Source: Calditrichota bacterium (GTDB taxonomy: Bacteria > Zhuqueibacterota > Zhuqueibacteria > Thermofontimicrobiales > Thermofontimicrobiaceae). From it: a DNA stretch of 51,467 nt. Under the pieces are notes generated by a model, which was given only the letters and a program-made list of their open reading frames with translations, did no database searches and was not told where the DNA came from. The position numbers were made by a program, and so were the translations under genes. Location: contig JAADFU010000144.1 in the NCBI GenBank assembly GCA_013152715.1, forward strand, positions 1 to 51,467, in the 5' to 3' direction. Below, one piece after another: positions 1-51,467 of the stretch. Within the stretch, counting starts at the first letter, position 1. Every line of letters starts with the position of its first letter.

Positions 1-399
<399 letters not shown>

Positions 400-468
400 C
401 TAATGTCGAAAATGCCTAATCCCGGTAAAGATCATGCTCATATTTTGCGCATTTACCGCCTCAATTAC
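400..468 (-). other. Displaced C-terminal codons of purH
   Basis: In the frame that would be read with one copy of the 14-bp repeat, this stretch encodes [16 protein letters not shown] followed by IRHFRH and a TAG stop. That is the standard end of PurH. It is out of frame with the upstream reading frame and is not translated as part of PurH unless the duplication is absent or bypassed. Confidence 0.9.
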
Positions 469-1985
469 TTCGGCGTCGCGAATTCGGCGTCGCGAACAGA
501 ACCGCCCGGTTGAATTATTGCCGTGGCTCCTGCTTTTGCAGCAACATCCACGCCATCGCGAAACGGAAAAAATGCGTCCGACGCCAGCACAGTTCCTTCC
601 AGCGAAAGTCCTGCCTTGCGCGCTTTGTCAATCGCTAACTGCGAAGCATCCACGCGGGACATCTGGCCGGCGCCAATGCCAATCGTTCGATCTTTTTGGC
701 AGAAAACAATGGCGTTGGATTTCACCCATTTGACGACTCTCCAGGCAAATTTCATCGCTTCCATTTCCTCTGCCGTGGGTTTTCGCTGAGAGACGATGCG
801 AAGTTTTGCCTCATCCAGATCTGCAACATCTTCATCCTGAACGAGCAAACCGCCGGACACGTGCTTAAAAGTGAGCGCGCTTTCTTCGCGCTGACCGAAA
901 GCTAATTTTAAAATGCGGACATTTTTCTTCTTGGACAAAAGCTGCAAAGCGCCTTCCTCAAAATCCGGCGCGACAACCACCTCGATGAAAATTTTCCTCA
1001 ATTCCTCTGCCGTCTGCAAATCGAGCGTGCGATTGAATCCGTAAATTCCGCCGAACGCCGACAATGAATCTGTGGCAAATGCTTTGACAAATGCGTCGTG
1101 CACGTCGTTTCCCACTGCGACGCCGCAAGGATTGCTGTGTTTGACAATCACAGAGCATGGCTGCTCAAAAGATCTCACCATGCGCACAATAGCGTCCAGG
1201 TCCATGAGATTGTTAAACGACAATTCCTTACCGTGAAGCTGCTCCAGTCCGGCGAGACCTGGCGTTACACTCGACAAATCTCGATAGAATGCCGCCTGTT
1301 GATGGGGATTTTCGCCGTACCGCAAATCCTGTATTTTGCCCAAATTCAAGCTAAAAGATGTCGGAAATTTCTCCGGTTCGGTCTTCGGATCCGCTTGCTG
1401 CAAATAGCGATAAATAATACCATCATATTCATGCGTTCTCTGAAAAGCAGCGATCGCTAACTTTTTTCTTGTTTCCGAAGACAATGCGCCGCTGTTATTT
1501 TTAAGCTCGTCTAAAATTTCGTCATATTGATCAACAGAAGTCACTACAGCAACATCGGGAAAATTTTTTGCAGCCGCGCGAATCATTGTGGGGCCGCCAA
1601 TGTCAATATTTTCCAGAGCCTCATCTAATGTCGTATCGTGCTGCTGAATGGCTTTTTCAAAAGGGTACAAATTAATTACAATCAAATCGATTGGCTGAAT
1701 TTTCATTTTTTCGAGTTGCCCCATGTGTGACAAATTATCTCGCTTCGCTAAAATGGCGCCATGAATGAACGGGTGCAGCGTTTTCACTCTGCCGTCCAGC
1801 ATTTCCGGTACGCCAGTAATATCCGCCACATCGACGCAGTCGATTCCATTTTCCCGCAGCAACTTCGCCGTGCCACCGGTGGAGATAATTTCTATCGACA
1901 AATCTGCCAACCCTTTCGCAAAAGCAAGGGCATCTGTTTTGTCGTAAACGCTAATCAACGCCCGGCGAATTTTTCTCTCGCTCAT
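465..1985 (-). CDS. purH: Bifunctional AICAR transformylase / IMP cyclohydrolase PurH, C-terminus frameshifted
   Basis: Catalyses the last two steps of de novo purine synthesis: formyl transfer from 10-formyl-THF to AICAR, then ring closure to IMP. The N-terminal cyclohydrolase (MGS-like) domain is recognised by [11 protein letters not shown] and STGGTAKLL, followed by [14 protein letters not shown]. The transformylase domain carries [12 protein letters not shown] and ends with ASDAFFPF...[12 protein letters not shown]. The open frame stops after FATPK at 465, but PurH proteins normally continue about 20 residues and end in an IRHFRH-like tail. That tail is present out of frame just downstream (400-468), displaced by a 14-bp tandem duplication at 469-496. 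The ancestral gene therefore spanned 400-1985. The lost tail is, from memory, part of the AICAR-binding region, so transformylase activity is doubtful if the duplication is real. The start ATG overlaps the stop of the upstream dipeptidase gene (ATGA). Confidence 0.93.
469..496. repeat. Perfect 14-bp tandem duplication inside purH
   Basis: TTCGGCGTCGCGAA occurs twice back to back (469-482 and 483-496). Because 14 is not a multiple of three, it shifts the reading frame of purH. Deleting one copy restores a normal PurH C-terminus through to a TAG at 400-402. Confidence 0.93.
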
Positions 1986-2659
1986 TTTTCGACAGTCCCT
2001 TTCTCCTTTTTCTTTTTCAACACGTTCAGCGGCACATCCAGTACTGGATAGTCGTGAATATTTTTATCATTAAAATGCCACCACTCTGATGTGATCGGCT
2101 TGAAACCGTGACGCATCATCACTTTTTTCAACAATTCCCGATTTTTTTTGGCGGTCTCGCTCACGTTCGGGTAATTGCTGCCTGCCTTTTCTGTAAAATC
2201 ATCAAATCCCGTGGGCATCTCCAATCCTTTGCCGTTTTTGTCCACCAATGTCAAATCTACTGCAGCGCCGCGGTTGTGATTGGAGCCTCTCGCCGGATTT
2301 GCCACGTATCTCGAATCGGGAACTTTTTTCCACATCTTTTTCTGCACAGAAAGCGGGCGATAGCCATCCCAGATTTTCAAGCCCAGGCCCATTTGACGCA
2401 ACTCCTTTTGCACTTCAACGATGCGGCGTGCCACATCTTTTCGCAGCAGACAAATATTCGCCGAATAGAGGGTGTCGCCCATGAAATTGTCCGCTGTGGC
2501 ATATTTCAAATCAACAATGATTGTCGAATCGAGCGCAGTAATGTCAACCAGATCAGTTTCCTGTTGGCTGAAAGCTGCGCTTGAAAAAAGAAAAAACAAA
2601 AGAAAAATCTTTACGGAAAAATTATTTCTCGTTTTCATTTTTGATTTCCTTTGTGTCAT
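1982..2659 (-). CDS. D-alanyl-D-alanine dipeptidase (peptidase M15D, VanX/DdpX-like), exported
   Basis: Zinc peptidase that cleaves D-Ala-D-Ala dipeptide released in cell-wall turnover. The N-terminus has basic residues and a hydrophobic stretch (about 17-30) ending AAFSQQ, a signal peptide, so the enzyme should act in the periplasm. M15 motifs are SNHNRGAAVDL at 126-136 (zinc ligands H128 and D135) and SEWWHF at 191-196 (catalytic E192, zinc ligand H195). WDGYRP at 97-102 matches the conserved substrate-side Arg region. ATG at codon 8 is an alternative start. The gene overlaps purH by 4 nt. A resistance role is unlikely without vanH/vanA; recycling of wall dipeptides fits the other peptide-degrading enzymes in the window. 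Confidence 0.88.
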   Translation of the reverse strand: MTQRKSKMKTRNNFSVKIFLLFFLFSSAAFSQQETDLVDITALDSTIIVDLKYATADNFMGDTLYSANICLLRKDVARRIVEVQKELRQMGLGLKIWDGYRPLSVQKKMWKKVPDSRYVANPARGSNHNRGAAVDLTLVDKNGKGLEMPTGFDDFTEKAGSNYPNVSETAKKNRELLKKVMMRHGFKPITSEWWHFNDKNIHDYPVLDVPLNVLKKKKEKGTVEK

Positions 2660-2700
2660 GCCTCCAAGCCGCCAAGGCTCGAAGGCTTTTCATTTTAATT
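2655..2700. repeat. Half copy of the dispersed GGCTTGGAG family
   Basis: The spacer between the dipeptidase gene and purN contains a stretch whose complement reads GAGCCTTGGCGGCTTGGAGG. It shares the GAGCCTTGGCGGCTT core with the right end of the MITE-like element at 40443-40487. Only one end is seen here. Confidence 0.5.
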
Positions 2701-2777
2701 GGACTGTTGGAATCGGGTTGCCCGTGCCCAATACGCGCTAACAACCCGTAACTTGAACCCCCAAACGACATAAAAGC

Positions 2778-3413
2778 TCATTTCTTTTCAGGCAGAATCT
2801 TCACTCGTCTGCCTTCGATTTGAACTCTGCCTTCAGCAAAATACTGAAGGGCTTCGCTGAAAATCTGATGCTCGAGTTTCAGCACGCGCGCCGCCAAAGT
2901 ATCCGGAGTGTCATCGTCCGCCACCGGGACGCATCGTTGAATCACAGGAGGGCCGGTGTCATAGGATTCATCGACTAAATGCACGGTGACGCCGGAAACT
3001 TTGCAGCCATAGGCAAGCACGGCTTCGTGAACGCGGTTTCCGAACATACCTTTGCCGCCGAACGAAGGCAGCAGCGCTGGGTGAATGTTCAAAATTCTGC
3101 CGCGGTAACGCCTGACAATTTCTACCCCGATCATTTTCAAATAGCCCGCCAGCGCAATAAAATTTGCCTCACGCTTTGACAAAATTCTTAAAACTTCTTT
3201 GTCGAAATCCTCCTGATCAGGATATTTTTTTGTCGAAATGAAATACGCCGGAATTTCATGCTGCCTGGCAATTTCCAGCGCTCCCGCAGATTTTTTATTG
3301 GAAATGACAACCACGATTTCCGCGTTCAATTTTCCCGACAAAACATTTTTCAAAATCGCTTCAAAATTTGAGCCGCGGCCCGAAGCGAAAATGGCAATGC
3401 GAAGTTTCTCCAT
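2778..3413 (-). CDS. purN: Phosphoribosylglycinamide formyltransferase PurN
   Basis: Transfers a formyl group from 10-formyl-THF to GAR, the third step of purine synthesis. The 211-residue protein is of usual length. It has the N-terminal FASGRGSNFEAI phosphate-binding loop, the catalytic ILNIHPALLP (N109, H111) and HLVDESYDTGPP with the third catalytic residue D152. One oddity is GGKGMFGNRVHEAV, which is normal for PurN. The upstream LD-carboxypeptidase ends only 14 bp away, so they are probably co-transcribed; purH lies two genes downstream. Confidence 0.95.
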   Translation of the reverse strand: MEKLRIAIFASGRGSNFEAILKNVLSGKLNAEIVVVISNKKSAGALEIARQHEIPAYFISTKKYPDQEDFDKEVLRILSKREANFIALAGYLKMIGVEIVRRYRGRILNIHPALLPSFGGKGMFGNRVHEAVLAYGCKVSGVTVHLVDESYDTGPPVIQRCVPVADDDTPDTLAARVLKLEHQIFSEALQYFAEGRVQIEGRRVKILPEKK

Positions 3414-3427
3414 ATTTGATTTTCCGT

Positions 3428-4447
3428 TTAAGCGACTTGCTGTGTCACCGGCGATTCCAACAAAATCAGTCCGCCGGCGTCAGTGTTTATTTCTGCTTCT
3501 ACTCCGAGAGGCATGGTGTGCTTCACCGGAACGTGGCCGTAGGGAAAATTTCCCACAATAGGTATCTTCAACTCGCTGAAGTAATTTTCGAAAATCTGCT
3601 CCACTGTTAAATAGGGTTTTTCCGGCTCTCCGGGCTCGCAATCGACAAATTGCCCCAACACAAGTCCGGCGATCTGTTCAAAAATGCCCGCCATCTTCAT
3701 TTGCGCCAGATAGCGGTCTAAATGATATGGTTCTTCTTCAATGTCTTCAATGTAGAAAATTGCGCCCTCGAAATCAGGACAGTAAGGCGTGCCGAGAACT
3801 GTGTTTATCAAAGACAGACACCCGCCAATCAGCGGACCTGTTGCCCGGCCAGAAGAAAATAATTTTAATTCATGTCCTTCCGGCGGATGCAAAAGCCCCG
3901 AAGGCGCAGCGTCTGTGATCATGCGCCAGAACCTTTGTTCTGTGAAATCATCTATTCCGGCGCCCATCTCGACTGCGACCATGGGGCCTGAGAAGGTAAT
4001 TAGTTGAGTTTCCTTCCAGATTGCTAATTGCAGCGACGTGATGTCGCTGTAACCGACAAAAATTTTCGGATTTTGTCGAATGATGTCAAAATTTAACCGA
4101 TCAATCATGCGTGGCGTGCCGTATCCGCCGCGCGAGCAAATTATTGCTTCAATTGCCGGGTCAGCAAACATCTGATTCAAATCAGCCGCGCGGTCGGCAT
4201 CTTTGCCGGCGAGATAACCGTAGCGGTCTCTCGCGTGAGCACCTTCCACGACCTGGTAGCCGCGCTGTTTCAGATATTCGATGCCGCGGTCAAATTTTTC
4301 ATCATTCAAAGGTCTGCTCGCCGGAGAGACAACGCCGATGGTCGCTCCGAAACGCAAAGCCGGGGGTTTGAGAATTTCTTTTTGTGGCATAAAATTTCCG
4401 TTCTGCTCATTCGCTTCAAAATCTGTTTCCGGATTTTTTCCCGCCAT
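3428..4447 (-). CDS. LD-carboxypeptidase (peptidase S66, LdcA/MccF family)
   Basis: Serine peptidase that removes the terminal D-alanine from murein tetrapeptides in the cytoplasm, part of wall recycling. Residues seen are the nucleophile S105 in ICSRGGYG, E234 in FYIEDIEEEP and H305 in YGHVPVK, in the order expected for the S66 Ser-Glu-His triad. Start choice: an ATG at 4447 shares one base with the TAA of the upstream GWxTD gene (TAATG), implying translational coupling, and gives 339 residues. A longer in-frame start at 4480 and a shorter one at residue 20 (MPQKEILKPP) are possible. The lack of a signal peptide agrees with cytoplasmic recycling. A microcin-immunity (MccF) role is possible but less likely here. 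Confidence 0.88.
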   Translation of the reverse strand: MAGKNPETDFEANEQNGNFMPQKEILKPPALRFGATIGVVSPASRPLNDEKFDRGIEYLKQRGYQVVEGAHARDRYGYLAGKDADRAADLNQMFADPAIEAIICSRGGYGTPRMIDRLNFDIIRQNPKIFVGYSDITSLQLAIWKETQLITFSGPMVAVEMGAGIDDFTEQRFWRMITDAAPSGLLHPPEGHELKLFSSGRATGPLIGGCLSLINTVLGTPYCPDFEGAIFYIEDIEEEPYHLDRYLAQMKMAGIFEQIAGLVLGQFVDCEPGEPEKPYLTVEQIFENYFSELKIPIVGNFPYGHVPVKHTMPLGVEAEINTDAGGLILLESPVTQQVA

Positions 4448-5745
4448 TAGTGTCGAATCAAATAGCGCCAGTCTTCCCACGATTGGGTCAACAGACGATA
4501 CTCGCCAAAGCCCGTCATGTCCATGAACACAAAAGATTTGTTAATTGTGTAGTAGTACCAGACTTCGTAGGGTTTACTTCCCGGATCAAACGGATGGCGT
4601 TCAACATCAGACGGCGCGCCAAAAATGATATAAATCATGCCCATATCGCTCTTCCAGCCGTCGCGGAAACCGCCGAATCGCGCGTTAGCGTAAGCGACGC
4701 GTTCGTAATATTCATCCATCCATTCGTTTTGCGGCGTACCGGGCGTGGGATCTCTTCTTGCCCAAAAGTTGCGAAAAGCTTCCAGTTTTTCATCGGCGTG
4801 CGTTTTTTTCAGCTTGTCCCACTCTTTTTTCCCGGCAATATACTTCACCTGCTTGATCGCCAGTTCAATATCGTAAATTGACGAAGGCAAATCAGCCCAA
4901 CGCACAATGAAACGCTTTTTCACTTTTGCCTTGGTTTTGCCCTGACTGACTTTCACTTCAATTTCATAAGCGCCTTGAGAAAGATTGTTGGAAATTAGCG
5001 GAAAAGCCTCCAGTGTGCGAGGGCCATCGCTCTTTCTTTTGTAGCTGTGTTCGACAACCTTTTTGTTGCGGCTATTTTTGATCACATAGTCTATCTGGTA
5101 GTCTTCCGCAGATTGTGTCGTATTGTAAATTTCAAAATAACAAAATAACTTGCGGGACAAATCCACAATGTAGTCCGCGACTTCGGGCACGAAAGTTTTG
5201 ACGCCGACGGAATCAATCTCTAAATTTCTGACGAACGACACATCGCTGACGCTCAATTTCCATTTTGAGTAATTCTTCAGCTTTATTTTTCTGACCGTTT
5301 TTTTCGTGCGTTTCGTCTCCAGATCGGTGAACCCGAGCGTCAATTTGTAATTTCCGGGAGCAATGTCAAATTTCTCGTGAGTGACGCTGAATCTTCGTCT
5401 GGAATTTGTCGCCTGAAAATTATCCGCAGTCACTTTCTCCTGCCAGGTTTTTCCGTCAACTTGAAAACCGTCTTTATCGTCAACAGTAACCGAAACTTCA
5501 TAGCTTGCTTCAAAGCCGCCGCTGTCCGCCCGGACAAAAGTCAATGCGTCAAACGGAGTTTTCACGTAAAGATAAATTCGGCTCAATTCAGGACGCGGCG
5601 CGTCCGCGCCAACAACGTCCCAGTGGAATGTCGGCAAAACTCCCGGCGCTCCTGTTTGCAATTCCGTCTGACTCAGACCTGCCGCGCTGAATGACATCAA
5701 TGCCAAGACCAGCGCTGCGAAAATTCTGAATTGCCTTAATTTCAT
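4447..5745 (-). CDS. Secreted GWxTD domain-containing protein
   Basis: Protein of unknown function from a family common in Calditrichota, Ignavibacteria, KSB1 and Gemmatimonadota. A signal peptide (LRQFRIFAALVLALMSFSAA, then GLSQ) opens the 432-residue chain. The middle is beta-rich, and the C-terminal domain contains the namesake GWKSD at 363-367 followed by MGMIYIIFGAP and a GxxxYEVWYY motif, as in other GWxTD proteins. Position 366 is S where the family name implies T. A good RBS (AGGAGG) lies upstream of the ATG. The stop overlaps the LD-carboxypeptidase start. Confidence 0.85.
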   Translation of the reverse strand: MKLRQFRIFAALVLALMSFSAAGLSQTELQTGAPGVLPTFHWDVVGADAPRPELSRIYLYVKTPFDALTFVRADSGGFEASYEVSVTVDDKDGFQVDGKTWQEKVTADNFQATNSRRRFSVTHEKFDIAPGNYKLTLGFTDLETKRTKKTVRKIKLKNYSKWKLSVSDVSFVRNLEIDSVGVKTFVPEVADYIVDLSRKLFCYFEIYNTTQSAEDYQIDYVIKNSRNKKVVEHSYKRKSDGPRTLEAFPLISNNLSQGAYEIEVKVSQGKTKAKVKKRFIVRWADLPSSIYDIELAIKQVKYIAGKKEWDKLKKTHADEKLEAFRNFWARRDPTPGTPQNEWMDEYYERVAYANARFGGFRDGWKSDMGMIYIIFGAPSDVERHPFDPGSKPYEVWYYYTINKSFVFMDMTGFGEYRLLTQSWEDWRYLIRH

Positions 5746-5796
5746 AAAAACCTCCTGCCACCGGCGTTGCCGATGGTCATTTGATATGATAAAACA

Positions 5797-7083
5797 TCAT
5801 ACTAATTTTCCCCAAAGGTCATAGCTTTCGGCTTTTTCAATTTTTACCGGCAAAATTTCACCCGGCGACACTTCTCCGCTCACGTGAACCAGATTGTCAA
5901 TAAGCGGGCTGTCCCATTCTGTTCTCCCCGAGAAGGAACCGTTCTGGCTGTTTTCCTCATCAATTATTACGGGAAGGCTTCTTCCCACCAAGCCGTTGTT
6001 TTTTTTGTGAGAAATTTCGAACTGAATTTCCATCAGTTCCTGCATTCGGTCTTCTTTCACGGATTCGTCAATCTGTTCCGGTAGTGATGCCGCCGGTGTC
6101 CCGTCTTCCGGAATGAACTTGAAAGCGCCAAGTCTGTCAAACTGAATTTCTTTGACAAAACTTTTTAAAATGGAAAAATCTTCATCCGACTCGCCCGGAT
6201 AACCCACCATCACCGTGGTGCGAATTGCCATCTCCGGCACGAATTTTCTGAACTGCTCGATTGTTGTGCGAATATCTGCTGAGGAAGAAGGCCGGCCCAT
6301 TGATTTCAACACTTTGTCAGAAATGTGCTGAATCGGCAGATCCACGTAACGGCACAATTTTTCTTCTTCCTGAAAAAGCCGAATCAATTCCTCGGACACG
6401 TGCGCCGGATGCGCGTACAATAATCGAATCCATTGCAAATTGTCGATTTTTGTCAGAGAACGAATTAATTTGACCAGTCCGTTTTTTTCTCCCCAATCTC
6501 TGCCGTAGTAGGTCGTGTCCTGCGCCACCAAAATTAGCTCGCGAACGCCATGCTCCGCCAGTTCCTTTGCCTCACAAATCAGTTTCTCCGACGGCTGACT
6601 GCGATGCCCGCCTTTGATCAGCGGAATCGTGCAATAGCGGCAGCGATTGTCGCAACCGTCGGAAATTTTCAAATAGGCATAATGGGACGGCGTTTCCAGA
6701 TTTCGCCGGAGACCGTTTTTCTTTTTCTCAATTTTCAAATAATCGGCGATGCGTTTGCCAACGATTTCAAAATCTTTCTCCGGAAAGAATCCGTCCACTT
6801 CCGGAATTTCCCTTTTCAGTTCAGCGACGCTCATCTGCGCGAGGCAGCCGGTCACAAAAATATTTTCCACCTGCCCGAAATTTTTCAATTCCACAGCTTC
6901 CAGAATAGTTTCAATTGCCTCCTCGCGCGCCGGCAAAATAAACGCGCACGTGTTGATGACAATCGTGTCTGCCTTTTCCGCATCATCGACGAACTGAATT
7001 CTTTCGCTATCGATTTGAGCGCGCAGCACTTCCGAATCGACCACATTTTTCGGGCAGCCCAGGGTGATGATATTTATTTTCAT
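5797..7083 (-). CDS. rimO: Ribosomal protein uS12 methylthiotransferase RimO
   Basis: Radical-SAM enzyme that methylthiolates an aspartate of ribosomal protein S12. The N-terminal MTTase domain carries the three auxiliary-cluster cysteines C10 (ITLGCPKN), C46 (NTCAF) and C80 (TGCLAQ). The radical-SAM cluster is C144, C148 and C151 in SDGCDNRCRYCTIP. A C-terminal TRAM region (VGRSLPVIIDEE onward) completes the 428 residues. LGCPKNVVDSE distinguishes RimO from the tRNA enzyme MiaB. The start overlaps the ftsY stop by 4 nt, so the two are translationally coupled. Confidence 0.95.
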   Translation of the reverse strand: MKINIITLGCPKNVVDSEVLRAQIDSERIQFVDDAEKADTIVINTCAFILPAREEAIETILEAVELKNFGQVENIFVTGCLAQMSVAELKREIPEVDGFFPEKDFEIVGKRIADYLKIEKKKNGLRRNLETPSHYAYLKISDGCDNRCRYCTIPLIKGGHRSQPSEKLICEAKELAEHGVRELILVAQDTTYYGRDWGEKNGLVKLIRSLTKIDNLQWIRLLYAHPAHVSEELIRLFQEEEKLCRYVDLPIQHISDKVLKSMGRPSSSADIRTTIEQFRKFVPEMAIRTTVMVGYPGESDEDFSILKSFVKEIQFDRLGAFKFIPEDGTPAASLPEQIDESVKEDRMQELMEIQFEISHKKNNGLVGRSLPVIIDEENSQNGSFSGRTEWDSPLIDNLVHVSGEVSPGEILPVKIEKAESYDLWGKLV

Positions 7084-7994
7084 TGAAAAAGCGCCTCGAC
7101 AAATTCTTCCGGATCGAAAACTTCCAGATCACCAATTTTCTCGCCGACGCCGATGTATTTCACCGGAATCCCCAACTCTTTCGTAATGGAAAAAACAATG
7201 CCGCCTTTAGCTGTTCCGTCTAATTTTGTGAGCACAATGCCGGTCACTCCGACCGCGTCAGTGAATTGTTTGGCCTGATTCAGACCATTCTGCCCCGTTG
7301 TCGCGTCCAGAATGAGCAATGTTTCGTGGGGCGCGTCCGGAACGAGCTTGCCCAAAACGCGACGAATCTTTTTTAATTCTTCCATTAAATTGGTCTTTGT
7401 GTGCAATCTGCCCGCCGTATCGACGATGAGCGTTGCCACGCCGCGACTGACCGCCGCTTGTAACGCGTCAAAAGCAACGGACGCCGGATCAGCGCCGGGC
7501 TGGTTGCGAATAATGTCCACATGCGCGCGATCGGCCCAGATTTCCAATTGTTCGGACGCCGCCGCCCTGAACGTATCCGCCGCCGCCAGCAAAACCTTTT
7601 CATGGTCTCGTTTGAGAAGAGCCGCCAGTTTGCCGATAGTGGTAGTTTTTCCCGTGCCGTTCACGCCGACAACCATAATCACAAACGGGTTTTTTTCATG
7701 AACGACTTCGTCTCTCGTATTCTGAAAATCTTCTTTCAGAGACCGCAACATACCGGTTTTTAGAATGCGTAAAATATTTTCCGATTTTCTAATGCCTAAT
7801 TCTTCGACAGTATCGCGAACATTGTCCATCAATTCCATGACAAAATTTACGCCCAAGTCGCCGGAGATCAGCACTTCTTCCAGCGAATCAAAAAAATCCT
7901 CATCAATGTCAGGCTGTGATTTGACCACTGCGGTCACTTTTCCCAGCCAGCCTTCTCTGGTTTTGGTCAATTTTTGTTTTAACTTCCCAACCAT
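7080..7994 (-). CDS. ftsY: Signal recognition particle receptor FtsY (NG domain)
   Basis: SRP-receptor GTPase that docks ribosome-nascent-chain complexes at the inner membrane. Residues 1-95 form the helical N domain; the G domain has the P-loop VGVNGTGKTTT (109-119), DTFRAAASEQL, DTAGRLHT (192-199) and TKLDGTAKGG (256-265). At 304 residues it lacks the long acidic A domain of E. coli FtsY, as is usual in many phyla. The alternative, Ffh, is excluded by the missing M domain. It is directly upstream of rimO and overlaps it. Confidence 0.95.
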   Translation of the reverse strand: MVGKLKQKLTKTREGWLGKVTAVVKSQPDIDEDFFDSLEEVLISGDLGVNFVMELMDNVRDTVEELGIRKSENILRILKTGMLRSLKEDFQNTRDEVVHEKNPFVIMVVGVNGTGKTTTIGKLAALLKRDHEKVLLAAADTFRAAASEQLEIWADRAHVDIIRNQPGADPASVAFDALQAAVSRGVATLIVDTAGRLHTKTNLMEELKKIRRVLGKLVPDAPHETLLILDATTGQNGLNQAKQFTDAVGVTGIVLTKLDGTAKGGIVFSITKELGIPVKYIGVGEKIGDLEVFDPEEFVEALFQ

Positions 7995-8025
7995 CCGCTG
8001 CTTCCTATTTCAAATTTTAGTAACT

Positions 8026-9024
8026 TTATTTTCCGGTTTTCGTCGAATCCGGACCTTCTTCATTATTGGGCTGAATTGTCGACGCCAAATTTCCCAGATC
8101 ATCAGCCAGACGTTTGGCTAAATCGCGCACATTTTCCACATCGTCCACTTTTCCGTTCGCTGCGCCCAATGCCTTTCCCGTCTCCACGTCAATCAATCGC
8201 ACGTCCGCTTCGATTCTGCGATTCAGTCGGCTCACGTTTCCCAATATCACCGCCTGCAAACCAGCCAGTCTGCCAACTTTTAACGCCACCTCCGTATCAA
8301 TGACACCCGTTTGCGAGAGAGATTGTTCCTGCAAAATTTTCTCCAATTGCGTCCGCTCCATGACAGTGAATTTCTGCTTTTGAATCAGCGCCGTTGTCAA
8401 CATCTCCGACAGGGTTTTTCCCAGACCCTGCGCTTGCGAATTTGATTCCTCAAACGCAAAAACCGCCACATAGGGCTGATAACCAGGATTTTCAGTCGGT
8501 GTTGCTTCCGTCGACAGGTTCAATTTTTTCTTAATTTTGCTGCGAATGGGTTTTTTCGCCTTGGTTTCGCTAAAATTTTTCTTCAAATTATTGAGCACAT
8601 GCTGCGCCTTGCCACGCCGATCCGGATTGCGCAAATATTTCAGCGCTTGCGTCAAATTGAAACGGGCTTTTTCTTTTTCTTTATTTTGATAATTTATCAT
8701 GCCCAAAACGTAGTAGCCGGGTGCGGATTTATTGTTGATGGAAATGGCAATCTGCGCCTGTTTTGTCGCCGAGGCAAAATTCCGCTCAATGTAATACAAC
8801 AAAGACAACATCTCGTGCGCCTTGACATTTTTCGGATTGAGACGCACCGCTACTTGCAAATTTTCTTTGGCGTCGTCATATTTTTTCTTCTGATAAAGCG
8901 CAATTGCATTTTTTGTCAATTGATCCGATTTTTTTATCTGCTTCGGAGTTTGGGCAACCGCCGCTACCGCAGCAATGAAAACAAAAATTGCCATCACCAA
9001 GGTCAATGTTTTAATTCTTGCCAT
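8026..9024 (-). CDS. Exported TPR protein with CsgG/FlgO-like domain
   Basis: The chain begins with a signal peptide (LVMAIFVFIAAVAAVAQ). Residues about 33-150 contain TPR-like helices (AIALYQKKKYDDAKENL; LNPKNVKAHEMLSLLYYIER). From about 188 it resembles the CsgG/FlgO periplasmic fold: VAVFAFEESNSQAQGLGKTL, then MERTQLEKILQEQ and DVRLIDVETGKALGAANG. Such proteins usually sit in the periplasm or at the outer membrane, but the partner is unknown. The C-terminus is charged. The gene stands between ftsY and the prenyl-reductase gene with short spacers (31 and 58 bp). Confidence 0.75.
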   Translation of the reverse strand: MARIKTLTLVMAIFVFIAAVAAVAQTPKQIKKSDQLTKNAIALYQKKKYDDAKENLQVAVRLNPKNVKAHEMLSLLYYIERNFASATKQAQIAISINNKSAPGYYVLGMINYQNKEKEKARFNLTQALKYLRNPDRRGKAQHVLNNLKKNFSETKAKKPIRSKIKKKLNLSTEATPTENPGYQPYVAVFAFEESNSQAQGLGKTLSEMLTTALIQKQKFTVMERTQLEKILQEQSLSQTGVIDTEVALKVGRLAGLQAVILGNVSRLNRRIEADVRLIDVETGKALGAANGKVDDVENVRDLAKRLADDLGNLASTIQPNNEEGPDSTKTGK

Positions 9025-9082
9025 GATTTCCTCCCGAGGTTAATTCCGTGCTTCGGCTTATTTTTATTAAAAATTAAAGCGC

Positions 9083-10255
9083 CTATCGCAAAAATAGCTT
9101 CAGCACTTCCGCAATTAATTTGGGCTTTTTCAGCAGAGCTATTTTAAAAATAGTAACTATCGTGTGCTTTTCTTTCGGTTTTTTCACCACGGCAGCCGCT
9201 GTTTTGTTCAAATCGTCGTCGGTCAATTTGAACAGCGGGTCTTTCAAACGATACGCCCGCTTGTGATCTGTGCCGCCTTCTTTTTCCCACAATTTTTGGT
9301 AGCGTGACAGAATTTTTTCGCTCCAATCGCCGGATTTAATCGCCTCCACCGCTACTTCTCCGGCGATTTTTGCCGCCAACATGCCGGAATAAATTCCCCC
9401 GCCCGTGATGGGAAACGCCTGACGCGCCGCATCGCCGACAAGCATAATACCGTCACCGACCATTTTTTTCATCAGGGGAGCGCAAGGCACGCCGCCGGCG
9501 ACGGTCGTCAGCACAGCGCCTTCGGGAAAATGTTCTTTGACAAATTTTTTGAGATATTCAATGGGCGGTTTGTCCTTCGCTTCCACGCCGGAAATGCCCA
9601 GTCCGACGTTGGCGGTATTTTCGTTTTTGGGAAAAACCCACAAATAACCGCCCGGCGCAATGTCGCTGCCGAAATAAAAATCACAGTAATTTTTCTCCAG
9701 CGGAATATTCGTGATCGTCATCTGCGCACAGGTCTCGATGTCCTGCAAACTCAAATGCGTCTTCAATCCTGCCCAGCGACCCACACGCGATTCCACGCCG
9801 TCAGCGCCGATGACAATTTTCGCGCGCACTGAATATTCTTCGTCCAAATAGCGAAATTTCACGCCGCTGACAAATCCGTTTTCTTTGATTAAATCAAAAA
9901 CATAAGCTTTGGTCAAAATTTCGACGCCCTGTTCCGCTGCCATGCGCGCCAGATCGTAATCAAATTTTTTTCTGTCCAAAATAAAGCCAATTTCGTCGTG
10001 CTGCACATTTATCCGCGTTCCGTCCGGTGCAATGATTCTCACGCCTTCGATGCGATTAGCGATCCATTCCGGGCGAAGCTTCACAATTCTGTTCATTCCG
10101 ATTTCGCCCACTGCCTCTGCGCAGCGAACCGGAATGCCCACTTCGCGGTCTTTTTCCAGCATCAAAACCGAGGCGCCATTTCGGGCGGCAACTCGCGCCG
10201 CCGTGGAACCGGCAGGGCCAGCGCCAACGACAACAATATCGTACATTTCCTTCAT
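9083..10255 (-). CDS. Geranylgeranyl reductase family FAD-dependent oxidoreductase
   Basis: Flavoprotein that saturates double bonds of isoprenoid chains on quinones, lipids or other prenyl products. The N-terminal Rossmann loop is VVVGAGPAGSTAA (8-20), the family cysteine lies in IPVRCAEAVG (C45), and the second FAD motif is VGDAARQAFPITGGG (273-287). Start choice: the ATG at 10255 overlaps the TGA of the ferredoxin gene (ATGA). A longer open frame to 10306 would run through ferredoxin coding sequence and is rejected. Together with UbiA and the ferredoxin this suggests synthesis and reduction of a prenylated product, either menaquinone side chains or an archaeal-type glycerol ether; sequence alone does not decide. 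Confidence 0.85.
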   Translation of the reverse strand: MKEMYDIVVVGAGPAGSTAARVAARNGASVLMLEKDREVGIPVRCAEAVGEIGMNRIVKLRPEWIANRIEGVRIIAPDGTRINVQHDEIGFILDRKKFDYDLARMAAEQGVEILTKAYVFDLIKENGFVSGVKFRYLDEEYSVRAKIVIGADGVESRVGRWAGLKTHLSLQDIETCAQMTITNIPLEKNYCDFYFGSDIAPGGYLWVFPKNENTANVGLGISGVEAKDKPPIEYLKKFVKEHFPEGAVLTTVAGGVPCAPLMKKMVGDGIMLVGDAARQAFPITGGGIYSGMLAAKIAGEVAVEAIKSGDWSEKILSRYQKLWEKEGGTDHKRAYRLKDPLFKLTDDDLNKTAAAVVKKPKEKHTIVTIFKIALLKKPKLIAEVLKLFLR

Positions 10256-10425
10256 TCTGTTCCCTCCAGTGCGCGCAACGGACACACAATAACGCACTTC
10301 ATGCAATCAATGCATTTGTCCTGATCGACAAGTAGCATCGCCTCCAGCAATTCAATGGCGTCCACAGGGCAAACAGAAACGCACGTTCCGCAAAAATCGC
10401 ACAAATCCAACTTCACCTGAACCAT
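10252..10425 (-). CDS. Small 2x[4Fe-4S] ferredoxin
   Basis: A 57-residue protein, too short for many gene finders. It has two CxxCxxCxxxCP clusters: CDFCGTCVSVCP and CIDCMKCVIVCP, characteristic of bacterial 8Fe-8S ferredoxins. A clear AGGAG lies upstream of the ATG at 10425. It begins 15 bp after ubiA and overlaps the geranylgeranyl reductase by 4 nt. I infer that it supplies low-potential electrons to that reductase; archaeal geranylgeranyl reductases are known to use ferredoxins. General electron-transfer use cannot be excluded. Confidence 0.92.
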   Translation of the reverse strand: MVQVKLDLCDFCGTCVSVCPVDAIELLEAMLLVDQDKCIDCMKCVIVCPLRALEGTE

Positions 10426-10440
10426 TTCAATCTCCTGAAA

Positions 10441-11379
10441 TTACGCTGCAAATTTTGGATATTCCAGATCAAATCTTTTTCGGTAGTACCATTTGGAAAA
10501 ATAAAAATTAGCCGCCAACGCCAGAAAATACACCGGAAAAACGACACACACCGCAAGCGATGCAAAAAGGACAGTAAATTTAATGGCGCGGGCAATGGAA
10601 ACTTCATCATTTTTTATCGCTGCTGCCAAAAACAACGGCATGGCTGCCAGAGACGGAAAAAATAAAATCCATTCTTTCTGCCAGAGAGAAGCGCCGGCGC
10701 AACCAAGTTCCGCAATCAACGCCCAAAACGTCGTCTTTTTTACACCATATTTTGCGCCGAAGGTTATTTTTCCCACTTCCATGTCGCCGGGGATGTCAGG
10801 AATCGTCGTCAACAAAAACACGGCGACGATGGCAATGGCATAAGGCAGCCCCTGAAAGGCAAATTCCCAATTAAAATTCCCGGACGACAGCCAGCCGCTG
10901 ACGAAAATTGACCACCCTCCCCCAAAATTTGTCACTAATCCCAGCAGCGGCCTGTCTTTCCAGCTAAACGGTTTTACGCTGTACAAATAGCCGGTAAAAA
11001 AAGCAACAACAATGAAAATAACGCCCAATCGAATCTCTGAAAGAGAAGCCAGAAAAATCGTCGTGACAATGAGCAAAGTCGCCTGCTTGATTGCGGCAGA
11101 TCGGCTGATGATACCTTTTGCAATGAAAAAAAGTTTATCATTTTTCGCGTCAGTCGCCTCGTCAACAATCTGATTGACGATGAAAACCGCTCCCATGAGC
11201 AAAGTCAACAGAATTACGGCGAAAAACGGTGAGCGCGCAGAGGCACCGCCGGGGTGAGTGCGTTCCGCCGCGTAATATCCCGCTAAAAAAAACGTCCACA
11301 AAGGGAAAAATAGTGTGGGCCTCATGATAAAAAAATAATCCAAATACCGCAAAAATTTATTTTCTTTGGGATCAGTCAT
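10441..11379 (-). CDS. UbiA-family prenyltransferase
   Basis: Integral-membrane enzyme that transfers a polyprenyl group from its diphosphate to an acceptor. The first Asp-rich motif is NQIVDEATDAKND (69-81) and the second is DIPGDMEVGKITFG (195-208), which bind Mg and diphosphate. Several hydrophobic helices fill the rest of the 312 residues. Start: ATG at 11379, inside the last codons of purF (ATGGATGACTGA), an 8-nt overlap; an upstream in-frame ATG at 11430 lies deep in purF. Possible acceptors are DHNA (MenA-like), geranylgeranylglyceryl phosphate (DGGGP synthase-like) or a chlorin. The neighbouring reductase makes an unusual lipid or quinone plausible, but I cannot assign one. Confidence 0.85.
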   Translation of the reverse strand: MTDPKENKFLRYLDYFFIMRPTLFFPLWTFFLAGYYAAERTHPGGASARSPFFAVILLTLLMGAVFIVNQIVDEATDAKNDKLFFIAKGIISRSAAIKQATLLIVTTIFLASLSEIRLGVIFIVVAFFTGYLYSVKPFSWKDRPLLGLVTNFGGGWSIFVSGWLSSGNFNWEFAFQGLPYAIAIVAVFLLTTIPDIPGDMEVGKITFGAKYGVKKTTFWALIAELGCAGASLWQKEWILFFPSLAAMPLFLAAAIKNDEVSIARAIKFTVLFASLAVCVVFPVYFLALAANFYFSKWYYRKRFDLEYPKFAA

Positions 11380-12793
11380 CCATGATTCCGTTTTCGAGTT
11401 GACCTTTTTTCGCAAACCTGTCCGGCGCAATCGGATACGCGCCGGTGAAACAAGCGGTACAGTAGCCGCAGTTTTGACAGGGCACGGCTTCCAGCAACCC
11501 CTCGATGGACAAATAGTGCAACGAGTCTGCCTCTAAATATTCCCGAATTTCTTCGATAGACTTCGTCGATGCGATGAGTTCCTCTTTTGTGGGAAAATCC
11601 ATTCCGTAGTAGCAGGGATACAAAATCGGCGGCGAACTCACGCGGATATGAATTTCTTTGGCGCCGGCATTTCTCACCATGCGTACCAGATGGCGCAGCG
11701 TGGTGCCGCGAACAATCGAATCTTCCACAATCACAATTCTTTTATTTTTGAGCACACCTTTCACCGGATTAAATTTGATGCGCACATTAAAATCCCGCAT
11801 CGACTGCACCGGGTGAATGAAAGTCCTGCCGATGTAGTGATTTCGAATCAGACCAATTTCAAACCTGACTCCCGTTTCCTGCGCATAGCCGAGTGCAGCC
11901 GTGTTACTGGAATCAGGAACAGAAATAATGCGATCCGCCTCCACAGGCGCTTCGCGAGCTAAAGTTTTGCCCAATTTCCGGCGAGCCTTGTCCACCTTTT
12001 CCCCAAAAATTCGACTGTCGGGTCTGGAAAAGTAAATGTATTCAAAAATGCAGGCCTTGTTTTCAACTTTGCGACCGAGATGGTGGGGAGTCATTCCGTT
12101 TTTGTCAAAGACAACCATCTCGCCGGGTTCGATTTCCCGCAGATATTCTGCGTCAACAATATCCAGGGCGCAGGATTCAGAGGCCACAAAATAAGCATCC
12201 CCTTTTTTGCCAATGCACAGCGGCCGGAATCCCCAGGGATCACGAACGGCAATCATCATTTCTTGCGTTAAAATCGCCAGAGAAAAAGCTCCTTCGATTC
12301 TGTCCAGAGAATCGATGAATTTCTCCACTTTCGTTGTTTTTTTTGATCGCGCGGTTAAATGCAAGACAATTTCCGTGTCCGTGGTCGTCTGAAAAATGGC
12401 GCCCTGTTCTTCCAATTCTTCACGCAATGCGTGGGAGTTGACAAAATTTCCGTTGTGAGAAATCGCCATAGGGCCAAATTTTGAACTGACAACTAACGGC
12501 TGAGCGTTCACTAATTTCGTCGACCCTGTTGTGGAATAGCGATTATGGCCGATGGCGATATTGCCTTTTAATTTTTTCAGATTACTTACATCGGAAAACA
12601 CATCAGCAACCAGCCCCAGGTTGATGTGTTTGTAAAATGTCCCGTTGTCGTTGGAAACAATGCCGGAACTTTCCTGTCCGCGATGCTGCAATGCGTACAA
12701 GCCCAAATATGTTAAATTGGCGGCTTTGGGATGATTGTAAACGCCCATTACCGCGCATTTTTCCCGAAGTTTGTCGTCAAAAACTTGCTTCAT
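11372..12793 (-). CDS. purF: Amidophosphoribosyltransferase PurF
   Basis: Commits PRPP to purine synthesis using glutamine-derived ammonia. A 12-residue propeptide precedes C13 (EKCAVMGVY), which becomes the N-terminal nucleophile after processing. The glutaminase domain has LQHRGQESSGI and HNGNFVN; the phosphoribosyltransferase domain has the PRPP loop VIVEDSIVRGTT. Cysteines in KACIFEY, LYPCYYG and PCQNCGYC match the four ligands of the Bacillus-type regulatory [4Fe-4S] cluster. It is the first gene of a tight run followed by ubiA, ferredoxin and the prenyl reductase. Confidence 0.96.
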   Translation of the reverse strand: MKQVFDDKLREKCAVMGVYNHPKAANLTYLGLYALQHRGQESSGIVSNDNGTFYKHINLGLVADVFSDVSNLKKLKGNIAIGHNRYSTTGSTKLVNAQPLVVSSKFGPMAISHNGNFVNSHALREELEEQGAIFQTTTDTEIVLHLTARSKKTTKVEKFIDSLDRIEGAFSLAILTQEMMIAVRDPWGFRPLCIGKKGDAYFVASESCALDIVDAEYLREIEPGEMVVFDKNGMTPHHLGRKVENKACIFEYIYFSRPDSRIFGEKVDKARRKLGKTLAREAPVEADRIISVPDSSNTAALGYAQETGVRFEIGLIRNHYIGRTFIHPVQSMRDFNVRIKFNPVKGVLKNKRIVIVEDSIVRGTTLRHLVRMVRNAGAKEIHIRVSSPPILYPCYYGMDFPTKEELIASTKSIEEIREYLEADSLHYLSIEGLLEAVPCQNCGYCTACFTGAYPIAPDRFAKKGQLENGIMDD

Positions 12794-13120
12794 TCTTTTT
12801 CGATCCAGACCATTTCAGATTAATTGCCGTCGAAACAAATCAGCCAACTATAACTGCTTAGTCAGATTTACAATATTTCTGTCATTCAAGCTACCGGACA
12901 TCCCCCTTCTAAAGAGGGAGTTTTCTGGTTCTCCCCTTTGAAAGGGGGCAAAGGGGGATGTTTAAACCGAATCTGACTAAACAGGACTATTCAATCAAAA
13001 TAAATTTTCACAAAAAAAATGAAGGCAGGAACCGGTCAAAAAAACGCAACTTACAACAACAAATGCATCCCCCATGTCCGGTTCCCACCGTTGCTATTTT
13101 TCAAAAATTAGCTGGACAAA
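12794..13120. other. Non-coding spacer between purF and the peroxiredoxin gene
   Basis: No gene is supported here. It holds the nested inverted-repeat element at 12854-12984 and a second inverted repeat (GGAACCGG near 13027, CCGGTTCC near 13078) about 40 nt apart, which could form a hairpin after the peroxiredoxin gene. The purF start region has no clear RBS beyond AAAGAA. Confidence 0.6.
12854..12984. repeat. 131-bp nested inverted-repeat element (MITE-like)
   Basis: Outer arms CTGCTTAGTCAGATT (12854-12868) and AATCTGACTAAACAG (12970-12984) are complementary with one mismatch. Inner arms ACATCCCCCTT (12898-12908) and AAGGGGGATGT (12951-12961) are perfectly complementary. The centre also contains CCCCTTTGAAAGGGG. 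The arrangement resembles a small non-autonomous mobile element or a structured intergenic repeat. No coding potential was seen. Confidence 0.65.
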
Positions 13121-13840
13121 CTATTCGAACGCCATGTCAGTTTTCCAGACTTCCCAGACCTTACCCACTAAATCGGGGCCGGGTTTTAGAGTAATTTTCC
13201 CCGGCTTCCAACCGGAAGGAGTCGCCTCGGCGCCCTTGCTCTTTCTGACTAATTGGAAAGCCTGAATTTGTCTGAGCGTTTCATTTACATTTCTGCCTAC
13301 GGGGGGAGTCAATACTTCGTATCCTTGAATAACGCCATCCGGGTCAATAAGAAAACGGCCTCTGGTTTCTACGCCAGCAGCATCGTCGTAAACGCCGTAA
13401 ATCGTGCCTACTTTTCCGCCGGTGTCCGACATCATGGGAAACGGAATTCCACCACCCACCATTTTTGATAATTCGTAATCATTCCACATTTTGTGGACGA
13501 AAACGCTGTCGATACTCATCGACAAAACTTCTACGCCCAATTTTTGAAATTCAGAAAATTTTTCAGCAACTGCTGAAACTTCCGTTGCTCAGACGAATGT
13601 GAAATCGCCGGGATAAAAACACAATACAACCCATTTTCCCAGGTAATCTGACAACTTAATATTGACAAACTTGCCCTTGAAATACGCCGGGGCGGTAAAA
13701 TCCGGCGCCTTCTGTCCCACTTTAATCATTCTTTGCACCTCCGTAATTGATTTTTCTTCTTGTTCCGGATTTTTTTCTGCCGCTTCACCGACAGGGCCTC
13801 CTGTTGGTCGAGCACAACCAACCTTGATTTCTTCTTCCAT
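13121..13840 (-). CDS. Selenocysteine-containing peroxiredoxin (in-frame UGA at 13589-13591)
   Basis: Thiol/selenol peroxidase that reduces H2O2 and organic peroxides. The chain reads through a TGA at codon 84. Before it stand [16 protein letters not shown] and [14 protein letters not shown]; after it [11 protein letters not shown], then [16 protein letters not shown] and [12 protein letters not shown]. In cysteine homologues the FTFVC-(P/A)TE residue is the peroxidatic Cys, exactly where the UGA lies, so UGA should encode Sec. The stretch after the UGA stays in frame to a stop at 13121, giving 239 residues. A SECIS-like hairpin begins 10 nt after the UGA. The only Cys residues are C9 ([11 protein letters not shown]) and C74, with no C-terminal resolving Cys. 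Start: ATG at 13840 sits 7 nt after GGAGG; a TTG two codons upstream is an alternative. Automated annotation would split this gene into two ORFs (13121-13540 and 13589-13846). Confidence 0.93.
13561..13578 (-). promoter_or_regulatory. Bacterial SECIS-like hairpin downstream of UGA
   Basis: An 18-nt perfect inverted repeat, TTTCAGCA-GT-TGCTGAAA on the coding strand, begins 10 nt after the UGA codon and lies inside the coding sequence. The apical loop contains GU and is about 18 nt from the UGA. A hairpin immediately 3' of the UGA with G and U at the tip is the known arrangement for SelB recognition in bacteria. Function is inferred. Confidence 0.75.
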
Positions 13841-13886
13841 AGGCAACCCTCCTCAATTTAAATCTAAAAAGCAATAAAAAAAGGGG

Positions 13887-14273
13887 TTATTCTTTCATTA
13901 ACAAAATTCCCAACCCTGTGCCCAAACAATCTGCGACAAGGTCTTTCCAGCTAAAATCGTTCCGCGGCTGCATTCCGTCTCTGATCTCTTTCAAAATCCC
14001 CAGTGAAAGCGAAAAACCCACGCCCACGCTTCGAGAGCGCATTTCCGACTTTCCGCTCATTTCGCGCGAATAATAGTAGCCAGCCGATGCCAGAAAGGCG
14101 CTTGTCAAAAAATGATGCGCCTTGTCCCGGCTGAACCAGGAATCTTCGACGGTAAAAGTAATTGGCTTTAATTTTAAAATAGAAACCGATGTGTCCGCCG
14201 GCGTTTTTTCACTCGCCATGCCGTCAAGAGCAAAAACGGACAGCAACAAAAATAATGTCAAGACCTTTTTCAC
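13887..14273 (-). CDS. YfiM/DUF2279-like exported membrane protein
   Basis: Small exported protein, 128 residues, with a signal peptide (LTLFLLLSVFALDGMA). The body has WFSRDKAHHFLTSAFLASAGYY-type spacing, then GVGFSLSLGILKEIRDG and FSWKDLVADCLGTGLGILL. These DKxxHF, GxxKExxD and KDLxxDxxG signatures are those of YfiM-like lipoproteins and related VanZ-like proteins. No lipobox is visible and the function is unknown. The start overlaps the stop of the HD-domain gene by 4 nt. Confidence 0.65.
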   Translation of the reverse strand: MKKVLTLFLLLSVFALDGMASEKTPADTSVSILKLKPITFTVEDSWFSRDKAHHFLTSAFLASAGYYYSREMSGKSEMRSRSVGVGFSLSLGILKEIRDGMQPRNDFSWKDLVADCLGTGLGILLMKE

Positions 14274-14815
14274 AAGCCCAATTCTCCGTCAATATTTTGC
14301 ATCGATTTTAAGGCAATGTCCAAAAATTCTTCCAAAGACAGTCCCATTTCTGAACACGCCTGAATTTGTTCCCGATTGGCGCCGGCGGCAAATCGTTTCT
14401 CTTTGAAGCGGCGCATGATAAACGGCACGTCCACAGACTTAAGTTTTTTATCCGGGTGCATGAGCGCCGCCGCGACAATCAGCCCGGTCACCGGATCTGC
14501 CGCGTAAATCGCTTTGCAAATTAATTTCTCCCGCGGCGCTTTATCATTGTGCGCTTTGATGGATTCAATGATTTCCGGATCAAGTTCGTAGGGAGCGAGC
14601 AACTCCTCAGTGATCAAAGTATGCCGGTCAGGATCGTGCTGCGTTTCCTCATAATCCAAATCGTGCAGCAAGCCGGCAAGTCCCCATTTTTCCTCGTCTT
14701 CGCCGAAATGTGCCGCCAGTCCGCGCATCACTGCTTCCACTGCCAAAACATGCTTGAAGAGATTTTTATTTTTAAAACGTGATTTCGCCAGAGCATAAGC
14801 TGCTTCTCTGTCCAT
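14270..14815 (-). CDS. HD-domain hydrolase
   Basis: A predicted metal-dependent phosphohydrolase of 181 residues. KNLFKHVLAVEAVMRGLA contributes the first metal-binding His (H22), and GLLHDLDYE supplies the HD pair (H51, D52). ESIKAHND and AIYAADPVTGLIVAAALM give later conserved acid positions. Such YedJ/uncharacterised HD proteins act on nucleotides or are of unknown substrate. Start: two consecutive ATGs follow GAGGG; the second (14815) has the better spacing of 7 nt, and a longer frame reaches 14911 through the neighbour. It overlaps the YfiM-like gene by 4 nt. Confidence 0.82.
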   Translation of the reverse strand: MDREAAYALAKSRFKNKNLFKHVLAVEAVMRGLAAHFGEDEEKWGLAGLLHDLDYEETQHDPDRHTLITEELLAPYELDPEIIESIKAHNDKAPREKLICKAIYAADPVTGLIVAAALMHPDKKLKSVDVPFIMRRFKEKRFAAGANREQIQACSEMGLSLEEFLDIALKSMQNIDGELGL

Positions 14816-14831
14816 CATCTTCCCTCTAATT

Positions 14832-15353
14832 TTATCTTTGAAATCTGTTAATTCGCTCTTTGCTTTGGAAAAACTGATAAAACTGCCAGACCAAAAACCC
14901 GATGGCGACAAAATAGACTAAAAGCCCAAACCAAAAATTAGTACTGTTGAGACGTGAGCCGCTGATGTTAATCGAATAAATTCTCTGAAACAGCATCAGC
15001 AAAAATAGTTCAGTTACAATTCCCACTTTCAAGCCAAACGAAGAAATGATTTTCACTGTCAGAGGTTTATTTTCCGATTTCAGCCAGAAATCTTTATTGG
15101 GGATATTGATCAGATTATCCGGTACTTTTTTCATCATCCAGCTCAGCCCAAAGAAAACTCCGCTCATGAAGACAAGCAGGGCAATGTCGAAAATTAGAGC
15201 CTTCGTTTTGTCGCTGTAACCATCAGGAACGCCGTCTGCTCCGTAATGAGTAGCGATTTTATCCGGAAGTTTTGGATAAAAATATATTGCCTGCAAGACC
15301 GCTAGAACCAGAAAAGCGATCAATATTAAAATTAAACGTTTGTCAGAATACAT
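14832..15353 (-). CDS. DUF1648 membrane protein
   Basis: Membrane protein of 173 residues with about four hydrophobic helices (LILILIAFLVLAVLQAIYF; FDIALLVFMSGVFFGLSW; VGIVTELFLLMLF; FGLLVYFVAIGFLVW). Between helices 1 and 2 the DUF1648 signature is seen: YPKLPDKIATHYGADGVPDG. The family includes SdpI-like immunity proteins, but function is unknown here. Start: ATG at 15353 follows AAAGGTG; an in-frame ATG at 15383 is also possible. A 16-bp spacer separates it from the HD gene. Confidence 0.78.
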   Translation of the reverse strand: MYSDKRLILILIAFLVLAVLQAIYFYPKLPDKIATHYGADGVPDGYSDKTKALIFDIALLVFMSGVFFGLSWMMKKVPDNLINIPNKDFWLKSENKPLTVKIISSFGLKVGIVTELFLLMLFQRIYSINISGSRLNSTNFWFGLLVYFVAIGFLVWQFYQFFQSKERINRFQR

Positions 15354-15434
15354 TCGATCTTCACACCTTTCCGGAGAATGCAAAAAAACGCCAGCAACCT
15401 TTCTGGAAAAATTAGAAATGAACTTTTTCTGAAA

Positions 15435-16808
15435 TTAAAAATAATTCCCCGTCCAGGCGATGTAGGCCAGAATGAAAAATATCGCCACCGGGCAGATGAA
15501 TCGGATGATGAACATCCACAGTTTTTTGTAAAAGAAAATATTCCCTTCTTGCTCGATTTCTTTAGCGACAGCGTGCACGCCCCACTTGTAACCGGCAAAA
15601 ATGGAAATGAAAAACGCACCGATAGAAAGGGAGTAATTGCCAAACACGGCATTCATCATGTCCAGAAAACCAAAATCCTTACGGATGAGTGTGCTCAAAA
15701 ACGAATTTGCTCCCAGGGACAGCGCCGAGGGAATGCCAATGATGAAAGTGATGATTCCCATCCAGATGACCGCTTTCTTCCGCGACCATTTGTGTTCATC
15801 GACAAAGTAGGCGACCGGCACCTCTAACAGCGAAATAGTCGAAGTCAGCGCCGCCACTGCCAGCAACAGAAAAATTCCCGCGCCAAAAATCATCCCGCCG
15901 GGCATTTTGGCGAAAATGGACGGCAGCACCACAAAAACCAATCCGGCGCCGCCTGCCGGATCCAATCCCATGGCAAAAAGAGCCGGGAATATCACCAATC
16001 CCGCCAGAATGGCAATGAGCGTGTCAAAAAGAGCCACGTAAGCCGCGGAAGTCACTAAATTATCTTTTTTGGAAATGTAACTGCCGTAGGTGATCATCGT
16101 CCCCATTCCCAGACTCAACGAAAACAGCGCCTGCCCCAGCGCTCGGGCAAATGTTGTCAACGACAATTTACTGAAATCCGGCTTAAGATAAAAGCTCAAT
16201 CCGGCGCGCCCCCCCGGCAGCGTCACCGCACGAATCGCCAACAAGATGAGCAGCAAAAACAAAATTGGCATTAAGATTTTAGACCAGCGCTCAATTCCCG
16301 AGGACACGCCGCCCATGACGACCAACACTGTCAACCCGACAAACAGGAGCAACAAACTGATGGAAATGTACGGATTCGCGGTAAAAGATGTAAAAATCGC
16401 CGCCGATTCTTCGCCGGTAAGAACATGATTAAAATCGCCGAGAATAATTTTGACAAAATAACCGACAGTGTAACCAGCGATAACGGCATAAAATGAGAGG
16501 ATACCGATGCCAGTCGCTACGCCCAGTCCGCCAACGTATTTCCAAAATGATTTGGGAAAAAGAACTTTGAAGGCGCCAACCGGATTTTTTTGCGTCCGCC
16601 TGCCGATGGAAAGCTCGGAAATCATCACCGGCAAACCGATCATCGCCACAAAAATCACGTAAATGAGAACAAAAACAGCGCCGCCATTTTGACCGGCAAC
16701 ATAAGGAAAACGCCAGATATTGCCCAACCCAATCGCAGAACCCGCTGCCGCTAAAACGAAACCAACTTTAGAGCCCCAATTTCCACGGTCTAATTCAGTA
16801 GAAGACAC
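15435..16808 (-). CDS. Sodium-dependent transporter of the NSS/SNF family
   Basis: Inner-membrane Na+-coupled symporter for amino acids or related amines. The diagnostic N-terminus is WGSKVGFVLAAAGSAIGLGN followed by IWRFPYVAGQNGG, the unwound TM1 substrate and sodium site. About eleven to twelve hydrophobic helices fill the 457 residues, in keeping with bacterial MhsT/TnaT-type members. It has no catabolic partner nearby, so the substrate is unknown. A GGAGG-type RBS lies upstream. The 115-bp spacer to the next gene upstream holds nothing recognised. Confidence 0.92.
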   Translation of the reverse strand: MSSTELDRGNWGSKVGFVLAAAGSAIGLGNIWRFPYVAGQNGGAVFVLIYVIFVAMIGLPVMISELSIGRRTQKNPVGAFKVLFPKSFWKYVGGLGVATGIGILSFYAVIAGYTVGYFVKIILGDFNHVLTGEESAAIFTSFTANPYISISLLLLFVGLTVLVVMGGVSSGIERWSKILMPILFLLLILLAIRAVTLPGGRAGLSFYLKPDFSKLSLTTFARALGQALFSLSLGMGTMITYGSYISKKDNLVTSAAYVALFDTLIAILAGLVIFPALFAMGLDPAGGAGLVFVVLPSIFAKMPGGMIFGAGIFLLLAVAALTSTISLLEVPVAYFVDEHKWSRKKAVIWMGIITFIIGIPSALSLGANSFLSTLIRKDFGFLDMMNAVFGNYSLSIGAFFISIFAGYKWGVHAVAKEIEQEGNIFFYKKLWMFIIRFICPVAIFFILAYIAWTGNYF

Positions 16809-16923
16809 CGCTTCCTCCTGTGTTAGTCGATGAATTCACTCGTTTCTTTCGTCATTGAAAAATAAAGATTACCCCGATGCCGCACAGGTCAAATAGCAAC
16901 CAAATTGTCGCTGCTTTCGCAAG

Positions 16924-17445
16924 CTAAAATCGATAGCTAAGCAGAATCGACACGCTCGCGGATTTTTCCTCGATCATCGGCTGTATTTGAAAATGAGAGA
17001 GATCCAGACTTTCATCGAAATCCGACATTTGCGCGTCAACGTAAGCGTCAGCCATACTAAAAAGCGTCACGCCGATAAGCCACCACACGGAAAGATTTCG
17101 ATTGTTGATATAAAACTCCCGCTCGTTATCGGTGTGACTTTTCACAAGCTGCTGGTTTAAATAGATCGCGTTCGCCGCCAGGCCTGTCTGACCAAAAAAA
17201 ATAACGACGGCTTTCAGTTTTTTGCCATTGTACCACTGACCCAGGCCCGGGAATATCAAAGAACGGACAAACGCGCCCGTCGGCGACTTGACCGCCAGTT
17301 TCAGCGTATCTGTTTTTTCGCTGCTTTGTGGCTTTTTTATTTGAACCGAGTCGGTGAGCGCTTGTTGACACCAGCCTTCTCCGAAAAAATTCCCGGACAA
17401 AAACACCATCATCAAAGCCGTTGTGCCAATTGCAAAATATTTCAT
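16924..17445 (-). CDS. DUF5683 domain protein
   Basis: Membrane protein of 173 residues with a signal-like N-terminus (AIGTTALMMVFLSGNFFG). The SPTGAFVRSLIFPGLGQWYN stretch, then GKKLKAVVIFFG and WWLIGVTLFSMADAYVDAQM, is the DUF5683 pattern common in Bacteroidota and other FCB phyla. Function unknown. The start codon overlaps the HD-GYP gene's stop by 4 nt, so the two are co-translated. Confidence 0.78.
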   Translation of the reverse strand: MKYFAIGTTALMMVFLSGNFFGEGWCQQALTDSVQIKKPQSSEKTDTLKLAVKSPTGAFVRSLIFPGLGQWYNGKKLKAVVIFFGQTGLAANAIYLNQQLVKSHTDNEREFYINNRNLSVWWLIGVTLFSMADAYVDAQMSDFDESLDLSHFQIQPMIEEKSASVSILLSYRF

Positions 17446-18812
17446 AACAACGTTGCCACTTTTAGCGGGTCTTTGAATTTCTCACCCTCGCCGTTAAGGT
17501 AATCACGATAGTAATATTTGTAAAACTTATTCACTATTTTCTGTCCGTTTGGCTCCAGCGGCTTATTTTCAATGATATCCATCAAATCCTGAATGGTAAA
17601 CTGGCTCATGAACTCCAGGTCTTCCTTGATCAAATGGTCCGAATGATCCTCTTCTTCTTTCGCCAAAATTTCAATCAATCGATCCAGCCGGATTTTTTTG
17701 AACGCGACAAACAAATCGCGATCAAGATGTTTCCCGACATTTTGCTCGATATTTTCCATCACATTTTCGAAATCCATGCGGTCGCGATAGGGCCGGCGCG
17801 AAGTCATGGCGTCAAAAATATCCACAATACTCAAAATTCGCGACTCCAACGGAATTTCATCGCCCGCCAAACCTTCGGGATAGCCGCTGCCGTCCAAGCG
17901 CTCGTGGTGTGCGCCGGCGATTTTCGGCAATTCTTTGAAATCCCGACTAAAATTAATTTTTTTCAAAATATTTCTGGTAATCGCCGGATGTTCCTGGATT
18001 TTGCAATATTCCTCAATCGTGAGACTGCTCTTTTTGTACAAAACTTGCTCGCGAATGGCGACTTTGCCGTAATCATGCAAAAGCGCCGCGTAGCGCAGCA
18101 GTTCTCTCCGCTTTTCCGGCAAGCCGATTATTTCGGCGATTTCCATGGAATATTGAGCAATGCGCTTGGAGTGACCCGCGGTCAGAGAATCTCTGGCGTC
18201 GATGGTGCTCGCCAAAGTCTCGACAAAACTGTCCAGCGTTTTTTTCTGCTCTTCGTAAAGTTGGGCATTTTCCAACTGCGTCGCCGCGATGGTAGAAATC
18301 ACGTCCAGTAGTCCCTCATCCTCCCGCGTGAACGCGCCCTCGAATTTATTTAACACCTGAAAAACGCCGATAATTTCGTTCAACTTGTTCCGCATGGGAA
18401 AAGTCAACATGTTTCGCGTTTGGTAGCCGGTTTTCCTGTCAATATCCGGGTTAAAACGGGAATCAGCGTAAGCGTCGGGAATATTCAGCACATCGCCGGT
18501 TTTCGCAACATAGCCGGCAATGCCCAGGTGAGCGGGAAACCGAATTTCATTTTCGCCATGGGCAACTTTTGACCACAATTCATTTTTTTCTTTGTCAACT
18601 AAAAAAACAGTACACCGGTCAGCCTTCAGCGCTCGTTTCACCTCGTCCATAATCGTCACCAGAAGCCGGTTCAACTCCAACTCTTTGGAAATATTTCGCG
18701 TGACATTCAACAGTGTCGTCAACCGCTGATGTTCTTCTTTGTAGAATGCAAGTCTCTTTTCAAAGATCAGTTGCGGAATTTTTCCTTCACTCATGCTGTC
18801 ATTTGACATCAT
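17442..18812 (-). CDS. GAF and HD-GYP domain protein, putative c-di-GMP phosphodiesterase
   Basis: Cytoplasmic signalling protein of 456 residues. A GAF domain spans about 35-185 (NISKELELNRLLVTIMDE; GIAGYVAKTGDVLNI; MLTFPMRNKLNEIIGVFQV). The HD-GYP domain follows: AGHSKRIAQYS, ALLHDYGKVAI, then HHERLDGSGYPEGL and ILSIVDIFDAMTSRRPYR. All metal and GYP residues look intact, so hydrolysis of c-di-GMP is likely. A C-terminal extension of about 80 residues is not recognised. Two close ATGs exist (codons 1 and 2). GAF may sense a ligand or bind another protein. Confidence 0.9.
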   Translation of the reverse strand: MMSNDSMSEGKIPQLIFEKRLAFYKEEHQRLTTLLNVTRNISKELELNRLLVTIMDEVKRALKADRCTVFLVDKEKNELWSKVAHGENEIRFPAHLGIAGYVAKTGDVLNIPDAYADSRFNPDIDRKTGYQTRNMLTFPMRNKLNEIIGVFQVLNKFEGAFTREDEGLLDVISTIAATQLENAQLYEEQKKTLDSFVETLASTIDARDSLTAGHSKRIAQYSMEIAEIIGLPEKRRELLRYAALLHDYGKVAIREQVLYKKSSLTIEEYCKIQEHPAITRNILKKINFSRDFKELPKIAGAHHERLDGSGYPEGLAGDEIPLESRILSIVDIFDAMTSRRPYRDRMDFENVMENIEQNVGKHLDRDLFVAFKKIRLDRLIEILAKEEEDHSDHLIKEDLEFMSQFTIQDLMDIIENKPLEPNGQKIVNKFYKYYYRDYLNGEGEKFKDPLKVATLL

Positions 18813-18906
18813 CGTCTCCCTTAACTCCCTCCATTACCAATTATCTCGGTGAATTCCCTCCCAAATTTAATTTATTAAAATCCTTCCGCTTTTCCTCTGA
18901 TAAAAT

Positions 18907-19086
18907 TCATTCATCAATCTCCTCAAAATCCGCGTCCTCAACATCCGCGTTTTTCAAATCCAGCGGATCGGGATCTTTGACGCGTCCCTTGACCGTGGTG
19001 CGGTCCCCCTGAGAGCGAAAAAATAGCCCGACAAATTTGGCAATAAGCCAGATAATAACCCCGTAAATAAACATTCTAAATAACAT
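18907..19086 (-). CDS. Small single-pass membrane protein, DUF4834-like
   Basis: A 59-residue protein: a hydrophobic helix (FIYGVIIWLIAKFVGLFF) followed by a basic linker and an acidic tail ending ADFEEIDE. The one-helix plus DFEEI tail layout is like DUF4834 proteins of Bacteroidota. The ATG at 19086 comes shortly after the stop of the deoxynucleoside kinase (18-bp spacer), with an AAAGG RBS, so co-transcription is likely. Function unknown. Confidence 0.7.
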   Translation of the reverse strand: MLFRMFIYGVIIWLIAKFVGLFFRSQGDRTTVKGRVKDPDPLDLKNADVEDADFEEIDE

Positions 19087-19103
19087 TTGCTAAACCTTTT
19101 CTG

Positions 19104-19745
19104 TTAACCAACATACTCTGCGCGCTGTCCCTCCATGTTTCGAATCAACCCCACAATCGTTTCAAAATCTTCCCTTTTGGCGACAAAATCCATTTCCGTG
19201 GCATCGACGACCAACAATCGCGTGTCCGAATAATGGTTAAAAAATCGATTGTAAGCCTGATTCAGAGAATCAATGTATTCGTATTTCATCTCGCGCTCGA
19301 AAGGCCTGTCGCGCTTTTTGATATTTTGCATCAGCCGCTCCGGCGTGGATTTCAAATAAACCACCAAATCCGGTCTCGGAATATCGCGCTCCATCAAGGT
19401 AACAATTTTTTCGTACAAAAAAAGCTCTCTGTCTTCTAAATTCAGATAGGCAAAAATTTTATCCTTGGCAAAAATGTAGTCGGCGATGAGCATTTGATGA
19501 AACAAATCGCGCTGCGGAATTTCCATTTGCTGGCGATAGCGACTCAGTAAAAAAAACATCTGCACCTGAAAGGCATAGCGTTCCGCATCGCGATAAAAAT
19601 CCGCCAAAAAAGGATTTTCCTCCACAATTTCATAGATGCCGCGGCCATTGAAACGATCCACCAACATTCTCGTCAGCGAAGTTTTCCCCACGCCGATGAC
19701 GCCCTCGATGGCGATATAATCTAATTTTTGTTTCTGGATTTCCAT
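19104..19745 (-). CDS. Deoxynucleoside kinase (deoxyadenosine/deoxyguanosine kinase-like)
   Basis: Phosphorylates deoxynucleosides for salvage. The P-loop is IEGVIGVGKTSLTRML, followed by EIVEENPFLADFYRD and ERYAFQVQMFFLLSRYRQ, typical of the dNK/dCK fold. The lid is KKRDRPFEREMKYEYIDSL. The size (213 residues) matches bacterial dAK/dGK enzymes. In many Bacteroidota and relatives this gene directly follows folK; here a methyltransferase and 218 bp separate them. The specific nucleoside cannot be read from sequence alone. Confidence 0.88.
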   Translation of the reverse strand: MEIQKQKLDYIAIEGVIGVGKTSLTRMLVDRFNGRGIYEIVEENPFLADFYRDAERYAFQVQMFFLLSRYRQQMEIPQRDLFHQMLIADYIFAKDKIFAYLNLEDRELFLYEKIVTLMERDIPRPDLVVYLKSTPERLMQNIKKRDRPFEREMKYEYIDSLNQAYNRFFNHYSDTRLLVVDATEMDFVAKREDFETIVGLIRNMEGQRAEYVG

Positions 19746-19867
19746 TGGAGTTTCTGCGCTAATTCTGAATTCTTCTGCATCAAATGAACAATTAATCTCA
19801 CAAGCCGCTAACGATGCCCGGTAATATGATAATATGCAACGTTTGGTTACTATATTTGAGTTTACTC

Positions 19868-19954
19868 TTAAAGGCCCAAAAACGGATTTTTGAGAAAAAA
19901 TGTAATCCGCCCAACCAATTGTTTTAATCTGGTAACAGCTTCTTTTCTATCCAT
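19868..19954 (-). pseudogene. Possible remnant of a MutH/MvaI-like restriction endonuclease gene
   Basis: Nine bases after the methyltransferase stop, an ATG opens a 28-codon frame beginning MDRKEAVTRLKQLVGR and then stopping. From memory, MutH/MvaI-BcnI-type nucleases often start like M-x-R-x-EA-x-x-RL-x-x-L-(I/V)-G followed by a DLxxLAxxYG stretch; here the similarity ends at LVG. The rest of the 218-bp spacer has no open frame. This would be the expected place for a GATC-specific nuclease partner. The call rests on a short match. Confidence 0.4.
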
Positions 19955-19963
19955 AAAACTCAC

Positions 19964-20821
19964 TTAGGGCAATAATCCGAATTCATTTTTTTGATCTTTT
20001 ACAGTAAGAGAGCTAAATAATGTAACTTGGTTACTAATTAAAATTTCGTCTTTCATACGGGGAATCGCTAAATCATCAAGATATTGTTTTTCTAAATCAA
20101 CTCCAACGAACTTTCTTTTATATCTAATGGCAACAACCCCGGTAGTTGCGCTTCCGCAAAAAGGATCAAGAACAGTATCGCCTTCATTGCTGCTGGATAA
20201 AATAATTCGTTTTAATAATTCTTCTGGCTTTTGCGTGGGGTGCTTTCCATGCTTTTTTTCCCCATTTTTGGGGGTATTTATTGCCCATACGCTTCTCATT
20301 TGTTTATTCGGTTTTTTTAAAAAATCACCATTCCAATCCCCATTTTTCATGAGGTCGTAATTAAAAACATGCTTGGCTTTCTTTGTTTTTTTTGCCCAAA
20401 GCAGTGTTTCATGGCTGGCAGTAAACATCCGGCATGACAAATTTGGAGCTGCATTAGGTTTAAACCAGGAAATATCATTTATGATATGCCATCCTTGTTT
20501 TTGTAATGCAAAGCCACACGCATAAATTGAATGATAGGTACCTGAAATCCATAATGTCCCATTTGGTTTCAAAACTCTTTTGCATGCATTTATCCATTCA
20601 TAGTGAAATCCAAAATCTTCTTCTACACCCTTACTCCTGTCCCAATTGCCTTTATTAACGCTAACCCTTCTGCCGGCGTGACAAGTAAAGCCATCGTTCG
20701 ATAAATTGTAGGGCGGATCGGCAAAAATCAAATCAATCGTTTCTTCTGGCAATTGATTTAATATTGTAATAACATCTCCAAGATACAAGCGCAGCCCTAT
20801 ATCACTAAAATATGCCTTCAT
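19964..20821 (-). CDS. Adenine-specific DNA methyltransferase, M.DpnA-like
   Basis: Beta-class N6-adenine or N4-cytosine methyltransferase of 285 residues. The catalytic motif IV is ADPPYNL (DPPY at 35-38); the SAM motif is LDPFCGSATTGVVAIRYKRK near the C-terminus, so motif order is catalytic before SAM. The middle (VLKPNGTLWISGTYHSIYAC; APNLSCRMFTASHETLLWAK; GKHPTQKPEELL) closely resembles M.DpnA/LlaDCHIB enzymes, which recognise GATC and also methylate single-stranded DNA (family knowledge). It sits between folK and the deoxynucleoside kinase, genes usually adjacent, which suggests insertion. Start: ATG at 20821; an in-frame ATG 11 codons earlier is less likely. A full restriction enzyme is not seen. 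Confidence 0.88.
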   Translation of the reverse strand: MKAYFSDIGLRLYLGDVITILNQLPEETIDLIFADPPYNLSNDGFTCHAGRRVSVNKGNWDRSKGVEEDFGFHYEWINACKRVLKPNGTLWISGTYHSIYACGFALQKQGWHIINDISWFKPNAAPNLSCRMFTASHETLLWAKKTKKAKHVFNYDLMKNGDWNGDFLKKPNKQMRSVWAINTPKNGEKKHGKHPTQKPEELLKRIILSSSNEGDTVLDPFCGSATTGVVAIRYKRKFVGVDLEKQYLDDLAIPRMKDEILISNQVTLFSSLTVKDQKNEFGLLP

Positions 20822-20914
20822 TATATTAAACTCTCTTTTTAATTGCTGCAACAAACCTTTTAGCCCCGTCCCCGCCTTTATCCAGCCTTCTTCTTTTTTC
20901 TCCTACCCTTCCCC

Positions 20915-21403
20915 TCAGTAAATTCTAACTTGTTTTATATCCTGACACTGCTGAATAAGTTCCGCTACGGACACATTCAATTGGGGATGGAAAAAGTCAG
21001 GCGCTATCTCCTGCAGCGGAATGAGAACAAACAGCCGCTCGGCAAGACGCGCATGGGGAATCTTGAGTTCGTTCGCTTCTAATACGACATCTCGATACGC
21101 CAAAATATCGACATCAATCAGTCGCGGTCCCCAACGGCGGCCATTTTTTCTGCCGATTTTTTTTTCTACTTTCTTTACGAAGTGCAACAATTGCCACGGC
21201 AACAGCGACGTCTCAATCTCCACAACCATATTCAAAAAATCAGGCTGGTCAGTTACGCCGACCGGCGCTGTCTCGTAAACTGATGAGATGCGACAAATTT
21301 CCACCTGATCTGTTACGGTTAATTCTTTCAGACAATGAATGAGATTTCGCTCCCGATCTCCCAAATTCGTCCCCAGACCAAGAAAAATTCCTGCCGCTCC
21401 CAC
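20915..21403 (-). CDS. folK: 6-hydroxymethyl-7,8-dihydropterin pyrophosphokinase FolK
   Basis: Transfers pyrophosphate from ATP to hydroxymethyl-dihydropterin in folate synthesis. Motifs seen are FLGLGTNLGDRERN, SSVYETAPVGVTDQPDFLN, RWGPRLIDVDILAY and IPHARLAERLFVLIPL, all characteristic. Start: the open frame reaches an ATG at 21457, but a strong promoter puts the likely transcription start near there. I therefore favour the GTG at 21403, about 9 nt after a GTGAG, giving 162 residues, the normal FolK length. A TTG two codons upstream is also possible. Confidence 0.9.
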   Translation of the reverse strand: MGAAGIFLGLGTNLGDRERNLIHCLKELTVTDQVEICRISSVYETAPVGVTDQPDFLNMVVEIETSLLPWQLLHFVKKVEKKIGRKNGRRWGPRLIDVDILAYRDVVLEANELKIPHARLAERLFVLIPLQEIAPDFFHPQLNVSVAELIQQCQDIKQVRIY

Positions 21404-21462
21404 AATCAAACGCTCACGATATTGAAAGTTATCTCCAAAATGAACTAAATATAGCAAATTTA

Positions 21463-21491
21463 AATATATTAAAACAATTCAATTTTGTCAA
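21463..21491 (-). promoter_or_regulatory. Sigma70-type promoter of folK
   Basis: TTGACA at 21491-21486 and TATATT at 21468-21463 on the minus strand are separated by 17 bp. The predicted transcription start is near 21456, just at the ATG of the longest folK frame, which supports the internal GTG start. Confidence 0.7.
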
Positions 21492-21573
21492 GCTAAAAAA
21501 AGTGAAATCAAGAGATTGTTCAATTTCTTTCGTACGAAAATCCCGGATTGGCAATATTTAACCCGCAAAATAC

Positions 21574-21607
21574 AAAAAGCCCTGCCAAAGAACTCAGCAG
21601 GGCTTTT
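21574..21607 (-). terminator. Rho-independent terminator of groESL
   Basis: AAAAGCCCTGC and GCAGGGCTTTT form an 11-bp stem with an 11-nt loop, ending in T-runs on both strands. It lies 25 bp after the groEL stop. Confidence 0.85.
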
Positions 21608-21631
21608 GAATTTAAAACCTGAACATTAAAA

Positions 21632-23287
<1,656 letters not shown>

Positions 23288-23303
23288 TTACCCATTTTTC
23301 TGT

Positions 23304-23588
23304 TTACATAATCGCAAAAATATCGCTTTCGCGCATGATCAAATATTCTTCCCCATCTAAAGTTACCTCTGTTCCTGAATACTTGCCGTACAGAACAATA
23401 TCTCCGACTTTCACTTCCATATCAATCTTTTCGCCGTTCTCCGACTTTCTGCCGGGACCGACGGCAACGACCTTGCCTTGCATCGGCTTTTCTTTGGCCG
23501 TATCCGGAATGATAATGCCGCTTTGTTCTTTTTCCTCCGGCTCAACCGGTTTAACAACAACGCGATCAGCTAAGGGTCTGATGTTCAT
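23304..23588 (-). CDS. groES: Co-chaperonin GroES
   Basis: Heptameric lid for GroEL, 94 residues. Seen are [20 protein letters not shown], the mobile loop [20 protein letters not shown], and [20 protein letters not shown]. Promoter, CIRCE operator and RBS (GAGG) lie upstream; groEL follows. Confidence 0.98.
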
Positions 23589-23643
23589 ACTGACTTCACC
23601 TCCTCAATTATCATTTTATTTTTTATTTACTTAAAATCACTTT

Positions 23644-23670
23644 TTAGCACCCTTGTAGAGAGAGTGCTAA
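23644..23670 (-). promoter_or_regulatory. CIRCE operator (HrcA binding site)
   Basis: Arms TTAGCACCC and GAGTGCTAA are separated by 9 nt on the plus strand (minus strand TTAGCACTC-N9-GGGTGCTAA). One base in one arm departs from the consensus inverted repeat TTAGCACTC-N9-GAGTGCTAA. It lies about 55 bp before the groES start, so HrcA repression of groESL is expected. Confidence 0.93.
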
Positions 23671-23681
23671 TTTTGCGCAAT

Positions 23682-23709
23682 AATATAAGAAATTTGAGGT
23701 AATTTGCAA
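23682..23709 (-). promoter_or_regulatory. Probable groESL promoter
   Basis: TTGCAA and TATATT with 16-bp spacing on the minus strand, immediately upstream of the CIRCE element, so transcription would start within or next to the operator. Confidence 0.5.
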
Positions 23710-23853
23710 GTCACTCTATTGGCAGCGTTTAGATTGTTTGTCCCGATTTTCACAAAAAATTTTAATAGTATTTCACTATCGCTAAAATTTGACACGACAT
23801 GTTCTTTTATATCCATTCTCATTATATTTCTATTTTATTCTCCCCCGTTGACA

Positions 23854-23891
23854 CAAAAAAAGTGGCTCTACCCACAAACGACAAAGCCACT
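23854..23891 (-). terminator. Rho-independent terminator of purA
   Basis: On the minus strand AGTGGCT (complement of 23885-23891) pairs with AGCCACT (complement of 23861-23867) and is followed by a T-run at 23860-23854. It lies about 40 bp beyond the purA stop. Confidence 0.8.
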
Positions 23892-23932
23892 CCAAAAACC
23901 AATATTTTTTTTATTGACCAAAAACATGGGAA

Positions 23933-25234
<1,302 letters not shown>

Positions 25235-25238
25235 TCAC

Positions 25239-25269
25239 AAAAAACTCCGAACCTTAAAAATGTTCGGAG
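25239..25269. terminator. Bidirectional terminator between purA and STAS gene
   Basis: CTCCGAAC (25245-25252) pairs with GTTCGGAG (25262-25269), with A/T runs on either side. On the minus strand it closes the STAS transcript before purA. Confidence 0.8.
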
Positions 25270-25301
25270 CCTTTTTATTGTAACTTCTTTCAATTTTTCC
25301 A

Positions 25302-25640
25302 TTAACCGAAACTGGAGACTGCCTCTTCGATTGTATTAAAAGAATCAAAAATTTTAATCAACTTGGTGATGATGAGCAGACTCTCGATTTTTCCGGTGAC
25401 CCCGACGAGCTTCAGATCTCCGCCGTTATTTTTCAACGTTGTCAAGCCGCCGATGAGAATCCCCAGACCGGAGCTATTCATCCAACTGACATCGCTCAGA
25501 TCGGCGATAACTTTTGTTTTCCGCTCATCTACCAGCGAATGCAGCCGTTGCCGAAACGCACTGGCGTCCGGCCCTCCCATGACCTTTCCCGACAACTCCA
25601 GTACAACAACGTCCTGAATTTCTTTCTCGTTGAGGGTCAT
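25302..25640 (-). CDS. STAS-domain anti-sigma factor antagonist (SpoIIAA/RsbV-like)
   Basis: A 112-residue single STAS domain. VVVLELSGKVMGGPDASAF and ADLSDVSWMNSSGLGILIGG match the family; the Ser of SSGLG (S57) is the likely site phosphorylated by an anti-sigma kinase. No kinase or sigma factor is adjacent, so the partner switch is encoded elsewhere. A GGAGG RBS precedes the ATG. It is the last gene before a terminator and 71 bp downstream of secF. Confidence 0.88.
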   Translation of the reverse strand: MTLNEKEIQDVVVLELSGKVMGGPDASAFRQRLHSLVDERKTKVIADLSDVSWMNSSGLGILIGGLTTLKNNGGDLKLVGVTGKIESLLIITKLIKIFDSFNTIEEAVSSFG

Positions 25641-25711
25641 TGTGAAGCCTCCAATTAAAAATAGCGACAGAAATCAAACATCAAAATTCTCCGCCTTCAT
25701 CGGCGATTTCT

Positions 25712-26614
25712 TTATTTCTTTTTATCTCTTTCTCTTTTCAGTTTCCACTCAACAACTACCGGGCTGGCAATAAAAACTGAGGAATAGGTACCTACAATCA
25801 CACCGACCACCAGAGCAAAGGAAAAATTATGAATCACTTCGCCGCCGAAGAAAAACAATATAACTACAACGAGAAATGTGGTCAATGACGTCAAAATAGT
25901 TCGGCTAAGAGTTTGATTGATACTGACATTCATGATGGTAATAATGTTTTCCCTTCGCAATGTTTTCATGTTTTCGCGAATCCTGTCAAAAACCACAATC
26001 GTATCATTCAGCGAGTAGCCGATGATGGTGAGAAACGCCGCGACGACATCCAGAGAAATTTCCAAATTGAGCAACGAAAAAATACCCAGCGTAATCATCA
26101 CATCGTGAAACAAAGCGACGACAGCGCCGACGGCAAAAGTGAACTCGAAGCGCCAACTAATGTAAATTAAAATCAACGCCAAAGAAATCAAGATCGCCCA
26201 GATCGCGGCGCGACGGAGCTCATTTCCGATTCGAGGGCCTATCGCCTCTTTCATGCGCAAATCAAGCGGATTATCGGACATGTTATCCTTGAGCGTAGAA
26301 ATCACTTTATCTGAGATGTCCTGCATGTCCGGTTGCTGCTGAATGCGAATCAAAATTTCATTTTCCACGCCAAATTCTTTGATTTCAGCGTTGCCCACGC
26401 CAATCGTCGAAAGAATCTTGCGCACTTGGCTAATTTTCACCGGTTTCTGAAATTGCACCTGAAGCGAAGTACCACCGGTAAAATCGATGCCATACTTGGG
26501 ACCACCTCTGACAATGAGAGAAACAATACCAATAAGAATGAGGAGAGATGAAATAGCTATCGCAATTTTTCTCTTTCCGATAAAATCAATATGAGTTTCT
26601 TTTATGAATTGCAT
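25712..26614 (-). CDS. secF: Protein translocase subunit SecF
   Basis: With SecD, uses proton motive force to assist the late stage of export through SecYEG. The N-terminal helix, then YGIDFTGGTSLQVQF in the periplasmic part, and a five-helix block with VVALFHDVMITLGIF and IGYSLNDTIVVFDRIREN. The 300 residues are of usual length. It lies 54 bp after secD. Confidence 0.97.
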   Translation of the reverse strand: MQFIKETHIDFIGKRKIAIAISSLLILIGIVSLIVRGGPKYGIDFTGGTSLQVQFQKPVKISQVRKILSTIGVGNAEIKEFGVENEILIRIQQQPDMQDISDKVISTLKDNMSDNPLDLRMKEAIGPRIGNELRRAAIWAILISLALILIYISWRFEFTFAVGAVVALFHDVMITLGIFSLLNLEISLDVVAAFLTIIGYSLNDTIVVFDRIRENMKTLRRENIITIMNVSINQTLSRTILTSLTTFLVVVILFFFGGEVIHNFSFALVVGVIVGTYSSVFIASPVVVEWKLKRERDKKK

Positions 26615-26668
26615 TTCCCTTTTCCTTAACTTTGTTTAACTTGTCCTGTCAGCTTTCTACCAGCCTAT

Positions 26669-28738
26669 TTAGATGCTTAACTGTTTCAATTCGCGTTTTG
26701 AAGTTATGTAATCGAAAATAAACCGCGTTACTATAATAGCGGTAAACATACTGGCGATAATGCCGATCATCAATGTCACGGCAAAACCCTGAATGGGGCC
26801 GGTACCGAACTGATACAACACAACTGCTGTGAGCAGCGTGGTGATATTGGCGTCTAAAATTGTCACAAAAGCGCGACCGTAACCGGCGTCAATCGCCGCC
26901 CGGATAGTTTTCCCCGACCTCAGCTCTTCTCGAATACGTTCAAAAATAAGTACGTTGGCGTCAACCGCCATACCAATCGTCAAAATAATTCCGGCAACGC
27001 CCGGCAGCGTCAGTGTTGCGTGAAATGCCGCCAGTACAGCCATCACAAAAACGATGTTCAAAACCAACGCCACATCAGCAATCGCGCCGGAAAGTTTGTA
27101 ATAAACCATCATAAAAAGAACGACCAATGCCAGGCCAATCAAGGCGGAATATTGTCCTCTTTGAATGGAATCTTTTCCCAGCGATGGACCTACTGTGCGT
27201 TCTTCAATACTTTCCAACCGCGCGGGTAAAGCGCCAGCTCGCAACACGATTTGCAGATCTTTTGCTTCTTGAATATCGTCCAGCCCGTCAATGCGAGCAG
27301 TTCCCGAAGGAATTTTTTCTTTGATACGCGGCGCGCTGGCAACCTTGTTATCCAGTACAATCGCCAAAAACTTACCAACATTGGCGCCGGTGATACGCGC
27401 AAATTTCTTTCCTCCCTCGGAATTCAGGCTTAAATGTACTTCCGCCTGTCCTGCGCGACTCATCCGATTACTGCTTCCGCCGGAGACTTGAACCTGAGCA
27501 TCGTCGATATAATCACCAGTTAATTCAGGATTCCTCTTCACGAAATAAAGAAAATACCACTCTTTTCCCTTGACGTTCACGGGCTTATTTGCCCAGAGAA
27601 ATTGAGAATCTTTTGGAATAACTTTTTTCACTTCCGGGTAATTCAAAATAACATCTACCGCACGCATATTCTGTTTGGGCGCGGCAACCATGTTGCCCAC
27701 ATTTCCCAACAAAGCGAGAAACGGATTCGCTTCAAACATATCTTTATCGACCGAAAGAGTCGTATCGCCGCTTTTCACTTGGCCGGGAGTATTCTGGCCA
27801 AAAAGTTCGTTCAAATCCACTTCGGCTTCGGAGCGAACCTTTTTCTTTTTAGCCGCAGAATCCTGAGCCGTCGAATCAGCCTGCAAAACTTCCGCCAATT
27901 TTGTCGAATCTAACGCCCCCAGACGGCGGGACTTTACAACCTTATCTATCTTCATCAGAATCGAGCTGGTGTAATCCGGTTCGCGAAGTAGCTTAAATTC
28001 CAACTGCGCTGTTTTTCCGATTACGGCCTTAGCGCGATTCACATCTTGCACGCCGGCAAGCTCAACAACAATTCGATGATTCCCCTGCTTGACGATTGTC
28101 GGCTCGGAAACGCCAAATTGATCGACGCGATTGACCAAAACTTCGCGACTGCGATCCACTGCATCCTCTGCCTCTTTGCGCAAAAATGTGAGAATTTTGT
28201 TGTCGGAATCGCCTTTCTTTCCAAAATAGCGATTGAGCGGAATATTTTTTTCGTGAAACTTCGCAACCAACACGTCAAAATATTCCATGTCCTTTTGCTT
28301 GGATTCCAGATCGACCTCTTTCAGCAATGTCTGAAATTGTTCGTCGCTGGTTTTAGCCAGTTTGCTCAAAAAATCCGGGAAATTGATCTCGTAAACCAGA
28401 TACGTTCCGCCCTGTAAATCAAGACCGCGCTTGATGGATTTTTTTTCAGTTTCAAATATTCTCTGATCCAACTCCTGAATTTTCGCCGCTAATTGACGCG
28501 TTTCTTTTTCTGTCGCTTTATCTTTCAAATGTCCAACTACCAATGCCTCTAAATTTTCATCGATCAAAGCGGTTTTCACGTCTTTTTTAGACAAATCGAC
28601 CATGGTCAGCAGTTTCTCAACACTTTGATCGTACTGCTTATTTAAGCGAGAAAGATTATAAGTCGGATACAATTGCCACAGAGCCAAAAGCACTAATGTA
28701 GCAATTAAAATGAAACGCGACAATAATTTCCTTTTCAT
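26669..28738 (-). CDS. secD: Protein translocase subunit SecD
   Basis: Larger SecDF subunit, 689 residues. An N-terminal helix (FILIATLVLLALWQLYP) is followed by KRGLDLQGGTYLVYEINF, the P1 domain with VNRVDQFGVSEPTIVKQGNH, and P1-head sequences. The transmembrane block has GMAVDANVLIFERIREELRSG with the conserved Asp. It is longer than E. coli SecD because of coiled-coil and linker segments at about 40-95 and 280-330. GGGAGG precedes the ATG; a TATAAT-like hexamer lies a short way upstream, but a matching -35 is weak. Confidence 0.96.
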   Translation of the reverse strand: MKRKLLSRFILIATLVLLALWQLYPTYNLSRLNKQYDQSVEKLLTMVDLSKKDVKTALIDENLEALVVGHLKDKATEKETRQLAAKIQELDQRIFETEKKSIKRGLDLQGGTYLVYEINFPDFLSKLAKTSDEQFQTLLKEVDLESKQKDMEYFDVLVAKFHEKNIPLNRYFGKKGDSDNKILTFLRKEAEDAVDRSREVLVNRVDQFGVSEPTIVKQGNHRIVVELAGVQDVNRAKAVIGKTAQLEFKLLREPDYTSSILMKIDKVVKSRRLGALDSTKLAEVLQADSTAQDSAAKKKKVRSEAEVDLNELFGQNTPGQVKSGDTTLSVDKDMFEANPFLALLGNVGNMVAAPKQNMRAVDVILNYPEVKKVIPKDSQFLWANKPVNVKGKEWYFLYFVKRNPELTGDYIDDAQVQVSGGSSNRMSRAGQAEVHLSLNSEGGKKFARITGANVGKFLAIVLDNKVASAPRIKEKIPSGTARIDGLDDIQEAKDLQIVLRAGALPARLESIEERTVGPSLGKDSIQRGQYSALIGLALVVLFMMVYYKLSGAIADVALVLNIVFVMAVLAAFHATLTLPGVAGIILTIGMAVDANVLIFERIREELRSGKTIRAAIDAGYGRAFVTILDANITTLLTAVVLYQFGTGPIQGFAVTLMIGIIASMFTAIIVTRFIFDYITSKRELKQLSI

Positions 28739-29038
28739 TTTAAAAAACCTCCCGTGAATTATATATCAACTTTTTGTGAGCAATGTTTTCGCTGACAAAT
28801 TCTGAATTTTTGAACCCACAATATAGTTTTTTTTAGACTAAAAGTCAATAAAAATTTATCGCAAGCTCAAGAGTCAGACACCTGATTTGGGCTGGCATCT
28901 GCTATCCGGCCAACCCTGAAAATTTCCGAACAAGAAAAAATGAAAAGCAAAATTTTTTGACTTGATTATTGTTGAAGTATTGTTATATTACTTGTTGAAA
29001 AAATAATTTTCTCGTTGTAAACATTTTCGGGAATTTCC
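28739..29038. promoter_or_regulatory. Divergent intergenic region secD / lamin-tail gene
   Basis: Here the transcription direction switches. Towards the plus strand there is TTGACT (28957-28962) followed by AT-rich TTATATTAC-like sequence, a possible promoter for the lamin-tail gene, though the spacing to a good -10 is not ideal (about 21 bp). Towards the minus strand a TATAAT-like motif precedes secD. No small gene is seen. Confidence 0.4.
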
Positions 29039-30784
29039 ATGAGGAAAAAATATTTCCACTCCGCTATCTCTCTTTTCTTAATTTCCACTTTCCTGTCGGT
29101 CGCCCCTGCCTTTGCGCTGGGCCAAATCATTTTATCGGAAATCATGTTCGATCCTGCCGGCAGCGAATACTACAATGAATTCATCGAAATTTACAACTCG
29201 AGTCCGACGGACACCGTTGACCTGTCCGGCTGGCAAATCAGCGACGGCACCGCTGCCGACTTCATCATCGAACATCTCTTCGGCACAAAAATAGCGCCGG
29301 GGCAATTCGGACTCATTCTTGATCCCGGCTATTTTACTTCCTCTACTCAATATGACAGCCTCGTTCCGAAAAATGCCTTAATTTTAACCATAGACAACTC
29401 TGCCTTTGGGTCAGGCGGATTATCCAATTCTACGGCGGAAACAGTCACGCTCATCAATAGCGCCGGCGACACCGTCGCACAATACACCTATTCCCTGGAC
29501 AACGAACCAGGCCACTCCGACGAAAAAATTCAAATGAACAACGACAACTCTCCGGCAAACTGGGCGAACAGTCTGGCATTGAACGGCACGCCAGGATTTC
29601 GAAATAGTGCCACACCGCAAAATTACGACCTGGCGATTTCATCAATATCATTTTCACCCCAAAAACCGGACAGAAATCAGCAAATTGCCGCGACGGTCTT
29701 AGCAAAAAATCTCGGTGTAAACCCTGTTGCTAATTTCCGCGTTTCACTTTTTGTAGACATAAACTTCGACAACCACTTTTCGGAACAAGAAAAATATGCC
29801 GCCAGCGAAAACTTTTCCGAGCCGCTTGCGCCGAACGACTCCTTGCAGATTCCATTGCAGTTTTCACTCGATCGCTCCGGCGCATTTGAACTTGCCTGCG
29901 CCGTAGAGGCAGCAGATGACAATCCCGCCAACGACACCCTTTTCAGCCGCATCGCAATTAACTTTTCCGCGGCAGATGTTGTCATTAACGAAATCATGTA
30001 CGCGCCGTACAGCGGCAATAGCGAGTGGTTTGAAATTTATAATCGCCAGGATTTTCCGATAAATTTGCAAGAGTGGTGTTTTTCAGACGCAGATTCCGGC
30101 CAACGATCAATTTTGGCAGATGAAAATTTTGAAATTCCATCGCTATCTTTTGCCCTGATCGCAGCCGATTCAGCGGTTATTTCGGAATTCAATTTATCAG
30201 ACGGAAATATCATTGTCCCCAAAAATTTCCCGGGGCTGAACAACTCCGGCGACGCGATCTTCCTTTTCGATCCCAACAACAACATCATCGACCATGTCAA
30301 TTTCCTTCCTGAGTGGAGCGACAAAACCGGCGTTTCATTGGAACGCATCAATCCCGACATTTCTTCGCAAGACAGCAGCAACTGGGCCGGTTGCGTCGCT
30401 TTAGCTGGCGCCACGCCGGGAAAGCAAAACAGCGTCTTTGTCTCCAAACTCCCGGGACAGGCGACGCTTTCAATTTCGCCGAATCCTTTTTCCCCCGACA
30501 ACGACGGCAGAGACGACGTGACCATCATTCAATACAATTTACCGTTCAACCTCTCCCGCGTAAAAATCTCCATCTTCGACTCCCGCGGCCGCTTGATTCG
30601 CACACTTACGGACAACCAACCCAGCGCGACGTCAAATTCGCTCATCTGGGACGGACGGGATAATTTTGGGCATATTTGCCGGGTGGGGATTTACATTGTG
30701 TTGTTAGAGGCGATTCATTATCAAAAAGGTGTGGTGAAAAAAATACGCGAGGCTGTTGTTGTGGCAAAATCGGCGAAAAAATAA
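29039..30784 (+). CDS. Secreted protein with two lamin-tail domains and FlgD-like C-terminus
   Basis: Exported surface or secreted protein of 581 residues. Signal peptide: HSAISLFLISTFLSVAPAFA. Lamin-tail domain 1 starts ILSEIMFDPAGSEYYNEFIE; domain 2 starts near 313 as VVINEIMYAPYSGNSEWFEI. Between them is a CARDB-like beta region (residues about 195-305). The C-terminus has ISPNPFSPDNDGRDD, VKISIFDSRGRLIRTL and WDGRDNFGHICRVGIY, as in FlgD-like/type-9-like sorting modules of FCB bacteria. The role is unknown; such proteins are often anchored or bind nucleic-acid or ligands (inference). Confidence 0.82.
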   Translation: MRKKYFHSAISLFLISTFLSVAPAFALGQIILSEIMFDPAGSEYYNEFIEIYNSSPTDTVDLSGWQISDGTAADFIIEHLFGTKIAPGQFGLILDPGYFTSSTQYDSLVPKNALILTIDNSAFGSGGLSNSTAETVTLINSAGDTVAQYTYSLDNEPGHSDEKIQMNNDNSPANWANSLALNGTPGFRNSATPQNYDLAISSISFSPQKPDRNQQIAATVLAKNLGVNPVANFRVSLFVDINFDNHFSEQEKYAASENFSEPLAPNDSLQIPLQFSLDRSGAFELACAVEAADDNPANDTLFSRIAINFSAADVVINEIMYAPYSGNSEWFEIYNRQDFPINLQEWCFSDADSGQRSILADENFEIPSLSFALIAADSAVISEFNLSDGNIIVPKNFPGLNNSGDAIFLFDPNNNIIDHVNFLPEWSDKTGVSLERINPDISSQDSSNWAGCVALAGATPGKQNSVFVSKLPGQATLSISPNPFSPDNDGRDDVTIIQYNLPFNLSRVKISIFDSRGRLIRTLTDNQPSATSNSLIWDGRDNFGHICRVGIYIVLLEAIHYQKGVVKKIREAVVVAKSAKK

Positions 30785-30799
30785 ACAGCAAATTGGATT

Positions 30800-32305
30800 T
30801 TATTCTACCTCCTCTTCAGGTTGTTCGTCATCAGAAATGCCGAGGCAGTCTTTGAGGAAGTCGAGAAAATCGAGAAACCAGCGTCTTTCCACTTCGCTCT
30901 TGTCCGAAATAATTCTTTCTGACGATTCGAAAAAGTCACTCAATTTAATATTTGCATTTCTCTCAAGACTTTTCATTTTTCTGCATAGCCATTCTTCTAA
31001 AAGAGGCATGTTTTGAAATACTGCGCCACCCAACTGCATAAAACACGCGATACAATAATCCAACTCAAATTCAGGTCTATTTTTTACTTCGATTATAATT
31101 TGTTCAAGGCTATTAAAGGTTTCAAAAACATAAGTCTCATTCCTTTTTTGAGTAGCAAATTTTCCCAGATCTGCCATAGCATCGGAAATTTTCAGAATGG
31201 GCGAACTTTTTTGAGGCAGGAATCTAAATGACAATTGCGACATTTGATTCAGGCAATTAAATACGGCATTTGTCGCATAAGTATAGTTTCTCGCCATGGA
31301 AAACATTCCGAATCGAGTAATTTGAACAACTATATTATGGTATTCTATTTCTTTGGGTGGTCTGTGCCTTAGCCCAGTTTTTGAAATTTCATCTAACGCT
31401 TTGATACTTTTTAAGATTGTCATTTCAGACAATCTGCCAGCGTTAGTTAGGGAAATATCGGCGATTTTCACTATCATTGGAAGCACAAACTTGGTCATCC
31501 TTTCCGGAGGACAATTTCCTTCAATAATGTAGAGAGCTGTTTCTTTCAACGACTCCAATATAATTTCTGAATTTCCTTCTTTTTTGATACTGGCCCCTAC
31601 TTCTCCAATACCATCTATCACATATAACAAAAAAATATCAATCTCTTTGTTTTCAAATTCATGCAATTTTTTTATCAAAGTTACAAGAACTTCAGCGCCA
31701 AGACTTACAATTTCCTCGTTTTCATTCCCTTGCAGAGAAATATATTCTCCCAAACTATCAATATCTGCGATTAAAACTTTCCTTAATTTTCTCACTTTAT
31801 TTTCGTCGGGAGTTTTCTCTGCACATGTAGCTAATCTTTTTGCTCGCTTTAAAATTCTCTGTTTTAACTTCTTTATCTTGCTGGAAGTCGAATGTTTTTT
31901 AATAAAAAAATAAAGGTAAGGTGCGATTTGTAACAAAGCACTAATAAAAATCGCTATACAGATTATGTCAGCCCATTTCTCATCAATCCAATCATAAACA
32001 AAATCATAAGATAAAAAAACAATGGCCACAATATAAAATGACAAATACCATGAAATAAAACTTTTAAAAATTGTTTTTAAATCTTTTTGCTGGGGAGTGA
32101 TAGTTAATTGTATGACAACTTGAGGAAGAATAAAAATCAATCCAAGTATCTCTGCCAAAATATCCGCCAGATTATGATTTACTGTGCGATCTGAGCCAAG
32201 ACTTTCCCAGGTAAAAAGAGCAAACAAAAAAGCAAACATAAGAACGAATAAATTCGCTAACGTTTCACAAACGATATCTTTCCATTGATTGTCATTTGCT
32301 TTCAT
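30800..32305 (-). CDS. Uncharacterised four-helix membrane protein of a signalling cassette
   Basis: Not recognised. The first ~170 residues hold four hydrophobic helices (ANLFVLMFAFLFALFTW; LAEILGLIFILPQVVIQLTI; FYIVAIVFLSYDFVYDW; IICIAIFISALLQIAPYLYF). The remaining ~330 residues look soluble and helical, with repeated amphipathic stretches reminiscent of HEAT/ARM-like repeats, and end in an acidic tail (DDEQPEEEVE). It probably acts as the output of the upstream kinase and regulator (inference from position). Start: ATG at 32305 overlaps the regulator's stop by 14 nt and follows GGGGA; earlier in-frame codons to 32347 lie inside the regulator gene. The locus is visibly AT-richer than its neighbours. 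It ends 15 bp from the convergent lamin-tail gene. Confidence 0.75.
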   Translation of the reverse strand: MKANDNQWKDIVCETLANLFVLMFAFLFALFTWESLGSDRTVNHNLADILAEILGLIFILPQVVIQLTITPQQKDLKTIFKSFISWYLSFYIVAIVFLSYDFVYDWIDEKWADIICIAIFISALLQIAPYLYFFIKKHSTSSKIKKLKQRILKRAKRLATCAEKTPDENKVRKLRKVLIADIDSLGEYISLQGNENEEIVSLGAEVLVTLIKKLHEFENKEIDIFLLYVIDGIGEVGASIKKEGNSEIILESLKETALYIIEGNCPPERMTKFVLPMIVKIADISLTNAGRLSEMTILKSIKALDEISKTGLRHRPPKEIEYHNIVVQITRFGMFSMARNYTYATNAVFNCLNQMSQLSFRFLPQKSSPILKISDAMADLGKFATQKRNETYVFETFNSLEQIIIEVKNRPEFELDYCIACFMQLGGAVFQNMPLLEEWLCRKMKSLERNANIKLSDFFESSERIISDKSEVERRWFLDFLDFLKDCLGISDDEQPEEEVE

Positions 32306-32732
32306 AAATTTCCCCATGACTGTTCTTGGCAAGCACTTCTTCGACAAATCGCATAAGCATGGTCCGATGCATCTGCTGCTTTGTTTTGATATTCTGAATC
32401 CCTAAATTTTTGATCTCATCAATAATGTTTGGATTTGTCACAACAGTAAAAACAATGACCCGATTTTTGTCGATTCTTGGCGCCTTCGAATCATCTCGAA
32501 AAAGCTTTATTAACAAATCCAATCCTGGGTAGTCAGTGTCTGCCACAAAATCATCTCCGATTCCGATCAACAAATCAAAGATGATGACATCAAAACGTGC
32601 TTCATTTAATCGCTGATAAGCCTCTGAGGCATCACCGACTAACTCCACAAAATGACCGGCGCGAAGCAGCGGTGCAACATATTCAATAAGCTGATCTTTT
32701 GCTTCGTCTTCTATCCATAAAATTCTTGCCAT
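32292..32732 (-). CDS. Stand-alone response regulator receiver protein
   Basis: A single receiver domain of 146 residues. Acid pocket E8-D9 in LWIEDEA, phosphoacceptor D53 in VIIFDLLIG, and the switch Thr in VIVFTVVT are seen. An expanded loop after D53 (IGDDFVADTDYPGLDLLI) lengthens the usual fold, and the lysine position falls in NIKTKQQ rather than KP. There is no DNA-binding domain, so output is probably by protein contact, most likely with the membrane protein encoded next. It directly abuts the histidine kinase gene (no spacer). Confidence 0.85.
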   Translation of the reverse strand: MARILWIEDEAKDQLIEYVAPLLRAGHFVELVGDASEAYQRLNEARFDVIIFDLLIGIGDDFVADTDYPGLDLLIKLFRDDSKAPRIDKNRVIVFTVVTNPNIIDEIKNLGIQNIKTKQQMHRTMLMRFVEEVLAKNSHGEIYESK

Positions 32733-34985
32733 TTATTTTTTCTCCCTTCGTTTTGGCAAAATGACTGTTACTGTTGTTAAATACGGGGGCTTTTTCCTTC
32801 CTTTTCTCGGGCCTATTCCCATAGATTCACCTTTATCCATAGGCTCGCTTTTTATATGGATATCTCCGCCATGTTTTTCCACTGTCTTTTTGGCGTCGGC
32901 AAGCCCAATTCCGGATCCGGTGCGATTCCAGTCGAATGAATGTTTTCCTCGATAGCCAAATTCAAACAACCTATCTATTTCTTCTCTCTCCACGGGTACA
33001 CCATAATTTACAATTTCTATTATCACGAGGTTTCTTTGTTCAAATAAACGAATATCAACAAACCCGCCTTTTCGATGATAGGAGTATTTAATAGCATTTT
33101 GAATAAGATTAGATAACATGCGATCTACGTGGGGCACTGATATTTCTATCATGACATAATTTTGCTTTGGCGGCACGATGGTTAAACCTTTTTGCTTGGC
33201 AAGATTGAAATACATGGCGATATTTTCTTTTATGATATTAATGATGTTGGTCTTTGTAAATTCGAACTCAGCCTCTTCGCCGGAAAAGAGATATCGCCTT
33301 AAAGATTCGATGACATTATTCGTTATTTTAGTGCTATTCAAGATTCTTCTGAGCAATTGCATAATGTAGGTATCATAAATCTCTTTAATTTCCTGCCTGA
33401 TCTCGTTGAGTTCCTCTTGAAATTCACGATTATCCAATTTCGCAAAATTTCTTTCCAATCGATTTGCTAATTTTAACATATCAAAAATTATTTCTCGGAT
33501 TAACAATTCTGATAAATCAGACTGCAAATATTGTTGCTTCCCAAAGACTAATTTTTGTTTCAAACCATGTACTTCGCGCACGAAGTCTTTCTTTCTTTCC
33601 TCTTGTTCAATTTTTTCTAATAAGACTTCTAATTTCTCAATTAGCTTCCAGGTAGTTGAATGATCAATTTCAAATGCATTGATTTTATCTATTGAAAATC
33701 TTAATCGATGTTCTAATATTTCAAATAATGTTTGTGCTGTACTATCGACACTCATTAATGGGGCAATATATTGATGAACAAACCTATCCATATCTCTCAG
33801 TGTCTTCGATAACGCCACTTCCTTTTTGTTTACCTCCTCCTGTAGCTTCATTCTCTCATCAATATCCACAACAATTCCCTGCCTGCCTATAACGCGCTCT
33901 GCAGCATCTCTTTCAATTGAAAAGTCAACTTGAACCCAAAAAGCTGTGCCGTCTTTTTTTTTCGCTTTAAGCCGGATATTATTTACTATATTCCCACCAC
34001 TTATTTCAGCATTTCTCAGCGTTTTTAAAAAAATTTCTTTTTGCGTAGGATCGGCATGAAATTTCATGATGTCTTGGCCTATCACATCCTCACGTGAATG
34101 GTAACCATGCATTTTCGCGTAGGTATCATTGCATTTCACAATAGTATGTTTTCCGTCTTCGTAATGCACTTCGTAATATCCGATAGAAAATTTTTCAAAA
34201 CTTTGAGAATACTTAATTTCATTTGTAACATCCGTAAACGTCCCTTCTCTGCCCAACACTTTTCCGTCTTCGCCGATCCACAATTTTGCATTTATTGAAA
34301 TATGTATATTTTTCCTGTCGCGACGCGTCATGCGCGCATGAAAATTGATTACTTGTTTCTCTTTATTTACAAGCTCCAAATACTGATTATACTTCTGTTT
34401 ATTTTTCCAAAACTCCCGTACATCGCGTCTAATTAACTGATCAGGATCCTCAAAGCCAAAAATCTTTGCCACTGCTCTATTTACAGTTACGAACTTATGA
34501 TCATTATTAACCCGAAAAACTCCGGAAGGCAAATCATCAAACATCTCTCTATAATGCGATTCCTCAGTGATATCCGTCAAGCTGCCGACATAATATTTTT
34601 TCCCAAACCTCCCCTGATGCACGCGGCAGCAATCCTCCACAGTAATAATTGTATCATTTTGGCGCTTTTTAAATTGAATTGGCTGCTTCTGTAAAAAACC
34701 TCCCTTCTGTTTTAGTTTCTCTAGTAATTCATCGCGCCTTTCAGGAAAAAGATAAAAATTTCTAATACTCAAATTATCCACTTTTTCATCACACGATATC
34801 CCAAGTATCTCCCGGCAAACTTCATTACAATATTGAAAATATCCTTCTTCATCGACCAGATAGATACCAATGGGTAAATAAGGGCCTGCTTTCCTGAGAA
34901 CATATTTGAAATCTCCAAAAAATATTGATTTTAAGTTTTGAAAAAAATCTGAAAGGATTGTCCTGAGGGATCTTTTGCAAACCAT
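32733..34985 (-). CDS. Multi-PAS sensor histidine kinase
   Basis: A 750-residue cytoplasmic-looking kinase. Three PAS-like domains are seen (about 25-140, 143-262, 263-387), each with NxxY/NxxF cores and PAC-like ends (VGSLTDITEES; REGTFTDVTNEI; RQGIVVDIDERM). A His-containing segment (DRFVHQYIAPLMSV near 405) probably contains the phosphorylated His. It is followed by about 170 helical residues before the ATPase: MLSNLIQNAIKYSYHRKG (N box), EIDRLFEFGYRGKHSFDWN and RTGSGIGLADAKKTVEKHGG. There is no clear membrane helix. The long helical region between His and ATPase is unusual. The first codon is ATG at 34985, after GTGAGT. Confidence 0.88.
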   Translation of the reverse strand: MVCKRSLRTILSDFFQNLKSIFFGDFKYVLRKAGPYLPIGIYLVDEEGYFQYCNEVCREILGISCDEKVDNLSIRNFYLFPERRDELLEKLKQKGGFLQKQPIQFKKRQNDTIITVEDCCRVHQGRFGKKYYVGSLTDITEESHYREMFDDLPSGVFRVNNDHKFVTVNRAVAKIFGFEDPDQLIRRDVREFWKNKQKYNQYLELVNKEKQVINFHARMTRRDRKNIHISINAKLWIGEDGKVLGREGTFTDVTNEIKYSQSFEKFSIGYYEVHYEDGKHTIVKCNDTYAKMHGYHSREDVIGQDIMKFHADPTQKEIFLKTLRNAEISGGNIVNNIRLKAKKKDGTAFWVQVDFSIERDAAERVIGRQGIVVDIDERMKLQEEVNKKEVALSKTLRDMDRFVHQYIAPLMSVDSTAQTLFEILEHRLRFSIDKINAFEIDHSTTWKLIEKLEVLLEKIEQEERKKDFVREVHGLKQKLVFGKQQYLQSDLSELLIREIIFDMLKLANRLERNFAKLDNREFQEELNEIRQEIKEIYDTYIMQLLRRILNSTKITNNVIESLRRYLFSGEEAEFEFTKTNIINIIKENIAMYFNLAKQKGLTIVPPKQNYVMIEISVPHVDRMLSNLIQNAIKYSYHRKGGFVDIRLFEQRNLVIIEIVNYGVPVEREEIDRLFEFGYRGKHSFDWNRTGSGIGLADAKKTVEKHGGDIHIKSEPMDKGESMGIGPRKGRKKPPYLTTVTVILPKRREKK

Positions 34986-35035
34986 GGTTACTCACCACTT
35001 TCGCAATTTTTGAGAGGCAATGATAATTTTGTTAT

Positions 35036-35064
35036 ATTATACAAAAAACATCCCGTATTGTCAA
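35036..35064 (-). promoter_or_regulatory. Consensus sigma70 promoter of the kinase cassette
   Basis: On the minus strand TTGACA (35064-35059) and TATAAT (35041-35036) are perfect consensus hexamers with 17-bp spacing. It is about 50 bp upstream of the sensor kinase. Confidence 0.85.
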
Positions 35065-35137
35065 GAAAAATCTAAAATTAACAAAAAATTTCCTTGTTTT
35101 CATTTCGGCCCCATAAATTTAAGTCGTTTTAACAAAT

Positions 35138-35180
35138 AAAAAAAGCAACCGCAAAAAATACTGGCTTGCGATTGCTTTTT
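35138..35180. terminator. Terminator after the dipeptide epimerase gene
   Basis: AAAAAGCAACCGCAA pairs with TTGCGATTGCTTTTT with one internal mismatch and ends in T-runs on both strands. It lies 28 bp beyond the epimerase stop and may work in both directions. Confidence 0.75.
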
Positions 35181-35207
35181 ATTTCACTTTATCATCAAAA
35201 TTCAGAT

Positions 35208-36350
35208 TTAAAACTCCCCTTCTATCCCCAATCCAGGCCTATCCGGTAGAATCAGCTTCCCCTGGACAACATCCACCGCATGAAACGGATCATTCTTAAT
35301 GAGCAAATTTCCGTCCAGATCGGCGTAGTCGACAAGCGGACTGAGGTGTGCTGCTGCGGCGATGGCGACGCTGCTTTCGATCATGCAGCCGAGCATTATT
35401 TTCATGCCCAGACTGCGCGCCATCCAGATCATGCGCAAAGCTTCCTGAATACCGCCGCTTTTCATGAGTTTAATGTTGATGCCGTCGTACGCTGTGGCTA
35501 ATTTGGGAATGTCGTGCGCGGATTTTACTGCCTCGTCTGCGATTATCGGAATATTTATCCGTTCGCGCAGCCAGCGGGTTTCTTCTAACATTTCTGCCGG
35601 CAGGGGCTGTTCGATAAATTCTACGCCGTGAGTTTCCAGCCATTTAATTCTTTCCAACGCTTCTTCTTTTGTTTTCCAGCCTTCGTTAGCGTCCACACGC
35701 AGTGGCTTGTCCGTCACTTCCCTGACCGCAGCCATGATCTCCGGGTCGTTCTTTTTTCCGACTTTGATTTTCAAAATCGGATATTTTTCGGCCTCGCGGA
35801 TTTTTTGCTGCATCACCGCTGGCTTGTCGATACCGATGCTGAATGTGGTGAGCGGAGTTTTGGATTTGTCGAGACCTAAATATTGATACAGCGGCACGCC
35901 TAATTTTTTCGTCACCCAGTCCATGATGGCAATGTCAATAGCGCATTTGGCAGCGGTTTGTTCTTCCACTAAATCGCGGACTTGATAGCCCAGATCCACA
36001 AATTTCCAGGGATCCGCCTTTTCAACAATTGGTTTGGCTTTTTTGATGACCTCGACAGTGCTCTCCGCCGTTTCATTGTAGCGAACGTTCGGCGCCGCTT
36101 CGCCGATGCCGCTGACGCCATCTTGGGTATATTTCACAAAAACATTGTGTTTTACGTCTGATGAATTTCGTGAAATGGTCCACGTGTGTACCAGATTCAA
36201 ATCTCTAATTTTGTACTCAAGCATGGCTCCTCCATTGGTTCTTTGGCATCCTGCAATTTGAGAGAAAGAGGCGGCACCAGTGCCCAGCAAGCTAATGCCA
36301 GCAATGGCTTTTCCGCTCGTCCGCAAAAACTCTTTTCGACTCATTCGCAT
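35208..36350 (-). CDS. Exported L-Ala-D/L-Glu (dipeptide) epimerase, enolase superfamily
   Basis: Epimerises murein dipeptides L-Ala-D-Glu to L-Ala-L-Glu. Catalytic residues are K194 and K196 (ILKIKVGK), metal ligands D220, E247 and D272 (RVDANEG, FIEQPL, ADEAV), a second lysine K294/K297 (NIKLMKSGG) and the specificity motif DLDGN (344-348). The N-terminus MRMSRKEFLRTSGKAIAG resembles a Tat signal, though RK replaces RR, and SQIAGC gives a lipobox with C35. If processed it would be a periplasmic lipoprotein, whereas the known enzymes are cytoplasmic. It lies beside the NlpC/P60 gene, as in the B. subtilis ykf cluster. Confidence 0.85.
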   Translation of the reverse strand: MRMSRKEFLRTSGKAIAGISLLGTGAASFSQIAGCQRTNGGAMLEYKIRDLNLVHTWTISRNSSDVKHNVFVKYTQDGVSGIGEAAPNVRYNETAESTVEVIKKAKPIVEKADPWKFVDLGYQVRDLVEEQTAAKCAIDIAIMDWVTKKLGVPLYQYLGLDKSKTPLTTFSIGIDKPAVMQQKIREAEKYPILKIKVGKKNDPEIMAAVREVTDKPLRVDANEGWKTKEEALERIKWLETHGVEFIEQPLPAEMLEETRWLRERINIPIIADEAVKSAHDIPKLATAYDGINIKLMKSGGIQEALRMIWMARSLGMKIMLGCMIESSVAIAAAAHLSPLVDYADLDGNLLIKNDPFHAVDVVQGKLILPDRPGLGIEGEF

Positions 36351-36468
36351 GGGAATTTCCCTTCTTGTTTTGGTTTATTTTTTGTGGTTCAAAAATCAAA
36401 GTTTATCGTTCAAAGTTCATAGTACAGAGTTGCTGATTTTTTCCTTCCGCCCAAACCTCGAAACCTGA

Positions 36469-37620
36469 TTATTTTAAAATTCGCCGCGCTGCCTGAAAAT
36501 GTTTTTTGCGATAATCACTGTAATCATCGTGCTGGGGAAACAAACTATTGATGTGCACCAGACCATCCGAGTGAATGAATCTTCCGCCCCCCAAATACAT
36601 GGCGACATGGGTGATGTGATCTTTTGCGCTGCCGAAAAATAATAAATCACCGGGCTTCACTTGACTCAGTGAATCATCAATGGGAATTCCCGTCCCAATT
36701 TTCACTTGCATATTTGCATCGCGCGGCAATTGAATTCCGTTCCATTTGTAAATCGTCTGCGTGAATCCCGAGCAATCAAAGCCCTTGGTTGATTTTCCGC
36801 CCCAAAAATAGGGAATACCCATGAATTGTTTCGCCGTCCGAATTAAATCGTTCGCACCGGGCGCTTCTCTCGCGTTTAATTTTTTCTCAAATTCGACCAA
36901 CTCGGGCACGACAAATCCGGTTCTGCCGTCGGCAAGTTCAATCCGAAAATAGCCGCCTTTTTTGCTGACAAAACCCAGCCGATTGCCCAATACGACATCG
37001 CAAATCGGAAACGAGTTTTTCGCGGCAGGATTTTCCCAGACCTGTCCGTAATTTTGTTTGACGACTAATTTTTCTCTATCTTTCCAGTCATTCAAAAATT
37101 CGATATTTCCCACCGCAACGGATTTTCGCATCACCCAGCCGAGGTACTGATCTTCCAACTGCAAATAATACCAGCCGTCTCTTTTTTTGAGCAGGCGCAC
37201 TTCCGTTCCCAGCAGTCCCTGAGTGATAATTTCCTGGTTTACGTCAGGCCGGCGGCGCACCTGGGCGACACTCACGCGGATCACGCCGCAAGTATCTGCC
37301 CCCAAAGAAATATCCGGCAAAACAGTCAAACTGTCCACAACTGTAAGTTTTGTTTGAGCGCGAACTCCATCGAGCAAATCCTTCTTTGCCTGAGGCGATA
37401 ACAATTCTCCGCGCAGAATAATTTTTTTCCCGGAGCGATAGCCGTCCACGGAAAAAACTGTGACGCGTCTGTCAGGCGCAGCTTTCTGCTTTACTTGCTC
37501 GATCACTTGAGTCACTTCATTTGGCAATTCCCGATTCGCCTGGCAAGAGAAAATTAAAAGGCTAATGACTGCAATTGTCAATAACGCCGGAAAATATTTT
37601 CTAAATAATTTTTTAATCAT
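36469..37620 (-). CDS. SH3/NlpC-P60 murein endopeptidase lipoprotein (YkfC-like)
   Basis: Peptidase of 383 residues that probably cleaves gamma-D-Glu-diamino acid bonds of murein peptides. A lipobox (LLIFSC, C26) ends the signal sequence. Two SH3-like regions (about 110-170, 185-245) precede the NlpC/P60 domain with the catalytic C283 in KGFDCSGFTQ, H338 in DHITHVAMYLG and H350. Residues 30-100 form a BON-like helical/beta stretch. Start: ATG at 37620; an upstream in-frame ATG at 37656 is possible. It lies 118 bp before the epimerase gene on the same strand and probably supplies its substrate. Confidence 0.88.
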   Translation of the reverse strand: MIKKLFRKYFPALLTIAVISLLIFSCQANRELPNEVTQVIEQVKQKAAPDRRVTVFSVDGYRSGKKIILRGELLSPQAKKDLLDGVRAQTKLTVVDSLTVLPDISLGADTCGVIRVSVAQVRRRPDVNQEIITQGLLGTEVRLLKKRDGWYYLQLEDQYLGWVMRKSVAVGNIEFLNDWKDREKLVVKQNYGQVWENPAAKNSFPICDVVLGNRLGFVSKKGGYFRIELADGRTGFVVPELVEFEKKLNAREAPGANDLIRTAKQFMGIPYFWGGKSTKGFDCSGFTQTIYKWNGIQLPRDANMQVKIGTGIPIDDSLSQVKPGDLLFFGSAKDHITHVAMYLGGGRFIHSDGLVHINSLFPQHDDYSDYRKKHFQAARRILK

Positions 37621-37658
37621 AAAAACCCCTGCTGTTTTTTGAATGAAAAAATTCACTT

Positions 37659-37856
37659 TTACGACAGATGGAGAGAAATGAATCGTTCAATGGAACGGTC
37701 GTAAGTTCTTTCGACATCATCAGAAAAATAACACGCAGGCAGTTCTCCGAGCCGACGATGATACGCCAGACATTCGCAGCAATAGCCTTTTCTGCTGCAA
37801 GGTTCATAGGTACAATTGCAACCACTCAAATTTTTCTGATAATTTTTACACTCCAT
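37659..37856 (-). CDS. Small Cys-rich protein, DUF6485-like
   Basis: A 65-residue cytoplasmic-looking protein with seven or eight Cys in pairs ([20 protein letters not shown]) and the tail [19 protein letters not shown]. This matches a small conserved family annotated as DUF6485 that I recall from anaerobes. It probably binds a metal or iron-sulfur cluster. The ATG at 37856 follows GGAGGTG; longer frames to 37877 are less well supported. It is upstream of the NlpC/P60 gene by 38 bp. Confidence 0.75.
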
Positions 37857-37965
37857 TGGCACCTCCATTTTTTCCACAAGAAAATTTCTCTCACATCAGC
37901 TTGTTTGTTAAATTAACTAATTCATTTCAAATATTCAAGGAATTTTTTTCATCTGGCAAAACCTA

Positions 37966-37994
37966 TTGACAATGACCAAAAATTTTCTTATTAT
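37966..37994 (+). promoter_or_regulatory. Sigma70-type promoter of the alcohol dehydrogenase gene
   Basis: TTGACA (37966-37971) and TATTAT (37989-37994) with 17-bp spacing, about 60 bp before the start codon. Confidence 0.7.
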
Positions 37995-38054
37995 CTTATA
38001 ACACTCACAGCGTCCATCCGAAAATTTTACTTGACTAATCAAAGAGGTGCAGCG

Positions 38055-39083
38055 ATGAAGGCATTGTTTATGGAAAAAGTTATCGATCTTCGTCAGGACA
38101 AAGAGCCTCTGACTCTGAGAGATGTTCCCATTCCTGAACCTGCGGAAAAGGAAATTTTGATTAAAGTCTCCACCTGCGGCGTCTGCCACACAGAATTGGA
38201 CGAAATCGAGGGGAGGACTCCGCCACCGAATTATCCCATGATTCCAGGCCACCAGGTCGTGGGACGCGTGGTAAATTTTGGAAAAAATGCCGCACGCTTC
38301 AAATCAGGCGACCGCGTTGGCGTGGCGTGGATTTTTTCGGCGTGCGGAGAGTGCGAATTTTGCCGCAGCGGACAGGAAAATTTATGTCCGGACTTTTTGG
38401 CGACGGGACGCGACGCCAATGGCGGATACGCGGAATACATGGTCGTTCCGGAAAAATTTGCCTACCCCATTCCGAAAATTTTCAGCGACGCCGAAGCGGC
38501 GCCTCTTTTGTGCGCCGGAGCAATCGGCTATCGGTCGATCAGATTAACCGGCTTAAAAGATGGCCAAAATTTAGGGCTCACGGGATTTGGCGCTTCAGCG
38601 CATCTCGTGCTGAAAATGGTTCGCTTCCAATTTCCGAATTCCAGAATTTATGTTTTTGCCCGTAGCGAAAAAGAGCGCAAATTTGCTCATGAATTAGGCG
38701 CTGTCTGGGCAGGGAATACGACTGACACCGCTCCGGAAAATTTGAATTGCATCATCGACACCACGCCGGTCTGGAAGCCGGTAGTGGAAGCGATGAAAAA
38801 TCTGAAACCCGGCGGGAGATTAGTCATCAATGCCATTCGCAAAGAAAATATCGACCAAAATTATTTATTGCAATTGGACTACCCCGAGCACCTGTGGATG
38901 GAGAAAGAAATCAAAAGCGTCGCCAATGTGACGCGGCAGGATGTTTCGGAATTTTTGGAGCTCGCGGCGAAAATTCCCATCAAACCTGAATTTCAAACCT
39001 ACCCGCTGGAACGAGCAAATCAGGCATTAGTTGAATTGAAAGAACGCAAGATACGCGGCGCCAAAGTATTGGTCGTGCAATAG
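38055..39083 (+). CDS. Zinc-dependent alcohol dehydrogenase (MDR superfamily)
   Basis: NAD(P)-dependent oxidoreductase of 342 residues. Catalytic-zinc Cys C41 lies in TCGVCHTELDEIEG; PGHQVVGRV has Gln where most members have Glu. The structural zinc loop is CGECEFCRSGQENLC (C97, C100, C103, C111). The cofactor region LGLTGFGASAHLVLK replaces the usual GxGGxG. The ATG at 38055 follows AGAGGTG; an upstream in-frame ATG at 38031 is less likely. Substrate unknown. Confidence 0.9.
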   Translation: MKALFMEKVIDLRQDKEPLTLRDVPIPEPAEKEILIKVSTCGVCHTELDEIEGRTPPPNYPMIPGHQVVGRVVNFGKNAARFKSGDRVGVAWIFSACGECEFCRSGQENLCPDFLATGRDANGGYAEYMVVPEKFAYPIPKIFSDAEAAPLLCAGAIGYRSIRLTGLKDGQNLGLTGFGASAHLVLKMVRFQFPNSRIYVFARSEKERKFAHELGAVWAGNTTDTAPENLNCIIDTTPVWKPVVEAMKNLKPGGRLVINAIRKENIDQNYLLQLDYPEHLWMEKEIKSVANVTRQDVSEFLELAAKIPIKPEFQTYPLERANQALVELKERKIRGAKVLVVQ

Positions 39084-39136
39084 CGGGCAAACGGATAAAT
39101 TTGTTTTCATAAATACGCTTTTTTGAAAAAAATTAC

Positions 39137-39165
39137 TTGACTATTTTCCTTTTTTTTATTAAAAT
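39137..39165 (+). promoter_or_regulatory. Sigma70-type promoter of ssb
   Basis: TTGACT and TAAAAT separated by 17 bp, about 45 bp upstream of the ssb start. Confidence 0.7.
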
Positions 39166-39209
39166 TCAACGAATTAAATAAATCATAAAATTAGAAAGAG
39201 GAGGGTCGA

Positions 39210-39668
39210 ATGGCTATCGGTAGTGGAACAGTCAATAAAGTAATTCTTTTGGGACGACTGGGCAAGGATCCGGAAATTCGATATACTCCATCCGGGGCTG
39301 CGGTGGCAGATTTCTCGCTGGCAACAAATCGCGTATGGCGCAATCAGGAAAATGAACAAGTCAAAGAAACAGATTGGCACAATGTTGTGGTGTGGCGTAA
39401 GTGGGCGGAATTTGCTCAGAAATATTTAAAAAAGGGCTCGTTGGTTTACGTCGAAGGCCGTCTCCAAACGCGCAAATGGACCGACCAAAATGAGGTCACA
39501 CATTATAAGACAGAAATAATCGCCGAAATAGTGCAGATGGTAGGGCCAAAATCAGCAGTAGGCGACATACAGCAAGCGCAGCCGGCGGCTCAGGAAACAA
39601 GCGCTGCTCCGCCGCCGGAAGCCGATGTCGCTCCCGAGGAACCGGTAGATGATGATTTGCCATTTTAA
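39210..39668 (+). CDS. ssb: Single-stranded DNA-binding protein Ssb
   Basis: Coats ssDNA in replication and repair. The OB fold starts GSGTVNKVILLGRLGKDPEI and includes VADFSLATNRVW, EQVKETDWHNVVVW and SLVYVEGRLQTRKW. After a Pro/Ala linker it ends in DDDLPF, the tip that recruits partner proteins. The length is 152 residues. AGAGGAGG is the RBS. Confidence 0.97.
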   Translation: MAIGSGTVNKVILLGRLGKDPEIRYTPSGAAVADFSLATNRVWRNQENEQVKETDWHNVVVWRKWAEFAQKYLKKGSLVYVEGRLQTRKWTDQNEVTHYKTEIIAEIVQMVGPKSAVGDIQQAQPAAQETSAAPPPEADVAPEEPVDDDLPF

Positions 39669-39693
39669 TTTTAGCGTTTTTATCACGCCTATC

Positions 39694-39729
39694 AAAAAAA
39701 ATCCGAGAAAACTATTCTCGGATTTTTTT
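39694..39729 (+). terminator. Rho-independent terminator of ssb
   Basis: AAAAATCCGAGAA and TTCTCGGATTTTTTT form a 13-bp stem with a 5-nt loop, ending in a T-run, 27 bp after the ssb stop. Confidence 0.9.
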
Positions 39730-39795
39730 ATCAAAATTGTTGCCTTTAAAAAAAAAATTCCTATATTTAAAGGGTAGCGAGACAAGAAGGATTTT

Positions 39796-40185
39796 ATGGA
39801 CATCGAGAAACTAATTCAGGAAACTTTAAAATTACGAGAGAAAGCTCACGCTACTTACTCCAATTTCCGCGTGGGTGCAATTTTAGTAACTGAAAATAAC
39901 GCCAAATATGAAGGCGTCAACATTGAAATCAGCTCGTTTGGGCTGACGATATGCGCGGAAAGACTGGCTGTTTTCAAAGCCCGCGCCGATGGCGTTGAAA
40001 AATTCAAAGCGATTTTCATTGCTTCGGATTCGGAAAAGATAACTTCTCCCTGCGGCGCGTGCCGTCAGGTTTTGTGGGAACTTGCCGGCGACATTGAAGT
40101 TTTTATGATCAACCGCAACGGAGAACACAAAACAATGAAAATGAGCCAACTATTGCCAGTTGGATTTGATCGTTCGTTTCTTTGA
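39796..40185 (+). CDS. cdd: Cytidine deaminase
   Basis: Converts cytidine and deoxycytidine to uridine forms. The fold shows KAHATYSNFRVGAIL, catalytic TICAERLAVFKA (C53, E55) and SPCGACRQVLWEL (C86, C89), the three zinc Cys and catalytic Glu of the homotetrameric type. The 129 residues are usual. A promoter-like TTGCCT and TATATT with 16-bp spacing occurs at 39740-39767. It opens the nucleoside salvage run. Confidence 0.95.
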   Translation: MDIEKLIQETLKLREKAHATYSNFRVGAILVTENNAKYEGVNIEISSFGLTICAERLAVFKARADGVEKFKAIFIASDSEKITSPCGACRQVLWELAGDIEVFMINRNGEHKTMKMSQLLPVGFDRSFL

Positions 40186-40495
40186 TTTTTTGTAACCATT
40201 CAGCCACAAAGGCTTGAAGACTCCAGGTTTAAATTAGTAACAAATTAACACAAAACGACATTCCAAATGTTAGAAATACTTTTACGTCAGACTTTTTAAA
40301 ATAATATGATTCTCGGATTCAACAATCGCAACGTATTTGTTTTGGACAAATTGACTGATTGCAACCTCTGAATGAACCTGAGCGCTTGTTCAAAACACAT
40401 TTTTATTCAAAGCGGTTCCCAAAAAATTATTTTTTTACTAAATAATTAAACCTTGGAGCCTTGGCGGCTTCGAGGCTGAATAGTTACGATTTTTT
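40184..40495. mobile_element. MITE-like element with terminal inverted repeats and 8-bp target duplications
   Basis: GATTTTTT at 40184-40191 and 40488-40495 directly flank a 296-bp block (40192-40487). The block begins GTAACCATTCAGCC and ends with the inverted GGCTGAATAGTTAC. The inverted repeats continue inwards imperfectly for about 45 bp, including CTCCAGGTTTAA and TTAAACCTTGGAG. No open frame of gene length lies inside. Terminal inverted repeats plus target duplications are the hallmark of a non-autonomous transposable element. The element lies between cdd and udk. The first repeat begins at the last codon of cdd (TTTGA), so the cdd stop may sit on the target. Confidence 0.75.
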
Positions 40496-40505
40496 AGGAT
40501 AATTT

Positions 40506-41135
40506 ATGAAATCAATAATATTGATTGGCATCGCCGGGGGGTCGGGATCAGGAAAGACGCTTGTTTCCAAACGGATTTATGACGAAATCGGATCGGACAA
40601 AGTCACAATTATCCAACAAGATTCTTACTACAAAGACCTGGGTCATCTCGACTTTGACGAACGAAAAAAGCAGAACTTTGACCATCCCGATGCATTCGAC
40701 AACAAATTACTATTCGATCACCTGATCGAATTGCTGTCCGGACATGAAGTTGAAGTGCCGCTATACGACTTCAAAAACCACACGCGACGAAAAAAAATGC
40801 AAAAAGTCAGCGACAATGTGGTTATTGTTCTCGAGGGAATTCTCATTCTCCATTACCCTGAAATTAGAAATATTATGGACATCAAGGTTTACGTGGATAC
40901 TGCGGACGACATTCGCTTGATTCGCCGCATCCGCCGCGACGTGCAGGAACGGGGCCGCAGTCTGGATTCCATTCTCGAACAGTACGAAAAAAGCGTCCGG
41001 CCCATGCATCTTCAATTTGTCGAGCCGACGAAGCGATATGCCGACATCATTCTTCCGGAAGGCGGTTACAATGTCGTTGCCATTGATTTGTTAAAAACAA
41101 AAATCCGCGCATTGCTTCGGGAAAGAGGCCATTGA
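40506..41135 (+). CDS. udk: Uridine kinase
   Basis: Phosphorylates uridine and cytidine with ATP or GTP. P-loop GIAGGSGSGKTLVSKR (8-23), QQDSYYKDLGHLDFDERKK, FDHPDAFDN and YDFKNHTRRKK are diagnostic. The chain has 209 residues. The RBS is weak; a MITE-like element lies just upstream and may have replaced its promoter region. Confidence 0.96.
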   Translation: MKSIILIGIAGGSGSGKTLVSKRIYDEIGSDKVTIIQQDSYYKDLGHLDFDERKKQNFDHPDAFDNKLLFDHLIELLSGHEVEVPLYDFKNHTRRKKMQKVSDNVVIVLEGILILHYPEIRNIMDIKVYVDTADDIRLIRRIRRDVQERGRSLDSILEQYEKSVRPMHLQFVEPTKRYADIILPEGGYNVVAIDLLKTKIRALLRERGH

Positions 41136-41174
41136 AATAATTCAAAACATAACCATAAAACACACGAGGTTTAC

Positions 41175-41723
41175 ATGCTTGAAGTGATCACCGGCGCTAT
41201 GGAGGCAGGAAAGACCTGGCTTTTGTACAAACGAATCAGCGATGCGAAACTCATGGGGAAAAAAGTTCAGGTTTTCGCGTTTCCGGTTCACGAGGGACAC
41301 GTTGTTTCACGAGTGGGATTCAAATCGAAGGCGATTACGGTGCCCACGGTCGCAGAAATTGAATCGGCGTTGGAACCTGACGTGGGAACCGTCGCTATCG
41401 ACGACGCTCAACTTTTTGAAGCGCAAGACCTGATCAATTTTTGTAACCGAAACCGAAAAAAAATTGAGATTATTATTGCTGGGCTTCAGCTTAATTCTTT
41501 TGGCGAAAATTTTGGAGCCATGGTAGAACTCATGGGACGCGCGGAAAATGTCACTGTTTTGCTCGGCGTGTGCGCAAAATGCAAAAAACAAACGGCGATC
41601 ATTTCGCAGCGTTTTCGCGACAAAGAGCATACCGTTCCCATTACAAAAGATGATCCGAAAATTGAACTGCGCAAAGAGTTTTATGCGCCGGTGTGCTGGG
41701 AATGCTATCAACCGCCGGTTTAA
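41175..41723 (+). CDS. Divergent thymidine kinase-like protein (TK1 fold)
   Basis: A 182-residue protein of type II thymidine kinase architecture. P-loop GAMEAGKT (7-14) replaces the usual GPMFSGKT. IDDAQLF (75-81) replaces IDEAQFF: the catalytic Glu position is Asp (D77). AGLQLNSFGENFG (102-114), ELMGRAENVTVLLGVCAKC (C133, C136) and a second zinc Cys pair C174/C177 (VCWEC) follow. The fold and zinc site fit TK1, but the changes make substrate and activity uncertain. It lies between udk and the nucleoside transporter. Confidence 0.75.
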   Translation: MLEVITGAMEAGKTWLLYKRISDAKLMGKKVQVFAFPVHEGHVVSRVGFKSKAITVPTVAEIESALEPDVGTVAIDDAQLFEAQDLINFCNRNRKKIEIIIAGLQLNSFGENFGAMVELMGRAENVTVLLGVCAKCKKQTAIISQRFRDKEHTVPITKDDPKIELRKEFYAPVCWECYQPPV

Positions 41724-41776
41724 TCCGACAAAAAAAATGAAATCGAACCGATTTTTAAAATAAGGAGAAACATGAC

Positions 41777-43093
41777 GTGCTACAAAGATTAATTGGCATC
41801 ATCGGCATTTTCGTCCTTTTAGGTATTGCCTGGCTGCTTTCGAACAACCGCAGAAAAATTGATTACCGCGTCGTGGCTTGGGGCATTGCCTTGCAAATTC
41901 TTTTCGCTGTTATCATTTTGAAAACAGGCCCCGGGCAAGCGCTTTTTTTCTACGCGCGGGCATTCATCACCAAATTGCTCAGCTTCACCGACGCCGGCGC
42001 TTCATTTCTATTTGGCAATCTGTATCTGGGCGACCCGGGAATCGCAGAAAGCATGGGGCAGGGAGGCCCTTATCAGCTCTGGGATCCGGCCACTCAGCAT
42101 TTCGTAAATATTGGTATCATCTTTGCTTTTCACATTTTGCCCACGATCATCTTTTTTGCCTCGTTCATGGCAATCATGTATCACTGGGGCATCATGCAAA
42201 AAATTGTCGAATTTTTCGCCTGGATTATGCGAATCACCATGGGCACCAGCGGCTCGGAATCCCTTTCTGCCGCCGGGAATATTTTTGTCGGACAAACCGA
42301 GGCGCCGCTGCTCATCAAGCCTTACATTTCATCGATGACAAAGTCCGAGCTAATGGCGATTATGACGGGAGGTTTCGCCACAATTGCCGGGGGCGTGATG
42401 GCGGCCTATGTCCGGTTCGGCGTTGACGCGGGACATTTGATGGCCGCCAGTGTTATGTCAGCTCCGGCGGCACTGGTAATGGCAAAAATTGTATTCCCTG
42501 AAGTCGATGAGTCCAAAACAAGGGGCGGCGTCAAACTCAAAGTGGAAAAGACAACGTCCAACGTCATCGACGCGGCAGCCAGCGGAGCCGCAGACGGACT
42601 GAAGCTTGCCGTGAATGTCGGAGCCATGTTGCTGGCATTCATCGCGTTAATCGCCATGCTCAATTTTTTCCTTGGCAAGATTGATGACATCGTGAATCTT
42701 GCCACTTTTCACCATACACATTTTGCCTGGGATTTGAGCCTGAAGAAAATTTTCGGCGTCATTTTTTCGCCCTTGGCGTTCGTCATGGGAGTAGATTTCA
42801 AAGACATCGGCGAATTTGGCAATCTCCTGGGAACGAAAATTTCTATCAACGAATTAGTCGCTTACGTGGACTTGGCCCAACTCAAGGGCGTAATTTCTGA
42901 TCGCTCCTACACCATCGCCACTTACGCTTTGTGCGGTTTTGCGAATTTCAGCTCCATTGCCATTCAGATCGGAGGTATCAGCAGCATCGCACCTGAAAGG
43001 CGCCACGAACTTGCAAAGCTTGGCTTGAAAGCCATGTTTGCAGGAGCTCTGGCATCATGGCTGACAGCGACAATTGCCGGTATTTTGATATAA
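41777..43093 (+). CDS. Concentrative nucleoside transporter (CNT/NupC family)
   Basis: Sodium- or proton-coupled nucleoside uptake at the inner membrane, 438 residues. Seen are multiple helices and the motifs GTSGSESLSAAGNIFVGQTE and APLLIKPYISSMTKSELMA, and YALCGFANFSSIAIQIGG, all CNT signatures. Start: GTG at 41777, 9 nt after AAGGAG. A closer ATG at 41772 would open only a six-codon frame (MTCYKD) overlapping it. Confidence 0.95.
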   Translation: MLQRLIGIIGIFVLLGIAWLLSNNRRKIDYRVVAWGIALQILFAVIILKTGPGQALFFYARAFITKLLSFTDAGASFLFGNLYLGDPGIAESMGQGGPYQLWDPATQHFVNIGIIFAFHILPTIIFFASFMAIMYHWGIMQKIVEFFAWIMRITMGTSGSESLSAAGNIFVGQTEAPLLIKPYISSMTKSELMAIMTGGFATIAGGVMAAYVRFGVDAGHLMAASVMSAPAALVMAKIVFPEVDESKTRGGVKLKVEKTTSNVIDAAASGAADGLKLAVNVGAMLLAFIALIAMLNFFLGKIDDIVNLATFHHTHFAWDLSLKKIFGVIFSPLAFVMGVDFKDIGEFGNLLGTKISINELVAYVDLAQLKGVISDRSYTIATYALCGFANFSSIAIQIGGISSIAPERRHELAKLGLKAMFAGALASWLTATIAGILI

Positions 43094-43267
43094 AAAATGG
43101 CACGCGGATTTCCGCGGATTACACAAAAAAGATTTAAGAAAATATGCCGGAACCACTCGAGCGGGCTGAGGGATGTTCCTTGTTTAATCAATTTTATTCA
43201 TTGGAACTTGTCAGAAATTTAAAAAATTATTTTTGAAATTTCAAGTTTGCCGGCTAAAAGGTGTCAA

Positions 43268-44095
43268 ATGGATGAAAAACAACAATTAGCAAAATCGCTT
43301 CAATTTATAAAAGACAAAATTGACATTCAGCCAGAATTAGCCATCATTCTGGGTTCCGGACTTGGCTCGCTGGCGGACACACTGGAAAACAGCACCGTCA
43401 TTCCCACGGCGGAAATCCCGCACTATCCGATCTCTACGGTTCCGGACCACGCGGGAATCTGGGTTCTCGGATTTGTCAAAGATGTGCCCATTTTGGCACT
43501 CAAGGGCAGAGTGCACACTTACGAAGGTTACTCGGCGCGCAAAGTGACTTATTCCATTCGGCTCATGGCAAAACTCGGTATCGAAAAACTCATTGTGACA
43601 AATGCTGCCGGCGGCGCAAATCCCAATTTTTCTCCGGGCGACCTGATGGTCATTACCGATCACATCAACCTCTTATTCGACAATCCGCTCCTCGGAGACA
43701 ATCAGGTTCCCGCGGAGCAGCGATTTGTTGACATGTCCGATGCTTACGACAAAACTTTCATCAAAAACACGCTCGCCTTGGGAAGCTCTCTCGGCATTCA
43801 ACTGCAATCAGGAGTTTTGCTCACGTCCAAAGGGCCATCTTACGAAACAGCGGCAGAGGTTCGCATGGCAAAAGCTATCGGCGCCGATGCTTTGACCATG
43901 TCAACAGTGCCGGAGGTCATTGCTGCGCGGCAGCAAAATATCAGAACGCTGGGAATTTCTTGCATCACAAATTTAGCCACGGGAATTTCTCAGAAAAAAT
44001 TGGATCACGAAGAAGTGCAGGAAACAGCCAATCGTATTAAAGATACATTTATTCGTTTAGTCAAAGAAATCATTGTCCACATGCCCGAGTGGTAA
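43268..44095 (+). CDS. punA: Purine nucleoside phosphorylase, trimeric type (PunA-like)
   Basis: Splits inosine/guanosine with phosphate into base and ribose-1-phosphate. ELAIILGSGLGSLADTL, LKGRVHTYEGYSARKVTYS, VTNAAGGANPNFSPGDLMVI and KGPSYETAAEVRMAKAIGAD are the trimeric PNP signature. 275 residues. Start: ATG at 43268 after AAAAGGTG; an upstream start at 43247 is less likely. Confidence 0.95.
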   Translation: MDEKQQLAKSLQFIKDKIDIQPELAIILGSGLGSLADTLENSTVIPTAEIPHYPISTVPDHAGIWVLGFVKDVPILALKGRVHTYEGYSARKVTYSIRLMAKLGIEKLIVTNAAGGANPNFSPGDLMVITDHINLLFDNPLLGDNQVPAEQRFVDMSDAYDKTFIKNTLALGSSLGIQLQSGVLLTSKGPSYETAAEVRMAKAIGADALTMSTVPEVIAARQQNIRTLGISCITNLATGISQKKLDHEEVQETANRIKDTFIRLVKEIIVHMPEW

Positions 44096-44163
44096 CTCAT
44101 CGAATACTTCTTTTTCACAGCAGCAAATTTGCATCACGTTTTTTTGCGAAAGGAATCCTCCTC

Positions 44164-45876
44164 ATGCAGCCCTTGAATGAAATTATCAAAGCTGCCCACG
44201 GCGAACATCCCGTCGATTTGGCGCTCAAAAATGTCAATTTGATCAATGTGCTTTCCGGAGAAATTTACACCACAGACATCGCCATCCACGATGAACTCGT
44301 TGTCGGAATAGGCAATCATTACGACGCAAAAGAAACTCTGGATTTAAAAGGACTTTTTGCAGCGCCCGGGTTTATCGACTCACACGTGCACATCGAAAGC
44401 TCGATGGTCGTCGTGCCGCAATTTGCCCGGGCAGTCGTTCCGCTGGGGACAACTTCTGTCATCGCTGACCCCCATGAAATCGCTAACGTGATGGGCTACG
44501 AGGGCATTCGTTTTATGATGGAGTACGCCAAATACAATCCGCTCAATGTTTTTTTCATGCTGCCGTCCTGTGTCCCGGCGACAAATTTGGAAACCGCTGG
44601 CTCTCAATTGCGCGCTTTTGACATTTTTCCCTTTCTTCAGGAAAAATGGGTGCTCGGCCTCGGCGAAGTGATGAATTTCCCCGGCGTTATTCACGGCGAT
44701 CCCGACGTGCTGGACAAAATAAAAATTTCCGCTGAAAAACGCATCGACGGACACGCGCCGGGCGTGACAGGCAAAGATTTGATGGCTTACATCGCCGCGG
44801 GTATTCTCTCAGACCATGAGTCAACCGAGCCCGAGGAAGCGATGGAAAAATTGCGCAACGGCATGTTCGTTATGATACGCGAGGGAACCGGCACCAAAAA
44901 TCTCAACGCGCTGCTTCCCATCATTACACCGGAAAACAGCCGGCGCTGTTTATTTTGCACTGACGACCGCCATCCGCGGGACATTTTGGAAGAGGGACAT
45001 ATTAATTTCATGATTAAAACCGCCATCAAATACGGCATCAATCCGGTTGACGCCATTCGCATGGCGACGCTCAATTCCGCTGAATATTTTGGCCTGCGCA
45101 AATTGGGCGCCATCAAGCCGGGAAATTTCGCAGACATCGTCATTTTAGACGATCTGAAAAATTTCAACGTCAAAATGGTGCTGAAAAACGGCAGAATCGT
45201 CGCACGCGACGGCGAGGCAATTTATGATCCGCTGACTCGGCCGGAAGTCAAGTTGCGCAGCTCCGTGAATATCAAATTTCTGGAAGGCAACGAATTTCAA
45301 ATTCCGGCCAAAGGGAAAAAATGCCGCGTGATCGAATTAGTCCGGGATCAAATTGTTACCCGAGAGTTCCTTACCGATGCGAAAATTACTGACGGCAACG
45401 TCGTTTCCGATCCGGAGCGCGATGTACTGCGACTTTTTGTGGTGGAGCGTCATCACGCGTCCGGAAATATCGGCAAGGGACTTGTTAAAGGTTTCGAATT
45501 AAAACAGGGTGCATTAGCCTCTTCCATTGGCCACGACTCGCACAACATCATTGCTGTCGGCGTCGACGACAAGGATATTCTTAAAGCAGTCACACAGGTC
45601 GACAAAATGGGCGGCGGATTAGCTGTCGCAGAAAAGGGTGAAATTCGGGCAGCGCTCGAACTGCCCATCGCCGGGCTGATGTCCAGCGAACCCATTGAGG
45701 TGGTAAATAAAAAAATGACCGCTCTGAACAATGCCGCTCGAAAATTAGGCAGCACGCTGAGCGATCCGTTCATGGCGCTGTCTTTTCTGGCGCTGCCTGT
45801 CATTCCCAAACTGAAACTCACTGATTTAGGATTGGTTGATGTGGAAAAATTCGATTTTGTGGATTTGTTTTTGTAA
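44164..45876 (+). CDS. ade: Adenine deaminase
   Basis: Deaminates adenine to hypoxanthine. Amidohydrolase superfamily metal sites appear in APGFIDSHVHIESSMV, GLGEVMNFPGV, RIDGHAPGV and SDHESTEPEEA; the C-terminal domain has ASSIGHDSHNIIAVGVDDKD. The 570-residue size matches adenine deaminases. Start: ATG at 44164 with AAAGGA upstream; the frame extends earlier over punA's end. With punA and a nucleoside transporter it completes purine salvage. Confidence 0.93.
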   Translation: MQPLNEIIKAAHGEHPVDLALKNVNLINVLSGEIYTTDIAIHDELVVGIGNHYDAKETLDLKGLFAAPGFIDSHVHIESSMVVVPQFARAVVPLGTTSVIADPHEIANVMGYEGIRFMMEYAKYNPLNVFFMLPSCVPATNLETAGSQLRAFDIFPFLQEKWVLGLGEVMNFPGVIHGDPDVLDKIKISAEKRIDGHAPGVTGKDLMAYIAAGILSDHESTEPEEAMEKLRNGMFVMIREGTGTKNLNALLPIITPENSRRCLFCTDDRHPRDILEEGHINFMIKTAIKYGINPVDAIRMATLNSAEYFGLRKLGAIKPGNFADIVILDDLKNFNVKMVLKNGRIVARDGEAIYDPLTRPEVKLRSSVNIKFLEGNEFQIPAKGKKCRVIELVRDQIVTREFLTDAKITDGNVVSDPERDVLRLFVVERHHASGNIGKGLVKGFELKQGALASSIGHDSHNIIAVGVDDKDILKAVTQVDKMGGGLAVAEKGEIRAALELPIAGLMSSEPIEVVNKKMTALNNAARKLGSTLSDPFMALSFLALPVIPKLKLTDLGLVDVEKFDFVDLFL

Positions 45877-45933
45877 GTTTCGAGTTTACATATTTGATTA
45901 AAAACTTTGCACCTTAAATTACAGGAGTCCACC

Positions 45934-46239
45934 ATGTTAGCCGAATTCAGCATCGCGCCTTTCGACAAAGGCGAAAGCCTCAGCGCTTACGTGGCGCAAA
46001 TCATCGACTTGATCGACAAAAGCGGTCTGGACTACCGTTTGGGCCCCATGGGCACGACCGTCGAAGGCGATATTGACGAAATGTTTGATTTAATCAAAAA
46101 ATGCCATTTGAAAATGCGCGAGATGTCGCGGCGCGTCATTACCCACATCGCCATCGACGACAGAAAAGGCGCAACTAATCGTCTCGAGGGAAAACCCAAA
46201 TCCATCGAGGAAAAATTAGGCAGAAAAGTAAAAAGATAG
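45934..46239 (+). CDS. MTH1187/YkoF-like thiamine-binding protein
   Basis: A 101-residue ferredoxin-like fold protein. LAEFSIAPFDKGESLSAYVA and YRLGPMGTTVEGDIDEMFDL match the MTH1187 (DUF77) family, whose members bind thiamine-like ligands. An ACAGGAG RBS precedes the ATG at 45934. It ends 6 bp before cutA. Confidence 0.85.
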   Translation: MLAEFSIAPFDKGESLSAYVAQIIDLIDKSGLDYRLGPMGTTVEGDIDEMFDLIKKCHLKMREMSRRVITHIAIDDRKGATNRLEGKPKSIEEKLGRKVKR

Positions 46240-46245
46240 AACATT

Positions 46246-46566
46246 ATGAGCCAGGAATTCGTCTTAATTTTAGTAACTGCCTCGAAAAAGTCAGAGGCGG
46301 AACAAATCGGGCAGGCTGTAGTTGAAAAAAAAATAGCAGCTTGCTGCAATATCGTGGAAAAAATTTCTTCTATTTTTCACTGGAAAGGGGAAATCTGCCG
46401 CGAAGAAGAATGCTTACTGCTGATTAAATCGACGCGCGAGAAACTGGACGACATCGTCGCCGAAGTGAAAAATTTGCACAGCTACGAGGTGCCGGAAATC
46501 ATCGCGCTGCCCATAATTGCCGGATCAGAGGGCTACCTGAACTGGGTGAAAAATGAAATCGGCTAA
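46246..46566 (+). CDS. cutA: Divalent cation tolerance protein CutA
   Basis: A 106-residue trimeric ferredoxin-like protein. LVTASKKSEAEQIGQAVV, KKIAACCNIVEKISSIFHW, EEECLLLIKSTREKLDD and HSYEVPEIIALPI are the CutA pattern. Its role in metal tolerance is disputed in the literature. Confidence 0.95.
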   Translation: MSQEFVLILVTASKKSEAEQIGQAVVEKKIAACCNIVEKISSIFHWKGEICREEECLLLIKSTREKLDDIVAEVKNLHSYEVPEIIALPIIAGSEGYLNWVKNEIG

Positions 46567-46595
46567 GCCCCAATTGATGCGATTGGAAAAATAAA

Positions 46596-47360
46596 ATGAA
46601 AATCGTGATTTTAGGCGCCGGCTGCGGGATCCCGTCGCTGGAGTTCAGCGCGCCGGGGATTCTGCTGGAAACAGCCGATGGTCCTCTTTTATTTGACATG
46701 GGCCCGGGATCATTAGTCCGATTGCTAAAACTGGGCGTGAGCTACACGCAACTGCGCTGGGTTTTTCTGACGCATTTTCACTCGGACCACGCCGGCGATC
46801 TGGCGCCGCTGATTCAGGCGTTATGGACAACGCCGTTTTACGCACGGACAGAGCCGCTGACGATTTTGGGACCTATTGGATTAGACAAATTCTTGAGAAA
46901 TCTGGCAGCGGCGTTCGGCGACTGGATTTACGAGCCGGAATTTCCGTTAGAAATCAAAGAGATGGAACAGTCGGTGTTTTCTCTGCCGTCGCTGCGCATT
47001 TCCACGAGCCCCATGAATCATGGCAGTAAAAATGCCGTGGGTTATCGCATTGAAGATGCAGCAGGAAAATCGATTGTCTATTCCGGCGACACTGACGTTA
47101 CTGATGAAATTATCCATCTGGCGCACGAAGCTGACGCGCTCATTTTGGAATGCTCTTTTCCGGAAAAAAGAAAATTAGCAGGACATTTGATCCCTGAGGA
47201 AGCGGCGGAAATCGCCAAAGTCGCTCAATGCAAACACTTGATTCTAACGCATTTTTATCCGCCACAGGAGGAGTTGTTTGCCGAGATTCGCGAAGTCGTG
47301 CCTAAAATATTCAAAGGAAAATTGTCTTTGGCGCAAGATTTCATGACTGTCAGTGTTTAA
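46596..47360 (+). CDS. RNase Z-like metallo-beta-lactamase fold hydrolase
   Basis: A 254-residue MBL-fold enzyme. Metal ligands lie in LTHFHSDHAGDL (H60, H62, D64, H65), then MNHGSKNAVGYR, SGDTDVTDE and LILTHFYPP. This is the ribonuclease Z / arylsulfatase-like subset, but the exosite of true tRNase Z is not evident. It follows cutA by 29 bp. Confidence 0.85.
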   Translation: MKIVILGAGCGIPSLEFSAPGILLETADGPLLFDMGPGSLVRLLKLGVSYTQLRWVFLTHFHSDHAGDLAPLIQALWTTPFYARTEPLTILGPIGLDKFLRNLAAAFGDWIYEPEFPLEIKEMEQSVFSLPSLRISTSPMNHGSKNAVGYRIEDAAGKSIVYSGDTDVTDEIIHLAHEADALILECSFPEKRKLAGHLIPEEAAEIAKVAQCKHLILTHFYPPQEELFAEIREVVPKIFKGKLSLAQDFMTVSV

Positions 47361-47839
47361 TTCTTGAATGAACCTTTTGCTGCCGGACTCAGAAGATAGC
47401 AAGTAAGAGTGAAAAATCCAAAGAAAATTGGTAGAGGGATGCTGCGCTCTCCGCGTTTCTGTGTCAATTTTTATTGCAATATTCAAAAAGAAATGCACTT
47501 ATTTCAGCCTTGAACTCTCCAAGACTCAAAGGGCAAAAAAAAGAACCGATATATTCTCATCAACAAAGAAAAATTTTCAGCAAAAAAATTGTAGATACCT
47601 CTCTTCTACACGCATAAAATTTCGGTTCTGAATCGCTTAAAAAAATATATAAAGCCTGTTTTTGTTAAAAATTGTGCAAACGAAAACTCAACGACAAAAA
47701 ACAGGCGGATAGTCCAATCAAGTATGATAACGTCATTTTTAAATGAGGGCTGCGCAAAGATTTTAATTAAAATTTGGCGCCTTGGAGTCTTGACGGCTGA
47801 ATGACAAAAAAATAAAGAAAATTCATTCAAATAGAAGCG
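47361..47839. other. Non-coding region with stacked inverted repeats, upstream of the tonB-like gene
   Basis: About 480 bp without a convincing gene. It contains AGAACCGA (47542) complementary to TCGGTTCT (47622), enclosing a TGTAGA/TCTACA hairpin (47590-47610). GCCTGTTTTTGTT (47654-47666) pairs with ACAAAAAACAGGC near 47694-47706. At 47493-47530 and 47779-47805 are inverted partial copies of the family seen at 40192-40487 (TTTCAGCC...CTCCAAG; CTTGGAGTCTTGACGGCTGAAT). Transcription is unknown. Confidence 0.5.
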
Positions 47840-48739
47840 ATGTACTTCATTCAAAAAGAAACTTTTCAGAAGCATCTGTTAAAGATTTCGATTCTCATTT
47901 CTTTGCTCATTCATTTTCTTTTTCTGCTGCTCTACCGTCCTATTTCGCAATGGCAGCTTTTTCCCATTGCCGAGCTTCTCAAGCAGGACAAGCCCAATGA
48001 AGTTGAAAAAAGAATCGAATTTGAGCTGGTGGAAACGCCGGAAGACGCCCGCAGCGAAACGCCGCCAGAAAACACAAATCTTGTTTCGGACAAAAATTCC
48101 CGTGCCAGAAATCAGCAGCAAAGGGCTGACTTGCCAGTCGGCGCCCCTTACGCGCGGGGCGATATGAATGTGCACGAATTGCCCACATTTGCTTCAATGG
48201 CAAGGCCTGCCAGCCCGGCGAACCAATCGGCGCAGCAACAAAATGAAGCAGAAAAACAACAGCAAGCAGATTTAAAAGACGGGTTTACATTTGAGAAATT
48301 CAGCCGCCAGCAATTGATAAAAAGAGACGCCAGAAAACAATTCAGCATGGCACAAACCCAATCCGCGAACAGACCCACGTACAATAATCAAAAATTTCGT
48401 GCCGAAGACCTCGGCGGTTTGACGTTTAACACTTATGCCTGGAATTTTGCGCCGTATATGCTGGGGATGAAGCGTAAAGTGGAGCGCAATATTTTTCCGC
48501 CACCCGCTTTCACGCGCATGGGACTGATCAGCGGTGAGACCATTTTGCGATTCAAAGTTTTGCCCGGCGGCGAAGTGAAAGATGTGGAAGTTTTACAATA
48601 CAAAGGGCACAAATCCTTGAAGGAAACCAGCGTGCAGGCAATTTTGAACTCATCACCATTTAAGCCGCTGCCGGCTGATTTTCCGGAGAATTATTTGGAA
48701 GTTACAGCGAAATTCTCCTACTACATTCAGAGAAAATAA
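47840..48739 (+). CDS. TonB-family energy transducer
   Basis: Spans the periplasm between the ExbBD motor and outer-membrane receptors. A single membrane helix (ILISLLIHFLFLLLY, about 18-33) follows a short cytoplasmic tail; the middle is Gln/Ala-rich; the C-terminal TonB_C-like domain has SGETILRFKVLPGGEVKDVE and YKGHKSLKETSVQAI. 299 residues. It begins the exbB/exbD cluster. Confidence 0.85.
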   Translation: MYFIQKETFQKHLLKISILISLLIHFLFLLLYRPISQWQLFPIAELLKQDKPNEVEKRIEFELVETPEDARSETPPENTNLVSDKNSRARNQQQRADLPVGAPYARGDMNVHELPTFASMARPASPANQSAQQQNEAEKQQQADLKDGFTFEKFSRQQLIKRDARKQFSMAQTQSANRPTYNNQKFRAEDLGGLTFNTYAWNFAPYMLGMKRKVERNIFPPPAFTRMGLISGETILRFKVLPGGEVKDVEVLQYKGHKSLKETSVQAILNSSPFKPLPADFPENYLEVTAKFSYYIQRK

Positions 48740-48772
48740 AATTTTTTAACAAATAAAAACGGAAACGAAAAT

Positions 48773-49423
48773 ATGCAAGAAACCTGGTTGTTTTTTGAAC
48801 GCGGTGGAATCATGATGATTCCGTTATTGTTGTCGTCAATTATTGTATTAGCAATTGTAATTGAGCGCTCCATTATCCTGAGAAAGAAAAAAATACTAAT
48901 CCCGGAAATCATTCGCGTCATCGAAGAGATCAAAAAGCCAGACGACATCCATCTGGCGATTTCTATCTGCAATCAGAATAAAGGCGCCTTTGCGAACATC
49001 ATTCAATTGGGGCTTGAAAATAACGGCCTGCCGCGCGATGAATTGAAAGAATTAATTACAGACCAGGGCCGGCAGGAAGTTCGCTCGCTGCAAAAAGGAC
49101 TGGTTATTATTGAAACGATTGCCGGCATCGCGCCGCTGCTCGGTTTGCTGGGAACTGTTTTGGGGATGATAAAAGTTTTCACCGTCATTTCAGAACAGGG
49201 ACTGGGACAAACAAAAGCGCTTTCCGGCGGAATATCAGAAGCGTTGATTACCACCGTGGCAGGGTTATCCATTGGAATCGCTTCGCTCATTTTTTACAAT
49301 TATTTTGCCGATAAAGCCGAAAATATGATCATGGACATTGAAAAATATACTTCAAAATTACTGCGCAAATTTGTGCGTTTTCAAATGGATACCGCGATCG
49401 ACGAGGTGAAACATGCAGTTTAG
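48773..49423 (+). CDS. exbB: ExbB/MotA/TolQ proton channel family protein
   Basis: Motor protein of the TonB system, 216 residues with three helices. FFERGGIMMIPLLLSSIIVL begins it; IAPLLGLLGTVLGMIKVF and ISEALITTVAGLSIGIASL are the conserved pore segments with Thr residues. It starts 33 bp after the tonB-like gene and overlaps exbD by 11 nt. TolQ is an alternative name if the system handles Tol functions. Confidence 0.92.
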   Translation: MQETWLFFERGGIMMIPLLLSSIIVLAIVIERSIILRKKKILIPEIIRVIEEIKKPDDIHLAISICNQNKGAFANIIQLGLENNGLPRDELKELITDQGRQEVRSLQKGLVIIETIAGIAPLLGLLGTVLGMIKVFTVISEQGLGQTKALSGGISEALITTVAGLSIGIASLIFYNYFADKAENMIMDIEKYTSKLLRKFVRFQMDTAIDEVKHAV

Positions 49424-49817
49424 TGAAAAAAAACAGCGAAAACCTATCATCAACATTACCTCTCTCATCGACGTGCTGTTTTTATTGCTCATATTTTTTA
49501 TGGTCTCCTCTACTTTCGTAGAGCAGCCGGGTATGAAACTGGAGCTTCCGGAATCGAAATCCTCAACTGCGGAAAAAATCAAAGAATTGGTCGTGGAAAT
49601 CACTGCCGATGGCACTTTACTTCTTAACGACAATCCGGTTTCCATGAACGATCTCGAAAATAAATTTAAGGAAATGTTACCCCGGCTGCAGGAAAAATCT
49701 CTTGTGTTGAAAGCTGACAAAACTATTCCTCACGGCACAGTAGTGAAAGTCATGGACATTGCCCGGTTGAGTGGATTGGAAAAACTGATTATCGCCACTA
49801 CAGTGGAACAAAATTGA
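49413..49817 (+). CDS. exbD: ExbD/TolR family protein
   Basis: Plug and stabiliser of the ExbB pore, 134 residues. The membrane helix contains the essential Asp (ITSLIDVLFLLLIFFMV), then a periplasmic domain with LELPESKSS and VVKVMDIARLSGLEKLIIAT. It overlaps exbB by 11 nt. Confidence 0.92.
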   Translation: MQFSEKKQRKPIINITSLIDVLFLLLIFFMVSSTFVEQPGMKLELPESKSSTAEKIKELVVEITADGTLLLNDNPVSMNDLENKFKEMLPRLQEKSLVLKADKTIPHGTVVKVMDIARLSGLEKLIIATTVEQN

Positions 49818-50012
49818 CATTTCATGTTGCAACTTCTGTAATTAATCCGCTATTTTTTTTAACTAACTGTCTCACCTTAATACAATCTGACACTGACAAT
49901 TTCCAACAGGCTGCTTCGCATTGGCTTACTTGAATTTGTTTATTATTTTGTTACCTATTAGCCAATAGCATATATTTAATATTCTGCGACAGTTACGTCA
50001 CAAACATTACCC

Positions 50013-50029
50013 GTGCAATTAAGTTGCAC
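50013..50029. promoter_or_regulatory. Short palindrome upstream of the surface-protein gene
   Basis: GTGCAA and TTGCAC with a 5-nt centre (GTGCAATTAAGTTGCAC). It could be an operator or chance; no matching promoter hexamers were confirmed. Confidence 0.3.
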
Positions 50030-50113
50030 TTATTCTTTTGAAATTATTGCATTTAATTTTGTATTGGTATGAAGTTTGCGTGTTAGGTGCCGGAATAAAA
50101 GAGGTGCGCCAAC

Positions 50114-51467
50114 ATGAAAAAATACCCCCCTTCTCAAACGATCAGAAATTTCATTATCTTTCTGTTTGTTTTATTCGTTTCAAATGCCTTTCCCCAAAGT
50201 TCAGACAATGTTTTCATTGCTAAACTTATTGATCCGAATTTCCGCGTTTACGTGGATGGTCTGCCTGACTCTGCAGCCAGGCACACTTCCATCGATCGGG
50301 TTACACTAACCACCGACCAAGCCGGCTGGTATAGGATATTCTTCCATCTCGCCTACAGCGGAGACGCCCAGCTTAATGAGCACGTTTTCGTTACTGTTGT
50401 TAATGGCGATTCTATAATCACGCCTTTGGATAAAAATCTGGGCATGATAAAAGTGCTCAGAGATACCTCGGCAGTGCCGGACACACTCTGGCGAAACACC
50501 GGACTTTTTTATCTTCTCCCCGGAGAAAATCAAATTCTCATGCACCACTACAATGCTGTTTTCAAAGAACAGACTTCGCGCCAGTTGGTCGCCAATGTGC
50601 CTGAATCTGAATTGATGGCTATCGTTGTCGGCGACAGCATTGGTGACAGACAAAGTGTGCACATTGACAGCATGATTATTTACGGACACCCAAATTTTCG
50701 CGCATTAACCGATCTGACCAAAAAGGACCGTTTCATTGATGCGGACGGAAGTAATACTTTATCTGTCGGGGACGTCATTGAGTACACAATAGAAATTTCT
50801 AACTCGGGCAAGGGGATCGCCCATGATATTTTTGTTACCGACACTATTCCTGCTAATACCGCCTACATTTCCGGCAGTGGGAGCACGACAAAAGGAACAA
50901 TCCAAACTACAAGCCCTGTTTTTGAGGTTGAAATTGGCAACATGGCGCCCGGGAGTCAAGAAAGAGTTACCATCTCTTACCAAGTTCGCGTCACAAGCCC
51001 CACTGACAGCGTTAAAAATCAGGGGTTTTTAAACAGCGAAGAGAACGATTCCATTCCGACTGACGACCCGGACACGGACGAAGAAGACGATCCAACAATT
51101 ACCGTTGTTCCGGACTTCACCGGCGCAACGGATCTTACAAAAAGCGATTCTTTTTTTGATGCTAACGATAACGGCAAAATCGATGCCGGCGACTCCATTC
51201 GCTACACCATCACAGTTAAAAATTCAGGCCAGGGAACTGCGCACAATGTAGTTTTTACGGATTCGATCCCCAATTACACGCAGTACGTGCAGGGTTCCGC
51301 TTTTACTTCCAAGGGCACAATAGCTGCCACAAGCCCTGTTTTGCGCGTAGAAATTGGCTCCGTTGCGCCCAATGAATCGGAAACGGTAACAATTTCTTTC
51401 ACCGTGCTGGTCACTGAATCCATCACCATGGTCGCCAATCAAGGTTATCTCGATTCCGATGAAACAA
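50114..51467 (+). CDS. Secreted DUF11-repeat surface protein, 5' part
   Basis: The frame runs from ATG at 50114 (after AGAGGTG) to the window edge, 451 codons without a stop, so it is longer. A signal peptide (FIIFLFVLFVSNAFPQ) starts it. Residues about 30-190 form a unique region. At least two DUF11-like Ig repeats follow: DLTKKDRFIDADGSNTLSVG to about 330 and DLTKSDSFFDANDNGKIDAG onward. Each has VGDVIEYTIEISNSGKG or DSIRYTITVKNSGQG, then DTIPANT/DSIPNYT and MAPGS/VAPNE. This is a secreted or anchored repeat protein of the type common in FCB genomes. Calcium binding is suggested by DANDNGKID-like loops (inference). Confidence 0.85.
   Translation, partial: MKKYPPSQTIRNFIIFLFVLFVSNAFPQSSDNVFIAKLIDPNFRVYVDGLPDSAARHTSIDRVTLTTDQAGWYRIFFHLAYSGDAQLNEHVFVTVVNGDSIITPLDKNLGMIKVLRDTSAVPDTLWRNTGLFYLLPGENQILMHHYNAVFKEQTSRQLVANVPESELMAIVVGDSIGDRQSVHIDSMIIYGHPNFRALTDLTKKDRFIDADGSNTLSVGDVIEYTIEISNSGKGIAHDIFVTDTIPANTAYISGSGSTTKGTIQTTSPVFEVEIGNMAPGSQERVTISYQVRVTSPTDSVKNQGFLNSEENDSIPTDDPDTDEEDDPTITVVPDFTGATDLTKSDSFFDANDNGKIDAGDSIRYTITVKNSGQGTAHNVVFTDSIPNYTQYVQGSAFTSKGTIAATSPVLRVEIGSVAPNESETVTISFTVLVTESITMVANQGYLDSDET

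Follow-up and report, generated by a model that had tools for sequence, protein, structure and literature searches.

On what does a response regulator without an output domain act when its gene lies between those of a histidine kinase and a membrane protein? Among archaeal response regulators, about 40% are stand-alone receivers; most of these have no conserved gene neighbours and hence their targets are unknown (PMC5847659). In the DNA analysed here (the window, which is the entire 51-kb contig of 51,467 nt, C144 of genome G000), a receiver has one constant neighbour. This neighbour is a membrane protein of an unrecognised family, and it has been retained in an archaeal lineage as well as in several members of one bacterial phylum. 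The nearest relatives in our contig scan are titled candidate division KSB1.

Gene layout and transcription signals of the cassette

The three genes and the signals around them are as follows.

30800-34985, minus strand: cassette of three tightly packed genes (kinase, receiver and membrane protein)
32733-34985, minus strand: soluble histidine kinase, 750 aa, PAS-PAS-PAS-DHp (with helical insert)-HATPase_c; three PAS domains and HATPase_c by Pfam; no transmembrane (TM) segment
33429-33701, minus strand: helical insert of the kinase, residues about 429-519, between the two DHp helices in the AlphaFold2 core model
32292-32732, minus strand: receiver-only response regulator, 146 aa, Response_reg E 8e-4, expanded β3-α3 loop
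30800-32305, minus strand: membrane protein, about 501 aa, four N-terminal TM helices and then a predicted cytoplasmic α-solenoid of about 14 helices
35036-35064, minus strand: sigma-70-type consensus promoter TTGACA-N17-TATAAT, 12/12 match
35138-35182, minus strand: intrinsic terminator of the upstream epimerase gene, 16-bp stem and U-run, -18.2 kcal/mol, z -5.2

The kinase and receiver genes abut without overlap. The most likely start of the membrane protein is the ATG at 32305 (alternatives are the TTG at 32347 and the ATG at 32317), and the receiver and membrane-protein genes overlap by 14 bp. The initial annotation described the genes as overlapping or abutting and took the overlaps to imply a fixed stoichiometry. 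The layout holds for the window; however, the relatives have gaps of 1-12 bp in place of the overlap. Because an overlap is no proof of stoichiometry and the relatives have gaps, the fixed stoichiometry is not supported.

The perfect promoter (35064-35036), which had been picked out in the same annotation, is the only one in the window, with a chance expectation of 0.01. At the equivalent position in G001 and G002, the promoter matches the consensus at 11 of 12 positions with 17-nt spacing, and the terminator is also present there in both. Because the epimerase terminator is followed by the cassette promoter and both are kept in G001 and G002, the cassette looks like a single transcription unit of its own, as judged by these signals. 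The genes directly upstream (35208-37656, minus strand) encode a mandelate racemase/enolase-superfamily enzyme (epimerase-like) and an SH3-NlpC/P60 peptidase. This pair is typical for cell-wall peptide recycling, and the two genes are kept as neighbours in the KSB1 relatives.

Kinase and receiver residues of a two-component system

The kinase possesses a clear HATPase_c domain (Pfam E 9e-16) and no transmembrane segment by hydropathy. Its H-box-like sequence, FVHQYIAPL, contains H404 within an FxHxxIxP motif that is invariant among the four homologues; the N-box (at N630) and the G-box are likewise invariant. Identity is 44-46% to the KSB1 homologues and 31% to the archaeal homologue. HisKA (PF00512) or another credible Pfam DHp match was found in none of the four kinase homologues at E up to 1.

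The distance from the H-box to the start of the ATPase domain is about 200 residues, which is unusually long, and this region is largely helical, as had been noted before. In the AlphaFold2 model of the kinase core, which is of modest confidence (mean pLDDT 63), a helix at 2-48 is followed by several short helices and by a helix at 140-188. In this model, the insert has pLDDT values of mostly 63-90, and the approximately 90 extra residues seem to form a helical subdomain within the DHp hairpin. The insert is the least conserved part of the kinase (18% identity). The N-terminus also varies: in G001, a genome of the same genus, the first 68 residues are 54% identical, as compared with 93% for the adjoining epimerase (L033 1-205 versus window 34700-34985). 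Therefore, the kinase appears to evolve unusually fast at its sensor end.

The best PDB sequence and fold matches are PAS/HisKA kinases of the HK853, WalK/YycG and PhoR type, which share the PAS input, an H-box-like motif and HATPase_c with the cassette kinase. In contrast to these kinases, the cassette DHp lacks a Pfam HisKA match and carries the extra helical residues between its helices.

The receiver scores 20 bits against a Pfam cut-off of 30.2 bits, and the archaeal homologue scores above this cut-off. The acidic pair (E8/D9), phospho-Asp (D53), Thr (T96) and Lys (K118) are invariant in the four homologues. The loop after D53 (β3-α3) is enlarged, and there is neither a DNA-binding nor an enzymatic output domain, in keeping with the earlier description of a receiver-only regulator with an expanded loop. 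Judged by these receiver residues together with the phospho-acceptor His and HATPase_c of the kinase, the cassette is a two-component system.

The membrane protein is predicted to carry a cytoplasmic α-solenoid

Hydropathy and charge pattern give the membrane protein four N-terminal TM helices with an N-in/C-in topology and a strongly basic stretch after TM4. In the AlphaFold2 model the TM part is uncertain, and residues about 145-490 form a solenoid with pLDDT values of mostly about 80-97. These results agree with the four helices and large helical cytoplasmic domain of the initial annotation. In a Foldseek search, the solenoid (residues about 168-487) retrieved generic designed repeats, karyopherin/ARM-type proteins and HEAT/ARM-like solenoids, with TM-scores of at most about 0.36 over the query. 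Thus, the cytoplasmic domain is confidently predicted to be a HEAT/ARM-like α-solenoid, an assignment of fold class and not of homology: the likeness lies in the stacked helical hairpins of the predicted model, and there is no sequence family match.

No credible family match for the membrane protein was obtained in Pfam, NCBIfam, PADLOC, PHROGs or PDB sequences. Thus, profile searches and structure prediction assign it to no known effector family. DUF2254 has a similar size and a similar layout of four TM helices followed by a soluble part. This family was rejected: the hhalign probability was 0.2%, PF10011 had no match in G000, G002 or G007, and a weak match in G038 was the shadow of a thymidine phosphorylase frame. 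MyTH4 (E 0.004, below the cut-off), Cytochrome-c551, EPS_sugtrans and other sub-threshold matches were scattered and not common to the homologues. An anti-phage defence system was also rejected: PADLOC has no family for the membrane protein, the kinase and receiver matches are at the level of generic domains, and no relatives were found in the viral contigs searched.

Conservation in the membrane protein is highest in TM2, with 13 of its 20 residues invariant among KSB1, and the junction between TM4 and the cytoplasm is also among the best conserved parts. The strong conservation of TM2 suggests that it probably does more than anchor the protein. For the TM region as a whole, the excess of conservation is weak: 42 of 501 rotations reached the same value in a rotation test. 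The solenoid evolves fast (20% identity), and it and the kinase insert are the two fastest-evolving parts of the cassette.

Alpha-solenoids commonly scaffold complexes, and that of the membrane protein resembles only generic HEAT/ARM-like and designed repeat proteins. The protein might therefore gather the kinase and receiver at the membrane and be itself inactive; the receiver would then have its target elsewhere or be a phosphate sink. We consider such a scaffold improbable, because the best conserved parts are TM2 and the TM4/cytoplasm junction, which would be unexpected for a mere anchor.

The three genes are linked in KSB1 bacteria and in an archaeon

Full kinase-receiver-membrane protein units are present in three KSB1 genomes: G000 (the window), G002 and G007. 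In G001, which is 73% complete, the contig ends within the kinase, at the same locus as in the window. Of the 82 genomes of the phylum, the same three are matched by the membrane protein, by the kinase DHp region and by the receiver (E<=1e-20).

When GTDB contigs were scanned with the kinase alignment, a full-length kinase was found in a Theionarchaea contig (L013), followed directly by a receiver and then a four-TM protein. The proteins of this cassette are 20-33% identical to their KSB1 counterparts. The archaeal and KSB1 membrane proteins are homologous and align over nearly their full length (hhalign probability 96%, E 5e-9, about 20% identity). In the archaeal phylum, only one of 115 genomes has the membrane protein, and it is also the only one with a strong match to the kinase region (E below 1e-70); a weak match in G088 (E 9e-4) covers part of the region only. 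Another gene on the archaeal contig has its best score with archaeal GTP cyclohydrolase IV, although it does not reach the family cut-off, and the GC3 of the archaeal cassette resembles that of neighbouring genes. Therefore, a binning error is unlikely to account for this copy. Around it (L013/L053), several radical SAM/SPASM-like and PqqD-like genes were seen by eye, which suggests a peptide-modification island.

The gene order and tight spacing, with overlaps or gaps of at most 14 bp, are common to all four complete members known (the window, G002, G007 and L013). The linkage of the three genes is conserved across KSB1 and in one archaeal contig. The kinase region and the membrane protein never occur separately among the 197 genomes of the two phyla, and no homologue lacking a linked kinase or receiver was found in the genomes searched, which bears out the expected co-occurrence. 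The absence of orphan copies from the searched genomes, together with an arrangement kept from bacteria to an archaeon at 20-33% identity and at two different KSB1 loci, makes it very unlikely that the membrane protein is a mere neighbour in the operon and functionally unconnected with the other two proteins.

Because the collection scans used short exact patterns, the true spread is probably underestimated. No match was found among the plasmids searched or in 400 Chloroflexota genomes, a set that had no positive control. L015-L017 were rejected as cassette homologues, since they show PAS or ATPase similarity only, without a cassette. In L015, from an unclassified bacterium, two PAS domains of the same type are fused to a C-terminal domain (5962-7122), which by eye may have a nucleoside-deoxyribosyltransferase-like fold. 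Literature searches returned no description of such a cassette. The cassette is a genuine, conserved and apparently undescribed signalling unit, as first supposed, made of known kinds of parts and one unrecognised membrane family.

Proposed action of the receiver on the membrane protein

We propose, with a probability of about 0.5, that the cassette is a dedicated two-component system in which the solenoid membrane protein is the output and is controlled through contact with the receiver. The cytosolic three-PAS kinase would sense an intracellular cue and autophosphorylate on H404, from which the phosphoryl group would pass to D53 of the receiver. The receiver would then dock on the cytoplasmic α-solenoid of the four-TM protein. 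This docking may change the state of the membrane part and with it a channel, transport or other membrane activity. Because the receiver has no DNA-binding or enzymatic domain, it is expected to act by contact; since the solenoid offers an evident place for docking and no stretch of the protein is better conserved than TM2, we favour the membrane protein as the output. The confidently predicted solenoid is of a kind that usually binds proteins, which also counts for an output. The weak rotation test of the TM region and the small number of complete members count against it. Which way the signal runs (membrane protein as output or as sensor), what the signal is and what the membrane part does are matters that we infer here.

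The initial annotation likewise took the membrane protein to be an output regulated by protein contact. This is plausible, but the protein could instead be a membrane-side sensor or a scaffold. As a sensor, it would detect a membrane or external condition and control the kinase through the solenoid, perhaps at the DHp insert, and the target of the receiver would be unlinked. The kinase itself lacks TM segments, and the helical subdomain in the DHp hairpin is a place where regulators could bind. Moreover, the fast-evolving insert and solenoid could contact each other, which would favour signalling from membrane to kinase over the output model. Membrane transporter-kinase sensors such as CbrA exist, in which a membrane protein is likewise joined to a histidine kinase (PMC13022988). 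However, CbrA is one fused chain, whereas the cassette encodes separate proteins, with a four-TM protein of no recognised family. Three PAS domains already supply inputs to the kinase, and the receiver would be left without a linked target. We therefore regard a membrane-side sensor as somewhat unlikely.

Action of the receiver on the membrane protein as output would have parallels. Protein contact is the presumed mode of action of most archaeal receiver-only regulators (PMC5847659), and in the CheY-CheF-archaellum system, a single-domain receiver is believed to act by contact on a membrane-linked target (PMC9126983). The cassette resembles this system and the CheY-flagellar motor system in having a single-domain receiver with an intact active site and, as proposed, a membrane-linked target. 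In contrast, its kinase is a PAS kinase and not CheA, its receiver has the expanded β3-α3 loop, and its membrane protein showed no relation to FliM or CheF in the searches. A chemotaxis system was rejected because no chemotaxis genes adjoin the cassette: neither CheA nor any other was seen among the neighbours at four loci.

The arrangement, shared by one archaeon and a few deep-branching KSB1 bacteria, points to a two-component pathway that is connected to a membrane protein instead of a gene switch. If the contact is real, the cassette would be a concrete and testable example of a membrane protein under post-translational two-component control. More tentatively, and on balance unlikely, the four-TM solenoid protein may found a family of receiver-gated channels, transporters or membrane enzymes that a phosphorylated stand-alone receiver switches directly. 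The kinase would then form a subclass whose DHp insert keeps the complex together, and bacteria and archaea would have exchanged the whole as one unit.

Base composition of the cassette

The cassette is visibly AT-richer than its flanks, as was remarked at the outset. Its GC content is 0.34-0.40, as compared with mostly 0.43-0.50 for the rest of the window, and its GC3 is 0.31-0.39 versus 0.52 +/- 0.03 for the other genes of the window, one methylase excepted. We considered a recent horizontal insertion in the source genome and rejected it. Because the unit occupies the same locus in G001 and G002 and the orthologous unit of G002 is likewise AT-richer than its flanks, the AT-richness does not mark a recent insertion. 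The G007 unit lies at a different locus and has ordinary GC3. The excepted methylase gene (N6/N4 DNA methylase, PF01555; 19964-20854, minus strand) has a GC3 of 0.31 versus about 0.52 around it; it is the one AT-rich gene of the window outside the cassette and was possibly acquired.
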